Assembly: GCA_004195635.1 (NCBI GenBank)
Contig: PSPT01000004.1
Location: 21,080 to 85,079, forward strand
Reading direction: 5' to 3'
From: Methanobacteriota archaeon
Lineage (GTDB): Archaea > Thermoplasmatota > Poseidoniia > Poseidoniales > Poseidoniaceae
Length of the DNA stretch: 64,000 nucleotides
The position numbers and the translations under genes were made by a program. This document shows positions 1 to 64,000 of this stretch, one piece after another. Below the pieces are notes generated by a model that saw nothing but the letters and a program-made list of their open reading frames with translations, did not search any database and had not been told where the DNA came from. How positions within the stretch are numbered: position 1 is the stretch's first letter; each line of letters starts with the position of its first letter.

Positions 1-1396
1 AATCTCTAAAGGATTTGAGGCGCTCTTCCATATTGACTTCAAGTTCAAGTGTAGTTTCGTCGCGAATTAGGTCAAGGTCGGTTTCAAATGTTAGCCTCTC
101 ATTGCGCAAAGTAGCATCGATTTCGGACATTATTGCCTTTCGTGCAGCTTGTTCTCTACTAAGGAATTCAGTTTCAAGACGTTCTGTCCAGTCAACTTTC
201 TCATCTTCGAAGGTGGATGTTAAATTGGCACGAAGTTCATTTTCTTGGTCATAGCGGAAGCGGGAAAGACGATTCTGAATTTCAGCCTCACGAGACATTC
301 TGTATGCTGAAAATTCTTCCTTCATTCGCCTTGAATGTTCTTCCTCTAACTCATCGTTGAGTTTGCGAGTAATATCATCAACTGCTTGAGAGAATGAAAG
401 GTCAAATTTCTCACGAAGTCGAGATTTCCTTCCTTCAAGGCGGTCTGCATAGTCTTCGGACAAATTGCTGTTAATGTGAATTCTCAATTCATCACGACGG
501 CGAGCAACTGCCATTTCGACATCTTCGCGCATTCGTTGTTCCAAGTCTTTTGTTTCATCGCGTAGTCGTCCTTCCAGCTCACCCTGAATTTCGCGAGCAA
601 TTTCCTCTTCAAGGCGATGGCTTCGGCGGTCATACTCGGCACGAAGGCGGGATTCCCTTTGGCGCATTTTTCCTTGCAATTGTGATTCAAGTCGCTTACG
701 AATTCCTCGGCGCAACTGATCTTCACGTTCTGCAAGGCGCGAAACATGTTCATCTTCTAAAGAAGTGATTTCGGATTTTTCAAAATCCTTGAAACGGTTG
801 TCTAATTCATGTTCAATATCCCCTTCAGCCTGACGGATTTTGCTCTGTAATTCTTCATTGAATTCTATTTCTAAGCGTTGGCGCTGAAAATCAATTCGCT
901 TTCGGTATTCGTCATTGACATCTTGTTCAAGTCGGGCGCGAATACGGTCTCGATGCTCTTCAAGGCGACGCTCTTGTTCGACATCTAATTGTTCGCGAAG
1001 AACTTCCTGCTCTCTCTCTAGGCGCAGATTTAATTGTTGACGAAGATTATTCTCTTCTTTTTGTAGTGTTTCAGTTTCCAATTGCGATAATTCGGATTCC
1101 ATCTCTTGGCGCATCTCGCGTTCCAATTGTTCAATGGTCATATTATGTTGATTCTCAAGTTCTGTTGTTATAGCCTGTTGCATTGAGGCAATTCTCTCTG
1201 ATTGTGCCTTCAATTTAAGACGCCTATCTCTGCGCAACCGTGAGCGAAGCCGCTCTTCCTCACGGAATCGTGCAGAGCGATTAGTTGCTCCGTCAAGAGT
1301 TGAAGATGAAGAACTGGTTAAATTAGAGCGCAAAGATGCCAAACTTAGATTGTCACCCTCGGTAATCCTCTTTCGGATTTCCTCAAGAGAGGTCAT
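1..1396 (-). CDS. Long Arg/Glu-rich coiled-coil protein, C-terminus truncated by the window edge
   Basis: Reverse strand is open from ATG at 1396 to position 1 (MTSLEEIRKRITEGDNLSLASLRSNL...EEERLRSRLRRDRRLKLKAQSERIASMQQ...). Heptad-like charged repeats. Missing from the supplied ORF track because no stop lies in the window. Confidence 0.85.
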   Translation of the reverse strand, partial: MTSLEEIRKRITEGDNLSLASLRSNLTSSSSSTLDGATNRSARFREEERLRSRLRRDRRLKLKAQSERIASMQQAITTELENQHNMTIEQLEREMRQEMESELSQLETETLQKEENNLRQQLNLRLEREQEVLREQLDVEQERRLEEHRDRIRARLEQDVNDEYRKRIDFQRQRLEIEFNEELQSKIRQAEGDIEHELDNRFKDFEKSEITSLEDEHVSRLAEREDQLRRGIRKRLESQLQGKMRQRESRLRAEYDRRSHRLEEEIAREIQGELEGRLRDETKDLEQRMREDVEMAVARRRDELRIHINSNLSEDYADRLEGRKSRLREKFDLSFSQAVDDITRKLNDELEEEHSRRMKEEFSAYRMSREAEIQNRLSRFRYDQENELRANLTSTFEDEKVDWTERLETEFLSREQAARKAIMSEIDATLRNERLTFETDLDLIRDETTLELEVNMEERLKSFRD

Positions 1397-1522
1397 TTTA
1401 TTGCTATCGCTAACACCCATAGGCACCCATCCCGAATAGTATCGCACTTTACCACTACATAAGTTAGAGGGGTTGCCAAAGAAGATAAATGGCTGCTTTG
1501 ATACCTTCGCATAATCTCCATA

Positions 1523-2404
1523 TTATTCAGAAGAATCATTTTGCAAGGGTGGACAAATGCTCGGCCCAAAAGCAATATATCCAACACAAAGAAGGAATGA
1601 GATGCCAAAGAATACCATGGTGCCCACTCCCGCTGCCTCTTCAATCACTCCAATATTTCCCATTGAATAGCGTAATTGAAGAATTGTTCCAGCCAATAAA
1701 CTTCCTAAAGAAACTATTGACAGCCACATTGGGATTCCACTCTTTAATTTTGAAAGGCGCCGGTCGGATATCATCATTGAACCTGAAAAAAACATTGCTG
1801 GGATGATTAGGAAATCACCCCACGGCTTATTCTCGCCAACTCCCCAACACACATCGCATTCCCAAGTGGTTAATTCAGGACCAATACCTGAAGAAGGTTG
1901 AAGCCAAATAAAACTTGAAAGTGAGAGAAGGAAAATTGCATTTCCTGGTGAAGAAAGGCCGGTAAACCATGAATAAGAAGACCCCGATTCATGCTCAAAT
2001 CTAGCCAAGCGTAGCATCCCGGTAGCAATCACCCAGCCACAGGCAATTGCAAGTCCTAGCGTCCACAAAGGAGTTGCTTCTCCCATTCGCCCAAAAAGTA
2101 CAAAAATTAGCAAACTTGGTGCTACTGCAAAAGATAAACAATCAGACATTATATCAAGGCTACCACCGAGAAGTTGCTGCTTTGAGTATTTTCTTGCCAC
2201 AGGGCCATCAATAACATCGCCAATCATTGACATGATAATACACAATTGCGCTGCCCATAAATACTCGCTACGAATACCGGCTTGGTATGGATTTCGAAGA
2301 TCATCAACTGCGAGAATAATGAACATAATTGATAAGGTACCAAAAAGAGCATTTGTGAGCGTAATATAATCGGCTAAGCCCATCATTCTGAATGTGGTAC
2401 GCAC
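1523..2404 (-). CDS. pssA: CDP-alcohol phosphatidyltransferase (archaetidylserine/phosphatidylserine synthase-like)
   Basis: CDP-alcohol phosphotransferase motif DG-x2-AR-x8-G-x3-D-x3-D in DGPVARKYSKQQLLGGSLDIMSD; multiple TM segments. Confidence 0.85.
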   Translation of the reverse strand: MRTTFRMMGLADYITLTNALFGTLSIMFIILAVDDLRNPYQAGIRSEYLWAAQLCIIMSMIGDVIDGPVARKYSKQQLLGGSLDIMSDCLSFAVAPSLLIFVLFGRMGEATPLWTLGLAIACGWVIATGMLRLARFEHESGSSYSWFTGLSSPGNAIFLLSLSSFIWLQPSSGIGPELTTWECDVCWGVGENKPWGDFLIIPAMFFSGSMMISDRRLSKLKSGIPMWLSIVSLGSLLAGTILQLRYSMGNIGVIEEAAGVGTMVFFGISFLLCVGYIAFGPSICPPLQNDSSE

Positions 2405-2542
2405 TAAAACCCCTCCCTCGTAATTGTTGCCAATAATTCAACCGTTTTGAATACTACCCACCATAGATGATATTAGATAAGTTTCACAACTTGAAATTAA
2501 TTATTCACGGGATGTCGGTGAAATAATATGCGTCTTTGATTT

Positions 2543-2962
2543 TCAAAAAGACACTTTAAATGATATTGAACATGCAGGACAACTAATTTGTCGACTACCA
2601 GGGCGCTTGGATAATCTCATTTTACGGTCGCATGAAGGACATTGTACTTCTGCCTTGGGAATGTGGGGGGTGACTAGAAATTGGCTCTCGCAACTTGAAC
2701 ACTGGAGGTTTGCTGGACGCTTGTCAACTCCAACTAATAGTAAACTACTACAAGTTTTACAACGTATTTTTTCAGCGATCCAAGCTCTCCTTGTTGGGGG
2801 GTGGTCAACCTTCACATGGGCATCGCAAAGCACACATTCAATCTCACCTAACTGCGCAGGAAGTAATCCTCCACACTTCGGGCACGAGAGATCTGGTGTT
2901 TCTATTTTTGATTCAACATCAAGAGATTCGTCATCCATTTCAAATCCTCCAATATCAATCAT
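2543..2962 (-). CDS. Multi zinc-ribbon (CxxC-rich) protein
   Basis: Six CxxC knuckles: CPKC, CVLC, CKTC, CSSC, CPSC, CPAC. Confidence 0.75.
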   Translation of the reverse strand: MIDIGGFEMDDESLDVESKIETPDLSCPKCGGLLPAQLGEIECVLCDAHVKVDHPPTRRAWIAEKIRCKTCSSLLLVGVDKRPANLQCSSCESQFLVTPHIPKAEVQCPSCDRKMRLSKRPGSRQISCPACSISFKVSF

Positions 2963-3465
2963 TAACGAGATTTTGTAAGTAATAATAGCCCACCTGGTAC
3001 AAAGGTGAAAGGAAGGGAGAGATTAACACCATGGTGGTGTGCAATATTTTCAATTGCCTTGCGGGTATTTACGATGTCACTTGCATCATTACTGTTCAAT
3101 GGTACAAACTCGAACTTGGCTCCTGATTCGAGCAAGGCGACCATTTCGACAGGAATATTTTCTGCCCAAGAAGGTGCAGTCAGAGTACCGCTAGGGGATT
3201 GTGATTTTTGGGGCGAAGGTATTTCACCATCTATTTTAGATAATATTCGCCACCATCGAGCACGCCCTTCATCACGATGGTTTTCAATTAGACCTGCTTT
3301 TACCATTTGGCCTAAATGATGGTACAAATGATAGCGTGTAACATTCAATTTCTTTTCGAGGGATACAGTTGCTAATTCATCTTCTTTTGATAATTCAGCA
3401 TACAAATCGTGGCGAGTTGGGTGAGCCAAAGCAATAAGCCTAGGGTCTCCTCGAATCTTACTCAT
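2962..3465 (-). CDS. Winged-helix (ArsR-like) transcriptional regulator
   Basis: N-terminal ALAHPTRHDLYAELSK...YHLYHHLGQMVKAGLIE is a typical ArsR-like wHTH. Confidence 0.7.
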   Translation of the reverse strand: MSKIRGDPRLIALAHPTRHDLYAELSKEDELATVSLEKKLNVTRYHLYHHLGQMVKAGLIENHRDEGRARWWRILSKIDGEIPSPQKSQSPSGTLTAPSWAENIPVEMVALLESGAKFEFVPLNSNDASDIVNTRKAIENIAHHHGVNLSLPFTFVPGGLLLLTKSR

Positions 3466-3521
3466 TTTGCCGCCCCATACGCTTCGCTATTTGGCCGGAA
3501 TATATCAATGGCTCGTCAATT

Positions 3522-6302
3522 TTACATAGATGCCCTTTGTGCTAATAGGGCAATAAATGCTTTTTTAGTATCATAAAATAACCCAATAAATAAATCTCTT
3601 AATAAAGCAATTGTGCCGCTATTACCCGATAATCTTGCGCTATTGAGAATCACCAATATTGCACTTGCCTCATGTGCCAACACTCCAATCCAAATTTGGT
3701 CATTAATTCCCGAAAGAACTGTCCAAACTAATATTGCGGTAACACCAACTGAAATAATTATGTTTTGCCGTACAACCGCCCTTGCTCTACGTGCAATAGC
3801 GATTAAGCGCGATAATTGTTGTGGATCTTCGCTTGGAATTAGGACATCAGCGGCATCTAAGTTTACCTGTTCCCCACTTCCTACTGCAACACCTACATCT
3901 GATTTGGCTAATGCTGTAGAATCATTAAAGCCATCACCGGCCATTAGTACAATGTGGGTATTTGCGCGACCCTCGACCCAAGATGCCTTGGATTCGGGGT
4001 CCATTTCACCCCTGCAAGCAGCCTCTGGGATGCCAATGCTCGGACCGAAGTTTGCAACTGCTGCAGAAGTATCGCCAGATAATAGCTCAATGTTTATTTT
4101 CATTGAATATAAGTCCCTTATTAGTTGCCCTGCTCCATTGCGAACATCATCGTGAACAAAGGATAATAATGCAAGTGCTTTTCCATCCCTTGCCAAAACA
4201 GAAACCCCATATCCCGATATTTGTGCTTCAAGGTTGGCTTGTTCTATTTCTTCAGGGATTTCTATTCCCTCCTCAAGTAACCAATCCATTCGTCCAATCA
4301 TTACTTTCTTGCTTGAGAATTTACCATGAACGCCCGCTTTGGCATCAGTCAGTCCGGTGATTTTACTTGGATTCAAATTTAATTCGTTGGCATGATTGCG
4401 GATTACTGCAGCATATGGATGGTTTGAGCGTAATTCGAGGCCAGAGGCTAAACGTATTATTGATTCCATCTTTTTGCCCTTTGCAATAATTACTTCATTT
4501 AATCGTGGGTGTCCACTAGTAAGCGTACCGGTTTTATCGAGCAAAGCAAGATTTACTCGTGCAGTTCGTTCAAGAACATCGCCTCCACGAACGATCATTC
4601 CTTGATGTGCAGCATTTGATAGCGACGCTGCATGAGGAATTGGAGCTGCAAGTAATAGAGCACAAGGGCAAGCAACTACCCAAAGTAATAGCATTATTTT
4701 CCAATTTGAAACATCTCCAGAAAGGAACCATGCCAATGGTGCACCGATTAAAACAATAGGAATCCAAATAGCAGTAAAAACTTCAACCAGTGATTGCAAT
4801 CGAGGCGGTTGGTCGCGGAATGTATGTACCTGCTCAATTAATCCTGACAGACGTGTATCCTCGCCCACTGCTATTGCAACTATTACAATTGGGCCTCTTT
4901 TCAGCACTAAACCAGCCTCAACAATATCGCCAGATGTAACACGCACAGGGAGTGATTCACCAGTCAATGGAGCCTTGTCTAGTGAGCCTATGCCTTCAAC
5001 TATTTTCCCATCCACCGGTATTAATTCGCCACTCCTAACCTCAACCTTATCGCCCAATTGAATTAATTCCAAAGGCACTTCTTCAAACCCATCAGATAAC
5101 TTTTGCGAATGGAGGGGAGTAGATGGTGTACTAGTGAGGGCTGATGCTTCTGAAAGAGAGGATATGTCAAAACCTTTTGCAATTACACTTGGAGAGGGGG
5201 CCTCATTCAGTAACCTAGCCGTTCGAGGAAGTCTGTCAAGACCACCCTGCATTGCTTTTCGTGCCTTGACCAAAGCATCGCCCTCCATATGCGAGGTTAA
5301 TGCTTCAAGAACAACCACTAACAAAGCCTCAGTCCAAGCCCCAAGCCAACATGCACCTATTACTGCAAGAGAGGTCAAAATTTGAAAACCAAGTTGACGG
5401 TTACGAATGCTCGCCCATGCTTCCATAAACATTATTCTCCCTCCAATGATTACACCAGGGAGTCCAACTATTGCCAATGCCCACGGTGGTGATGAGGTGA
5501 GTTCCAATACAAGTGCAATTAGCATCAATGGTATTGCAATGCCCGCTCCAATGAGTCTTTTTTGGTCGGGGCGAAGTTTGATTGATGTTGATGAATGAAG
5601 TTCTATTTCTCTTCCGGTTAAATTCTGTAGGGCATCATTCCTTGCTTTGACTACATTGGAGGAAGAATCAATAGGTACTTGAATAATTATTCGCTCATCG
5701 GAAGTAATGTCTACATCAAGAAGTCCCGGTTGATTCTTTAGCATCTTTTCTAATCTGCGCATATCCATTGAAAGACGTTCTCCGAGACGAGTTGCGTTGA
5801 CACCACCCATCTCTAACCATTCTATTTCTGGTGCGTGTCCCAAACTAGTCAATATTGAATTTACTTGATATATACTTCCAGCCTCAAAATTGAAATCCAA
5901 GGAAACCGTGGCATTAGTGGCAGAAACCTCACACCCTTCCACCGAAGGAAGGCGAAGCAGTGCTTTAGTTGCTTTCATAGCACAATCGGGACAATCTAAT
6001 CCGCGCAGACCCCATCCTACCTTTTCAACACCTGCAATAGACATTTTTGATAATAGATCATCAAATGGAGTCAAGACTTCAACCGGCTCAGTTATTTCCT
6101 GTATATTATTTTCATCAGATAACATCTCTAACTTGATTCCTGCTTGTTTATTGGCAGTAATAGCGGAAGTGGTGGCAGTGATTGGAGTGGCATTCTTCGC
6201 CTCGGATGAAGTAGGGGGGACTGCAATTTCATCCTCGAGAAAAAGGAAATCTTCGCCCTCATCACCCTTAGGCATGGTCGATGTGGCGTGGCACCCCGAC
6301 AT
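3522..6302 (-). CDS. P1B-type heavy-metal translocating ATPase
   Basis: HMA-like N-terminal motif LDCPDCAMKA, TM motif ACPCALLLAAP, phosphorylation motif DKTGTLTSG, hinge GDGFNDSTALAKSDVGVA. Confidence 0.92.
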   Translation of the reverse strand: MSGCHATSTMPKGDEGEDFLFLEDEIAVPPTSSEAKNATPITATTSAITANKQAGIKLEMLSDENNIQEITEPVEVLTPFDDLLSKMSIAGVEKVGWGLRGLDCPDCAMKATKALLRLPSVEGCEVSATNATVSLDFNFEAGSIYQVNSILTSLGHAPEIEWLEMGGVNATRLGERLSMDMRRLEKMLKNQPGLLDVDITSDERIIIQVPIDSSSNVVKARNDALQNLTGREIELHSSTSIKLRPDQKRLIGAGIAIPLMLIALVLELTSSPPWALAIVGLPGVIIGGRIMFMEAWASIRNRQLGFQILTSLAVIGACWLGAWTEALLVVVLEALTSHMEGDALVKARKAMQGGLDRLPRTARLLNEAPSPSVIAKGFDISSLSEASALTSTPSTPLHSQKLSDGFEEVPLELIQLGDKVEVRSGELIPVDGKIVEGIGSLDKAPLTGESLPVRVTSGDIVEAGLVLKRGPIVIVAIAVGEDTRLSGLIEQVHTFRDQPPRLQSLVEVFTAIWIPIVLIGAPLAWFLSGDVSNWKIMLLLWVVACPCALLLAAPIPHAASLSNAAHQGMIVRGGDVLERTARVNLALLDKTGTLTSGHPRLNEVIIAKGKKMESIIRLASGLELRSNHPYAAVIRNHANELNLNPSKITGLTDAKAGVHGKFSSKKVMIGRMDWLLEEGIEIPEEIEQANLEAQISGYGVSVLARDGKALALLSFVHDDVRNGAGQLIRDLYSMKINIELLSGDTSAAVANFGPSIGIPEAACRGEMDPESKASWVEGRANTHIVLMAGDGFNDSTALAKSDVGVAVGSGEQVNLDAADVLIPSEDPQQLSRLIAIARRARAVVRQNIIISVGVTAILVWTVLSGINDQIWIGVLAHEASAILVILNSARLSGNSGTIALLRDLFIGLFYDTKKAFIALLAQRASM

Positions 6303-6376
6303 GAACTTACGGGCAATAAAACAAGTGAAAGGTTCATTGATTATGACATATTAGAACAATTATGGGACTTTTACCA

Positions 6377-7090
6377 ATGGGCTGGATTCCAAAGGCAGTG
6401 GCCATTGACATTGATGGCACGATTACCGATACGAATAGAGCCCTTCACCCTCATGCGGTTAGTGCACTAAGGATGATAGAAGATTGTGGGGTTCCAGTCA
6501 TATTCTCAACCGGAAATGTCCGGCCAGTAACCTATGGCCTTTGGCGACTAATGCAGTTGAGCGGCCCGATGGTTTGTGAAAATGGAGGGGTTGTTTGGGA
6601 CCCCAATAGCGGCCGAATTGAGATTAGAGCCAGCGGCACTCAAGCAAAAGAGGCTGCAGAATGGCTGGCACAACATATCCCTGGACTTGATGCTAAAGGA
6701 ATTGGTTCAAATGCTTGGCGAGAAAGTGAATGGTGTTTGAAACCGAGTGAAAATTATGAATTAATTTGTGATTTCATAGAAAAAAGTAAATGGGATAATT
6801 TGAATGTTGTAAGAACAGGATTTGCGATACACCTCATGGAGCCGCACCTCTCAAAGGGTGAGGGGCTTAAAGTGGCTCTTGAATGGCTTGGTATTTCTGC
6901 TTCGGATGTATTAGCAATCGGGGATGCACCTAATGACATTCCTATGTTCAATTTAGTGGGGCACTCCGTCGCCGTTGGAGGAGCATATGGCGTAACTATT
7001 GAGAATGCAACAATTTCTTCCGAGTTGCCTCATTGTGAAACTGTAATTGAGATTGCTAATGAGATAAAAAATAATTGTAAATCTGTTTGA
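6377..7090 (+). CDS. HAD-superfamily phosphatase, archaeal phosphoglycolate phosphatase-like
   Basis: DIDGTITDTNRAL, FSTGN and IGDAPNDIPMF HAD motifs. Start placed at the MGWIPKAVAIDIDGT methionine; the ORF opens at 6362. Confidence 0.85.
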   Translation: MGWIPKAVAIDIDGTITDTNRALHPHAVSALRMIEDCGVPVIFSTGNVRPVTYGLWRLMQLSGPMVCENGGVVWDPNSGRIEIRASGTQAKEAAEWLAQHIPGLDAKGIGSNAWRESEWCLKPSENYELICDFIEKSKWDNLNVVRTGFAIHLMEPHLSKGEGLKVALEWLGISASDVLAIGDAPNDIPMFNLVGHSVAVGGAYGVTIENATISSELPHCETVIEIANEIKNNCKSV

Positions 7091-7161
7091 AAATCAAGTG
7101 AAATAATGTTCTATTAATGCGGGAATTTAAACTAGGGTAGAAAATCAAACAAATAGAAAAT

Positions 7162-7247
7162 TGGTGCAGGAGACAGGATTCGAACCTGTGAAGCAGTACG
7201 CAATGGAACTTGAGTCCATCCCCTTTGACCGACTCGGGTACTCCTGC
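7162..7247 (-). tRNA. tRNA-Leu (CAA), CCA encoded
   Basis: Reverse complement GCAGGAG-TA-CCCGAGTCGGTCAAAGGG-G-ATGGA-CTCAAGT-TCCAT-(13 nt variable arm)-ACAGG-TTCGAAT-CCTGT-CTCCTGC-A-CCA. Perfect 7-bp acceptor stem, discriminator A, type II variable arm, no intron. Confidence 0.95.
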
Positions 7248-7350
7248 AGTAAGCCCTGCGACATGAAAGGTATTGTTGATAGTTGCGCTTGAAAAATGTG
7301 TGAAATAAATAATTTATCACACAAAAAGAAAGGGAGGGGAAGGCATTGGC

Positions 7351-10300
7351 CTATTCTTCTTGAGAGTAATGCAAGTTTTCATATTCCCTTTCGGATTCAG
7401 ATGAAATGCCAATATTTGCTGAGAAGTTTCGACTCCTAATTAAGATAAATACGGCAAGGCTGAGGAAGAGGACAATAATGGACAAAGTTGAGTATAATAA
7501 TGCAGCATTTTCCCCTTGGATTGGATCTGCTTGGATTTCAAAATTAATCAATTGTGAGTCATTATATCCTTCAATAATGATAGTAAATTCATAATCTCCA
7601 TCCCTCCATGATTCAACTGATAATATAAGATATTCACTCTCCAAGGAATTTAGATTTGCTGATATTTCATCCATCACGACCTCTCCTTCAAGAAGTTGAA
7701 GTGTGACTTTGCCGTCATAATATCCAAAATTGTGAAGGGTGGCATTTACAGTAAGCATATCCCCCACATGACTTGGATTACTGGCTGATATTTCTATGAG
7801 GCGTGGTACAAATTGATAAATTAATAACTTAGGCTTTTGCTTACTATTATTACTTCCAGTACCAATCAACTCATTGCCGGCAATATCGGTTGCCGAAATC
7901 CAGACAAAAAGGTTATACTCCTCGCTTAAGTCAATATCATTTGGTAATGAAATATTCAATACAACATCATAATACCAAATTCCATCTGCATGGGTGAGTA
8001 AATTACAAATTGCTATTCCCATCCCTTCTATTTCTTCATATTCAGCTCCTGTTATTTGCCAATTTATCTTGACATCTGAATTCATCTGCTGAGGTTCATT
8101 TATTTGAAATGTAAGAGGGATCATTTGCATTTGGTCTGTACGAATACTTTGGAGTGATGCTAGAGGGAGAGATAGGCGTGGGCTCTCATCATCAAGTATC
8201 ACCTCTCGCTGAATGTGTGAAATTTGAAATCCAGAATAATTGATTTCACCTATTACATTCAATTCGGCTTGAGCATTTAGGAAGATTGAACCATTGAATA
8301 TTATTTGCATCAGTACCGGTTGGGCATTTGCGTGGTAATAATACTGCATTGATTGGTCAATAATTCCACCATCCACATTTATCATTATTTCCATATCAAT
8401 ATTTATGGGAATATTTGTGCCCTGATAAACCGGTATTACTGTTAATTCAACTATATCATCATCAGAGATATGCAATACTTCCCCATATACGCCCCCATAA
8501 GGCTCTGTAGTATCGATTAGAGAAATTTCAATTAGTTCAATTTCATTTAAATAATTCCATTCAAGAGGAGTTAAATGACCCGTACCAAGACCTACTTCTT
8601 GACCTAAATCAATTACAGATAAACTAGGAACCCATGTCTGATTTGCTAGTGCCCCACTAGAACTCCAAGGGATTACAAATGAAAACTCCACTTCCCACCT
8701 ATCATGTTGTCCCGGTTGAGTGATTGGTTGAAAGGTAACTTCTACTTGTGAAAAACAGTCTTGATCAGCATTGATGCGTTCATCCCAAGGTTGCCAAGAT
8801 ATACTACAATTTGTACCATCAATATCACCGGTGAGGTCTAACAAGATTTCATCGAGACTTTGCAAACCGTTTTCCTCTTCAATAATTAGACCAAAAGTGT
8901 GCACTTGCCCAGGTAATATCTTACCATCTCTCAAGTCTAAAGTCAAATCAGTCCAGGAAAGTAAAGTTGGAGTATCAGGCATTACTACTATTGTAGCCAA
9001 ATCATTACCAAGTCCAAAAGAACCTCCAAATCCGTCTGTTTGCCATTCTGTATTTCCTTCAATGGGGATAGGGTTGCCTGCAAGATCAGATCCGGTTATG
9101 TACAAACTGATTAGACCAGATGAATCATTTTCTCCGAGTGCATCATTAGATACTAATAGAGGGAAATCAACAGTTTGCCGCACTGAAGCCTTGGATAATT
9201 GGGCAATGATTGTGCGATACTCCGATTCCTCTGCGATGCTGTTTTCATTAATATCATCTATTTCTTGCATCCAATAGTGTAATTCAAGGCTATCGTTTGA
9301 GCGAACCGATTCTATCACTTCTATTGATAGAGGCAAGGTCCTGTTTTGATACCAAATATGATTATCAGCAGGTTGTTGCCCACCGGGTGGACTGACCATC
9401 AATAATCCAAGTGAAGGGGCTTCGGAATCCCAGATAACATCAACCCACTCGGTCAATGTTCGGTCAATAGCGCCACCTAATGCTGCATCACCAATCGGAA
9501 TTACACTTGAGCGTATGCCAATTCTTTGGCCAGAACTCAAAATGCTATTATCTGCATTGGGTAGTTCAATCAGCCCAGTCCAATCACCAGTATTTGTAAC
9601 AGAAAAGGAATAATTATTTTTCCAATAGGCTGGGTTTTCGGTATAGGTTGTGATGTTAGTTGAAGTATTTGTTATTGGGATATACTCGTCCTCATAATTC
9701 TCTAGTTCAACTAAAATATTTGCATTTGGTGCGCCAATTCCAAGATTAGGTGAACCCGCAAAGCGGACAAAACCTGAAACTTGAATTGAAGAATTTGCCA
9801 TTACTGGCAAGGGGTAATCGGGATTCCCTACATCACTTAGGAGTTGGTTTTTCTCTAGCAACAGAACTTGAAATTGAGTTGACTCCATATCGATTTCCAT
9901 TGCAGGACCGGTTGAGCCTCCAGCCCTAACTACAGTTGGACCCAATGGGGTATCCGGAGGTTCTGTAGTTTCCGTCATCCACCAAAGGTTATCTTGGTGA
10001 CCATGTTTCCACTGCGGGATAAACTCCCAACCTATTTTATAATGGCTTTTTAATGATGCACCAGAAGGGTACTGGATAGTTGTGCCGTTTAGCATTAATA
10101 GGTCCGAACCGGCTAATTGTTCGACCAAAGGCGGTGTATGAGAAGTGTTGATGCTAATAATTATTTCAGCAAGACTTAGGTTTCTTGTTGTGCTAACATA
10201 AAGGTTGATGTTTTCAAAAGAAGAATTCGAAAACATATGTTGATGCTCGGTCCAAATTGTATAAGATTGTCCTGTTGGAAACAAAGTTTCAGGTTGAGAA

Positions 10301-13300
10301 ATAAATTGAGATTTGGCTTGCCAATCATATTGCACATTGCCCGATATTCGGAAACCACCACCCTGTCCTGTAATCAGCAGGGGTATTGTAAAATAGCCGG
10401 TTGTAGAATTAACAGGAAGTGTCTGGCGGAGATAATTCAAATATGAATTATTATAGTGAATTGTGGTGAAGTCTTCATACGGAATCAATAATTTTGTTAT
10501 AGTTACCTGTGCGTTTCCTCCCTGAGAAATAACTGAAAAGGCATGCCTGTTTGAACTATTTTGAGGATTACTTCCCCCAAGAGATGCATCGCATAAGGGG
10601 ATATACAATCCATACTTTGAACCACTAATAGTTTCTATTTCTGGTCCACCAGAAGATCCATTCACCGGTGCATTACTTTGACTCCAAAAAGAAATGTCTA
10701 CGTCCATTCCTGCTACTACATCAACCACTGCATAACCACAATAATAGATGTTCGCCGGAGGAGTGAAGTTGAATGTATGTAAACTACCATTGGATAATTG
10801 TGAAAACAATTGTGATTCGCCAACTTCTGAATGCACCCCATATATGCCATTATGTTGCCAATCTATGCCTCCATCTGAGGCGAAATCTATTTTGGGATTA
10901 TTACTATATTCAAGATATTCAGCCGAAAATTCTGTAGAGTTAATCCAGCCATTATTTAATACCGTTATTGTAATTATTAGTTCCTGAATATTTTTGAATG
11001 CCGGATTGCTGTAAGAAATAGTTCCACCATTATTGGCCATTTGTGAAAGAAATACTGTGCCATCAGATGAAACTACAGAATATACTACTTTTGCGCACTC
11101 ACAATCAATACGTATCGTTTTTACTGGACGGTGAAAGGTACTAATTGAGGAAAGTGAACTCAATGATTGGGTAGGAATCAACCGTTTGGCTTGAGAATCC
11201 CACTCAAGGCCTGACGAGGTCCACGAAGAACTGGTTGAAGGAGGGGTGATTAGATATGATAGCGAGCCTACATGAATTGCTGAAATAACAGGGGTGTGCG
11301 TTGAATTTGTGCTCAACAAGTTGATTTGAACCATAATGCTTGGATTCGCATTACTATCAAGAGTCGTTAATACCACAGGTAATAGCAAGTTCTGCCAACC
11401 GCCTATTTGAGTGCCATCTGGTCGAAGAATAGATGCCGAAATACTCGTATTGCTTTCAAGAAGACCGCGCGCAGACAATGTGCCATAACCAAAAATATCT
11501 GCTTCAATGACCGGTGAGGTCCAACTTCCAGAATTTACAAAATGGTCAATCTCTATTCCAACATTGTCTATGTACCACCCTGCTAATTCAATATACTGGT
11601 CTGAGAAAAACATAAATTTAAATCTCACTTTTTGCCCTGTCCAATCCGCAAGGCTCGCCTCCTTTACTTGCCATGACTGGCCTCCACATCCTCCTTGCGC
11701 CCCACTACCATCAAAAATTGATAAATTGTACAAAGGTGAGCCCATATTCACTGTTGAAATAGTATCGTAAAAGTTTGTTTCATTTTGCCCGAAAGGTTGC
11801 CATGAGTCACCTGAATCTGTTGAAATGAATATCATTCCTCCATCCCAATTGGACTCAGCGCACATCCAATGATCAAAACGCAGACGCGCGTTTGCCCCCA
11901 TTGGCACAATAAAGTCGCGACTAATTAATGAAGATAGGGTTTCATCAGAATATCGACCATGCATTGTAGTAGCGGCACCCGTTGAGCCATCCATAAATGG
12001 GCCTGGGCCCCACCCGCTTTGGCTTGTTGAATTGTCAATTTCCCATCCTCTCTCCCCTCTTATATGTTCATAAAACCACCCGGAGGGGAGATAATTTATC
12101 TCTTCAAAGTCAAAAATTGTTGTTGAAGGGCCATTATGTCCATATGCAGTAATATGTTGCCATTGATTGAAATAATTACTAAGTGCTCCATTATTGGTAG
12201 AATTTGAAGATGTGAAATTGTCAAGTAATATTGAAGTGATGTTTGCTGTTGTATTTGCTGCTTTTAGAACAACATCATCAATCATTACCCCTTCCCATCC
12301 ATCGATTTGCCCACCTCCATAGCCAATTGCATAATCAGTAATTACTCTAAAACGAAACCAAACTGAAGATGAGTTTTGGAATGCAGAAAGCACTGGATAT
12401 TCTAACTCAAGCCAACCATTAGAACTATCCATATATGCTTGGCTGTTCAAGATGATTCCATTGCCGGGGATACCAGGGGGCGGGTTTAATGTTAACCAAG
12501 TTTGATTATTATAACTGGCCTCAACTAGTAAATTATCATTGAAGTTTCCTTCGAGATCCCAATCAATAGCAAAGGAAATTGACATCGGATTGTAAAGGCC
12601 AAGAGTTGAAGTTTCAAGACTCAACCACCCATTTGCATCATTTTCGTATGCACCCGCAAGGTTACCGTGGAACCAAGCACCAAGTGGCTCTCCCGTATTT
12701 GTAAAAGAAACATTGTCAATAGACCATCCAGTATCGTTTGAGGTTGAATTAGAAGGTGTCCAAATAACGAATCTAAAGGAAACAAGATTACTGGTGTGTA
12801 TATTAGGAAGGTTATCCAAAAGAAAAACATCGTGATTCCAACCAGAATTATCATCGCCAATAAAGGCAGAAAAACCACTTGATGAACCATTTGGAATTGG
12901 TGCCGAAGGCGACATAGAATGGTTGCTGAGGTTACTTGGTTGTAAAAGACGCCAAGGGTTTTGGTCAAATTTGTATTCAACCCACGCCCCACCCTCAGTA
13001 AGGTCTAACCAATGATCCATTCGCAAGTAAAGTTCCCTTTGTACAGAAGGTATTTTTAATTCGGGACTAGTAATCCATGCATGTGTTCCTGCCGGCAGTG
13101 GGGCAGAAGAAATTGTACTCACTACTAAATTACCTTGAGGTGGAGATAATGGAATTGGCCCATCTCCAAGAGTTGAATTAATTACTGCACTCCCATTACT
13201 TGTATTGACTTGTTGGCCCTGATAAGAAAGGTCATCTGCAGACCAAATTAATGAATTGGGTCCACCTGATTTCCAATTCGCCATCGTTGGAACTAACATT

Positions 13301-13683
13301 TCAAAATCATCAATATCACTCTCAATATTATCGACTGAAAGAGAAAGAGAATCAGAAAAAATATCTGCTGTAGTTGTGGCTAAACCACCTAAAGAAAAAT
13401 TGCTAACTGGATCGCCGCTAAGCCAACCTGTTCCATTTCCGGCTGAACGCGAAATGTCAGTTGATACATTTATCCATGCATCTGTCATCGTGCCATTGGC
13501 CGGAAGGAGAAATCCATCGGTGGTAAGATTTACCTCTCCATGGGGAAATTCGGGCTGGGGTGTTGACTCTCCCTGATATGAAGTGGTAATTACTGCTGAA
13601 GATGGAGGGACAAAGGGAGAAAAAAGTGTGGCAATGAGAAGGAGGGAAAGTATGCCCGCCAACCTCACTTGACTACCTTTCAT
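7351..13683 (-). CDS. Giant (2110 aa) secreted, membrane-anchored surface protein with repeated jelly-roll/MAM-like modules
   Basis: N-terminal signal peptide (LAGILSLLLIATLFSPFVPPSSA). Repeated GW-x-IDNV signatures (GWSIDNVSF, GWEGVMIDDVVL, GWYIDNVGIEI), CARDB-like module near the C-terminus, C-terminal TM (LLYSTLSIIVLFLSLAVFILI) and short cytoplasmic tail. Confidence 0.85.
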   Translation of the reverse strand: MKGSQVRLAGILSLLLIATLFSPFVPPSSAVITTSYQGESTPQPEFPHGEVNLTTDGFLLPANGTMTDAWINVSTDISRSAGNGTGWLSGDPVSNFSLGGLATTTADIFSDSLSLSVDNIESDIDDFEMLVPTMANWKSGGPNSLIWSADDLSYQGQQVNTSNGSAVINSTLGDGPIPLSPPQGNLVVSTISSAPLPAGTHAWITSPELKIPSVQRELYLRMDHWLDLTEGGAWVEYKFDQNPWRLLQPSNLSNHSMSPSAPIPNGSSSGFSAFIGDDNSGWNHDVFLLDNLPNIHTSNLVSFRFVIWTPSNSTSNDTGWSIDNVSFTNTGEPLGAWFHGNLAGAYENDANGWLSLETSTLGLYNPMSISFAIDWDLEGNFNDNLLVEASYNNQTWLTLNPPPGIPGNGIILNSQAYMDSSNGWLELEYPVLSAFQNSSSVWFRFRVITDYAIGYGGGQIDGWEGVMIDDVVLKAANTTANITSILLDNFTSSNSTNNGALSNYFNQWQHITAYGHNGPSTTIFDFEEINYLPSGWFYEHIRGERGWEIDNSTSQSGWGPGPFMDGSTGAATTMHGRYSDETLSSLISRDFIVPMGANARLRFDHWMCAESNWDGGMIFISTDSGDSWQPFGQNETNFYDTISTVNMGSPLYNLSIFDGSGAQGGCGGQSWQVKEASLADWTGQKVRFKFMFFSDQYIELAGWYIDNVGIEIDHFVNSGSWTSPVIEADIFGYGTLSARGLLESNTSISASILRPDGTQIGGWQNLLLPVVLTTLDSNANPSIMVQINLLSTNSTHTPVISAIHVGSLSYLITPPSTSSSWTSSGLEWDSQAKRLIPTQSLSSLSSISTFHRPVKTIRIDCECAKVVYSVVSSDGTVFLSQMANNGGTISYSNPAFKNIQELIITITVLNNGWINSTEFSAEYLEYSNNPKIDFASDGGIDWQHNGIYGVHSEVGESQLFSQLSNGSLHTFNFTPPANIYYCGYAVVDVVAGMDVDISFWSQSNAPVNGSSGGPEIETISGSKYGLYIPLCDASLGGSNPQNSSNRHAFSVISQGGNAQVTITKLLIPYEDFTTIHYNNSYLNYLRQTLPVNSTTGYFTIPLLITGQGGGFRISGNVQYDWQAKSQFISQPETLFPTGQSYTIWTEHQHMFSNSSFENINLYVSTTRNLSLAEIIISINTSHTPPLVEQLAGSDLLMLNGTTIQYPSGASLKSHYKIGWEFIPQWKHGHQDNLWWMTETTEPPDTPLGPTVVRAGGSTGPAMEIDMESTQFQVLLLEKNQLLSDVGNPDYPLPVMANSSIQVSGFVRFAGSPNLGIGAPNANILVELENYEDEYIPITNTSTNITTYTENPAYWKNNYSFSVTNTGDWTGLIELPNADNSILSSGQRIGIRSSVIPIGDAALGGAIDRTLTEWVDVIWDSEAPSLGLLMVSPPGGQQPADNHIWYQNRTLPLSIEVIESVRSNDSLELHYWMQEIDDINENSIAEESEYRTIIAQLSKASVRQTVDFPLLVSNDALGENDSSGLISLYITGSDLAGNPIPIEGNTEWQTDGFGGSFGLGNDLATIVVMPDTPTLLSWTDLTLDLRDGKILPGQVHTFGLIIEEENGLQSLDEILLDLTGDIDGTNCSISWQPWDERINADQDCFSQVEVTFQPITQPGQHDRWEVEFSFVIPWSSSGALANQTWVPSLSVIDLGQEVGLGTGHLTPLEWNYLNEIELIEISLIDTTEPYGGVYGEVLHISDDDIVELTVIPVYQGTNIPINIDMEIMINVDGGIIDQSMQYYYHANAQPVLMQIIFNGSIFLNAQAELNVIGEINYSGFQISHIQREVILDDESPRLSLPLASLQSIRTDQMQMIPLTFQINEPQQMNSDVKINWQITGAEYEEIEGMGIAICNLLTHADGIWYYDVVLNISLPNDIDLSEEYNLFVWISATDIAGNELIGTGSNNSKQKPKLLIYQFVPRLIEISASNPSHVGDMLTVNATLHNFGYYDGKVTLQLLEGEVVMDEISANLNSLESEYLILSVESWRDGDYEFTIIIEGYNDSQLINFEIQADPIQGENAALLYSTLSIIVLFLSLAVFILIRSRNFSANIGISSESEREYENLHYSQEE

Positions 13684-13830
13684 GATGTCCGCCCATTCTA
13701 CGAATAAAGGAGTGAGGTTTCAACACACCGTTTCCAAGAGTGGCAATAAATTGAAGAATAATGCTAATTATTCATAGTGTTTGAAGCGCATTGTTCAAGG
13801 AGCCTCGTTGGCCGAGGGTATCCGAGCGAC

Positions 13831-14877
13831 ATGAGTGAGACGGGCGGACGGATGATTGATGCGGCGATGGCGAAAGCCATTGAAGATCAATTATATTCGC
13901 TTCAACGCCAACAAGTTGACCGCAATAATCCCATTAGTTTGCCACGACAAGACTTTTGGATTGAGGTCAATAAAGTGCTCAATATGCATGAGGAAAATCT
14001 AAATTCAATCCTACAAAACGAAGGTCATTCACAAAAGGCAGTAACCCTTACTCGGCGAATCTCAAACATTCGTCGAGCCATAGCAGATTTAGCCAGAAAG
14101 CGCTTAGTGACCTTCCTTCACCATACTGTGACTTCTAATTTACGCGGCTCGGCAACAGATGCAAAAGCAGGACTAACTCCAATTGATTGGACTAGGCATG
14201 ATACTCATGAACGTGAATTTACTGATGGCTTAAAACAGTTGATAAAGAAATTTAGAATGAATGTCAATTGGGATGAGATGATTTATGGTTCAGGAAATGC
14301 GCCAATCATTCCTGTTGTACCAGCTGGAACGACACAACTTGATTCATTCGTTGCCAAACCCGGTGGACTAACCGGCAGTGGACCTCCGCCGATTGAATTA
14401 GAGGAAAGGACCGAACAAGCATATCAAGAGCCAGAAATGGATGAGGAGGACAGGATTGCTTTAATGGACGCCTTTCCCGAAGTAAATGACATACCCTCCG
14501 AGCCATATTATCAGCAAATTGAGCAAGAATCTCCTGCAAAAAATGTAGCCCCTCGACCAATGGACACTGGAGTAGCTTGGGAATTAGCACCAGAAACAAA
14601 CAACACAGGTGCTATGGTAAAGGCAGAAAGTGATGAGTTGAATGAGAATCAGCCAAATGATACTACAGTCGATGAGCCCACTGAACAAAGTGACTCACCC
14701 GCCAATAACGGCTTAGGAAATACGTTGACGCGTATTCGAATAATTCTAAGCCAAGAGGAACCCGTATTAACTGAAGAAGGCGAAATTAATCTTCAAGAGG
14801 GAGATGTACATATGCTAGATGTAGATACTGCTGATTGGCTTATTGAAGCCGGAGTTGCTGAGTCAGCTGCGCTATAA
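13831..14877 (+). CDS. GINS complex subunit (Gins51/15-like)
   Basis: Helical A-domain (RRISNIRRAIADLARKRLVTFL...LTPIDWTRHDTHEREFTDGLKQLIKKF), disordered acidic linker, C-terminal small B-domain (IRIILSQEEPVLTEEGEINLQEGDVHMLDVDTADWLIEAGVAE). ORF opens at GTG 13777; start ATG 13831 preferred. Confidence 0.75.
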   Translation: MSETGGRMIDAAMAKAIEDQLYSLQRQQVDRNNPISLPRQDFWIEVNKVLNMHEENLNSILQNEGHSQKAVTLTRRISNIRRAIADLARKRLVTFLHHTVTSNLRGSATDAKAGLTPIDWTRHDTHEREFTDGLKQLIKKFRMNVNWDEMIYGSGNAPIIPVVPAGTTQLDSFVAKPGGLTGSGPPPIELEERTEQAYQEPEMDEEDRIALMDAFPEVNDIPSEPYYQQIEQESPAKNVAPRPMDTGVAWELAPETNNTGAMVKAESDELNENQPNDTTVDEPTEQSDSPANNGLGNTLTRIRIILSQEEPVLTEEGEINLQEGDVHMLDVDTADWLIEAGVAESAAL

Positions 14878-14988
14878 CTCTGTAACTCTACAAATCATCT
14901 TGCTCAAATAATGCCATGGGTGGAAAACCCCATCCAACATTTAGAACGCAACCTATTGTTACGAAAGTAATCAAGAAGCCAGATAGTT

Positions 14989-15318
14989 TCAGTTGACATT
15001 GCGCATTGAAAGTTCAATACTTACAGTATCTGGAATTGACACACGAGCAACCTTACGAAGTGCATTTTCATCCTTACTTGAAGAAATTTTCATCTCAAGA
15101 AGGCGCTTGTGAATGCGCATTTCCCAATGATCGTAGGTCTCATTGCCTTCACCACAAGGAGTCTTACGGCAGGGCACAATTAATCTGCGAGTAGGTAGTG
15201 GAATTGGACCGCGGAGGTCAACACTATCTTGGTCGCATACTGCTTTGATTTGTTCACAAACGAAATCCACATCTTTGTGACTCTCACCGGTTAATTTGAT
15301 TACTGTTATTCCTGCCAT
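14989..15318 (-). CDS. rps10: 30S ribosomal protein S10 (uS10)
   Basis: Core DLRGPIPLPTRRLIVPCRKTPCGEGNETYDHWEMRIHKRLL matches uS10. Confidence 0.95.
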   Translation of the reverse strand: MAGITVIKLTGESHKDVDFVCEQIKAVCDQDSVDLRGPIPLPTRRLIVPCRKTPCGEGNETYDHWEMRIHKRLLEMKISSSKDENALRKVARVSIPDTVSIELSMRNVN

Positions 15319-15361
15319 TTGTCTTCACTTCCGTGCGTCATCCATCAATTTCGAGAAGTAC

Positions 15362-16651
15362 TCATTTCTTTTGAATCTTGATGCAGACGCCGGCTGCGAC
15401 GGTTTTACCCATGTCACGGATAGCGAAACGGGATAATTCAGGGAATACATCCATTTGCTCAATGGCCATAGGCTTGGTTGGTTGAATTCGGATAAGACCT
15501 GCATCGCCAGTCTTCATGAAGGAAGGGCTTGCCTCCTTTCCTGATTTGTTTTGCTTCTCAAGAAGTTCAAGGAAGCGGCATGCAACTTGGGCGGTGTGGC
15601 AGTGGAATACTGGTGTGTATCCAACTGAGATTGCCTTGGGGATGTCCATCAATTGAACTTGTGCGACGAAGGATTCGTCGTGACGAACAAACATTGGCTC
15701 GTTGTCAGTATATCCAGCAACGTCACCACGGCGGATGTCGGTAGCGGCAAGACCGCGGATGTTGAAACCAACGTTGTCTCCAGGTTCTGCCTTTGCGACA
15801 TTGGTGTGGTGCATCTCAATACTCTTGACCTCAGCACTCTGTTGGCTTGGGTTGAACATTACTGTCTTTCCAGCGTGAAGAATACCGGTTTCAATTTTTC
15901 CAACAGGTACAGTTCCAATTCCACTGATCTTGTAAACATCTTGAATTGGTAGGCGAAGAGGCTTGTTGATTGGCTTTGGTGGCATTTGGACCTTGTCAAT
16001 AGCTTCGAACAAAGTTGGGCCATTATACCAAGGGGATTTGTCAGACTTGTTGTAAACATTGTCTCCCATCAATGAACTTGCAGGAATCATTGGTATGTCA
16101 TCCGGCTTGAAACCAGCCATACTTAGAAGTTCGCTTACTTGCTTGCAGGTTTCCTTATACTTGTCTTCATTCCAGTCAACACCGGAAATATCCATCTTGT
16201 TAACGTGAACAATAAGTTGCTTAACACCCAATACACGTGCAAGGAAAGCGTGTTCCTTGGTTTGTGCGTTTACACCGTCGTTAGCAGCACATAGAAGAAC
16301 TGCAGCATCTGCTTGGCTTGTGCCAGTTATCATGTTCTTTACGAAATCACGGTGACCTGGTGCGTCAATAACAGTCCAGTAATAGGTAGGTGTGAAAAAT
16401 TCTTTGTGAGCAACGTCAATTGTAATTCCACGCTCACGCTCTTCCTTCAATCCATCCATAACATATGCAAATCCAAATCCGGCTTTACCACGGTCTGCTG
16501 CATCTTTTTCCAACTTATCAATTTCGTGCTGTTCAATGTGACCACTGTCTAGCATTAAACGACCTACTGTTGTGGACTTTCCGTGATCAACGTGACCGAT
16601 GAATACGATATTCAAGTGTGGCTTGCTTTTGTCTTCCCATTGTGAACCCAT
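15362..16651 (-). CDS. tuf: Translation elongation factor 1-alpha
   Basis: GTPase motifs GHVDHGKST, DAPGHRDF, NKMD; strong family identity along the length. Start placed at MGSQW; the ORF opens at 16660. Confidence 0.97.
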   Translation of the reverse strand: MGSQWEDKSKPHLNIVFIGHVDHGKSTTVGRLMLDSGHIEQHEIDKLEKDAADRGKAGFGFAYVMDGLKEERERGITIDVAHKEFFTPTYYWTVIDAPGHRDFVKNMITGTSQADAAVLLCAANDGVNAQTKEHAFLARVLGVKQLIVHVNKMDISGVDWNEDKYKETCKQVSELLSMAGFKPDDIPMIPASSLMGDNVYNKSDKSPWYNGPTLFEAIDKVQMPPKPINKPLRLPIQDVYKISGIGTVPVGKIETGILHAGKTVMFNPSQQSAEVKSIEMHHTNVAKAEPGDNVGFNIRGLAATDIRRGDVAGYTDNEPMFVRHDESFVAQVQLMDIPKAISVGYTPVFHCHTAQVACRFLELLEKQNKSGKEASPSFMKTGDAGLIRIQPTKPMAIEQMDVFPELSRFAIRDMGKTVAAGVCIKIQKK

Positions 16652-16806
16652 AGATATCAACTCTACTTAGCGACCCGCCGACATCCCTCCCCTATTTGAA
16701 CGCGTCGGCGCGCTCAGAGGTGGTGGAGTGAAAATAAATGGGCCACTGCGAGCCAAGAGGGGGTTGGTAATGTAAAGATAGTGTAAGAAAATAACCTTCT
16801 CCGACA

Positions 16807-18498
16807 ATGTCTATTAGGCGAAAGGAACAAGTATCTTGGAGTGCATCTTGGTATATGGGGCGACGAACTAAGCCGATTTCAGTTGCGGGGGCAGGTGGTT
16901 TTTGGGGAGATCAAGTAATGGCCCCAGTTGACCTATTAGAAAATGCTGATGTTGACTATATTACAATGGATTATTTGGCTGAAGTAACAATGTCAATAAT
17001 GCATAAGCAAAAAAATAGAGACCCCACAGCAGGTTGGGCAACTGATATATTTGAGTGGTTAGAAGCCGGTGGGCTCAATTTACTTCGCAATAAAAATACC
17101 AAATTAGTAACCAATGCAGGAGGAGCAAATCCAAACTCATGCGCTGAGGCAATACTTGGTCTTGCATGTGCACTCGGATGGACCGATTGTCAAATCGCTA
17201 TTGTAGTGGGAGATGATATTCATTCGCGAATAGGAGAACTGTGTTCAGATGGACTAATTAGCGATAAAAAAGAAAAACCCGTTGAGGATTATATGGTTGA
17301 TGACCTTATTTCTGCCAATGCATACCTTGGCGCAGGCCCCATCGCAAGGGCTCTTGAAAGAGGTGCAGACATCGTATTAACTGGAAGAGTTGCAGATGCT
17401 AGCCTAATTGTAGGTTGTATGCTACATGCCGAAGAGTGGGCGAAGAAAGCAGAAGCACTAAACTTGCCATTCTGTAGCCCAATAAATGATTGGGCACCAG
17501 ATGAAGTTGATAACCCCCTAGATGTAATTGCAGGATGGACTCTCGCAGGGCACTTAATTGAATGTGGAGCACAGGTAACTGGAGGTAATGCTGACGGATG
17601 GGCAGAAATTGAAGACCTAGTAAACTTGGGCTACCCTATAGCGGAAATAGAATCGGATGGAACTTGTGTCATCACAAAGCCGGAGGGGAGCGGTGGTGCT
17701 GTCACCCGAGGTAATGTTGCAGAACAGATGATTTACGAAATCGGCGATCCGAGCGCATACAAAACACCCGATATCGTTCTTGACTTTCGCCAAGTTACTT
17801 TAGATGAAGTTGGAGAAAACCGTGTGAGAGCCTGCGGCGCAATTGGCAGGCCGAGACCAAAACAATTGAAAGTATCTTCATGTTATTTGGATGGTTGGTT
17901 TGCAGCAGGCTCACTTCTAATCCCTGGGCCGAATGCCATCGCTAAAGCAAATGCCACCGACCAAATATTACAAGGCAGATTGTCTTATCTTGAAAATATT
18001 ACGATTCATAGTGAATTAATGGGAACTGGCATTACCATGCCTAAGGGAAGCACATCAATAACGCAATATGGTAAATTGACCGAGATTGGGGGTGGAGCAC
18101 ATGGCACACAAGCCATGGAGTTACCAGAGGTCCTTATTCGCTGGTCAGCAAAGTCACAAAGCCGAAAGGACATTGAAGTATTTGCAAAATCAATTGCCCC
18201 GTTAGTTCTCACTGGACCTGGTGGAGTTAGTGGCTATGCAGCTAGACCGCGCCCAAGAGCACAATTGCGTTTCCTACCCCTCTTAGTTGAAAGGGAAATT
18301 GTCGAAGCAAGTGTACAAATCCCAATACTTCGAACCCTTAGAACGGCATTAACAGAGAGAAGGCCGGACCTTGAAGCACGGGTATTTAATCGCTTACAAA
18401 AAATTGCTGAAAGAGAGCGCAAGGGCTTGACAAAGCGTATCGCTAACAGAGTAATCAAAGGCTTAGAAAAACCCGTTGAAAAAGCAGGGGGCAAGTAG
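16807..18498 (+). CDS. AtuA/DUF1446 family protein (acyclic terpene utilisation-like), main domain
   Basis: VAGAGGFWGDQVMAP N-terminus, TNAGGANPNSCAEA, ADIVLTGRVADASL, VTGGNADGWAEIEDLVNLGYPIAEI motifs. Confidence 0.85.
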   Translation: MSIRRKEQVSWSASWYMGRRTKPISVAGAGGFWGDQVMAPVDLLENADVDYITMDYLAEVTMSIMHKQKNRDPTAGWATDIFEWLEAGGLNLLRNKNTKLVTNAGGANPNSCAEAILGLACALGWTDCQIAIVVGDDIHSRIGELCSDGLISDKKEKPVEDYMVDDLISANAYLGAGPIARALERGADIVLTGRVADASLIVGCMLHAEEWAKKAEALNLPFCSPINDWAPDEVDNPLDVIAGWTLAGHLIECGAQVTGGNADGWAEIEDLVNLGYPIAEIESDGTCVITKPEGSGGAVTRGNVAEQMIYEIGDPSAYKTPDIVLDFRQVTLDEVGENRVRACGAIGRPRPKQLKVSSCYLDGWFAAGSLLIPGPNAIAKANATDQILQGRLSYLENITIHSELMGTGITMPKGSTSITQYGKLTEIGGGAHGTQAMELPEVLIRWSAKSQSRKDIEVFAKSIAPLVLTGPGGVSGYAARPRPRAQLRFLPLLVEREIVEASVQIPILRTLRTALTERRPDLEARVFNRLQKIAERERKGLTKRIANRVIKGLEKPVEKAGGK

Positions 18499-18499
18499 A

Positions 18500-18844
18500 A
18501 TGGCAGAACTGAGCCTTTCAGACTTGGGTGACGAATACAATACCCTTGGAGATATTGCCCATGCAAGATCAGGAGACAAAGGTGATTCGGTGAATATTGG
18601 AATCATTGCCCGAAAACCAGAATGGTATCCAATTCTTCAGGAATTAATTACCAAGGAATGGATGAGAGAGGCATGGGGGGAATTCTGTGAGGGTAACATT
18701 CATATTTTCGAAGTACCAGGTATTTTTGCAATCAACTGTATACTTGAAAAAACCTTACAAGGCGGGGGAACTGTTTCTCTGCGAACCGATGCGCAAGGGA
18801 AATCAATGGGTCAAGCAACGCTTACACTTCCACTTCGCCAATAA
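18500..18844 (+). CDS. AtuA-related small C-terminal domain protein
   Basis: LGDIAHARSGDKGDSVNIGIIAR motif. Start ATG 18500 is 2 nt after the preceding stop. Confidence 0.8.
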   Translation: MAELSLSDLGDEYNTLGDIAHARSGDKGDSVNIGIIARKPEWYPILQELITKEWMREAWGEFCEGNIHIFEVPGIFAINCILEKTLQGGGTVSLRTDAQGKSMGQATLTLPLRQ

Positions 18845-18911
18845 CAATCTCAAACTACTTTTCATGTATAAAATACCATAATAATTAACCTATTATTGTG
18901 GCATGAATGAA

Positions 18912-20108
18912 TTATTTGTAGGTCAATAGTATTCTAAATTCTACTACTTGAACATCATTATACCTTTCATTGTATATTTTTACTGTCCAATCTCCATCAT
19001 CAAATTCGGAGCGCATTCTACTACCCGATACAGAATATTCTAGACAATCATTATCTTCACTACAATCGCCATAAGTTCTACTATCAAGTTGTATTCCTGA
19101 AGTATTACCCACTTCTTCATCGGTATCATTGTAAAGATACAAATCAAGGCGATTACGGTTTGAATCGCTACTTCCACCTGCAATCCAATCAGAATCTTCT
19201 TTTGGATAGGTCAACCAAACCTCTGTTCGCTTGATGGTATTTCCCGTGTCTGAGTCATAAGTTACTGTGAATTCAAACCAAGTTTCCCCTGGCCCCCCAC
19301 CACCTACGGAAGTATTTGCTGGCTGATTGAAATCTTCCCAAATGCCGACATAATTAACATAGACTTTAAATGAAACAATATCTGTCATTCCTTCGCTATT
19401 CTTCACCTTAAGGCTTAGTTCATATTCGCCAGGAATTATATTTTTCCATTCATGGGTTTCCCCAGTTGCATCCTCGTCATTCTCAGGGTCTCCATCTCCA
19501 TCACTATCTGTATTTACATCTAAATCCCAAGACCATTGACTGATGTAGGCTTGAGAATTACCGGCTTCACTTTCTGAGGCATCGAGCATGACGCTGGTTG
19601 AAGCATCAATCTCGCGGTCATTTTCTCCTTTATCTTCGCAAATGTAGTAGAGATATTTGTCCTTTGAAGATTGGGTGGGTGAATCCTCATCATCACAATC
19701 AACCTCAGCCCATACTTCACCGGGGTCAGCAGAAGGTGGAATTGCATCTGCACCCAAAATGGTAATTGTTTTGGCTAATTGAGAATCTGTATTTCCATCA
19801 GAAACAGTAAGTGTGATATCATAATCACCGGTATTTGAATAAGACCAAGTCGGTGTTTTTCCAGTTCTATCAACGGCATTATCGCCATCAAAATCCCAAC
19901 GGTAGGTTAGTGAGCCATCATTTGGAAGAGAGGACGATGCATCAAAATTAATGGTCTCATTCTGCTTCATATTCTGATTTGGCGAATAGGAAAAAACCGC
20001 AGTTACTTTATCCGAATTAGTGTCGTCATCATTGAATAAACAGCCAGCCATACTTGAGGTGATTGTCAATGTTGCGAGCAAAATCACCAATGCAATACTC
20101 TGCTTCAT
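18912..20108 (-). CDS. PKD-domain lipoprotein
   Basis: Lipobox-like signal (ILLATLTITSSMAGC). PKD module (FDASSSLPNDGSLTYRWDFDGDNAVDRTGKTPTWSYSNTGDYDITLTVSDG). Confidence 0.75.
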   Translation of the reverse strand: MKQSIALVILLATLTITSSMAGCLFNDDDTNSDKVTAVFSYSPNQNMKQNETINFDASSSLPNDGSLTYRWDFDGDNAVDRTGKTPTWSYSNTGDYDITLTVSDGNTDSQLAKTITILGADAIPPSADPGEVWAEVDCDDEDSPTQSSKDKYLYYICEDKGENDREIDASTSVMLDASESEAGNSQAYISQWSWDLDVNTDSDGDGDPENDEDATGETHEWKNIIPGEYELSLKVKNSEGMTDIVSFKVYVNYVGIWEDFNQPANTSVGGGGPGETWFEFTVTYDSDTGNTIKRTEVWLTYPKEDSDWIAGGSSDSNRNRLDLYLYNDTDEEVGNTSGIQLDSRTYGDCSEDNDCLEYSVSGSRMRSEFDDGDWTVKIYNERYNDVQVVEFRILLTYK

Positions 20109-20207
20109 TAAACCGCCGTCAACGTCGTCTAACATCAATGGTTCGCCTCAAAGGACGATTTTTGCCCAATATAGTAGGTCTTAGTGGATTGCGGATGAAT
20201 AATCACA

Positions 20208-21263
20208 TTATGCATTACTGATATTTAGTGCGAGGTTGAGATTAACTTCATGCAACCAACCAAATGGGTCTTCACTCTTTTCAGTTTGAAGATTGGTCAA
20301 GGCATCATATAGTTCTCTTGTTATCGCACCAACTCCGCCATCTCCGAACACCTTTTTCTTTTCACCTTGGGTGATTGAGGCAATTGGAGATATTACTGCA
20401 GCCGTTCCACAACAGAAACTCTCATCAGCAGTCATGGCAAATTCGGCAGAGACTAGCGTCTCATTTACCTCATAACCACGATTGCGAGCAAGCATAATGA
20501 TTGATTCACGAGTTATTCCGGGTAGAATAGTGCCGGTTAAATCGGGTGTGTAAAGCACTTTGTCTTTGACACAGAAATAATTAGCAGCACCAACTTCTTC
20601 GACGTATTTATGCTCAACTGCATCCAAATAAATTACCTCTGCAAAACCTTGTTTTTTAGCATTTATTGATGGCATCATTCCGGGTGCATAGTTGCCAATT
20701 GCCTTTACTCCACCAGAACCACCTGGTGCTGCGCGGTGATTTTCCTCAGAAATAAGGAGGTCGATTGCCGAAAGCCCTCCCTTAAAATAAGGCCCAACTG
20801 GAGTTGCAAATACACAAAAAGTGTAGGAAGGTGCAGGCGCAACCCCCATTATTGGGCCTGTGCCCCAAAGAACTGGACGAATATAGAGTGCACCTCGTCC
20901 AGAGGGAGGTATCCAACTAGAATTAGCAGCGACTACTTGTTCAACTGCATCAATAAACATTGATTCGGGTACTGGTGGCATTCCGAGGCGGGCAGCACCG
21001 CGTTGAAAACGTCGGGCATTTTCTTCAGGACGAAATAATATTACTCTGTTGTTTGCTGTTCGTTGTGCTTTCATCCCCTCAAATATTCCTTGCCCATAAT
21101 TCAAGACGCCTGCTGCAGGATCAATCGATAGATTACCATAGGGACGGATTTTCCCTGGAGACCAAGCGTCACCTTGATTACATTCAGCGACATACATCTT
21201 TTCGGTTTTAGTCAAAGAGAAAGTCAAGGAGTCCCAATCAAAATTATTATCCGGTCCCGACAC
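20208..21263 (-). CDS. ilvE: Branched-chain amino acid aminotransferase
   Basis: Class IV aminotransferase motifs: NYGQGIFEGMKAQR, RPEENARRFQRGAARLGMPP, FCCGTAAVISPI. Confidence 0.92.
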   Translation of the reverse strand: MSGPDNNFDWDSLTFSLTKTEKMYVAECNQGDAWSPGKIRPYGNLSIDPAAGVLNYGQGIFEGMKAQRTANNRVILFRPEENARRFQRGAARLGMPPVPESMFIDAVEQVVAANSSWIPPSGRGALYIRPVLWGTGPIMGVAPAPSYTFCVFATPVGPYFKGGLSAIDLLISEENHRAAPGGSGGVKAIGNYAPGMMPSINAKKQGFAEVIYLDAVEHKYVEEVGAANYFCVKDKVLYTPDLTGTILPGITRESIIMLARNRGYEVNETLVSAEFAMTADESFCCGTAAVISPIASITQGEKKKVFGDGGVGAITRELYDALTNLQTEKSEDPFGWLHEVNLNLALNISNA

Positions 21264-21410
21264 TAATAATCCTCCATGAAATCTCGTCGTAAATCATCAC
21301 GACAAGCAGACCCAACGGGCGCTGGTTTTCAACACTTGCGCGGAAAATTATTACCGCTTCCTTCCGAAAAGAACTTCACCACTCGGCATTGTGGATAACT
21401 TGAGCCACCC

Positions 21411-24065
21411 ATGCAAACCACCATTGATTGTGCCGTCATTACTGCTCGTTATCAAGCAGTTGAACGAAATGATGGTGAAACTACAGTCCTTGAATTGTGG
21501 TGCCGGTGTAAAGATGGGCGCTCAGCAGTCATATTGATCAATGGCATTAACCCATGGATTGAAATTGCCTCGCCGGGAATTTGTGAAAACCCGGAGGAAC
21601 TTCCTCATGACATATTAGCAAAACTTCAGCGAGTATTAGATGATAGTGATGTTATTTCAGTTGATGAAGAAGGAATAAAATGGACGGATATGGGAGAAAA
21701 GAAGCACTGGCGGGTTGGGGTTAGGCAACCATTTGTTGTTCGTAGTTTACGCGACAGGTTGCAAAAAGAAGGGTGGGTATTGTCTGCATCGGATATTGTA
21801 TATCAACACCGTTTTTTCCATATTCGTGACCTCGGCACACATGTTTCAATTAGAGGCGATATACTCTTTGAAAAGGAAGGAATTGATGGCAAGGAATGTG
21901 TCATTGAGGATGATTTCTCAGCCTTGACAAAAATTAAGACTGCCGGAGGGAGTGGAATATATCCCGTCGATATTATCGTCTCTGCGAATTACGATGATTG
22001 CAATCAGTGTGAACCTTTCCAAGCACCATGGACCGTTTTTTCTTTTGACCTCGAAACTTCTATTCTCCATGATACCGTGCTTTGTGCAGCAGCAACAATT
22101 GAAAACTGGTCCACTGGAGAAAGAACCACTTATTCATTTAATGGTAAGGAAGAGGATATTCTAATAGGGCTTACAGATTTGGTAAGAGAAAATGACCCAG
22201 ACATCATTACTGGATATAATATTGACAACTTTGACCTAACCCGATTATCCGAGCGTTGTGAGGTGTTGAGCGGGAAGAGAAGATGGAGGCGGCAAGCCGA
22301 ATTGTTCGGTTGGGGGCGGGTGGATATCTTAGAAAATGAAAGTAAGCGGAGGCGCGATGGTTTATTGCCTAAACGCGGGAATACTCGTGCTTGGAGTATT
22401 GCAGGGCGTTGTGTGATGGATGCTTGGTGGCAGGCGAGAATGACTCTGCGGCCAAAGCGAGAAACTCTAAAATTTGTTTCTAATTTATTATTTCCCGATA
22501 ATATTGAATTACAAAAAATGGATATTGATTCGAGCAAAATGGATGAAGAATGGGCTACTCGACCGGAAGAAGTTCTCAAATATTGTGAAAGGGATGCCGA
22601 ATTGCCCCTTTCTATCCTTAGATCCATTCAAGCAGTTCGGCGAAAAGAGGCAATAGCAGCAGTTGCAAAAACAAGTTTAGATGTCGCGGCAAATGGAGTC
22701 ACCAGTCAATTATTGGATAGTCTGGCGATCAGATATGCTGATGCGAATGACATCGCAGTTCCTATGACACACAATGTTCGCAGAACCTCACACATTGAAG
22801 GAGGATATGTTCATGATGTTGAAGCCGGAATTCACCCGTGGATTACTGTCCTTGATTTCAAATCAATGTACCCCTCAATCATGATTGGAAATAATATTTG
22901 TTTTACCACCAGAATTGACCCCATTCATCCAGATCAACCTCTCAAAGACGAAACCATACACACCTCTCCTACAGGGGTTACATTTCACAATTCACAACAC
23001 AGAAAGGGTATGGTGCCTGCACTTCTGGAGCATCTAATGGGACTTAGAGACACCCATAAGGAAGCGATGAAGGAAGCGCGAATACAAGGAGACGAAGCCC
23101 TTGTAGCATTTCATGATCAAATGCAATATGCAGTGAAGATAATGATGAATTCCTTTTATGGGGTATTTGCAAGTGTATTTTATCGCTTTACCCACAAAGA
23201 TTTGGGTGCATCAATTACCGCATGGGCGAGGCATAATATCAAAACAATAATTCAGAAATTAGAGGATGAGGGGAATCACGTGGTCTATTCCGATACTGAT
23301 TCTATTTTTGTATGCGCCCCAATTTCCAAAGAAATTTCGCCGACTAAACCTAAGAAAGGCAAGGAACTCAAGACTTGGAATTCTGCAAAGAAAGAGCTCA
23401 TTCGTTTTGGAAATGAGTTGGCCGAACGCTTTAGCCAAGATGAAGCGGTTCTAGAATTTGAAAAAGGGCTTTCTGTATTCTTTTCTCATGGAGCCAAAAA
23501 GCGATATGTTGGACGAATAATATATCCTGAGGAAGACATGATTGTACGCGGATATGAAACTCAAAGAAGCGATTCTTTTGATGCCCTCACTAACAATATG
23601 CAAAATATGTTCGAGATGATTTTGGAAGGGCGCTCAGAAAATGCAGTGAAATCAGTAGTAGATTTAATCAAGGCAGCAAAGCGAAATGAAATTCCAATTG
23701 AGCAACTGATATTGAGCAAAACATGCAAAGGGGTATTGCTAAAAAATGGCGAAGTGGATTTTTCAAAGCACTATGCAAACCCCGATAGTATGGCATCAGT
23801 TAGGGCGGCGAAAAAGAGAATGGAGAGAAATTTGCCTTTCACTCCTGGAATGAAAGTGGGATTCATTGTTACCAATGGGAAAGTAAGCCCAATGGAAGTT
23901 GAGCCGTGGGATGAAGGGCAAGAAAATGGTGGTATTGCTAAATATGACGGTGATTTTTATGCCGAAAGGTTGGCTACTGCTTTGGGGCGAATAACTGAAG
24001 CGTTTGAATGGTCATCAAAAGAATTACTCGCTGGTAATCGTCAGGCAAATTTGTTTTCGTTTTAG
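21411..24065 (+). CDS. polB: Family B DNA polymerase (PolB)
   Basis: Exo I FSFDLETSI; PolA DFKSMYPSIMI; PolB MNSFYGVFAS; PolC YSDTDSIFV. No intein insertion seen. Confidence 0.96.
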   Translation: MQTTIDCAVITARYQAVERNDGETTVLELWCRCKDGRSAVILINGINPWIEIASPGICENPEELPHDILAKLQRVLDDSDVISVDEEGIKWTDMGEKKHWRVGVRQPFVVRSLRDRLQKEGWVLSASDIVYQHRFFHIRDLGTHVSIRGDILFEKEGIDGKECVIEDDFSALTKIKTAGGSGIYPVDIIVSANYDDCNQCEPFQAPWTVFSFDLETSILHDTVLCAAATIENWSTGERTTYSFNGKEEDILIGLTDLVRENDPDIITGYNIDNFDLTRLSERCEVLSGKRRWRRQAELFGWGRVDILENESKRRRDGLLPKRGNTRAWSIAGRCVMDAWWQARMTLRPKRETLKFVSNLLFPDNIELQKMDIDSSKMDEEWATRPEEVLKYCERDAELPLSILRSIQAVRRKEAIAAVAKTSLDVAANGVTSQLLDSLAIRYADANDIAVPMTHNVRRTSHIEGGYVHDVEAGIHPWITVLDFKSMYPSIMIGNNICFTTRIDPIHPDQPLKDETIHTSPTGVTFHNSQHRKGMVPALLEHLMGLRDTHKEAMKEARIQGDEALVAFHDQMQYAVKIMMNSFYGVFASVFYRFTHKDLGASITAWARHNIKTIIQKLEDEGNHVVYSDTDSIFVCAPISKEISPTKPKKGKELKTWNSAKKELIRFGNELAERFSQDEAVLEFEKGLSVFFSHGAKKRYVGRIIYPEEDMIVRGYETQRSDSFDALTNNMQNMFEMILEGRSENAVKSVVDLIKAAKRNEIPIEQLILSKTCKGVLLKNGEVDFSKHYANPDSMASVRAAKKRMERNLPFTPGMKVGFIVTNGKVSPMEVEPWDEGQENGGIAKYDGDFYAERLATALGRITEAFEWSSKELLAGNRQANLFSF

Positions 24066-24199
24066 CAACAACTCGTATACTCAATGCTATTGTAAGAGTG
24101 GAAACGATGGAGTTGAAATCATTTCTCCATTGCCCAAAACCCCCTTTTCTTGAAAGATTATTAGAAAACTAAGACAACCCCCCCCCTCTCCCCCTCAAC

Positions 24200-24556
24200 A
24201 TGCTTTGGTGGCAATTGGTGATTAGAGGGGCCGTTTCTGGCGGAGTGATAGTTGGAGCAAGTGAATTGGCCAAACGCTTTGATTTGCTTGGTGCTATTCT
24301 TATTTCTCTACCTCTTATGTCGATTATTGCAATAATATGGTTATACAATGACACCTCTGACACCGAGAAAATTGCCGATTTTGCTACAGAAATAATGTGG
24401 CTGGTAATACCTTCTCTAGTATTGTTTTTCTCATTACCGATTTTTCTTCACCGAGGAATGGATTTTTGGCCAGCATTGGGCCTAGCGTGTGGACTAACAA
24501 TTGTCGCATACGGAATTGGAGTTGGCTTAGTAACAAAATATGCAAACCCTGCTTGA
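24200..24556 (+). CDS. Small membrane protein, DUF3147-like
   Basis: Four predicted TM helices with GGVIVGASELAKRF...GAILISLPLMSIIAIIWLY pattern. Confidence 0.65.
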   Translation: MLWWQLVIRGAVSGGVIVGASELAKRFDLLGAILISLPLMSIIAIIWLYNDTSDTEKIADFATEIMWLVIPSLVLFFSLPIFLHRGMDFWPALGLACGLTIVAYGIGVGLVTKYANPA

Positions 24557-24576
24557 ACATATAGTGAATAAGGGAG

Positions 24577-25047
24577 TTACTTCTTCCATTTCTTGCGCCC
24601 ATGTGACTTGCGTGATGCGGTGGCGCGGGATGCTGCTTGTTTGACTGAACCGGAAACTTTGCGCTGTGACTTTGCTCGGCGATCACCTGCTTTTGGACCG
24701 GCTTTAGTTGCCTCTCTTTCTTCACTTTTCCGTTCAAGCAATAATTCTCGCCATTTTAAGCCGACCATTTGCATGATTTCTTCTTTATTCGCTGAACCTA
24801 AATCTTTTTCTGCGCCTTTACATGAAACCCAAAGCCTACCTTCTTTGCCATGCGGCCTTGATGGGTGAGATACCTTTTCATCCGACTTGATTTTACGCAA
24901 ACCAAGACTTCTTGCTGCCCAAATAAGTCCATCCAAATCTGGCTTTGGCACAGAAGAATCTTTTGCAACACGGCGGCCATTTCGCCGCGAAGATTTGGAA
25001 TCAAAATATCCGGGCCACAACACGATTCGGTCGGGATTGAAGTCCAT
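24577..25047 (-). CDS. srp19: Signal recognition particle SRP19 subunit
   Basis: RIVLWPGYFDSKSSRRNGRRVAKDSSVPKPDLDGLIWAARSLGL is the SRP19 signature; basic C-terminal tail. Confidence 0.9.
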   Translation of the reverse strand: MDFNPDRIVLWPGYFDSKSSRRNGRRVAKDSSVPKPDLDGLIWAARSLGLRKIKSDEKVSHPSRPHGKEGRLWVSCKGAEKDLGSANKEEIMQMVGLKWRELLLERKSEEREATKAGPKAGDRRAKSQRKVSGSVKQAASRATASRKSHGRKKWKK

Positions 25048-25104
25048 CCATTACTCCTCCATATGTGCGAGAGGGGGCATCACCATTGAGGGTGACGGTT
25101 GAGT

Positions 25105-25485
25105 TCACCCGATTAGAACGCCGTTAATTACGCCGTCCTTTCCTGGGCGACTGGTGATTTTGACATCTCCAAGTTTGGTTTCAACAACTGCACCCTTGGT
25201 TAAAATATTTCTTCGCACATAGTTTGAATTACATGGATTTTCTGAAACATTAGTCATTTCAACGCGGTTTACTGAACCGTCTTTTGGATTCGCTACGGAT
25301 ATCATATTCTCTGAAAGAACACGGGTCATACAGTTTCCGCCAGTCTTGCGGTAAACCTTATTCTTGGATTCGCCAATGAAAGCAATTTGCTTCTCAGTAC
25401 TGATTTCAGTACTACGCTTTGAGCGTGCTTGAACTCGTCGTCCACCTGTGTTTTTTCTGCGGGAAATGCCGTGCCACTGAGCCAT
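25105..25485 (-). CDS. rps8e: 30S ribosomal protein S8e (eS8)
   Basis: MAQWHGISRRKNTGGRRVQARSKR ... NYVRRNILTKGAVVETKLGDVKITSRPGKDGVINGVLI. Confidence 0.95.
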   Translation of the reverse strand: MAQWHGISRRKNTGGRRVQARSKRSTEISTEKQIAFIGESKNKVYRKTGGNCMTRVLSENMISVANPKDGSVNRVEMTNVSENPCNSNYVRRNILTKGAVVETKLGDVKITSRPGKDGVINGVLIG

Positions 25486-25612
25486 AATGAAGTCCTCCGG
25501 GGCTCTTGCCGACTTAACCTCTCTATTTCAAAGGGATGGTCGCGGCACTGCGCAGCAGATTTTGGGAACAATACCTCATGAAAGAAGGGGGAATTGAATT
25601 CCTTTTCAGCCA

Positions 25613-26239
25613 CTAAATACAAACAGCATCAATAATTGACAATAATTCTCCGTTTGAATGTTTTAACATTGCAACCACCTTTTGCCCTTTAGACAATGGA
25701 CCGACTCCCGAAGGGGTGCCTGTAAACAGAGTATCATTTGTGCACATGGGAGCCCACTGCACTAATTTCTCCAATTGTTGAGAAGGTGAATAAGACATTT
25801 CAGAAATATTTGCGGATTGTACTTGCTTACCGTCAAGGCTTAGAGAAATATGCAATTCTGCAACATATTCGTCAAAACCAATTTCTAATAGACTTAACTT
25901 ATCACCCAATTCAAGCCAATTTCCAATAACCGCGGAATTAGAAAATGATTTGGCTCTTGCCCATGGTAAACCACTTTTCTTTAATTCTGCTTGAATATCA
26001 CGAAGGGTTAGGTCCAATCCAATTGCAATAGCATGTGGCTTTTGATTTTGGTCTAATTGAATTACCAGTTCTACCTCATGATGAATTTGTCCATCCATAC
26101 AGTTAATTTCAGATATTGGATTACTGCCACCTATAATTGCTGCATCTGGTTTCAAAAAAAATACCGGCTCAGGAGGGGTTTCACCACTCATTTCTTGCGC
26201 ATGTTTTGGAAAGGTACGGATCGCACACCATGCTGTCAT
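25613..26239 (-). CDS. Fumarylacetoacetate hydrolase (FAH) family protein
   Basis: FFLKPDAAIIG, DGQIHHEVELVIQL, LDLTLRDIQAELKKSGLPWARAKSF, DTLFTGTPSGVGPL motifs. Confidence 0.9.
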   Translation of the reverse strand: MTAWCAIRTFPKHAQEMSGETPPEPVFFLKPDAAIIGGSNPISEINCMDGQIHHEVELVIQLDQNQKPHAIAIGLDLTLRDIQAELKKSGLPWARAKSFSNSAVIGNWLELGDKLSLLEIGFDEYVAELHISLSLDGKQVQSANISEMSYSPSQQLEKLVQWAPMCTNDTLFTGTPSGVGPLSKGQKVVAMLKHSNGELLSIIDAVCI

Positions 26240-26532
26240 GCTTTGCCCAGTAGTCTAAATTTGTTGAACCTACCTATAATATGCCTCTTGGAAATGCATA
26301 GCAAAAACAGCCAATGGAAGCAACTGCAATTAGTTGTATTGAAAGGTAGAAAGGTTGACCACAACACCGGAAATCACAATGTCGGGAAAAAGGCATGTGT
26401 CACTAGCAGTAATGTATGTCATGACTTTACCCAAATCCGTTGATGCTGTGGCTCATATCGCTGAACGGATAATATTTCAGCAAGCAATATCAACTTGCGA
26501 CAGCATGAAACCGCATACCTCGTGCGGCAATC

Positions 26533-27042
26533 ATGGCAAAGGATTGGCAAATCCGTAAACGCAGACCCGTAAGGCGAAAGAATATCGCCCCACTTCTCAA
26601 AGAATTAGAGGAGCATTTGGGTATTGACATGGCACTTGAAGGTGCATTTATTGAAATGGCTGAATATGGGCCTTGGAAGTTGGTTATTGTTGATAAAACC
26701 GCTCACGCAATTGAATTTCAAAACCCTCAAGGCGAGAGGGTTGTGTTCCTTACACTAAGAGGAATAATGGCTAGGGCTCCGCCAGATAAATGGGTCGAAG
26801 TTGACCATGGAGCAATTCCATTTTTGATGAATGGAGCCGACTGTATGGTTGCTGGCATTCATGGAGCCGACGAGGGAATTATTGAAGGTGATTTGATTTG
26901 GATTAGGGACCAAGTTCACGGCCGACCTTTGGCTCTTGGATGGGCAAGTATGCCTGGACCAGACCTCATTACGGAAACAAAGGGTAAGGGTGTCAAAACC
27001 ATTCACTTTGTCGGTGATGAACTTTGGGAAATGGAACTCTAA
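26533..27042 (+). CDS. PUA-domain RNA-binding protein
   Basis: C-terminal PUA pattern: WVEVDHGAIPFLMNGADCMVAGIHGADEGIIEGDLIWIRDQVHGRPLALGWA. Confidence 0.8.
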   Translation: MAKDWQIRKRRPVRRKNIAPLLKELEEHLGIDMALEGAFIEMAEYGPWKLVIVDKTAHAIEFQNPQGERVVFLTLRGIMARAPPDKWVEVDHGAIPFLMNGADCMVAGIHGADEGIIEGDLIWIRDQVHGRPLALGWASMPGPDLITETKGKGVKTIHFVGDELWEMEL

Positions 27043-27408
27043 ATATTCAATACACTTTTTTGAATAATCGCAAGGGTAGCATCTATTTCGGCCCGCTGAA
27101 AGCCCTTTTATTCGCCACTTCTGAATCAAAGGGTGTTATGCACTAACCCTTTGCTTCTATGTTAAACAATTTGAACAGGGTTTCAAATCTTTGTGGATTA
27201 TTCAACAGAGTGTCGGAGAAAAAATAAAAACACAAAAAGAGTCCAATGAACATCATGCGCAAGGAAGTATTGGCCCCTTCTGCTTGGCTTGCTATCATTC
27301 GCCCCTACTCGTCTGGCGGCCCCATTATCCACTTTACTCGAGAAAATGTGCTAATATCCTTAATTAGACCAATGTCTTAATTGACAAAATTGAATAATGA
27401 TTGTATGC

Positions 27409-29283
27409 TTAATTCTTAGAAACTACCATCCAACCGATAAGGCCAACAACTACTGCTGCTATTGCTCCAACTCCAATAATGCCTCCTGGAATCATAGCCA
27501 TAACACCCTCGGTTTTATCTTCAATATCGTCCGAAGAACCATCGTTATTGTCATTGTTACTCGTATTTGAATTGCCTAAATCAATTTGACAAGAACCATC
27601 ATCTTCGGTTGCTTCTGCATTGAAATTAGATGCGGTTGAGTCCATACAACCCAACAATGCTTCAGGCTCTGGTGCAGGGTAAGTACAACTGTTATCATCT
27701 TCGGTGGCTTGTGCATTGTAATTTGTTGCAGTTGAATTCACACATCCCAATACCGGCACATTTGGATAAATGCAAGAACTATCATCAATTGTAGCATCGG
27801 CATTGAAATTTGTTGCAGTTGAATCCATGCATCCCTCAACGCTTTGGCTAGCAGCGATAGCGGCCATCATTTGGTCAACACTGTTTTCATTAGGGCCGAA
27901 AGAGCCATTGGTTGCTACCCACGCAAAGGAAAGCCCTTCTTCCACATTTATTGAAGACACTCCTAACATTGAACTCTCCCATGCATTTGTTGTGGTATTA
28001 GTTGTATAGAGGGCCCAATACCAGAAATCAGCATCTCCCCAAGATGCTGCTGAAACTAATCCACCGATTGATACTAAGTAGACTCCATACGTTTCAATAG
28101 AATAATCATATTCATGGCCCAATAATGCGAACCCCATTTCAGATGCATTCCAAGCATTGGCTGAATCAATAACTGAAAAATTGGAAAATTGCGATGTACC
28201 GTCTGGCATGTAAATCATCATGCTGACAGAAACATTATCATCTCCTCCATTATTATTATTCTCATTATCTATTATCATTTGATCTACACTAGAACCGTCA
28301 AATGGACCCCATGAGCCATTTGTTGCAACCCAAGCAAAACTGTCTTGACTACTGGCATTTACAAATGACACACCATCTATTGAAGGAGCCCAAGAACCAT
28401 CTGAAATATCCAACAAGTAAAGACTCCAAAACCAATAATTTTCTTCACCAGATGGTACCTCACTCATCATACCCGCTATTGAATATAGAAGTACTCCGAG
28501 TTCAGGGTCTTCATCAAAGCCATATTCTAATTCAAGTTTTTCAAAACCAATTAGTGAAGCATCCCAAAGTGTTCCATTTGAAGTCATGTTAATCGTTGTT
28601 GCTCTCTGAGTACCATCGGGCATGTATACCATCATTCTCATGTCTTGAGGGCCATTTCCTCCATTCCCGCCTGTGCCATTTGTATTATTTTCGTCTCCGC
28701 CGCCGGTAGAATTATTCCCGTCACTTCCGGTACCTCCACCATTAGGGTCAATGACATGGATAACGCCAGTCATGCTTGTGTGGTAATTGCATTGATAATC
28801 ATAAGTCCCAGGTGTCTGAAGAGAAACACTGAAAGTACCCCCTTGATTGATATTGCCGGAATCAAATGTTTCCGGCCCAGTACCCATATCAGTAACTGTG
28901 TGGGAGTTTGAGTCAACATTTGTCCATTCAACTGAATCCCCCATATTAATAGTAAGATTATTTGGAGTGAATGTATTGGAGATTTCTACTGGATGAGTTG
29001 TTGCGCCTCCTCCGCCACCGCCTCCGGCAGATGCTGTAGAAATGATTGGTGCGGTTACTGAAATAAGCATCATTATGGCAAAGAAAGTCATTATTCCACG
29101 CTGGGTTCGAGATGGCTCTTGAGAGGTCATGGGTTTCATTGGTGTGTGGTACAGTACTTCAATAATTTGGCGCGTTAATCTAGTATCATCAATCACAAAT
29201 ATGATTCGGTGCAGGAAATGTGAAGGAAAGCCCCCTGTAATACTATATACTCGCCAAAAAGTGCAGTTAATATCATGCGACAT
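27409..29283 (-). CDS. Membrane-anchored surface protein: cupredoxin + two DUF4430-like modules + three Cys-rich repeats + C-terminal TM
   Basis: Type-1 copper pattern (SNSHTVTD ... YDYQCNYHTSMTGVIHV). Two modules begin MMVYMPDGTQ / MMIYMPDGTS. Three GCMDSTATNFNADATIDDSSCIYP-like repeats; terminal TM. True start likely MKPMTSQEP near 29137. Confidence 0.8.
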   Translation of the reverse strand: MSHDINCTFWRVYSITGGFPSHFLHRIIFVIDDTRLTRQIIEVLYHTPMKPMTSQEPSRTQRGIMTFFAIMMLISVTAPIISTASAGGGGGGGATTHPVEISNTFTPNNLTINMGDSVEWTNVDSNSHTVTDMGTGPETFDSGNINQGGTFSVSLQTPGTYDYQCNYHTSMTGVIHVIDPNGGGTGSDGNNSTGGGDENNTNGTGGNGGNGPQDMRMMVYMPDGTQRATTINMTSNGTLWDASLIGFEKLELEYGFDEDPELGVLLYSIAGMMSEVPSGEENYWFWSLYLLDISDGSWAPSIDGVSFVNASSQDSFAWVATNGSWGPFDGSSVDQMIIDNENNNNGGDDNVSVSMMIYMPDGTSQFSNFSVIDSANAWNASEMGFALLGHEYDYSIETYGVYLVSIGGLVSAASWGDADFWYWALYTTNTTTNAWESSMLGVSSINVEEGLSFAWVATNGSFGPNENSVDQMMAAIAASQSVEGCMDSTATNFNADATIDDSSCIYPNVPVLGCVNSTATNYNAQATEDDNSCTYPAPEPEALLGCMDSTASNFNAEATEDDGSCQIDLGNSNTSNNDNNDGSSDDIEDKTEGVMAMIPGGIIGVGAIAAVVVGLIGWMVVSKN

Positions 29284-29862
29284 AGAGCACTCTCATTCTG
29301 CCTATTGGCGACGTTGGTATTGCTATTCTCAATTATGCCGGTTTCGGGGTCTGTGGCTGGAGTCAATTTAGATGCTGACACTGAAGGGACACCTGTAGAT
29401 TCGATTGTGCGAGATAATATTTCATTTGATTTTAAGGTATGGAATGTCTCAGTTTCATTGACTGAAGATGCTATTGGCAATAATACATCCGTTGCTATTT
29501 CAACCCAAATATGTGTTAATTCCGGATTTTGCCACACCCCTGCTACTATGACTCTTGAAGAAATAGCAAATGGAACATATTCTGGTTCAGTAACTCCAAT
29601 GGATGATCACACCTATATTAATTGGCGAATTATCTTATCTTATGAGGACAACACAACTGAAAGACTGCCCGCCTCCGGATGGTCAAAAATTTGGTCTGAT
29701 TGTTGGCTAGATTTACATTCAGAACCTCCTCTTTGGGGAGGTAATGGTTGCCCTGAAGAAGTTGATGATGAAGGCTTTCTGCCCTCAATTGGTGTATTGG
29801 GTACAACTGCTACTTTGATGCTTGCTGGTGCAACTTACATTAATAGAAAGAATAAAGATTGA
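29275..29862 (+). CDS. Secreted/membrane protein of unknown function
   Basis: Signal peptide MRHRALSFCLLATLVLLFSIMPVSGSVAG, four extracytoplasmic Cys, C-terminal TM. Confidence 0.65.
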   Translation: MRHRALSFCLLATLVLLFSIMPVSGSVAGVNLDADTEGTPVDSIVRDNISFDFKVWNVSVSLTEDAIGNNTSVAISTQICVNSGFCHTPATMTLEEIANGTYSGSVTPMDDHTYINWRIILSYEDNTTERLPASGWSKIWSDCWLDLHSEPPLWGGNGCPEEVDDEGFLPSIGVLGTTATLMLAGATYINRKNKD

Positions 29863-29894
29863 ACTTCTTTCAGTACTATTTGAATAAAATAGGT

Positions 29895-30335
29895 TCACAA
29901 GCGCTTTTGGTGTTCATTAATTCGTGACAGAAGTCGCCGCACATCAACACCCCAACTAGTAAAAATTACACTTGCTGAAGAATTATTTTTGCTTAATTTT
30001 CCGGCTTGCATTCCGGGAGACATTAGGTCTGAAGGGACGAGTGGTAAGTTTACACAAGCGAGGGTTGCTTGAACTCCATCGGCTACAACATCCAGTTTCA
30101 GCCATTTTTCACATTTGCCAATATTATCCTTAACCTCAATATTTGCCTTCTCACTTTTCAGAAATCTTACGAGTGCTTGGAATAAGTCTTGTGGGTCATC
30201 AGTTGAAGCCGAAGGAGGTAAGCCCGAAAGGGCTTTTTCGTCAGCAGAACCGTAAGCAGAAAGGAAGGGCAAATCGGTGTCATGGGCATCAAGAAAGTCA
30301 TCAAGACCACGCCCCAAACCCCGTTTTGCCGCCAT
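29895..30335 (-). CDS. Small protein with N-terminal ParB-like ParA-interaction peptide and unknown C-terminal domain
   Basis: N-terminus MAAKRGLGRGLDDFL resembles ParB/Spo0J N-termini (for example RRGLGRGL..LL). Starts 14 nt after the parA stop, same strand. Confidence 0.75.
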   Translation of the reverse strand: MAAKRGLGRGLDDFLDAHDTDLPFLSAYGSADEKALSGLPPSASTDDPQDLFQALVRFLKSEKANIEVKDNIGKCEKWLKLDVVADGVQATLACVNLPLVPSDLMSPGMQAGKLSKNNSSASVIFTSWGVDVRRLLSRINEHQKRL

Positions 30336-30349
30336 TCACATCTCTCCTG

Positions 30350-31312
30350 TTACCTATTTGCTAAGCCCCAACGTAATGCAAGATTTTCAGCCAAACTACG
30401 ATAATCATTTCCACCATGACTTTCTGGTGCATGTAAGTGAATAGGAATGCCGTGGCTTGGGGCTTCTGCAATACGGATATTTCTCCTAATTGGGGGCTCA
30501 ATTACCAAACCAGCAAAGGTTTCCTTCAATTGACCTGCAACTTGACCATTAAGTAGGGTTGGGGCATGCATTGTCATTAGAATAGCATCAACACCTAAGC
30601 GCGGATTGAGGCGGGTTCTGATTTCTCGGATTGTCCCTGCTAACAAAGCAACTCCCTCTAAAGCAAAATATTCGGTTTGAACTGGGATAATTACTGCATC
30701 GGCCGCACATAGGGCATTTATTGTCACAATTCCAAGACTTGGCGGAGTGTCAATTAGTACAATGTCATAATGCGGTAATAGTGCTTCCAATCCTTCTGTA
30801 AGGCGACGTTCTCGCCCTAATTCGCTCATTAATTCTTGCTCGAGCCCTACCAATGTCCGGCCTCCCACTACCAAATGCAAACCATCAATATTTGTTGCAT
30901 ATCGGCATGAGCCGGCTAATTCGGGATTGAGCATGAGGTTACGGGAAGTAAATTCTACCTTTGATTTATCTATTCCCAAACCAGTTGCACAATTTCCTTG
31001 GGCATCACAGTCAACTACCAATACTCGAAGGCCAAGGGTAGCCAAATGTGCTGCTACATTGATGACAGTAGTTGTTTTTCCAACTCCGCCTTTTTGATTA
31101 ATACAAACAACAACTCTAGCCAAACCAGGTCTGGTAGGGGGTGCAGGGGGTAATTTCATTACATTACGTGGCCTAGATATCGAAATTTCCTCCGCCGCAG
31201 AAGGCGCTTGCCTTACATCGGAAAATGAAGGTTCAATGACTTCAATTTCATCTTCCGAGACTTCAATTATTTGCCCAATAGCCTGCGCAACCTCTTCATC
31301 ATTCACGTACAT
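30350..31312 (-). CDS. parA: ParA/Soj family chromosome-partitioning ATPase
   Basis: Deviant Walker A CINQKGGVGKTTTVINVAAHLA, DCDAQGNCATGLG, DTPPSLGIVTINAL, IPVQTEYFALEG. Confidence 0.93.
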   Translation of the reverse strand: MYVNDEEVAQAIGQIIEVSEDEIEVIEPSFSDVRQAPSAAEEISISRPRNVMKLPPAPPTRPGLARVVVCINQKGGVGKTTTVINVAAHLATLGLRVLVVDCDAQGNCATGLGIDKSKVEFTSRNLMLNPELAGSCRYATNIDGLHLVVGGRTLVGLEQELMSELGRERRLTEGLEALLPHYDIVLIDTPPSLGIVTINALCAADAVIIPVQTEYFALEGVALLAGTIREIRTRLNPRLGVDAILMTMHAPTLLNGQVAGQLKETFAGLVIEPPIRRNIRIAEAPSHGIPIHLHAPESHGGNDYRSLAENLALRWGLANR

Positions 31313-31384
31313 CCCGAATTCGGTGGGATAACCGCCCCTTTTGATAATGACGCTAATTGAATGGGAAAAATAGCCTTTTCTTTA

Positions 31385-33664
31385 CTAAACTGACTTTACC
31401 AAAGACCAACCCACAACTCGCCCGTCTGATAAATCGGCTGCCAAATTGAAATTATTTGACCATTGGCCTTCATCCCATGAACGACTCAAGTCAACAGTTG
31501 CTGCCGACGCCCCGTCTTCAAGATTTAACCAGTCGCTAATTCCATCCAGCCCTGTACTTGTACTTGCTACAATATGGCGATACATTACTTCTGAATGAAG
31601 TCCAGAAGAAGTGCCCAAATATGAGCCACCAGTACTTAGTTCGGAATATCTATTACTATCTAATAATCGATTTTCCATTGCCGAAAGAGAAAGAGTCTGT
31701 GGCAATGAGGAACGGTCATGATTAGGTCCATCTTCAATCACTCCAGAATTTAGAAAAGTACAATTCTCCGATGATGGTGAACCCGAAACAGTCAACTCAA
31801 CCCAACCCGAGGTGCCACCATTATCAACCCAAGAGAGATTCCAAGTAGTATCTTGGGAATTAGTTCGATTGTCAATTGCTCGCCAAACATATCCGTCATC
31901 GGACATTGCTGCCTTTGCTCCTGAAGCACCATCCAAGTATGGGATACATGCAACAGCATCTTCAAGTGGATGAGATCGTGAAGTTGAATTATCAGCAATA
32001 TGTTGTTCACCATCTTGCCAATCAGTCAGTTCAGAATCAAGAGGTCTTACTTGTGATGAGCGAACGCGATTATCATAATCGCGTCCAAAAACAACTGGGG
32101 ATTCGCCCCGTTGTAATTCCTTTTTACTCATTGACATTCGCATCTCGAATGAACCTTCGGGCACCACCAAATCGTTAATTAATTGTGAAGTTGATGAACA
32201 ATCATTTCTTTCCTGACTATCACCAGATAACCTAATATCTACTTCTTGATATATAGCCCACGGTGAATCAGCATTAACCCAGATATTGATGTATGCATGG
32301 CCGAGGCAAAGCGATTTAACATCCTCATTGACCATTAGAATCCGCCATGTTAGTTCGCCCAATACCTCTTCGGTTCCAAGTACTGACCAAGACCAACCCA
32401 TTCTGCTACCAGTTGATGATTCTTGAATTAACTGATCACCAATTAATTCCTTTAACTCCACAGGTGATACCGCCATGCCAATTGCTGATTGAATATCCTC
32501 TACCGAAGAAAAAATCCCCGAAACGCCAAAGGATGTTGCGGTTCCTTCGATGGCCCCACTTTCATGAGTTAATGAATAATCTACTTGCGAACGCAATACA
32601 TCCTGATCCCTTATTTCTGTCCAAGTAGTAGAACCCACATCAAGGCTATTGCCAAATGAAGAGGCCCCGATATCGCTACATTTTGATTGGTCAATGACGC
32701 TTTTTAAATGCCTTGTTATTGTAACATCTTCAAATGTGTATTGATGCTGCTTTTCAACAGTTAACCACTCGAAACCATAACTACCGCTTTGGCGAATTGC
32801 ACCTGATAAATAATTGCTCGATTGGTCAAATAATTCTGACTCACCACCCTTGGTAACACCAACATTTCCCAAACCACCATATTCAATTTTTATCTTGCAA
32901 ATATCATCTTCGGTATCCATTTTCTCAACAATTGCCTCAATAAATTCACCTTCAGCACTTATAATTCCATCTGAAATAGAATAACGCATTTCATCACCAT
33001 AGCGAATTGTGTCAGGAGTAAAGGGGTCTATACTTCCCGTATAATACCAATAACCTACACCACCAACTAAAATGATTAGTGCTAATATCAATGCCGTTTT
33101 TGGCTTTGTGCCCTTTTTTGGCATTACCTTTCGCTTACTGCCAGGAATTGGGGTGAGGGCGGATTGGTCTTCTTCTTCTAATGTAGAAGTGGTGGAAGAA
33201 GGAAGTCCATCATGAATTATTTTGCTAGATTTCGTAGATTCTTCTTGGCTGTCCTCAATAACTTCAGCATCAATAACTTCAGCATCAATTATCTCTGCTT
33301 CAACTATTGAGGTATGGTCGTTTGAAATAATCGGCTCATCATCCATAGCACCAACAACTTCTGCATCAAATATCTCAGCTTCAACTACTGAGGGCTGATC
33401 AATTGGAGTAATTGGCTCATCATCATCTGAATTAAGATAAAAAGCCTCATCATCGTCCAAAATTTCATTATTTACTTCTATTGATTCTTCAAATACGATT
33501 CCTAAGTCCTCGGGGTCAACATCTGCTTCTAGAAGGCGCCCAATCAGTACGGACTTTTTCCCTGAAACAGAAAGACCATTCTGGCGACAGAGGTTGCGTA
33601 GTTCGGCCGCTTTGAGAGGCGATGTGAGTTCGTCAGACATGGGTGGCAATGGAAGGGTCGGCAT
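31385..33664 (-). CDS. SAP-domain protein with acidic linker, single TM helix and large predicted extracytoplasmic domain
   Basis: N-terminal SAP-like motif LTSPLKAAELRNLCRQNGLSVSGKKSVLIGRLLEAD; acidic AEVID-type repeats; TM ALILALIILVGGVGYWYYTG. Confidence 0.75.
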   Translation of the reverse strand: MPTLPLPPMSDELTSPLKAAELRNLCRQNGLSVSGKKSVLIGRLLEADVDPEDLGIVFEESIEVNNEILDDDEAFYLNSDDDEPITPIDQPSVVEAEIFDAEVVGAMDDEPIISNDHTSIVEAEIIDAEVIDAEVIEDSQEESTKSSKIIHDGLPSSTTSTLEEEDQSALTPIPGSKRKVMPKKGTKPKTALILALIILVGGVGYWYYTGSIDPFTPDTIRYGDEMRYSISDGIISAEGEFIEAIVEKMDTEDDICKIKIEYGGLGNVGVTKGGESELFDQSSNYLSGAIRQSGSYGFEWLTVEKQHQYTFEDVTITRHLKSVIDQSKCSDIGASSFGNSLDVGSTTWTEIRDQDVLRSQVDYSLTHESGAIEGTATSFGVSGIFSSVEDIQSAIGMAVSPVELKELIGDQLIQESSTGSRMGWSWSVLGTEEVLGELTWRILMVNEDVKSLCLGHAYINIWVNADSPWAIYQEVDIRLSGDSQERNDCSSTSQLINDLVVPEGSFEMRMSMSKKELQRGESPVVFGRDYDNRVRSSQVRPLDSELTDWQDGEQHIADNSTSRSHPLEDAVACIPYLDGASGAKAAMSDDGYVWRAIDNRTNSQDTTWNLSWVDNGGTSGWVELTVSGSPSSENCTFLNSGVIEDGPNHDRSSLPQTLSLSAMENRLLDSNRYSELSTGGSYLGTSSGLHSEVMYRHIVASTSTGLDGISDWLNLEDGASAATVDLSRSWDEGQWSNNFNLAADLSDGRVVGWSLVKSV

Positions 33665-33739
33665 TCAACTGCTTTCAAGTATCACTGTCCCCGAGTAGGT
33701 ATTAATGCTCTTTTGATAGGTATGTTTTCCTAGCCAATA

Positions 33740-34885
33740 TCACTCTTGATATAGTATATATTGACCATCTGCTTCCAAATAATATGCTTGAGGTTGGAAA
33801 GTTCCATCCTCGTTTTGGATGAAGTAATACCCATCACCAGATGCTACATAATTCACTTGTGGAGCAGTTGGGGTTGGAGTTGGAGTGGGTGCTGCAGCCT
33901 CAACAGGAGGTGTTTCCTGGGCTGGTGCCGGTGGACCGGCGGGGCCTGAGTCGGCTGGACTGGGGGGGGCACCTGGGCCAGACACAAGTTTTTGCTTTCT
34001 TGCAGCATCCATAACTTGTTTTTCAGTAGAAGGTGATTTCTTTGGACTACTCAATTCTTTTAATCTATTTCCTCTTTTTTGTGCACCAAAGAATCCAAAT
34101 ATAGACCAGCCAAGTGATAATACTGCAAAGATACCCAAAGGTACTCGTAACATATACGCATGAATTGCCACCTCTAAACTCTCTTGCCTTTCAGTGCTAC
34201 CTTCAAGATATTCCACAATTAGGCAGTGTGGGCCAGTTGGATTTGACTCCAATTCAATAGTATGTTTTGATCCAGGTGCAGCATTTTCAAGAAGAAAATA
34301 GCCCATGGAACCTTCGTCTCTCATTGCACTAATTGTGGAAACAACATTGGAGTCATCACAATCATTAGGAACTAAAAACACTTCAATATCTCCGCCATGT
34401 TCATCCATCACCCAAATATCTACATCTACATCAATAGTCATTCCCGGCACACCATATATTGCGAGGGGAGCCTCAACCGTTCCTAAACTGGAAAGTGAAT
34501 CGCTTTGTAAATTACCATCATCCCAAATACCAGGGGTTGAAAGTGGAAATAGTGAAAAAGCAAAGAGAATAGCACCTACGCCAAGGAATAAATAAACGTT
34601 CCAGCGGGCCTTCTTTACAGATTCACGAAGTTCTTCAACCTCTTGCCGACGTGTTTTTTTTACCGCCTTTACATCATCAAGGCCAGCGGATGCCGAAAAA
34701 GTTCCAGTGGGGCCCGCTGTTGGGCCAGGTGACGACTCGGGTGGGCCAGTTGCCGGGCCAATGGAATCGGATGGGTGGGGTTCGGCAAGAGAATCTGCAG
34801 GATGGGTTACTTCCGTTTCCGCAGGAGGTGAGGCTGGCGGCTGCATGGACCTGCGATTACGGACCACACTATCAAATCCACCCAA
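33740..34885 (-). CDS. Two-TM membrane protein with Pro-rich cytoplasmic regions
   Basis: TM WNVYLFLGVGAILFAFSLFPLS and LGIFAVLSLGWSIFGFFGA. C-terminal VASGDGYYFIQNEDGTFQPQAYYLEADGQYILYQE repeat-like module. Confidence 0.65.
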   Translation of the reverse strand: MGGFDSVVRNRRSMQPPASPPAETEVTHPADSLAEPHPSDSIGPATGPPESSPGPTAGPTGTFSASAGLDDVKAVKKTRRQEVEELRESVKKARWNVYLFLGVGAILFAFSLFPLSTPGIWDDGNLQSDSLSSLGTVEAPLAIYGVPGMTIDVDVDIWVMDEHGGDIEVFLVPNDCDDSNVVSTISAMRDEGSMGYFLLENAAPGSKHTIELESNPTGPHCLIVEYLEGSTERQESLEVAIHAYMLRVPLGIFAVLSLGWSIFGFFGAQKRGNRLKELSSPKKSPSTEKQVMDAARKQKLVSGPGAPPSPADSGPAGPPAPAQETPPVEAAAPTPTPTPTAPQVNYVASGDGYYFIQNEDGTFQPQAYYLEADGQYILYQE

Positions 34886-35029
34886 GAAAATGAAGTGATA
34901 TTATTGAGGTTCCTTGAGTATTTGAGATAGGAAGAAAAGTTGTTCTGATAGCATTGATGGCCGAAAAACAGGAGATTTCTGTTAGGGAATAACTCAAAAA
35001 GGTTGAACGAACGGAACAATTTGAGAGAT

Positions 35030-36250
35030 ATGCGTCTTGCCATCTTATCCCGCGGACCGCGTTTGTATTCAACTCGGCGTTTGGTAGAGGAGGCGCTAAA
35101 GTGCAACATTGATGTAAATGTCCTCGACCCATTACAATTTAGCCTAAGTATTGGCACTGAAAATGTTGAGATTCTTCACAAGGGCGAACCAATTAGAATT
35201 GATGCTATAATTCCGCGTATTGGCCATTCAATTACTCGGCATGGAGTTGCCTTACTGAATCAGTTTGAACAAATAGGCATTTATGCCGCTAATAGCGGAG
35301 ATGGAATCCGTCTTTCACGAGATAAATTACTCGCTAGTCAAATTCTAGCAAAAAATGGCATTAAAATTCCAACTACCGCATATGTCCGAGATATTCGCGA
35401 TGTTGAGGCTGCAATTCAACGAGTTGGAGGATTGCCTTGCGTGATTAAAGTAAGTGAAGGAACTCAAGGACTAGGGGTTTTCCTGCGTCATACATTACGA
35501 GAGGCAAAGAACCTCGTAGAGGCATTATTACTTGGAGATAAAGCAGTACTCATCCAAGAATATATTGCCGAGAGCCATGGAAAAGACATCCGAGTATTAG
35601 TTGTCGGCGACAAGGTTGTTGCAGCAATGCGCCGTCGAGCGAGAGGGAGCGAATTCCGTTCCAATTATCATCTAAATGGTACCATAGAGGCCGTTACATT
35701 ATCTCCTGAGGCAGAAACTATTGCCCGTAGGGCAGCACGCGTACTCGGTTTAGGTATAGCCGGAGTAGACCTTTTGGAGGGCGAGGACGGACCTCTTGTT
35801 TTGGAAGTAAACTCATCCCCTGGCCTTGAAGGTATTGAAAAAGCAAGTAAAGTAAATGTTGCCGCTGCAATCATTGAATATGTTATGGATGATTGGGAGT
35901 TTTCTGATGTTAATCTTAGCCAATTGTTGCGTACTCAAGCCGGAAGTAGCGTACTCTCCATACATTTGCGAAACCATCCCAAATTAATCGGTAGAAATAT
36001 TGAAGAATTATTTGCCGAGCAAATAAAAATGCCACTATTTGCTATTTCACGTGATAATGACTTGATTTGGAATCCAGACGGGACTCTCCAATTGCGCTAT
36101 GATGATGTATTAATTTGTTATGGGAAAACAGATATTTTACGAAACACCCTAAAGCGAGCAATTAAAATTGATTCAAATATTACCTCTCAATACATAAATT
36201 ATCAGTCAAAAACAATTGATAATTCAAGTGACATTATTTCTCAACAATAA
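35030..36250 (+). CDS. RimK-like ATP-grasp ligase with C-terminal RCK_C/TrkA_C-like domain
   Basis: MRLAILSRGPRLYSTRRLVEEA, ATP-grasp motifs (VIKVSEGTQGLGVFL; GPLVLEVNSSPGLEGIEKA). C-terminal KLIGRNIEELFAEQIKMPLFAISRDNDLIWNPDGTLQLRYDDVLICYGKTDIL is RCK_C-like. Confidence 0.82.
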   Translation: MRLAILSRGPRLYSTRRLVEEALKCNIDVNVLDPLQFSLSIGTENVEILHKGEPIRIDAIIPRIGHSITRHGVALLNQFEQIGIYAANSGDGIRLSRDKLLASQILAKNGIKIPTTAYVRDIRDVEAAIQRVGGLPCVIKVSEGTQGLGVFLRHTLREAKNLVEALLLGDKAVLIQEYIAESHGKDIRVLVVGDKVVAAMRRRARGSEFRSNYHLNGTIEAVTLSPEAETIARRAARVLGLGIAGVDLLEGEDGPLVLEVNSSPGLEGIEKASKVNVAAAIIEYVMDDWEFSDVNLSQLLRTQAGSSVLSIHLRNHPKLIGRNIEELFAEQIKMPLFAISRDNDLIWNPDGTLQLRYDDVLICYGKTDILRNTLKRAIKIDSNITSQYINYQSKTIDNSSDIISQQ

Positions 36251-36418
36251 TCAGGCTAATTTATCCATAGCGTGGCTGGCATAGTTCCAGTAATATTGGC
36301 AGTATTATTGAGAAAATATATTGATTGAACGAGAGGGCGGATACTATTAGTTTGGCTGAGTTCTAATGCTATTTCGCCGCAAATAGATTATGCGAACTTC
36401 ACTGTTATTGGGGGGGAA

Positions 36419-37534
36419 ATGCACGAAGGCTTGATATTGTGGAGGGATAGACTACCTTCGGGATGCACTCCGGCTTCGGCTGGAGGAGGGATATTCGTGG
36501 CTGGACCATATCAACATAATTTCTCGCAAAGGCGGGGTATTCAACAAAGGTTGAATCCAAATGTTGCTGGACCAGAATTACCACCTAGATTACAACGATT
36601 ATCTCACATTTCTTGGAGTTCAACCTATCGTCAACAATTAAAGGCTGAAGGGAAATCCAATAATACCATAAAAACATATTTTTGTGGGTTAAAGAAATTC
36701 ATAGAAACTCCATTGGAGGATGAAGAAATCCTTACTGCATCTGCTTATGAGCAAATGCCGCTATCTACTTTGCACTCAAGAATTGAGCCTATAAATGGTA
36801 GAATTGACATTTGGCATCACTCCATTTCCCATTTGAAATCAAGAACTGTATTAGCAAGAATGGCTGCAGTTGCGCATTTGTTAAATTGGCTTGGGCTAAA
36901 TATGCCCGATTGGATAATCCGCCCCCCCAAGGGAAAAACATTACCACGCACCCTCACTGCGCGTGAATTAGAATTGGTAATATCAGCATCAAAACAAAGT
37001 GAAAACCCAATTGCAGAGCCAATCGTAATCCTCCTACTTGATACTGGAATGAGAGTAAGCGAATTGTGCGGACTGGACTTGCATGATATTGATTTAGCAG
37101 GAAAAAATGCTCGAGTTGTTGGCGGGAAGGGAAACAAAGATCGTTTGGTTCTGTTTACTCAAGATAGTGTTGAAGTAATCACATCTTGGTTGAAAATTCG
37201 AGAAGTTAGAGCCCATCCCGATGAAGTTTCATTATTCGTTTCACGAAGAGGCAAAAGGCCTCACCCACGTTCTATCCAAAAAATGATGGTTAAATTATCA
37301 CAAATCGCTGGATTGCCTGCAAGGAAACTCACCCCGCATGTACTTCGCCATAACTTTGCCACAGGATTATTGGAAAGAGGCGCTGACCTCGTTTCAATTC
37401 AGCGATTACTTGGGCATTCAAGTATTGCTACCACAAGAATGTATCTTGATATTACGGACCAAACATTGCGTGAAGTTTACAAGCGTGCTCAAGCATTAAG
37501 GGACACTATTGAAGAAGAAAGGGATGAAATATAA
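36419..37534 (+). CDS. xerA: Tyrosine recombinase (XerA/XerC/D-like)
   Basis: Catalytic pattern R (TGMRVSELCGL), K (GGKGNKDRLV), HxxR (TPHVLRHNFAT), H (LLGHSSIATT), Y (RMYLDI). Confidence 0.9.
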   Translation: MHEGLILWRDRLPSGCTPASAGGGIFVAGPYQHNFSQRRGIQQRLNPNVAGPELPPRLQRLSHISWSSTYRQQLKAEGKSNNTIKTYFCGLKKFIETPLEDEEILTASAYEQMPLSTLHSRIEPINGRIDIWHHSISHLKSRTVLARMAAVAHLLNWLGLNMPDWIIRPPKGKTLPRTLTARELELVISASKQSENPIAEPIVILLLDTGMRVSELCGLDLHDIDLAGKNARVVGGKGNKDRLVLFTQDSVEVITSWLKIREVRAHPDEVSLFVSRRGKRPHPRSIQKMMVKLSQIAGLPARKLTPHVLRHNFATGLLERGADLVSIQRLLGHSSIATTRMYLDITDQTLREVYKRAQALRDTIEEERDEI

Positions 37535-37540
37535 TTTCCC

Positions 37541-37747
37541 TTAGGACGCAGATCGCCTTTGACCAGGGTGTTTTTTATTGAGACGCTTGTTCAATTTTTC
37601 AGGCCCTTTCCATTTGCGACAAGGTGCAATAACATAGCCTCTATGGGTTGGTATCGGACAATATTTGCCCGAGCGGCAGCGGCTACAATTATCCAATTTA
37701 GGAGGGTCTACTTTTTTCCGTAGACGGCCATACTTGCGCCTTGGCAT
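37541..37747 (-). CDS. Small basic Cys-rich (putative zinc-binding) protein
   Basis: MPRRKYGRLRKKVDPPKLDNCSRCRSGKYCPIPTHRGYVIAPCRKWKGPEKLNKRLNKKHPGQRRSAS; four Cys, strongly basic. Confidence 0.55.
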   Translation of the reverse strand: MPRRKYGRLRKKVDPPKLDNCSRCRSGKYCPIPTHRGYVIAPCRKWKGPEKLNKRLNKKHPGQRRSAS

Positions 37748-37857
37748 GAACTCCCTTCGCCTAAAGAGTCATTCAACATAACGGTTGTATTTTCCATTAA
37801 TTGCCAACTGTACAACAATTAGCAAAACTCGAAATGAAAAGTATTGAAAGAAATAAT

Positions 37858-38391
37858 TTACTTTCTAATTCGCTTTAACATATCTTTGAGAGAGAGGGTC
37901 TTGAGAATTCCACCCTTTGTTTTTAGATCATCGCTTGGTTTCTTTTTTGCCTTGGCCTTTGCAGCGGTTTTCTTTGCTACGGATTTTGCTTTGGTTGTTG
38001 CCTTTTTGCTTGTTACCTTGGCTTTTACAACGGTTTTCTTTGCCGCAGATTTGGCTTTGGCAGTTGCCTTTTTGCCTGTTACCTTGGCTTTTATAGCGGT
38101 TTTCTTTGCCGCAGATTTCGCTTTGGCAGTTGCCTTTTTGCCTGAAGATTTAGCCGCAGCAACCTTTTTCTTCGTCTTTTGGGTCGCCTTTGCCAAAACA
38201 AGTAATTTCTTTGCAGTTCCTAAACTTATTCCAGCTTTGCCTAAACCATCTTCACCTGCTTTATTAATCCCTGCAAGAGTCTTTATGTTTGAGGTAAGAA
38301 GTTTTGCTGCCGTTGCTCTTCCCACACCGGGAAGTTTCATCAATTTTGCAATTGCTTTCTCATTCGCCCCGCCAGATTTCTTAGCCGCCAT
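37858..38391 (-). CDS. HhH-domain protein with histone-H1-like Lys/Ala-rich repeat tail
   Basis: HhH motif LMKLPGVGRATAAKLLTSNIKTLAGI, then KKATAKAKSAAKKTAIKAKVTG x3. Start placed at MAAKKSG (ATG 38391); the ORF opens at 38475. Confidence 0.8.
   Translation of the reverse strand: MAAKKSGGANEKAIAKLMKLPGVGRATAAKLLTSNIKTLAGINKAGEDGLGKAGISLGTAKKLLVLAKATQKTKKKVAAAKSSGKKATAKAKSAAKKTAIKAKVTGKKATAKAKSAAKKTVVKAKVTSKKATTKAKSVAKKTAAKAKAKKKPSDDLKTKGGILKTLSLKDMLKRIRK
37941..38138 (-). repeat. Three in-frame tandem 66-bp (22-aa) repeats in the H1-like tail (approximate bounds)
   Basis: KKATAKAKSAAKKTAIKAKVTG / KKATAKAKSAAKKTVVKAKVTS / KKATTKAKSVAKKTAAKAKAKK. Confidence 0.8.
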
Positions 38392-38602
38392 ATCATCGCC
38401 TCTAGATGGTGAGGAGGGATGGTAATATGAATACTTAACCAACCGATTTACCCCGATTATGCAATATTCTGGCATTAATTATTGAATAATGTCAATAATA
38501 ATTAGATTATCCCACTAAAAATAATATGATACACTCATTGTATTATAATTATCACGCAACAACCCTTCATGATAAAATACAAACAACTAATCCAATTATT
38601 TA

Positions 38603-39502
38603 GTGGCAAAGGAATTAGACACTCGAAAGTCCCACCTTTGGGCTCAAGTAAGAAAAGCTAGAGTAAGTCATCTTTGCGAAGATGAGAGTAATTTCCTTCG
38701 TCCGGCAAAATACCCTGTAGATGCGCGAAAAGTATTACTTGGTGATATTGCTGAAATGGTTCTTCACACTTTTGGTCCACATGAAATTCCAGTTTTTTCC
38801 ACCCCCCCGAAATTTGATGAGCAGAGTTGGGCTTTGATTATTCAAGATTCTGAATTAAAGGTTGAAATTATTAGTAGACCATATTGGGGCTTTGGTTTAT
38901 TCACTCAGTGCTATATTAATGAAATTTCAATTACGGGCCATGTCCAGCGAAGATGCAGATTGATTTACGATATGTTATCGAGTCTTAGCCACCACCCTTG
39001 GGAAGCTGTCCGACAAAATAAGTTTGCAAAAGTAAGTGGAAGGAATATTGATGAGAATACCTGTGAATGGCAAAAGCACATTGAACATATTGAAAATGAA
39101 TTTAAAGCAGAAATTAATTCCTTAATGGAAAAAATTGCAGAACACCAAGAGGGTGAAATTTCGGAAAGTAATAGAAAATTGTTTAACGAAGCAAAGGACG
39201 ATATTGAAATGGCTGAAGCAGCACTAAGAGATAATAACTCATTTGCAATTGAAAGAGCATTAAGCAGAGTAGAGGAGGCTTTGATTGAAGCAGACCCAGA
39301 TTATGAATCCAATATTCTCGCACTCAAAAACACAAGCGAATCCGCGCAAGCCCCCCTTGATTTGATATTGAATGAAACTGGTTCAAACTCAATCTTGGGA
39401 AATCAAATAGATGATATTCCATTAGTTGATTTAAGTAATGAACTATTGGAGGAGGAAGATATACCCCTGATTGATCTTACCTCTATTTATGAAGAAGAAT
39501 GA
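38603..39502 (+). CDS. Hypothetical protein with coiled-coil and acidic C-terminus
   Basis: GTG-started 299-aa ORF. Repeated DIPLVDLSNELLEEE / DIPLIDLTSIYEEE at the C-terminus. Confidence 0.55.
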   Translation: MAKELDTRKSHLWAQVRKARVSHLCEDESNFLRPAKYPVDARKVLLGDIAEMVLHTFGPHEIPVFSTPPKFDEQSWALIIQDSELKVEIISRPYWGFGLFTQCYINEISITGHVQRRCRLIYDMLSSLSHHPWEAVRQNKFAKVSGRNIDENTCEWQKHIEHIENEFKAEINSLMEKIAEHQEGEISESNRKLFNEAKDDIEMAEAALRDNNSFAIERALSRVEEALIEADPDYESNILALKNTSESAQAPLDLILNETGSNSILGNQIDDIPLVDLSNELLEEEDIPLIDLTSIYEEE

Positions 39503-39568
39503 GTTTTTCTTGAATATTTACGCGCGGCGGTTTCATAAATGCTGGGCTTGTCGGAGGGTTTGGTTCTC

Positions 39569-39763
39569 ATGGCAACGAAGAAGAGTAAGAAGGACGGCAG
39601 CGGCATTCAACAAGCCGCTGGATTGATTAGATACTTCGATGAAGAATCTGAAGATGCATGGCATATTACCAAGAGTCAAGTCTATGCTGCTTGTATTATT
39701 TTATCCGCTGTAGTATATTTTGCCAACAACGGCGTCATAGGCTGGTTTACCGGTTTATTCTGA
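39569..39763 (+). CDS. Preprotein translocase Sec61-beta subunit
   Basis: Short tail-anchored protein with AAGLIRYFDEESEDAWHITKSQVYAACIILSAVVYF, the archaeal Sec-beta signature. Confidence 0.8.
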   Translation: MATKKSKKDGSGIQQAAGLIRYFDEESEDAWHITKSQVYAACIILSAVVYFANNGVIGWFTGLF

Positions 39764-39853
39764 ACTCAAGTGTGTGCTTTTTCATTTCTTGGCCTACTTG
39801 CTAGACGGTCCAAGATAAACTACTGGTTCATATTGCCTTTGGACCTTGAACAA

Positions 39854-40222
39854 TTAATTTCTCGGTTCAATAAGAACAACTTGTCCTTTAGTTTGAGCAA
39901 GATAATTAGCATAAGCAATTGCCATTTTGAAATCTTCAACGCTACCAAGGGTTGTCGGGGAATCTTCATCATGAAGTACAACTCGGTGACTTAAACCAGC
40001 GAGTATTTCTTCACTAACTTGTTGCCAAACCCACTTTTCATCTTCAATAGTTAGCATAGCAGGAACATCGACTGCCCCTCCCTGCTCTCCAAGGTTAGCA
40101 TTAGACCTATGCCACAATTTGGAAAGCTGACCTTCACCAATTGCCAAGTCCAATTTCTGTTGTTGCATTGAGGTTGCAGCCCGATTTTCGGGTGCAATTC
40201 CTTCTCTAAAAGCTCTGCCCAT
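39854..40222 (-). CDS. Hypothetical protein
   Basis: 122-aa ORF on the strand opposite an overlapping shorter ORF; plausible soluble composition; no family recognised. Confidence 0.45.
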   Translation of the reverse strand: MGRAFREGIAPENRAATSMQQQKLDLAIGEGQLSKLWHRSNANLGEQGGAVDVPAMLTIEDEKWVWQQVSEEILAGLSHRVVLHDEDSPTTLGSVEDFKMAIAYANYLAQTKGQVVLIEPRN

Positions 40223-40359
40223 TCATTTCCCATCCCATCGGCCCCGAAGGCCCAACAAAGAGTCAGCCAATTTTTAGCATTGATAACTGTTGGGGGTATG
40301 AACAAGGTGAATAATGCTATTTCAAGACCTTAGAATAATATTCATAAGCCAATTATTCA

Positions 40360-41769
40360 TTAGGCACGAATAATCTGAGATTTACTAATAATAATCATTG
40401 GAATTACCGACAAAGCTGCACCAACGAGTAAAGCCAAACCGATTCCTAGCCCGGTAATGGGAGAGACACAAATAGCAACAAGAGATACATCAACAATAAT
40501 CACTGAAACAATTGCCTTCTGTCGTGATTTACCTTCAAGGCGAGTGCCTTTTTCAACAATAGCAGGTATTACTGCTGCGGTTGAAAAGCCAACTAATATT
40601 CCCGGAAGAAGCAATATTGAAAGCGGATTAATTGCGACCAATAAGGGAAATGACATTGCCGAAACAAAGCGGTACCCCCATAATTCTGGGCGAGGGCGGT
40701 CGTCAAGTCCAGCAATTGGAAGGAGCATTCCAATAAGGCCTGCAATTAATAAGGGGAAAATTAATTGCGTGGACAACCAAAGAGACCCAAACCAAACTCC
40801 AACATTTGGTAATTGGAAGGCCAATGTGGTAGTGGTAAGCCATATTATCGCAACCGAATGCAATACTGCACTGCCTAGGCCTAGCCACCTACCGCGACCA
40901 ACACGAAATTTACGCTCGGCTAATAGATGTGCATGAAGCGCAGTACCAGCAAACAAAAATAATCCTGAAAGTCCAAGTAAGAAACTTGTTCTTGCTCCAA
41001 AAATAGGATCTATCAATAACAAGGCTAAGACATCATCGCCACTGGGGCTTGAAGAAAGAATAATGAAGCCAAGTCCGATAAATGGTAATAATAATAACCA
41101 ACCAACTTGGTGTGGAAATGGATTTTCTGGATGAAAGCGATCTGCCCGCTCCATCAGTAACGATAATTGCATTACTGCAACACCAAAAACTATTCCAAGC
41201 AAAAAAAGAGCAATCCAAAGAGGTAAGGTGGAAGAAAGACTACCGGTAAATTCACCCAAAAACACACTACTTTGAGAGGGAGGAAAGGGCTCATCTGGAA
41301 GTAATCCATATAGTAATAACATCCACAACCAACCACCCCAGCGGCGAATATTATTTGCTAAGCGAATATTGTCTTCCTCACTCATTCCGCCAAAATCCAA
41401 TTCATGCTGGGTTGGCAATCGCGTAAGGACAAACCCCAAATACAATCCAAAACCGAGTAATAGAGCCATTGTTCCCGATACCCAGCCCGATAATGAGGCT
41501 GCAATTCTTTCACTAATTCCAGAACTATCTTCAAGTGCAACCAATACTCTCTCATGGTCGGTATTTAGTTGGGCAAAGGCGAGTAAATCTATCCCCCAAC
41601 TGACAAAAACAAAAATAAAAGGGGACCAATCTATTGCAAGTAATAATAATGTATTTATTCGTCTTGATTCTGATTGCAATAATTGTTTTCGAATCACTGG
41701 GCCAATAATGAGCACCATGCTTGCAATTAAGGAGGCCGTGAGAAAAACCTCGGCTGCCGGAGACGCCAT
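40360..41769 (-). CDS. Polytopic membrane protein of unknown function
   Basis: Many hydrophobic helices. Start placed at MASPAAEVFLTASL (ATG 41769); the ORF opens at 41970. Confidence 0.6.
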   Translation of the reverse strand: MASPAAEVFLTASLIASMVLIIGPVIRKQLLQSESRRINTLLLLAIDWSPFIFVFVSWGIDLLAFAQLNTDHERVLVALEDSSGISERIAASLSGWVSGTMALLLGFGLYLGFVLTRLPTQHELDFGGMSEEDNIRLANNIRRWGGWLWMLLLYGLLPDEPFPPSQSSVFLGEFTGSLSSTLPLWIALFLLGIVFGVAVMQLSLLMERADRFHPENPFPHQVGWLLLLPFIGLGFIILSSSPSGDDVLALLLIDPIFGARTSFLLGLSGLFLFAGTALHAHLLAERKFRVGRGRWLGLGSAVLHSVAIIWLTTTTLAFQLPNVGVWFGSLWLSTQLIFPLLIAGLIGMLLPIAGLDDRPRPELWGYRFVSAMSFPLLVAINPLSILLLPGILVGFSTAAVIPAIVEKGTRLEGKSRQKAIVSVIIVDVSLVAICVSPITGLGIGLALLVGAALSVIPMIIISKSQIIRA

Positions 41770-41887
41770 TGAACCCTCGTTTACACTTTGGTTTTTGAAT
41801 AAAACCCCCTCTCGTTGCATTTCAAGTGTGGGTTTGGTTTTCATAAAGAAGGGTGTCCGACCCATTAGCAGAGAGGAGAGGGTAGGG

Positions 41888-43612
41888 GTGAGAAACGCGA
41901 ATGAAGAGACCGATCTGCGGACAGTTGTCGGAACTTCAGCCCTCGCCGAGTTAGCCAGAAATGTATGCAATTATTATGACAAAGATGCTGAAAAATGGCT
42001 CGACGTGGCAATAACTCCACTTCCCGAAACGGCTCGCTTAAACCCATTGAGGCATGACATTGAATGGACAATTAGTCAACTTGAGGCATTGGGGGCTAAG
42101 CCCTTAGAATGGTTTGAACTGAAAAAAATTAATAGTAGCATAAAAGGAAAAGTTGTGGTGAAAGGCGCTGGCGCATGGCAATTCCCTTGGCCAAGAGGGA
42201 AGGCACCCGACGAAGAAAAAAAGAAAATACTTCAGGCATTACATGAAACTGGAAGAATTACTCGTCAAGAAGCTGCATCTATGCTTCCAATACTGATAAT
42301 GAAACCAATGTCGCATGAAAAGGTCCTTGACTTATGCGCTGCACCTGGCTCAAAGACTACTCAAGCCGCAGAAGCAATGTGGGGTAAAGGAATAGTATTG
42401 GCAAATGAGAAAAATCCTGGAAGGTCAAATCTATTATCGACCAATAAAAATAGAATTGGCGTGGCTAATATTTCGATTTGTTGTCATGATGGAAGACACT
42501 TCCCTAAAGTTCCTCTACCTGGATTTGATGCAATACTTGCAGATGTGCCTTGTACAGGAACTGCGACTACACGTAAAAATAAGGCACTTTGGTGGAATTG
42601 GCAGCAAAAGGCCGGAAACGGCATGCATAAACTTCAGGTTGATATCTTGTCAAGAGGAGTAAAACTGCTTAGACCGGGTGGTAGAATTGTATATTCAACT
42701 TGTTCCATTGACCCAATTGAAAATGAAAAGGTTATTGCAAAAGTTTTACAGCAATTTCCATGGCTAAAACTACAAGATATTTCCAAACAATGTCATCCCG
42801 GTATTGAATTGGACGAGGGTATGGTTGAGTGGAAAGGAAGTGAGGAAATACCACAAAACATTCTCCAACAACTCACAAAGTGTAAACGCCTTCCCCTTGG
42901 AAAGTATGACACTGGCGGATTTTTTGTCGCCTTACTGACTCATGAAGGAGAAGGTAAAGTCGCTGAGACATTAATCACCGACCCAAATTGGACCCCAACC
43001 TACCGGGAATTACCCATCCCCTCAAAGCATACACCGGTACCATTAGAGAATGAAAGAAAAGAGGAATTGGTTAGGGAATGGGGAGTCGATGATGAGGGAT
43101 ACGCGTGGTTCACACGTGGCAAATCTGTCACCCTCGCCACCCGAGAAACCCTTGATTGGTTACACGCACCTGAGCGTCCTGCAGGGAATAAGAAAATATG
43201 GCCAGGGGGGCATTGGCACCCGGTGAAAGTACTTCACGCAGGGATTCCTGCTTTTGAAAAAAGAAATGACAAGTGGCGTCCAAAGGGTACAGTAATGCAA
43301 ATTCTTCGCGACAATATTGCAGGGTCATATGTAGAATTAAGCACATCAGAAATGCATAAATTGCTTCATGGCGAGCCGGTGGAAATTGAAAATTTACAAT
43401 ATCCTAAAAATGCCATAGGACCTATTTTAGCCGGCTGGGGTGGGGTCAAAACAGAGGATAAAAACGAGGGAGAGGTAATCCAAAGTTTCGTAGTTGGTGC
43501 ATGGATTGGTGAACGCCTTACTTCAATGACAAATAAATTTGAATCACAGATTCGCCTATTACAACTCAATCACACCCCAATGGATGACTCGCTATATAAT
43601 GAGGATGAATGA
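41888..43612 (+). CDS. NOL1/NOP2/Sun (RsmB-like) RNA m5C methyltransferase with C-terminal extension
   Basis: SAM motif DLCAAPGSKTTQAAE, DVPCTGTATTRKN (PC), YSTCSIDPIENE (TC). Start GTG 41888; upstream part of the ORF is antisense to the neighbouring membrane protein. Confidence 0.88.
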   Translation: MRNANEETDLRTVVGTSALAELARNVCNYYDKDAEKWLDVAITPLPETARLNPLRHDIEWTISQLEALGAKPLEWFELKKINSSIKGKVVVKGAGAWQFPWPRGKAPDEEKKKILQALHETGRITRQEAASMLPILIMKPMSHEKVLDLCAAPGSKTTQAAEAMWGKGIVLANEKNPGRSNLLSTNKNRIGVANISICCHDGRHFPKVPLPGFDAILADVPCTGTATTRKNKALWWNWQQKAGNGMHKLQVDILSRGVKLLRPGGRIVYSTCSIDPIENEKVIAKVLQQFPWLKLQDISKQCHPGIELDEGMVEWKGSEEIPQNILQQLTKCKRLPLGKYDTGGFFVALLTHEGEGKVAETLITDPNWTPTYRELPIPSKHTPVPLENERKEELVREWGVDDEGYAWFTRGKSVTLATRETLDWLHAPERPAGNKKIWPGGHWHPVKVLHAGIPAFEKRNDKWRPKGTVMQILRDNIAGSYVELSTSEMHKLLHGEPVEIENLQYPKNAIGPILAGWGGVKTEDKNEGEVIQSFVVGAWIGERLTSMTNKFESQIRLLQLNHTPMDDSLYNEDE

Positions 43613-43659
43613 TTCACACACCCCTAAACCTCCTTTACCTATTCCATCTCGCCCAAACT

Positions 43660-44922
43660 ATGCGAGGCAGTAAGTGGCTATTGGGCTGCATCATTATTAT
43701 CCTCCTTTCTGTAAATGTTGCAGGGTTCAACAATTCTTCTTTTAATGAAGAGCAATCCCAACCAATACTGGTTGAACTTTTTTTAGATTCAAATGATGAA
43801 AATAGTTCCAATTTTGAAGACCTATTGTCTCCTTTGCGTAAAGATCCAAATGTAATAGTTATTTCATGGCATCCGAGAAACTTAACTGACGCAGACCCTT
43901 TGGCAACATATGATGCAAGTGAGAGGGCTAATGAATTGCAGGTAGCAACCCTACCTGCAATACGGGTTGAACAGAAATCAATAACTGAAATAGATGATGG
44001 ATACAGTGAAGATAATGCTTCAGAAATACCTTCGTTAATGAAGGGAATTGAGGGTGAAAGGCTGGTTGAAATTTCATTGGAATTATCTCTTGAAGAAAGT
44101 GGATTGCGGCAAGGGGCGGATGGATTAAAAATACAAGCCACAGTAACTCCCCTCACTAATTTATCAAATCAATCAATTCTACACTTTATGATAATTGAGT
44201 GGGAATCACCTATGGAAGGTCATAGACCTCAAAATGTGGTAAGAGAATGGATGCCGCGCTCGGGAGTGCCAAGGACAATTGGCGATACTCAAGTAATTGA
44301 ATACACTTTCGGGCCACAATATTTAGACCCTGCAAATATCATAATTGAGCCGGAATTGGCCAATAATTGGGGAGTTGTGGCAGTATTTACGGGACACGAC
44401 ATTGGAGACAGCCCTCCTCGAGATGCGACCCTTGAAGATGAAGAGGTTGTTCTTGGCATATCTGTTTCTACACCGCCTACTAAATGGCAAACCGGGCAAA
44501 TTACCGATGTCTTGATGTGGTTCGTTGCAACGTTGGCAGTGGTCGGAGGAATGATTCTTGTTATTTTGGCAGAACGCACTAGGGAAATTGAATTACCGAG
44601 ATTGTCAGGAAATCTTGGTCAGGCAATTAGTGCTGGAAAAATGATATCATTTGAAGTAAATATTGAGGTGATTGCAGGCAATACTCCTGCTGAACTTATC
44701 CGCTGTGAAGTTGATGACCCGTGGAAAATTAGGCGAGCACCAAAGCGACGAACTCTGAAAAACAACGAAAAGATTTCTTGGACAATGGATGTTAGAACAA
44801 AAACCGAATTTATTGATGAAAGCATATCCATTCATGTTGCCTTTAAATTGCTTGAAAGAAATGAAAGTTGGGTAATGGATTTAAGATTATATCCAAAAAA
44901 TGATCGGAGTTCTGAAGAATAA
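43660..44922 (+). CDS. Secreted/membrane protein with C-terminal TM region
   Basis: Signal peptide MRGSKWLLGCIIIILLSVNVAG; TM MWFVATLAVVGGMILVILAE. Confidence 0.6.
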   Translation: MRGSKWLLGCIIIILLSVNVAGFNNSSFNEEQSQPILVELFLDSNDENSSNFEDLLSPLRKDPNVIVISWHPRNLTDADPLATYDASERANELQVATLPAIRVEQKSITEIDDGYSEDNASEIPSLMKGIEGERLVEISLELSLEESGLRQGADGLKIQATVTPLTNLSNQSILHFMIIEWESPMEGHRPQNVVREWMPRSGVPRTIGDTQVIEYTFGPQYLDPANIIIEPELANNWGVVAVFTGHDIGDSPPRDATLEDEEVVLGISVSTPPTKWQTGQITDVLMWFVATLAVVGGMILVILAERTREIELPRLSGNLGQAISAGKMISFEVNIEVIAGNTPAELIRCEVDDPWKIRRAPKRRTLKNNEKISWTMDVRTKTEFIDESISIHVAFKLLERNESWVMDLRLYPKNDRSSEE

Positions 44923-45064
44923 CAACTCCCTGGGGGTTGAATATTTTATTAAAATAATGCTAAAATCAGCACGTATGCTATTCAAATGAAGTGTAATTGT
45001 CAAAATGCTGAGGCAAATGTTCAATAACTTCATTCTCTCGAAGATTAACTCCGAGAGGATAATT

Positions 45065-45514
45065 ATGCAATTAGATGGCCTTGACCGCAAACTTATTTCA
45101 GAACTGATAAAAGATGGTAGAGCCAGCCAAAGACAACTGGCCAAACTCCTCGATGTTTCACAAGGAACAATTACCAATCGCCTGTCGAAACTTCATGCTG
45201 AAGGAATCATCCGCGGCTATTCTATTGACATTGACCCCGAAAAGGTGGGATGGGACATGACTGTAATGGTCGCCTTGAGAATTGAAAAGGGAATGATGAT
45301 TAATGTTCAACAGAGCATTGCCGCCGACTCACGTGTAATTGCAGTTTATGACGTCACAGGAGAATATGATTCAATGGTAATTGCTCGCGTCACAGGTAGA
45401 GAAGATTTAAATGACCTTACGAAAAATGTTCTTTCAATTGAAGGCATTAGTCGCTCTTTCACCCACGTAGTCCTTAACACGGTCAAAGAGAGTGGCGTTT
45501 CGCTACCAAAGTAG
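45065..45514 (+). CDS. Lrp/AsnC family transcriptional regulator
   Basis: LDRKLISELIKDGRASQRQLAKLLDVSQGTITNRLSKLHAEGIIRGY HTH plus C-terminal RAM-like domain. Confidence 0.88.
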   Translation: MQLDGLDRKLISELIKDGRASQRQLAKLLDVSQGTITNRLSKLHAEGIIRGYSIDIDPEKVGWDMTVMVALRIEKGMMINVQQSIAADSRVIAVYDVTGEYDSMVIARVTGREDLNDLTKNVLSIEGISRSFTHVVLNTVKESGVSLPK

Positions 45515-48489
45515 TGAAGGGTTCAATAACGGTTGGCAAAGAAAACAGATTGATGCAGCCCCAACCATCCTCAATGGACTGCGCCAATTCTATTGAAATG
45601 GACCCTCTAATAACTAATTTGCACCTTTGTGTCCCGACAACTGATAGCGCCCCAATGATGCGTTTTGGCAAATATGATGACTTGCCACACCAGCATCTTG
45701 CTCTCGCTCGGCTATCATCCTCTGATTGGAAAGGTATTCTGATTGCCGACGAAGTAGGATTAGGAAAAACAATTTCAGCGATTAATATTTTGTGTAGCCT
45801 AAGGGCAAGGGGTAAGAATGGTGGCGTAATTGTCATTTGCCCCGGTGGATTAAAGCGTAAATGGAAAAATGAATTTTGGCATAGGGCCGATTTGGATGTA
45901 GTTGAAACAAAAACTGGTGCTGACTTTAGACATTCTGTTGAACGAATCAATTCAGGAGAACCACTAGTGGTAATAGTTTCTCATGGGGTTCTTCGCCGAG
46001 CAGAGATTCTAGATTGGTTAATTCAAAATACTCCACAAATAATGCTTACAATAGTTGATGAGGCACACCACATAAGAAATCCAAAATCTCGTTTACATGA
46101 TGCAGTCACCATGTTTTCCCTACAAAGTGAAAAGGTTGTATTGTTAACTGCAACTCCAGTTAATCTCTCAACTGACGATCTACATGTGCAATTATCTCAA
46201 TTATCTCCTGACAGATGGCCAGATGGAAGGGCTTTCTATCGCTCACTCCGCCCAGGAAATATTCTCAATGATATGCTTGATTGCTTAGCAAAACCAGAAC
46301 CAGAAATCATGGAATTAGAACATAATTTATGCCGTTTGGAAAACATTGTTGGCTATTATGGTGATTCAAGACTTGAAATGCTATCACAATTAATCCGTGC
46401 GGGAAATTGGCTCGAAGAAACAAAGTCATTGCGAACCGCATCGGCAGATTTGGTTCGGAAATTACGACCACTAAATGGATTAGTTGTTCGCTCAAGACGC
46501 AGAGATATGGATTGGGATTTACCCAAGAGAAAGGCAGTTACATTGGACCTGCAATTAACAAAAAAAGAATGGCACCTTTATTTGGCAGCAAAGAACTGGA
46601 GTTTACGCCTAATTGAATTACGAAATCCAGATAATGAACATTATGATTGGGCTCTATTAATCCCCGAGAGAATGGCGAGCAGTTGCCTCCCTGCTTTTTC
46701 TGAACATGTATTGCGAAAAATGCAACAAACCGCAAGGTTTGTACTCAATCCAGAGGAATTTGAGGAAGGAGAAGAAGAAATTGAGCTGAATGAAGAAGAA
46801 CATTTGTTATTATCGCGAATAGGCGACCCCGAAGTGCTTATACGGGCAGCAGCAGAACTTGGCGAGACTGACTCAAAAAGCAACGCGCTGCTTAACTGGA
46901 TAATCCCTTCATTACAAAACGACCCCGTTGGCGGAGTGATTATTTTTAGTCATTTCAGAGGAACTTTGGCTTACCTTCAACGAAGAATGGATGCGGCTGG
47001 TCTAATAGCAGCAACGATTACTGGTTCAACGCCAATGGCATTAAGAGAAGATATTAGGAATAGATTTTCGCGTGGCGAGATTGAAGTTTTGCTTTCAAGT
47101 GAAGTTGGAAGTGAGGGTTTAGATCAGCAGCATTGCCACCGAATAGTAAATTATGATTTACCGTGGAATCCAATGAAACTGGAACAAAGAATTGGAAGGA
47201 TTGACCGTTTCGGACAAAAGGCCGACCATATTGAAGTGCTAAATATTGCCGTGGAAGGTACGATTGATGCCGCAATACTTGGACGCTTATACACGCGTAT
47301 CAGCCTGTTTGAACAAGCACTCGGAATGCTTGACCCTCTGCTTGGCCAAGCGATGCGCTTAATCACCAAAGAAGAAATGAAAAGGCCACAATTTATCGCT
47401 GCTGAAGATGTTGCAAAAAATGACCCAGAGAAAATTCATGGTATGCCAATCCACAAGGCTTGGGAAAGTCCGAACCCAGATGATGGCGTGGAGACACTAT
47501 TAGCAATGCGAGAAAAGTGGCACAGAGAAAGAGCCTCTGAAGAAAGAGAATGGGTTGGCCCCGACCCCGGAATCAAAGAGATTAGAAATAATACTCTGCA
47601 TTTTGGGTTGCAGATTGAACCAATTGCTCTTCGCAAATGGTTTGCTAATAAAATTGAGAATAGGGGTGGTAGCCTATATGAAAGCGGAGATGAGTTTTTT
47701 GATATGATTGAAATTAACCATCAGGATGCCAAGGAATTACGTAGTCGTTGTGAAGACCCCTTTCAAACGGATTCTCAGACTGTTCATTGGCACGATACAA
47801 TTGCAAAACTTTCAGGCGGCCCTGGCCCTTATTGGCTGACTGTTACTTTTGAAAAAGAAGCGGCGAGAAGTAATCCCGAACGCCCATACATCACCCCAAA
47901 CCATCCCTTGGTCAAATGGCTTGTTGAAAAGGAAAAAGAAACCATTAAGGAAACAGTTTGGCTAAAGAATAACTCCTTGCCCAACCTACCTAAGGACGGA
48001 GAGTGGCTTATCTGTTTTGATTGGAATATTGAAGGATTACAACCCAAATGTCTCCGAAGATGGCTACTAATTGATTCAAAGGGTGAGCCGCAAAATTCGC
48101 ATTATTCACACTTTGCCAATTTGACTACCCAATGCGAAGAATATGAAGTAATGGAAGAAGAGTCATTATTCATCGATAATTTACTTGACAATTTGCATTT
48201 AAGTTTACTCAACGAAGAAAAAAGACGACTTCATCCTTTATTGGAAGAATTACGTTGGAATGCCCGCTCTTCATGGGAAGAAAGAATCCAGCGCGAACAA
48301 ACTCAAATTAGCGATGCACAACATAAAGCCGAAAGAGATGAAATTCCTGTCAATTTCCGTTGGCTAAGAATGAAGCAAGGATTGATTCGTAGGTTGCAAG
48401 AAGAATTGGGTAACCGTATTGCAGAATTAGACCGACTTGAGCATGATTTATCCGGCGATTTAAGCGCAAAAATAATAATAAAAATATAA
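45514..48489 (+). CDS. SNF2/HepA-like superfamily 2 helicase
   Basis: DEVGLGKTIS (Walker A), VDEAHHIRN (Walker B), LLTATPVN, VIIFSHFRGTL, SEVGSEGLDQQHCHRIVNYDLPWNPMKLEQRIGRIDRFGQ. Overlaps the upstream stop by 1 nt if started at GTG. Confidence 0.92.
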   Translation: MKGSITVGKENRLMQPQPSSMDCANSIEMDPLITNLHLCVPTTDSAPMMRFGKYDDLPHQHLALARLSSSDWKGILIADEVGLGKTISAINILCSLRARGKNGGVIVICPGGLKRKWKNEFWHRADLDVVETKTGADFRHSVERINSGEPLVVIVSHGVLRRAEILDWLIQNTPQIMLTIVDEAHHIRNPKSRLHDAVTMFSLQSEKVVLLTATPVNLSTDDLHVQLSQLSPDRWPDGRAFYRSLRPGNILNDMLDCLAKPEPEIMELEHNLCRLENIVGYYGDSRLEMLSQLIRAGNWLEETKSLRTASADLVRKLRPLNGLVVRSRRRDMDWDLPKRKAVTLDLQLTKKEWHLYLAAKNWSLRLIELRNPDNEHYDWALLIPERMASSCLPAFSEHVLRKMQQTARFVLNPEEFEEGEEEIELNEEEHLLLSRIGDPEVLIRAAAELGETDSKSNALLNWIIPSLQNDPVGGVIIFSHFRGTLAYLQRRMDAAGLIAATITGSTPMALREDIRNRFSRGEIEVLLSSEVGSEGLDQQHCHRIVNYDLPWNPMKLEQRIGRIDRFGQKADHIEVLNIAVEGTIDAAILGRLYTRISLFEQALGMLDPLLGQAMRLITKEEMKRPQFIAAEDVAKNDPEKIHGMPIHKAWESPNPDDGVETLLAMREKWHRERASEEREWVGPDPGIKEIRNNTLHFGLQIEPIALRKWFANKIENRGGSLYESGDEFFDMIEINHQDAKELRSRCEDPFQTDSQTVHWHDTIAKLSGGPGPYWLTVTFEKEAARSNPERPYITPNHPLVKWLVEKEKETIKETVWLKNNSLPNLPKDGEWLICFDWNIEGLQPKCLRRWLLIDSKGEPQNSHYSHFANLTTQCEEYEVMEEESLFIDNLLDNLHLSLLNEEKRRLHPLLEELRWNARSSWEERIQREQTQISDAQHKAERDEIPVNFRWLRMKQGLIRRLQEELGNRIAELDRLEHDLSGDLSAKIIIKI

Positions 48490-48493
48490 CCTG

Positions 48494-49114
48494 TCACTCC
48501 ACTGTAATTGGATGATTAACATCGTATTCATCCATCCATATTAGCAATTCATCGGCAAACCGTCTCAGCCCCTCAACTACCTTTATTTCACTTGAAAAAA
48601 ACCTCCCCAATGTTTTTCGCGGCTCCAAACTCATCTCAATTCCATAAGCATCAAGGCGTCTAATTAATTCACGTTGTATCTTGCCACCAGTACGATCCCA
48701 ATCCATCAATAATATGATCGCTGCCCCTCCATCAATTTTATTTTGACAGCCGTATTTCTCATACAAATATGCGCATAATTTGGGCATGCTCCACCCCCTA
48801 TTCACTAATTCAATTGGGCCGCTAAAATCCAAACCTCTTAATGCGCGTTCATCCTTCAACCCTTCAACTAGAATCGGGCAACCAATACCCGCGCCCGTAT
48901 TACTACCGGCATCACCACTTGGCCAACCTTCACTTTCCTCTCCAGCATGACTTTTTGAAGGAGGGTTTGTTTGTGTTTGTTGGTGAGGATTATTCCTTTG
49001 TCTAGCGAGTGCTAGTGCATTTGCAACTTCCACGTAACGATGTTCTTTCTCAAATGAGTCAGCCCTTACTCCGCGTAAAGATTTTTGCCCTTTCTTATTA
49101 TTCTTCAATGACAT
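48494..49114 (-). CDS. Toprim-domain protein
   Basis: CPILVEGLKDERALRGLDFSGPIELVNRG (catalytic E) and IILLMDWDRTGGKIQRELIRRLDAYG (DxD) pattern. Confidence 0.75.
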   Translation of the reverse strand: MSLKNNKKGQKSLRGVRADSFEKEHRYVEVANALALARQRNNPHQQTQTNPPSKSHAGEESEGWPSGDAGSNTGAGIGCPILVEGLKDERALRGLDFSGPIELVNRGWSMPKLCAYLYEKYGCQNKIDGGAAIILLMDWDRTGGKIQRELIRRLDAYGIEMSLEPRKTLGRFFSSEIKVVEGLRRFADELLIWMDEYDVNHPITVE

Positions 49115-49231
49115 CTTTTCACCCCACCTCTCTCACAAACTATTCCATTGACTTATTCATTCTTCAATTTTAACACTGCACCCTTCACCAATATTTCACT
49201 TTCTTTCCTGTTACATTTTGACATTCAACCA

Positions 49232-49555
49232 TTATTCTTGAGACAGGATTTTATTCACTGATTTAGACACATCTGGGGCCGAGATATTCTTCAACTTCAC
49301 CATCTTTTGTCTTGAGGTATGACCTTGAGTTATTTCGAGATCAATACTTGGGATTTCTAATATTTCACTCAGTAAACGGATTACTGCTTTGTTTGCTGCA
49401 CCCTTTTGAGGTTGAGCTTTTACCGCCACTTGCAGCCTTCCGCGCCACTCATTCAACCCAATTATTGAATCTCGACTAGCGTTAGGCTGGACCTCTATTG
49501 GTAAGAAAATATTTCCATCAAGGCTTTCTTGAATGATGCTAGAAATTTCCGCCAT
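49232..49555 (-). CDS. DUF167 (YggU) family protein
   Basis: VQPNASRDSIIGLNEWRGRLQVAVKAQPQKGAANKAVIRLLSEIL. Confidence 0.88.
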   Translation of the reverse strand: MAEISSIIQESLDGNIFLPIEVQPNASRDSIIGLNEWRGRLQVAVKAQPQKGAANKAVIRLLSEILEIPSIDLEITQGHTSRQKMVKLKNISAPDVSKSVNKILSQE

Positions 49556-49724
49556 AACTCTGCCATGTCGCCTTTGCTCAAAGCACTACCCGCCAAATGA
49601 CATTTATTGTACTTAAATTTGTTTTTTCTCGGCCTAAATCATTCATCCAATGAACCTTACATGTAATGCTGTTTTTAGTTAATACTTATTACCGGTAAAC
49701 CAACCGCACAATTTAGGTGCAATC

Positions 49725-50657
49725 ATGCCTGCTGAGTATACTGTCTTTGCTTCGCTTTATGCGGAATTCATTTTTTTGTCCATTCTCGTTGCCCTTTTTG
49801 TCTTTGCATGGCTCACCTATACCGTATTAGTCCATCGCCAAGGAGTTAATCAAAATCCAAACTTGGAAAAGTTAACACCGGGTACTTTTCCAAAAGAAAG
49901 GGATAATTTGAAGGCCGAAATTACTTGGTTTATCGGCCCAATCATTTTGATAGGATATTTGACATTCCTCGCCTGGGGCTCAACTGTTACCATGTGGGCA
50001 AATCAACCAGACCCCAATGCTGCTAATACATTTGACATGGATATCACTGCATATCAGTGGTTTTGGGAGTTTGAGTATAATGAAGATATGACTTGGGATG
50101 AAACTCATGCAGCCCCACAGGGCACAATTACCTATACAAATGGCACCGAGGGGGTTACTGTATTTATTTGGGAAAGTGTGAGAGACGAGTTCCCTGGGCA
50201 TACCTTCCAAGCTGAAGCCGGAGGGGATGTTGTTGAATTTATCGATGGAAGTGGAATGGTTAGTGGGGAATCTTCGAATCATCGGAAATCCGGGCATTCA
50301 GTATTAACAGTAAGTGCAATTAATTCAAATGGCGATGAAACTATTCTTGGAGTTCAACATCATGTTGCTGCTGGTTTCACTTCAATCAATGAAGTTTGGT
50401 TGCCAAATGAGATGGATATTGTTTGGCACATGAATTCAATGCCAATCGATGACAATCCCGCGGTTCTTCATTCTGCTTTCCCAATTGAATATGCAAACAA
50501 GGAAGACATTGTACCAAATATTGAAACTACGATGTTTTTCACTCCACAAGATGTGGGAGACTTTGAAATGGTATGTGCTGAATATTGCGGCCAGCAACAT
50601 TCAGTAATGGTTGCAACGATGCATGTTGTTGATTCCACTCAAGGAGGTGTTGCTTGA
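49725..50657 (+). CDS. coxB: Cytochrome c oxidase subunit II
   Basis: Two N-terminal TMs; AYQWFWEFEY; CuA motif CAEYCGQQHSVM. Confidence 0.95.
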   Translation: MPAEYTVFASLYAEFIFLSILVALFVFAWLTYTVLVHRQGVNQNPNLEKLTPGTFPKERDNLKAEITWFIGPIILIGYLTFLAWGSTVTMWANQPDPNAANTFDMDITAYQWFWEFEYNEDMTWDETHAAPQGTITYTNGTEGVTVFIWESVRDEFPGHTFQAEAGGDVVEFIDGSGMVSGESSNHRKSGHSVLTVSAINSNGDETILGVQHHVAAGFTSINEVWLPNEMDIVWHMNSMPIDDNPAVLHSAFPIEYANKEDIVPNIETTMFFTPQDVGDFEMVCAEYCGQQHSVMVATMHVVDSTQGGVA

Positions 50658-52933
50658 TGCGCACCCGTAGTCTAATTCTGGCTCTTGTTGCCCTTGCAGC
50701 TCTAATCATCACCCCAAGCATGACTGCTATGCCTGGGGGAATAGATAGTAAGGCCGACAATGGATGTACTTGTCACGGAAGCGCCTCAGACAATACCCAA
50801 TTAGTCATTGATGGTCTTCCAGATGTTTTCAATGGTTCAGTGGTATATGATTTTAATTTGACTATTGAAAATAGTGCGGTAACCGGCGAAGGCGGAAATG
50901 GGCGTCTCGGTGGTTTCCGAATTATTGCATCAAGTGGTATACTAGTTGGGGAAGCCGATAATACTACGGAAAAGGATGGTGGAATAACTCATTCAGATTC
51001 AGGTAATGCGCAGAGAACTTGGTCCTTCACATGGACTGCTCCAAGCGATGATTCAGTGAACGTTGAATTTACCGTACTTGGCAATGCAGTTAATGGGGCA
51101 GATGGCCCAGGCGGAGACCAATGGGCAATGGATCAATTCACAATTGCTGGCGCAAGCGCTGGTGATTCTGGACCACAAGCGCCACCACTAACAGTGTTAA
51201 TGACTGCAATTCTACTTGCAGCAGTATTGTTTGTCCTTGGCCTAATGTATGTATTCTATGCACGAAACCCTGAAGGTTTTAGTTTTGTAAATTTCTCTAG
51301 TTTTATGAAAGAACTTCTTACAACCACAGACCATAAAGGAGTAGGTTTACTTTACACCTTATATGGGCTATTCTTCTTTATTATTGGTGGAATGCTTGCT
51401 ATGATTTTCCGCATTCAACTGATGTTCCCTGAAAATGACTTCCTCTCCTATAGCGAGTACAATTCATTCTTTACCCTTCACGGAACTACAATGGTTTTCC
51501 TAGCAGCAATGCCGATGGTTGCTGGATTTGCAAACTATATCGTCCCACTCCAAATTGGTGCAAAGGACTTGGCATTCCCTCGAATAAACGCACTGGGTTT
51601 CTGGCTAGTTGCATTTTCATGTATTCTCCTATATGCCGGAGTTTTCTCTGGAGAAGGCGCAGATATCACTTGGGTAATGTACCCTCCATATTCAAGTCTA
51701 CTTGGAGATGGGGACTTTGCAAATAGTAGCGGGACTGTATTTTTCTTTGGAGGAATTGTTATGCTTGGTGCTTCTTCAACCCTTGCCGGAGTTAACTTTA
51801 TCACCACTATTTTCACCATGCGAGCACCTGGTGTAAGTTGGATGAAAATGCCTCTATTCACTTGGAGTATCCTCGTGTCAATGTTTATGCTATACATCTC
51901 ACTTCCAGCATTAATAGTAGGTATTTTGTTCTTATTCCTCGACCACACAATTCACACTAGTTTCTTCGCAGTTAATGCAGGAGACCCTATTCTTTTCCAG
52001 CATTTGTTCTGGTTCTTTGGACACCCGGAAGTGTACGTGATTGTCGTGCCTGCGTTTGGAATAGTTTCAGAGGTATTAGCAACCAGTGCGCGTCGTTCAA
52101 TCTTCGGCTACAAATCAATGGTATATGCTATGGCAGGTATTGGTATTGTCGGTTTCGTTGTTTGGGGGCACCATATGCTAACCAGTGGAATGGATCCTGG
52201 TCTTCGTGTAATAATGATGGCTACAACTATGCTTGTTGCAATTCCGACTGGAGTAAAGATATTCAATTGGCTTGCAACACTTTGGGGTGGAAGTTTAGTT
52301 ATCAAAACTCATACACTTTGGTCACTCGGATTCCTATTGACTTTTACACTTGGAGGGATTTCAGGCATGTTCTTCCCCGTCACGGGATTAACCGCACACT
52401 TGCATGAAACCTATTTCGTTGTTGCACACTTCCACTATGTATTCGTCGGCGGAGCTATATTTGGCCTATACTCTGGATTATACTATTGGTTCCCCAAGGC
52501 AACTGGTCGCCGCATGGACGAAAGAATGGGAATAATCCACTTCTTGGCTTCATTCATTACTTACAATGCAGCATTTTGGCCTATGCATGAAGTCGGAGTA
52601 ATGGGCATGCCTCGCCGCACCCACACATATACAGTTGAGAGTGGCTATGCAGACCTCAATTTCGCAATTAGTCTTGCCGCATTTGCCTTTGGTATCGTTC
52701 AACTATTACTCATTTGGAATATAATATACAGTGTCAAAAAGGGCAAGCCAGCAGGTGAAGACCCATGGGGTGGATGGAGTTTAGAATGGACCACACCAAG
52801 TCCACCTCCAACGCCATCGTTTGAAGTAATTCCAACTCAACTTGATGACAATGATCATCTTGAAGATGGTTTCCTCGTGCGAATTGTCAAGAGACTTTGG
52901 GCAATTGGAGATAAGGAGGAGGTGAGCCAATGA
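50657..52933 (+). CDS. coxA: Cytochrome c oxidase subunit I with N-terminal extracytoplasmic CxCHG domain
   Basis: Signal peptide then NGCTCHGSAS domain and a TM, followed by a complete HCO subunit I (LHGTTMVFLAAMPMVAGFANYIVP, WFFGHPEVYV, HFHYVFVGG). Confidence 0.95.
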   Translation: MRTRSLILALVALAALIITPSMTAMPGGIDSKADNGCTCHGSASDNTQLVIDGLPDVFNGSVVYDFNLTIENSAVTGEGGNGRLGGFRIIASSGILVGEADNTTEKDGGITHSDSGNAQRTWSFTWTAPSDDSVNVEFTVLGNAVNGADGPGGDQWAMDQFTIAGASAGDSGPQAPPLTVLMTAILLAAVLFVLGLMYVFYARNPEGFSFVNFSSFMKELLTTTDHKGVGLLYTLYGLFFFIIGGMLAMIFRIQLMFPENDFLSYSEYNSFFTLHGTTMVFLAAMPMVAGFANYIVPLQIGAKDLAFPRINALGFWLVAFSCILLYAGVFSGEGADITWVMYPPYSSLLGDGDFANSSGTVFFFGGIVMLGASSTLAGVNFITTIFTMRAPGVSWMKMPLFTWSILVSMFMLYISLPALIVGILFLFLDHTIHTSFFAVNAGDPILFQHLFWFFGHPEVYVIVVPAFGIVSEVLATSARRSIFGYKSMVYAMAGIGIVGFVVWGHHMLTSGMDPGLRVIMMATTMLVAIPTGVKIFNWLATLWGGSLVIKTHTLWSLGFLLTFTLGGISGMFFPVTGLTAHLHETYFVVAHFHYVFVGGAIFGLYSGLYYWFPKATGRRMDERMGIIHFLASFITYNAAFWPMHEVGVMGMPRRTHTYTVESGYADLNFAISLAAFAFGIVQLLLIWNIIYSVKKGKPAGEDPWGGWSLEWTTPSPPPTPSFEVIPTQLDDNDHLEDGFLVRIVKRLWAIGDKEEVSQ

Positions 52934-54147
52934 GTTCAGAAGATGATACATGGATGTCAGCCACCGTTATTGGTATTGGATTAATCGTATTTGGAGCAAT
53001 GATTTTTGCCATATCTGCTGGACTAGTAGCAAGTGGAGCACTTCACTCAAATCATCAACTCGAAGAAGCAATACATGTGGGAGGAATTGTGGCTGCTGCA
53101 TTAGCAATCCTATACGGAGTTGTTGGCGTTCTCGTTGGAATCGTCAATCAATCTACTGCAGGAGAGTATGAAGACCACGGAGATGAAGACCACGGAGATG
53201 AAGACCACGCACATCACGGAAGTTGGTCTCCAGTAATCATTGCATTTGGTGTAATGCTCTTCTTAATGGGCTTCATCAAGGCAAACCTTAGTGGTGAATT
53301 TGGCATATTAGCAGTAGGCGTAGTTATCGTTCTTGCAGGAATTGCCAATTGGTGGAGAGAAGATTTCGGCAATGATGGAGTTGACGAACCTGTTTCAACC
53401 GGTGAACCTTTCGGTGGATTAGAAGTTAGAAAGGTTGGTATGTGGGTTTTCTTGATGTCTGAAATAATGATTTTCGGTTCATTCTTTTCCTCCTACCTTC
53501 GTCTTCGAATGGGTTGGTTAACCCATTGGGATGCAACCTGTGATCCATATAATGGCGTAAATGCACATGCTGCAGGGGGGCATGAAACCCTCGTACATTG
53601 TAACAGTCCAGAAATGGTCAGTCAAGGATACATGGTAGTAGCAAGTGAATTCATTGGAGAATCCTTCTGGACTCTCCTCCCTGGCGCAATTAACACCTTT
53701 GCCCTGATTCTGTCTTCTTTCACTGTTGTTTTGGCTCTCAAGAACGCAGGTATGGTTGATTGGCAGGCTCCAAAGAACAAGTTTGTTCGAATGTGGATGC
53801 CTGATCAGCGTCGCGCAGTACGAAATAACTTGGCTGCAACATTATTCCTTGGAAGTATGTTCTTAGTCCTCAAGATTGTTGAGTGGAATCACTTGATTAC
53901 TGGAGCACCTAACTTCAATCTCGGCAATCCGGATGTGGCTTTATCTGCATCTGTATTCTATGTGACGACTGGGGCACACGGATTCCACGTATTCGTTGGA
54001 TTACTATTCTTACTATTCTTTACCTTCAAAGCACAGAAGGGCGGTTGGACGCCTGAAAATAAGCAAAGTATTGAGTACTTTGGCATTTACTGGCACTTTG
54101 TGGATTTGGCTTGGGTTGCCATATTCCCTGCATTCTATCTATACTGA
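52930..54147 (+). CDS. coxC: Cytochrome c oxidase subunit III
   Basis: VGMWVFLMSEIMIFGSFFSSYLRLR, FYVTTGAHGFHVFVGLLFL, YWHFVDLAWVAIF; His/Asp-rich N-terminal loop. Confidence 0.93.
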   Translation: MSSEDDTWMSATVIGIGLIVFGAMIFAISAGLVASGALHSNHQLEEAIHVGGIVAAALAILYGVVGVLVGIVNQSTAGEYEDHGDEDHGDEDHAHHGSWSPVIIAFGVMLFLMGFIKANLSGEFGILAVGVVIVLAGIANWWREDFGNDGVDEPVSTGEPFGGLEVRKVGMWVFLMSEIMIFGSFFSSYLRLRMGWLTHWDATCDPYNGVNAHAAGGHETLVHCNSPEMVSQGYMVVASEFIGESFWTLLPGAINTFALILSSFTVVLALKNAGMVDWQAPKNKFVRMWMPDQRRAVRNNLAATLFLGSMFLVLKIVEWNHLITGAPNFNLGNPDVALSASVFYVTTGAHGFHVFVGLLFLLFFTFKAQKGGWTPENKQSIEYFGIYWHFVDLAWVAIFPAFYLY

Positions 54148-54156
54148 GGTGAAATT

Positions 54157-54519
54157 ATGAGTGAACACGCAATGAGCAAATGGGAAAATCTATTAGCAAA
54201 GCCTTTTGGAAATATTTACAATTTCAATTTCTTTGCACTAATGTTATTGACAGTTGTCGAAGTAGGTGCGGTATATCTTGACCTACCCAAATATGATACT
54301 TGGGCTGTGTTGGTTGGAGTTGGATTACTAAAGGCATTTGGAATTGCTGCTTGGTTCATGCACTTGCGTGGAGACCCCTTCATCCTAACAAAAACAGCTA
54401 TTTTCCCTCTATTTTTCGTTGCTTTGATGATTTTTGGGATTGGTTTATCCACTCCTGCCGGTATCGATGCTTTACCATCTTGGTGTAGCCCTCCTTGGGC
54501 TCCCGTCTATCAGCCCTAA
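54157..54519 (+). CDS. Cytochrome oxidase subunit IV-like (CyoD/COX4_pro-like)
   Basis: Three TMs; LKAFGIAAWFMHLRGDPF pattern; directly downstream of coxC. Confidence 0.8.
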   Translation: MSEHAMSKWENLLAKPFGNIYNFNFFALMLLTVVEVGAVYLDLPKYDTWAVLVGVGLLKAFGIAAWFMHLRGDPFILTKTAIFPLFFVALMIFGIGLSTPAGIDALPSWCSPPWAPVYQP

Positions 54520-54602
54520 CTGTTGAATATTGCCACTTGGTAATTCTTACCAAGCCTTGTTCATAGGGTGGTTTTATTGACGCAGGCATATCCCGTCGTT
54601 TC

Positions 54603-55712
54603 ATGCGCAGAATTGTCCTTGCTCTTTTGCTGACCTCAAGCATGGTATTATCCGGTTGTTTTGGGGGCGGAGATACAAGTGATCCAAACCCAGATTTCTA
54701 TGGATTCGGTATTAATGGGGCTCAAGTTACCGACTTTACTGCTATTGACCAACATGGCAACAATTTCACCTATTCTGATATTGACTCTAAAGTAACCATT
54801 GTTGCATTTATCTTCACTCGGTGTCCGGATGTGTGCCCTATTACCACTCAATTGCTAAGCCAAGTTAGTACTGAACTTGGTGATAAGATGCAAGATGTGA
54901 CAATTATTTCAATTAGTGTTGACCCCGAATATGATACGCCAGAGAGGCTGCTCGAATTCACAGAATCTCATTCTGTTGACTGGCCGCATATTACAGGAGA
55001 TGTTGAAACTATGCAGGCGCTGTGGGATGACTTTGGAATCTTTGTAGATAAGGGGTATATTGACGCACATGTAATCGAAGATAATAACAGTACAATGGAG
55101 CATCGCGTTGGGGTGGTTTTTCCTGATAATTCTTCAGAGATGCACATGGGACTGTATGACATGAACATGAGTAATATTTCAGCAATTAACCACACCGAAC
55201 ACACCTTTGCAAATGAAAATGTGAGTTATGTAATAGAAAATGGTAGTGTAACCTCAATAAATGGAATTGAAGATGCTTGGGAATTATACATTTGGAATTC
55301 AACCGAGAGTGAATGGCAACCCTCGCCTAAGACGCCTGAAAACATTACCATCATGATGGACACTGGTCATATTGGATGGGTCGCAGCAGGGGCTAATGCA
55401 AGTAATTTGATGGACCTTTCAATGAATAATTCATCAGCACCAGATTCAGATTGTGATGGTAAAGGATATGTGATGGGCGAAGGAGATGGCGCACATTGTA
55501 TGTGTGATGAAGGCTATGAATGGGGAGAAGATAATGGGGCAAATAATGGTGGCTACTTATCTTGTGTTCCAAGTGCAGATAACGATGAATATTTAGTTGG
55601 GCACAGTACAATCATGTACCTCATAGATGAAACTGGAAATAAAAGAGTTCTCTGGACTGGAGTTTCTTGGGACCCAGAGTTGGTAGCCTATGATGTTAGG
55701 TTGCTACTCTAA
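54603..55712 (+). CDS. SCO1/SenC-like lipoprotein with large internal insertion
   Basis: Lipobox LSGC; thioredoxin-like IVAFIFTRCPDVCPITTQLL; distal EYLVGHSTIMYLIDETG; about 256 residues between CxxxC and His. Confidence 0.82.
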   Translation: MRRIVLALLLTSSMVLSGCFGGGDTSDPNPDFYGFGINGAQVTDFTAIDQHGNNFTYSDIDSKVTIVAFIFTRCPDVCPITTQLLSQVSTELGDKMQDVTIISISVDPEYDTPERLLEFTESHSVDWPHITGDVETMQALWDDFGIFVDKGYIDAHVIEDNNSTMEHRVGVVFPDNSSEMHMGLYDMNMSNISAINHTEHTFANENVSYVIENGSVTSINGIEDAWELYIWNSTESEWQPSPKTPENITIMMDTGHIGWVAAGANASNLMDLSMNNSSAPDSDCDGKGYVMGEGDGAHCMCDEGYEWGEDNGANNGGYLSCVPSADNDEYLVGHSTIMYLIDETGNKRVLWTGVSWDPELVAYDVRLLL

Positions 55713-55788
55713 TCGGCAAACAACAATAATGCATTCAATTGATTATTGGTAGTTATACCCCATCATAGCAATGATGTGTGAAAGGTAT

Positions 55789-57429
55789 TTAGAGACTGAA
55801 ATCTGAAAAATCATCCTCAGCAACTGAAGGTGAAGAACGCTTCGGTTGGCTCTTTGGCGGACCTCTTTTACCCGGTTGCTCACTTGCTTTTGGTTGCTCT
55901 TGAACTTGTGGCTGGTCTTGCGGATCCATTTGGGATTTAGCCCGGCGCGTTTTCCTAACTGCAAGATTTCGTGATGCTTGCTTTTCCTTTATTGGGGAAG
56001 AACTTAGGCTTGAACCCATTGAACTGAAATGCTTTTCTTTCTTTGGGATGGACCTTGGATTATCGTCGGTAAGAGATACAACTCCTCTTTCATTTCCGTC
56101 ATTTCCACTAAACATGCTTGATCCTCTCGATGCTTCTCCGTCTGAGAATCTATCCCTGCTCCCTCTACTTGGAATATCATAGCCACCAGATTCTATTTCG
56201 GGAGGAGTAAATGCTCCAGATTCTAGATCCTCCTCAAACACTTCTGCCTCTTGGGTAAGTACAACTCCCCCACCTGATGCTTCTTTTACGCCGCCTTCGG
56301 ATGGTCCAGATTTTAGGATTGACTCAAGGTCAAAACCTTTTATTTCAACATCTTCAACATCTAAGTGTTTTGTCTTTTTGGCTTCAGCGGCATCTTGCTT
56401 TGCCTTTTTCCGCACTCCTGTATGTTCAAGACCGTCTTTCTTGGCTTGTTTAGAATCTGATATTACGCTCTTAGCTGCTGCCATTCCTTCTCGGCCGAGA
56501 AGAACTTTTGCCGCAGCCGAGGCACCTTGGCGCTGAATAATTGTCGATATGGTGAAAACGCCAAAGGCACCACCACCACCAATTGCTAATACTAACATTG
56601 TGAATAACCATGTGTTCACGCCCCCCACTGGAGCGCTATATCCAGATTCTAAGGAAATTGTTGTCTCTACAGTTTCAATCTTTGTGACCAACATATTTCC
56701 CCTGAACCCATCGGTTCCAAGGCGGTATAATTCACATTTGCCACCAGAACGGAGAGTTTGCAGTACAGAGGTAGGATAATAGTCACTGCTTGAAACACCA
56801 GGGCTATACAATAGATAACCACTGATTTTCACCGGAGTGTGCCATCTAAGTGCCTCTGTGCCTTCTAATACTTCTTCAGTTGCGGGGATTAATCCTGCTA
56901 CGGCATAATTGGTTACAGCATCGCCACTTCCATCCAATTTAGGATGTCCTGCCGTTTTTGGCGAATAAGGGAGGGCATTTCCATTATCTACGGGATCGCC
57001 CCAATCTTTGACTTGGACTCTCGCCCCCATCCCGCCATCATCATGCTGCTTTACCGCATCTTCCCAAGACATTTTTTCAATGACTACAGATGTTGATAAT
57101 GCATTACTCAAACTAGTTTCACTATTTCCCGCTCCTTCTGTAAAGTGGTGTAATGCAGAAAGCCAACCTGTAATAGTAACCGGCTCCATAGTTTCCCATG
57201 TTGCTGCTTGAGAATTTGTTGGTAATGTTTTATTATCGTCGCAACCTATTGCCTTCATATTTTGCATTTTTGAATTATCGCCAAATGCAGTATCTATTGA
57301 CACATTCTTTGCTGGCCCAGCCCAATTTACCTCAATTCCATCATCACCCCAATTGGTAATTTCTGCACCCAAACAGCCTGAGAAAACGCTGGTCAGCAGG
57401 AGGAGGAGCATGAATTTCGCTCGGGCCAT
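55789..57429 (-). CDS. Lipoprotein with internal TM and long charged cytoplasmic tail
   Basis: Start at MARAKFMLLLLLTSVFSGC (ATG 57429); the ORF-track extension to 57597 runs through a tRNA gene. TM WLFTMLVLAIGGGGAFGVFTIS. Confidence 0.75.
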   Translation of the reverse strand: MARAKFMLLLLLTSVFSGCLGAEITNWGDDGIEVNWAGPAKNVSIDTAFGDNSKMQNMKAIGCDDNKTLPTNSQAATWETMEPVTITGWLSALHHFTEGAGNSETSLSNALSTSVVIEKMSWEDAVKQHDDGGMGARVQVKDWGDPVDNGNALPYSPKTAGHPKLDGSGDAVTNYAVAGLIPATEEVLEGTEALRWHTPVKISGYLLYSPGVSSSDYYPTSVLQTLRSGGKCELYRLGTDGFRGNMLVTKIETVETTISLESGYSAPVGGVNTWLFTMLVLAIGGGGAFGVFTISTIIQRQGASAAAKVLLGREGMAAAKSVISDSKQAKKDGLEHTGVRKKAKQDAAEAKKTKHLDVEDVEIKGFDLESILKSGPSEGGVKEASGGGVVLTQEAEVFEEDLESGAFTPPEIESGGYDIPSRGSRDRFSDGEASRGSSMFSGNDGNERGVVSLTDDNPRSIPKKEKHFSSMGSSLSSSPIKEKQASRNLAVRKTRRAKSQMDPQDQPQVQEQPKASEQPGKRGPPKSQPKRSSPSVAEDDFSDFSL

Positions 57430-57511
57430 GAAGTAGGGATGAACCGTTCGGTTTGAAAAGGGTGTGCATCTCCGCACAGAATAGAGGGGGCATCTGCTCC
57501 CTTGACAAGCA

Positions 57512-57596
57512 GCGGAGTTCGCATAGCCTGGTAGCGCGCCGGATTTGAAATCCGGTGGTTTCGGCCACGGGGGTTCGAATCCCTCACTTCGCGCCA
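57512..57596 (+). tRNA. tRNA-Ser (TGA), CCA encoded
   Basis: GCGGAGT-TC-GCATAGCCTGGTAGCGC-G-CCGGA-TTTGAAA-TCCGG-TGGTTTCGGCCAC-GGGGG-TTCGAAT-CCCTC-ACTTCGC-G-CCA; discriminator G, type II variable arm. Confidence 0.95.
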
Positions 57597-57801
57597 ATAA
57601 TCAGTAGAATATAGCGTAAGAGAAAATAATTTGACCTTTCATCACTCTTAGAATCTAAGGTATCTGCTTAGGCCTATGAGTTTGTCGAAACTGAATAGTA
57701 TGGCGAAATTACATTTGAAAATCATTCTTTACTTCTGTACCTTTGTTGCCTTTCATTTGTTCGGTATCTAGATAATATACTTCCTTCCCTCGGGAGAAAA
57801 C

Positions 57802-59331
57802 ATGGAAAATATGGAATCCAAGTACCCCGAAAATCGGTGGTTAATCCTTGCAGTAATGAGTTTGAGTCTCGTAATTGTAATGCTTAACAATGTAACATTG
57901 AATGTTGCGCTTCCAGAACTTTCTACTTCCCTTGGCTCAGATAATTCTGAATTACAATGGATTATGGACGCATACGCACTTGTGTTCGGCGGGACCCTAC
58001 TCGTAATGGGGGCAATCGGAGATCGATTTGGCCGGAAGGGAGCTTTGCAGATTGGTTTGGTTATTGTCTGTGTTGCATCTGCTTGGACTGCCTATTTTGC
58101 TGATTCATCTACAGATGTCATCCTTGCACGAGCAACTATGGGGTTAGGTGCAGCTTTGGTAATGCCCTCCACATTATCCGTGGTACTGGTGGTTTTCCCG
58201 TCTAGTGAACGTGGAAAAGCCATCGGTATTTGGGCTGCAATGGCAGGAATTGGTGCGCCCATAGGGCTCCTCGTTGGGGGTTGGGCAGTTGAAAATTATA
58301 ATTGGGAAATGGCCTTCTTGATTAATGTCCCAGTCATTATCATCGCCTTAATTTTGGGTGCAATTCTTGTGCCTCGCTCCAAAGATGAACAAGAACGGCC
58401 CCTTGATGTCTTGGGTGCCTTGTTATCGATAATTGTTCTTGGTTCTCTTCTGTATGGAATAATTGAGGGCCCTAGCCTTGGTTGGGAAGATGGAAAAATA
58501 GTTGGCGCCTTTGGCACCTTCATTGTCGCGACCTTTTTGTTTGTGAATTGGCAAAAGAAGGCTGAATACCCTCTGTTACCACTAGAATTCTTCAAAAATA
58601 AGAACTTCACAATAGGCTTAATCGCCATTTCCATGGCTTTCTTCGTCATGTTTTCTTTTATGTTTATGCAAATGTTGCACTTCCAACTTGTCAGGGGTCA
58701 TTCACCATTATCTGCTGCCATCCGTTTCCTTCCATTACCACTAGGATTAATGCCTGCAGCGGCCAATAGTGATAGATTAGTGGCGAAATTTGGCCGGCCA
58801 AATGTAATAGCGACTGGATTATTTATTGTGTCAGCGGGATTAGGCCTCTTTACCCTAGTTGACATAGACACCAGTTATCTACAAATTTCAGCCACATTTA
58901 TTCTCCTCGGCCTTGGTATTGGGTTGACTATGGCCCCCTCAACAACAGCAGTAATGGATTCAATTCCTGAATCCAAAGCCGGTGTTGGCAGTGCAACAAA
59001 TGATTCGAGTAGGGAAGTTGGTGGTGCTCTTGGAATTGCAATAGGGGGAAGTGTACTAAACGAAATTTATCAATCAACGATTGTCATCCCCCCATCAGCA
59101 TCCGCCCAATCATCAATTATTCAAGAGTCATTTCCTGCGGCAATGTCAATTGGTCAGAAAATGCTAGCTGCTGGAAATTCAGAAGGTGCATTGCTGATTG
59201 CATCGGCGAGAGAATCTTTCATCGAGGGCATGGTTGGAGCGTGTATAATTGCATCTTTCGTGGCAGTGATTGCCGCAATCATAGTCAAATGGAAAATGCC
59301 TGACGATGTTGGCCATTTAGAAGAAGAGTAA
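57802..59331 (+). CDS. MFS drug/solute transporter (DHA2/14-TM type)
   Basis: LQWIMDAYALVFGGTLLVMGAIGDRFGRKGALQIGL and STLSVVLVVFPSSERGKAIGIWAAMAGIGAPIGLLVGG motifs. Confidence 0.92.
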   Translation: MENMESKYPENRWLILAVMSLSLVIVMLNNVTLNVALPELSTSLGSDNSELQWIMDAYALVFGGTLLVMGAIGDRFGRKGALQIGLVIVCVASAWTAYFADSSTDVILARATMGLGAALVMPSTLSVVLVVFPSSERGKAIGIWAAMAGIGAPIGLLVGGWAVENYNWEMAFLINVPVIIIALILGAILVPRSKDEQERPLDVLGALLSIIVLGSLLYGIIEGPSLGWEDGKIVGAFGTFIVATFLFVNWQKKAEYPLLPLEFFKNKNFTIGLIAISMAFFVMFSFMFMQMLHFQLVRGHSPLSAAIRFLPLPLGLMPAAANSDRLVAKFGRPNVIATGLFIVSAGLGLFTLVDIDTSYLQISATFILLGLGIGLTMAPSTTAVMDSIPESKAGVGSATNDSSREVGGALGIAIGGSVLNEIYQSTIVIPPSASAQSSIIQESFPAAMSIGQKMLAAGNSEGALLIASARESFIEGMVGACIIASFVAVIAAIIVKWKMPDDVGHLEEE

Positions 59332-59496
59332 CAAGTTCAAATCCAAAAACCCTCTGTATATTCTTAATCGATACGTGGGTTTGCAGTGGGTCTTGTCAGA
59401 CGCTACCCATTGAAACGCCCCCATACGAACACAAATCGGCACCAATGACTGCCTGATAACTTGAAACATTATATCCTAATAAAGATTGGAGCCACT

Positions 59497-62484
59497 ATGA
59501 ACAAAATGAAATCGTTGTCTCTCGCACTAATTATGCTAACTGCAAGCCTAGTTGGTTGTCTTGGTGGAGATTCAGAAATACCCGATGAGGATTGGGATGG
59601 CGTGGAGGATGGACTTGACCTTTGTCCACAAACTCCGGGACAAGGAGTTGAAAGCGCGAAAGATCTAGTAGATGAATATGGTTGCTCTCAATATCAATAC
59701 GATCAAGGCGATACAGATGGAGATGATGTGATGAACAAAGACGACCTCTGCCCGGACACCCCTGCTGGAGAAGCCGTCAATACAGACGGATGCGCTCAAT
59801 CACAACTCGATGATGATGAAGATGGTGTAATGAATGATGTTGACCTCTGTCCGGACACCCTGCACATATCTGGCGCACCAACTATAGCAAATGCTGACGG
59901 ATGTGATCAATCACAACTCGATGAATTAAATGATGATGATGGCGATGGCGTGTTGAACGATGTTGATCTCTGCCCGAACTCCCCCCCTATTACTGGAGGG
60001 AATTGGCATGTCGCTGACGGGTGTTTGGCGACCCAGGTTGATGATGATGGAGATGGTGTGATGAACAGGCGGATTATAGAAAATGATCCTGGTTCCACAA
60101 GCATTCTGGACCTATGTCCTAACACGCCTGCTGGAGAAACAGTAGATGCTGACGGGTGCTCTCAATGGGGACGCGAGGATGATGATGGTGATGGCGTAAA
60201 TAATTATGATGATTTTTGTCCAAATACACCTACTGGACAAAGTCTTTATGGAACTGGAAAACCGGGTGGCTGCTCTGCCGAGCAATGGCAAGACCCTGAT
60301 GGTGATGGCGTAAAGAATTATTTAGATGATTGCCCAAACACACCTACTGGAGAAACTGTAGATGAAAACGGATGCTCGTATGGGCAACTCGATGATGATG
60401 AAGATGGCGTGGAGAATAATCTCGACCAATGTCCTGACACTCCTGCTGGAGAAACAGTAGATGCAAATGGTTGTGCACCATCTCAATTGGATGATGATGG
60501 TGATGGCGTCATGAACGATGCCGATCTTTGCCCGAATACCCCTGCTGGAGAAACCTTCGATGCAGACGGTTGTACTCAATGGCAACTCGAGGATGATGAT
60601 GGTGATGGCGTAATGAACAGTTTAGATAATTGTCAATCCACACCTACTGGAGAGACTGTCGATGCTAACGGATGCGCTCAATCAGAACTCGATGATGATG
60701 AAGATGGTGTGATGAATGATGCTGACCTATGCCCTAACACTCCTTTTGGAGGAATGATTGATGCTGACGGATGCACTTATGGGCAACTCGATGATGATGA
60801 AGATGGTGTGGAGAATAGTCTCGACCTATGTTCTAACACTCTTCCTGCAGAAACTGTTGATGTGAATGGTTGTGCACAATATCAATTAGATGATGATGGT
60901 GATGGCGTGATGAACGATGTTGACCTCTGCCCAGACACCCCTGCTGGAGAGACCTTTGATGCAGACGGGTGCACTTGGAAGCAACGTGATGATGATGGAG
61001 ATGGTGTGGTGAATAATGCTGACTTATGTCCACGTACTGCAGCAGGTGAAACGGTAGATGCTGACGGGTGCTCTCAATTACAACACGATGATGTTGATGG
61101 TGATGGCGTGATGAACGATGTCGATCAGTGCGCAAGAACGTCTTTTGGTTCAAACGTTGATGCAGCGGGTTGTGGAAATTACAATGATATGATATCCGCA
61201 GATAACATTTGGGGATTACACACACTCAACGACGAGGTGTATTTCTTTAGTGTTGATTCCACTAATGGTCGAGCGCTTTGGAAAGATGACCCAATATCTG
61301 GCCTTACACTGGTAAAAGTTATCAATTCAGCCGCAAAGTTGCCTTGTGAGAATTGCGGAATGACCAAAGTGAATACTTTTTCAGGAGATATTTTGTATTT
61401 TTATGAGCATGATGGACCCCACATGCTCGAATTATGGAGAACCGATGGAACAGAATCAGGCACAATGATGTTGAAAGACATTCATCCTCATGGAAGCAGC
61501 ATGGTCACCACAGGTCCAAACGATCCTGTTGCAATGGGCAATATGATTTATTTCTGGGCCGACGATTATACTCACGGAGCCGAATTATGGAAGAGCGATG
61601 GAACAGAATCAGGCACAGTAATGGTCAAGGACATCAGGGCAGGAGGAGGGTACAGTTCTTATGGTGGCTCCGAATTGATAGTCTTTGGCAATAATCTCTT
61701 TTTCAGTGCAATAACAGGTGCCGCGGGGAACGAATTATGGAAGAGTGATGGAACAGAAACAGGCACAGTGATGGTCAAGGATATCAACCCATCGTACTCT
61801 TCAAGCACACCCACAAACATCACAGTCGTTGGCAATACACTCTATTTCCAAGCGTCTGACGGAACCCACGCTAAAGAATTGTGGAGGAGCGATGGAACAG
61901 AATCTGGCACGATGATGATCAAGGATATCAACAGCGGAGCTGGCGGCAGTAATATGCAGTATCTCACAGCCTTTGGTGACCTCTATTTCGTAGCATTTGA
62001 TGAAACCAACGGGTATGAATTGTGGAAGAGTGATGGAACAGAAACAGGTACGGTGATGGTCAAGGATATCAATTCAGGCTCAGGTAGCAGTTCTCCTAGC
62101 CAACTCATAGTCGTGGACAATGTTTTGTATTTCGAAGCGGATAATGGAATAAATGGTTGCCAATTATGGAAAAGCGATGGTACAGAAACAGGCACGGTGA
62201 TGGTTAACAGCACCAGTTCTTCTACATATTCTGGCCATAACTGTGGGAGTGATTATTTGAATTTCGGAACTTCACTATATTTTAGAGCAAATCAGTCGAC
62301 AAACAGCAACATCTCAGGATGGGTTTCAGATGGAACACCGGAAGGGGCGAATATTATTGATGGCTTCTATGGTAGTGATTCAGTAGTAGATACTAATTGG
62401 TGGCTATTTGGTCATGGAACCAGTCTGTATATTCAGGTGAACTTAGCATCAGGACAGGTATTATTGGTGAAGATTTCGATTTGA
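59497..62484 (+). CDS. Thrombospondin type-3 repeat lipoprotein with C-terminal ELWKSDGT repeats
   Basis: Lipobox SLVGC; more than ten DDDGDGVMNDxDLCPNTPAGETVDADGC units; several ELWKSDGTESGTVMVKDI units. Start ATG 59497. Confidence 0.88.
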   Translation: MNKMKSLSLALIMLTASLVGCLGGDSEIPDEDWDGVEDGLDLCPQTPGQGVESAKDLVDEYGCSQYQYDQGDTDGDDVMNKDDLCPDTPAGEAVNTDGCAQSQLDDDEDGVMNDVDLCPDTLHISGAPTIANADGCDQSQLDELNDDDGDGVLNDVDLCPNSPPITGGNWHVADGCLATQVDDDGDGVMNRRIIENDPGSTSILDLCPNTPAGETVDADGCSQWGREDDDGDGVNNYDDFCPNTPTGQSLYGTGKPGGCSAEQWQDPDGDGVKNYLDDCPNTPTGETVDENGCSYGQLDDDEDGVENNLDQCPDTPAGETVDANGCAPSQLDDDGDGVMNDADLCPNTPAGETFDADGCTQWQLEDDDGDGVMNSLDNCQSTPTGETVDANGCAQSELDDDEDGVMNDADLCPNTPFGGMIDADGCTYGQLDDDEDGVENSLDLCSNTLPAETVDVNGCAQYQLDDDGDGVMNDVDLCPDTPAGETFDADGCTWKQRDDDGDGVVNNADLCPRTAAGETVDADGCSQLQHDDVDGDGVMNDVDQCARTSFGSNVDAAGCGNYNDMISADNIWGLHTLNDEVYFFSVDSTNGRALWKDDPISGLTLVKVINSAAKLPCENCGMTKVNTFSGDILYFYEHDGPHMLELWRTDGTESGTMMLKDIHPHGSSMVTTGPNDPVAMGNMIYFWADDYTHGAELWKSDGTESGTVMVKDIRAGGGYSSYGGSELIVFGNNLFFSAITGAAGNELWKSDGTETGTVMVKDINPSYSSSTPTNITVVGNTLYFQASDGTHAKELWRSDGTESGTMMIKDINSGAGGSNMQYLTAFGDLYFVAFDETNGYELWKSDGTETGTVMVKDINSGSGSSSPSQLIVVDNVLYFEADNGINGCQLWKSDGTETGTVMVNSTSSSTYSGHNCGSDYLNFGTSLYFRANQSTNSNISGWVSDGTPEGANIIDGFYGSDSVVDTNWWLFGHGTSLYIQVNLASGQVLLVKISI
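59582..61190 (+). repeat. Thrombospondin type-3 (Ca-binding) repeat tract within the CDS (approximate bounds)
   Basis: Recurrent DDDGDGV...DLCPNTPAGETVDADGC coding units. Confidence 0.85.
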
Positions 62485-62636
62485 ACAAAACCAAAATTTT
62501 CAACACCCAGGTGTTCAAAGTAAGTGTTCACAAGAGCTTGCTATGGCTTTCCTGTAAGAACGTACGCATCAAAATGAATGTGATCTAGTGAAGTGGATAA
62601 ATGAATAGCATATGTTCACGAGGGCTTCACCATAAC

Positions 62637-62669
62637 ACCCTTGTGCATGAAATAGACATTCACAAGGGT
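62637..62669. repeat. Perfect 9-bp inverted repeat with 15-nt loop in the convergent intergenic region
   Basis: ACCCTTGTG (62637-62645) and CACAAGGGT (62661-62669) between convergent genes ending at 62484 and 62717. Confidence 0.55.
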
Positions 62670-62716
62670 TCGCAGTCCGTCCTATTCGTCACTACCCATG
62701 CAAACGGGGATTAATC

Positions 62717-63838
62717 TCATTGCATTGTGTAATTTCGTTCATATTCAGTAGCACTATTTTGGTCCCATTCTATCAACTCTTTAGCCATAATTTTTTTGTA
62801 TAATAATGGCGTAATTAATACCAAATATAACATGGATAAATATCCGTAGGGTAATAGCGGCGCATCGTTATGAGTTGGATTTAGCTCCCAAAATTTCAAA
62901 GTTGTAGATCTATGATGGTCAGAATGCCTTGTCACATTACACAAATAGATGCTACTGAGTAAATGATTGGAATTCCAAGAATGTCTCATACCTACTGGTT
63001 TTCCTTTTTCCCTTACTAGGCCATAATGTTCAATATAATTTATGCCTTCTAACAATGATTTTGCAAAAAATGCACATAGAAGGAAAGACAACATTCCAAT
63101 TAGCCCACCGAAAATAAACATTGATACCGTAATAATCAGGCTTCTTAAATATCCAATTATCATTCTATTATGAATACTAAAAAGATTGTGATTTCTCCTT
63201 TTTAATCGACCTGCTTCAAGTTTCCAACCACTGATTTGTTCTTCAAAGCTAGCCCTAATAATAAATAAATAAATATTTTCACCTCTTTTGGCTGAGGCTG
63301 GATCTTCATCTAAGCATACATCTTTATGATGCCCATAAACATGCTCGATAGCAAAAGTACAATCCCAAGAAAACGCAAGCAACCAATTTCCTATGAACAT
63401 GTCAATTTTATTCTGCTTTCTATGAGTTAACTCATGACCTGGAACCGTACCAAGTATACCAATAAGCAATGTTGTTTGGAAAATTATCGAGATTTTATCA
63501 GCGAGGGTAAAAGAATCTACTAATTGGACAAAATCAATATTAAACATAGAATATAACCCTTCAATATACCAATCCGGTGAATTATCACCAAAAATAGATA
63601 CAACCAAGAATATCAAACAAAATAATATTGGTAAATTGATGTAAATTGTAAAATTCAATATGGCTGGATATGAAAACTGTTGAATTTCCTTGTCTCTAGG
63701 AAAAACATAATCTCCAATGATAAGAAATAATGACCAAGCGATGGCAAAATATGTAGAATAATTTTGTCCCATTAAAACAAAAATAATGAATAAAATACCC
63801 GTCAGAGCCGGAATATAATGCTTAAAATATTTCAGCAT
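62717..63838 (-). CDS. AlkB-type alkane 1-monooxygenase-like integral membrane di-iron enzyme
   Basis: HELTHR; EHVYGHH; NYIEHYGL; RHSWNSNHLLSSIYLCNVTRHSDHH; DAPLLPYGY; multiple TMs. Confidence 0.88.
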   Translation of the reverse strand: MLKYFKHYIPALTGILFIIFVLMGQNYSTYFAIAWSLFLIIGDYVFPRDKEIQQFSYPAILNFTIYINLPILFCLIFLVVSIFGDNSPDWYIEGLYSMFNIDFVQLVDSFTLADKISIIFQTTLLIGILGTVPGHELTHRKQNKIDMFIGNWLLAFSWDCTFAIEHVYGHHKDVCLDEDPASAKRGENIYLFIIRASFEEQISGWKLEAGRLKRRNHNLFSIHNRMIIGYLRSLIITVSMFIFGGLIGMLSFLLCAFFAKSLLEGINYIEHYGLVREKGKPVGMRHSWNSNHLLSSIYLCNVTRHSDHHRSTTLKFWELNPTHNDAPLLPYGYLSMLYLVLITPLLYKKIMAKELIEWDQNSATEYERNYTMQ

Positions 63839-63926
63839 ATCTCACCCAACTCTTCTTCCTTCACATCATTGCAAGCAATGAATACTTTTCAATCCAACCC
63901 TATGAATGCGAGCGCTTGGAAACGGA

Positions 63927-64000
63927 TTATCTCGGCCTCTTGTTTTGTTGAATGGCATAAGTCACTATTGCAACAAGAAGCAATACGCCGGATAATATCA
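63927..64000 (-). CDS. C-terminal end of a membrane-anchored protein, truncated by the window edge
   Basis: Reverse strand reads ...ILSGVLLLVAIVTYAIQQNKRPR-stop (stop at 63927-63929), a typical C-terminal TM anchor. Confidence 0.45.
   Translation of the reverse strand, partial: ILSGVLLLVAIVTYAIQQNKRPR

Follow-up and report, generated by a model that had tools for sequence, protein, structure and literature searches.

A small Poseidoniales protein with a putative ParB-type ParA-binding tail on a predicted novel fold, encoded beside a Soj-type ParA

The window is the whole 64,000-nucleotide stretch analysed here, and the genome that carries it is incomplete (1.75 Mb, 80% complete). On its minus strand, the gene of a SAP-domain transmembrane (SAP-TM) protein is followed by parA and then by the gene of a small protein, termed P0001 (Table 1). 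The coordinates and sequence first given for parA and for the 146-aa ORF, which starts with MAAKRGLGRGLDDFL, proved correct. The parA stop and the P0001 start are 14 nt apart, a Shine-Dalgarno-like AGGAGAG precedes the latter, and the two genes frequently overlap by a few bases in relatives. The convergent protein of about 195 aa, which has no family assignment, recurs downstream of P0001 in family f1 and genus g18.

Table 1. Features of the parA–P0001 locus and of related loci
Feature	Position	Strand	Basis
P0001, putative small adaptor protein, 146 aa	29895..30335	-	ORF; homologs in 113/194 order genomes
ParA (P0002), Soj-type, 320 aa, ~60-aa N-terminal extension	30350..31312	-	Pfam AAA_31 6e-53
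SAP domain + single-TM + large beta-rich domain protein, 759 aa	31385..33664	-	Pfam SAP 4e-8
ParA deviant Walker A KGGVGKTT, residues 74-81	31070..31093	-	Translation
P0001 codons 1-15, ParB-type ParA-binding tail (putative) MAAKRGLGRGLDDFL	30291..30335	-	M. xanthus ParB spacing
P0001 codons 17-29, second conserved N-terminal motif AHDTDLPFLSAYG	30249..30287	-	Alignment
P0001 codons 45-146, predicted novel alpha/beta domain	29898..30203	-	AlphaFold2, Foldseek
Convergent ~195-aa secreted/membrane protein	29275..29862	+	Neighbourhood tables; context only
SegB-like partner overlapping Thermoplasmatales ParA	L200:2772-3047, L201:4396-4668, L213-L219		

The ParA of this locus (ParA1) has Thermus Soj as its closest solved structure (1wcv, E 1e-54; also 8ray), and its deviant Walker A motif, a feature of the ParABS ATPase, is intact. 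Close orthologs (E <1e-80) were found only in Poseidoniales, the other Thermoplasmatota ParAs being about 35-45% identical, and the Poseidoniales ParAs form one supported clade with respect to three outgroup rows (99/98). Within the order, close matches to ParA1 are distributed over genera g1, g6, g7, and g9 of family f1 and every genus of family f2.

The original prediction placed a ParB-type ParA-binding N-terminus on a domain of no recognisable kind, and residue spacing together with ortholog conservation bears out the predicted tail. ParB of M. xanthus contacts ParA via L11, R13, L15, L18, and I19, and a serine in place of any of the hydrophobic ones strongly impairs binding (PMC12462528). 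L7, R9, L11, F14, and L15 of P0001 have the same spacing, matching the four hydrophobic residues and the one basic residue of this contact set (PMC12462528). In a genome-wide motif search, P0001 was the sole ORF with GLGRGL at its N-terminus, which argues against a chance occurrence; two other DNA matches fall in short frames of 27 aa and 77 aa, near the C-terminal end in the latter. L[GAS]RGL is present in 35 of the 38 ParA-linked orthologs of the genome-contig set, including one XARGL that stems from an assembly N. In the second motif, L22, F24, L25, and Y28 are invariant with and without ParA1. Residues 1-40 have low pLDDT in the AlphaFold2 model, with a short helix at 12-18. P0001 possesses a short disordered basic N-terminal peptide of the ParA/MinD-activator type, for which ParA binding is predicted.

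On the side of the ATPase, the pocket positions L150, L152, L155, and L192 (M. xanthus numbers) are mostly hydrophobic in Poseidoniales, while V116 is replaced by polar or acidic residues and L187 by E or Q (E in Thermus as well). E117 is kept in 24 of 36 ParAs that have tail-bearing P0001 partners. The arginine-binding site is not conserved in any Poseidoniales ParA, Y81 being R or K and D110 varying, so this site must differ from that of M. xanthus, while the main groove looks usable. The unconserved arginine site is a real weakness of the analogy with M. xanthus ParB.

The remaining part of P0001 is predicted to be a novel alpha/beta fold, neither ParB/Srx nor HTH. In the AlphaFold2 model (79 homologs), pLDDT is mostly >90 over residues 45-146, which comprise a helix (48-61), strands (66-93), a short helix (101-105), further strands (109-125), and a C-terminal helix (130-145). 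As anticipated for the ~110 aa beyond the tail, no ParB/Srx or HTH fold was seen in the model by Foldseek and no ParB_N or HTH by Pfam, and no family was assigned by PHROGs, NCBIfam, or Pfam at cut-off; the model likewise has no RHH domain. Foldseek returned no PDB match below E 0.001. The best one, weak, was to the double-wing domain of T4 MotA, with E 0.011 and a TM by target of 0.45-0.48; type III secretion chaperones came next with almost equal scores, and YjbR ranked further down. The C-terminal double-wing domain of MotA, YjbR/DUF419, and the chaperones share the alternation of helix and antiparallel strands with P0001 but differ in Foldseek E (0.01-0.3), in TM (<0.5), and in showing no sequence relation. 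A search of a viral structure library gave one match <1e-3 with poor TM. Two further hits were set aside as chance: Pfam HpHbR (E 0.0014, below cut-off, single member) and a PDB sequence match of the P0001 profile to influenza PB2 (E 0.6).

The MotA likeness is what would favour a role in chromosome segregation, with a MotA-like double-wing domain binding DNA as a substitute for ParB. This is quite improbable, given that the chaperones score almost as well as the weak MotA match, that the part after the tail is acidic (mean net charge -5 over 79 homologs), and that an EamA transporter replaces the domain in sister genera; DNA binding by the domain was rejected on the weak fold hint and the acidity. 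Nor does the genomic setting speak for segregation: no match to the bacterial parS 16-mer at <=2 mismatches, a consensus that a diverged site could escape, was found in the genome of the window (G000), and proximity to oriC was rejected because the orc1/cdc6 genes are not near the locus. Of three other genomes, two have one isolated parS-like site each.

That the locus is a canonical ParABS system whose ParB has diverged is far less credible still and can be regarded as highly improbable. The appeal of this reading lies in the likeness to the bacterial system, which covers an L-x-R-x-L-x-x-[LF]-L N-terminal tail beside a Soj-type ParA and the overlapping or nearly overlapping gene order. However, P0001 has neither the CTPase (ParB/Srx) domain nor the HTH, the locus lacks the parS-like sites and the orc1/cdc6 proximity just discussed, and the tail is attached here either to an alpha/beta domain of 100 aa or to a transporter. 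ParB_N (PF02195) is above cut-off in six of 194 order genomes. The four such loci that were read (L080-L083) encode short proteins of the DGHH[RK] type that have no ParB tail and were rejected as a canonical, Spo0J-type ParB encoded elsewhere; they are likely stand-alone ParB/SerK-like enzymes.

P0001 was detected only in Poseidoniales, with no profile match outside the order among 390 phylum genomes. It co-occurs with ParA1 in 34 genomes, and the genes are adjacent on the same strand in 34/34, as established by comparing the coordinates of both homolog searches by eye; the conserved linkage to parA across Poseidoniales is in this way confirmed. The position next to a cognate ATPase, a feature of activators, is therefore present in all 34, but P0001 also occurs without ParA1 in six genera (g2, g3, g4, g5, g8, and g10). 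In the f1 genera g3, g4, g5, g8, and g10, the SAP-TM gene is directly followed by P0001, while in g2 the SAP-TM gene itself has in many cases relocated. At two g2 loci (L054:4941-7097 and L045:5399-7369), a pair of predicted secreted proteins is found upstream of P0001 in place of the SAP-TM protein.

The tail varies with ParA1 to some extent. In alignment A2, L7 is present in 34 of 37 ParA-linked P0001s versus none of 42 in the large ParA-less clade, which has likewise lost the basic residues before L7 while retaining R9, L11, D12, L14, Q17, L22, F24, L25, and Y28. Most P0001s without ParA1 have lost L7 and kept RGLDHLMEQN. GLGRGL, whose conservation in orthologs had been named as a check, is thus kept in ParA-linked orthologs and absent from the ParA-less clade. 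The trees reduce this co-variation to a single clear concordant event alongside two to three that are discordant, so the L7 counts are not independent and are not used as main evidence. For instance, g10 has lost ParA while its P0001 keeps KKKLSKGFDDL, and the L057/L058/L135 group and L052 have kept ParA while their P0001 has lost L7. By these sequences, the link between tail and ParA1 is loose, either one being kept without the other in several lineages.

The conservation of the C-terminal domain and of the second N-terminal half in the six ParA1-less genera indicates that part of P0001 function is independent of ParA1. The view of P0001 as a minimal archaeal ParA regulator accordingly holds for the tail, the novel domain, and the parA linkage, but not for the core, which is kept in those genera as well. 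Taken further, P0001 could be an order-specific protein that works without ParA altogether, its N-terminus resembling ParB by descent or chance and ParA being a mere operon neighbour; the persistence of P0001 in the six genera, with the C-terminal domain and R9, L11, L14, L22, F24, L25, and Y28 invariant or nearly so with or without ParA1, fits such a role. It is nonetheless improbable, since L7 and its preceding basic residues are almost restricted to P0001s that occur with ParA1 and since selection acts on the same tail where an unrelated transporter carries it next to the same ParA.

This transporter occurs in seven f2 genera (g11, g12, g13, g15, g17, g19, and g20), where the gene directly after ParA encodes an EamA transporter (PF00892; those bearing the peptide match at E 1e-23 to 1e-26) and P0001 was not found. 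Many of these transporters begin with GLGRGL and have DLSxF as the second motif. The tail reads LGR[GN]L, mostly GLGRGL, at L061:4057-5022 and at L059, L060, L065, L066, L068, L069 (VLGRNL), L070, L072, L075, and L078. In a class-wide search, the alignment starts at residues 1-4 for 44 EamA loci (counted from the table) and at about residue 24 for most others. For EamA homologs from the sister family f3 (42-48% identity), it begins only at about residue 28-32; the tail was therefore acquired. Synonymous sites are saturated in the selection analysis of the tail-bearing EamA transporters, so the contrast in pN is its usable part: GLGRGL has a pN of 0.10 and DLSxF one of 0.19, compared with 0.30 in the transporter body and 0.60 over the six codons that follow GLGRGL. 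GLGRGL on the EamA transporter is under strong purifying selection, and this contrast provides the strongest evidence for regarding the tail as a functional module linked to ParA1. The EamA-partnered ParAs form one group (92/57, weakly supported), and ParA is kept with a tail-less EamA in g11, g17, and most of the sampled g12; the ParA tree is consistent with a single swap to EamA, after which the tail was lost at least twice. The presence of the same tail on P0001 and EamA suggests that archaea re-use it to link ParA to different cargoes. Searches of the literature for ParA in Marine Group II, or for EamA with a ParA tail, found nothing.

Among archaea, SegAB is the main known example of ParA-type positioning. 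A SegAB-like pair also exists in the present genome, as a second ParA with the motif KGGCAKT (ParA2; L079:6370-7347) lies just upstream of the window on the same contig and is followed by an RHH-like ORF of 75-82 aa (7489-7737), its RHH class being assigned by eye with no Pfam match above cut-off. ParA2 is also found in P0001-bearing genera, and in the P0001-bearing genomes sampled, the RHH-like ORF is 75-90 aa long, lies 26-141 nt downstream of ParA2, and has no tail. Among the genomes of P0001 genera, 49 of 52 have this ORF, versus 0 of 32 among those of EamA genera, the profile of g21 being confirmed through L206. P0001 and this ORF share one genus profile, from which P0001 possibly serves ParA2 too; with the EamA genera falling into one group, a single co-loss may account for this profile. 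In Thermoplasmatales, a KGGC ParA homologous to ParA2 is overlapped by a ~90-aa RHH-/SegB-like partner starting with KKRGLDSLISQN, and its N-terminus MADIKKRGLDSLISQN is close to RGLDHLMEQN of the ParA1-less P0001s.

Accordingly, the core partner of P0001 might be the KGGC-type ParA2 with its RHH-like protein encoded elsewhere, the LGRGLD form of the tail serving ParA1 and the reduced RGLDxL[MI]xQN form serving ParA2. This alternative is unlikely: the closeness of the Thermoplasmatales N-terminus to the motif of ParA1-less P0001s, the absence of a tail on the Poseidoniales RHH-like ORF, and the shared profile speak for it, while P0001 is not linked to ParA2, the profile may be one co-loss, the RHH class was assigned by eye, and ParA-linked P0001s mostly keep L7 and adjoin ParA1. 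As in SegAB, the gene of a ParA-family ATPase is followed immediately by that of a small partner, and the SegB-like partner of Thermoplasmatales has a related reduced tail; in contrast, P0001 lacks an RHH domain, and ParA1 belongs to the Soj-like and not to the KGGC type. A broader scheme, rather unlikely as a whole, would have the tail moved between adaptors and two ATPases, namely, the novel domain with ParA1, EamA with ParA1, and a reduced form for the SegA-like ParA2 after ParA1 loss, with ParA positioning or gating the 10-TM EamA transporter on the nucleoid in the sister lineage.

The upstream SAP-TM protein is more universal in the order than ParA1 or P0001, occurring in every one of the 21 genera and in 180 of the 194 genomes. 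Its SAP domain is predicted to be cytoplasmic and is accompanied by a disordered acidic linker containing EAE[VI] repeats, a TM at about 188-208, and an outside beta-rich domain of ~550 aa, for which no usable fold match was obtained (best TM <0.25). It is the best candidate for a third component. Many f2 ParA N-terminal extensions carry PLIIDVEFxEEE, which resembles these EAE[VI] repeats.

P0001 is probably a cargo adaptor and ATPase-activating partner of the Soj-type ParA. We infer an envelope-linked cargo from the SAP-TM protein as a constant neighbour and from EamA as the alternative tail carrier in the sister lineage. ATP-bound ParA dimers would sit non-specifically on the chromosome, and the disordered N-terminal tail of P0001 would bind the dimer interface, tethering ParA, and would accelerate ATP hydrolysis and release. 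The cargo would be held by the C-terminal alpha/beta domain and would be an envelope-linked assembly, most simply the SAP-TM protein.

ParA/MinD activators are considered modular, with a peptide that can be grafted onto any interaction domain (PMC7993993). By analogy, P0001 is best read as a modular ParA-binding adaptor like PomX, TlpT, and McdB rather than ParB. As in these proteins and MinE, its N-terminus is a short, positively charged stretch attached to an unrelated cargo domain (PMC7993993, PMC10241942), but P0001 is archaeal, its domain is order-specific, its tail is ParB-like in sequence, and one ParA lineage has two partner folds in situ. These abundant, uncultured marine archaea would have a bacterial-type ParA whose ParB was replaced, only the ParA-binding tail being recognisable, on a new fold or a transporter. 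The peptide-grafting idea (PMC7993993) becomes testable at a single gene locus, and the natural domain swaps and ParA losses allow one to ask which tail residues matter, whether one tail serves two ATPases, and whether ParA positions envelope proteins.

Swapping of the tail may be common throughout the phylum, since in other Thermoplasmatota, too, ParA is followed by non-ParB proteins whose tails read L-G-[KR]-G-[LM]-K-[DE]-L. These proteins include partners of 350-450 aa with tails such as MGKPALGKGMKDLL, one of them with a weak TPR match, and further ones with tails such as LALGRGLKELLP. The 350-450-aa partners at L191:3912-5150, L192, L193, L194, and L199 start with ALGKGMKDLL or similar, and shorter ones at L195 and L196 start with LALG[KR]GLKELLP. 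In this L191-L196/L199 group, the upstream gene resembles that of a glutamine amidotransferase.
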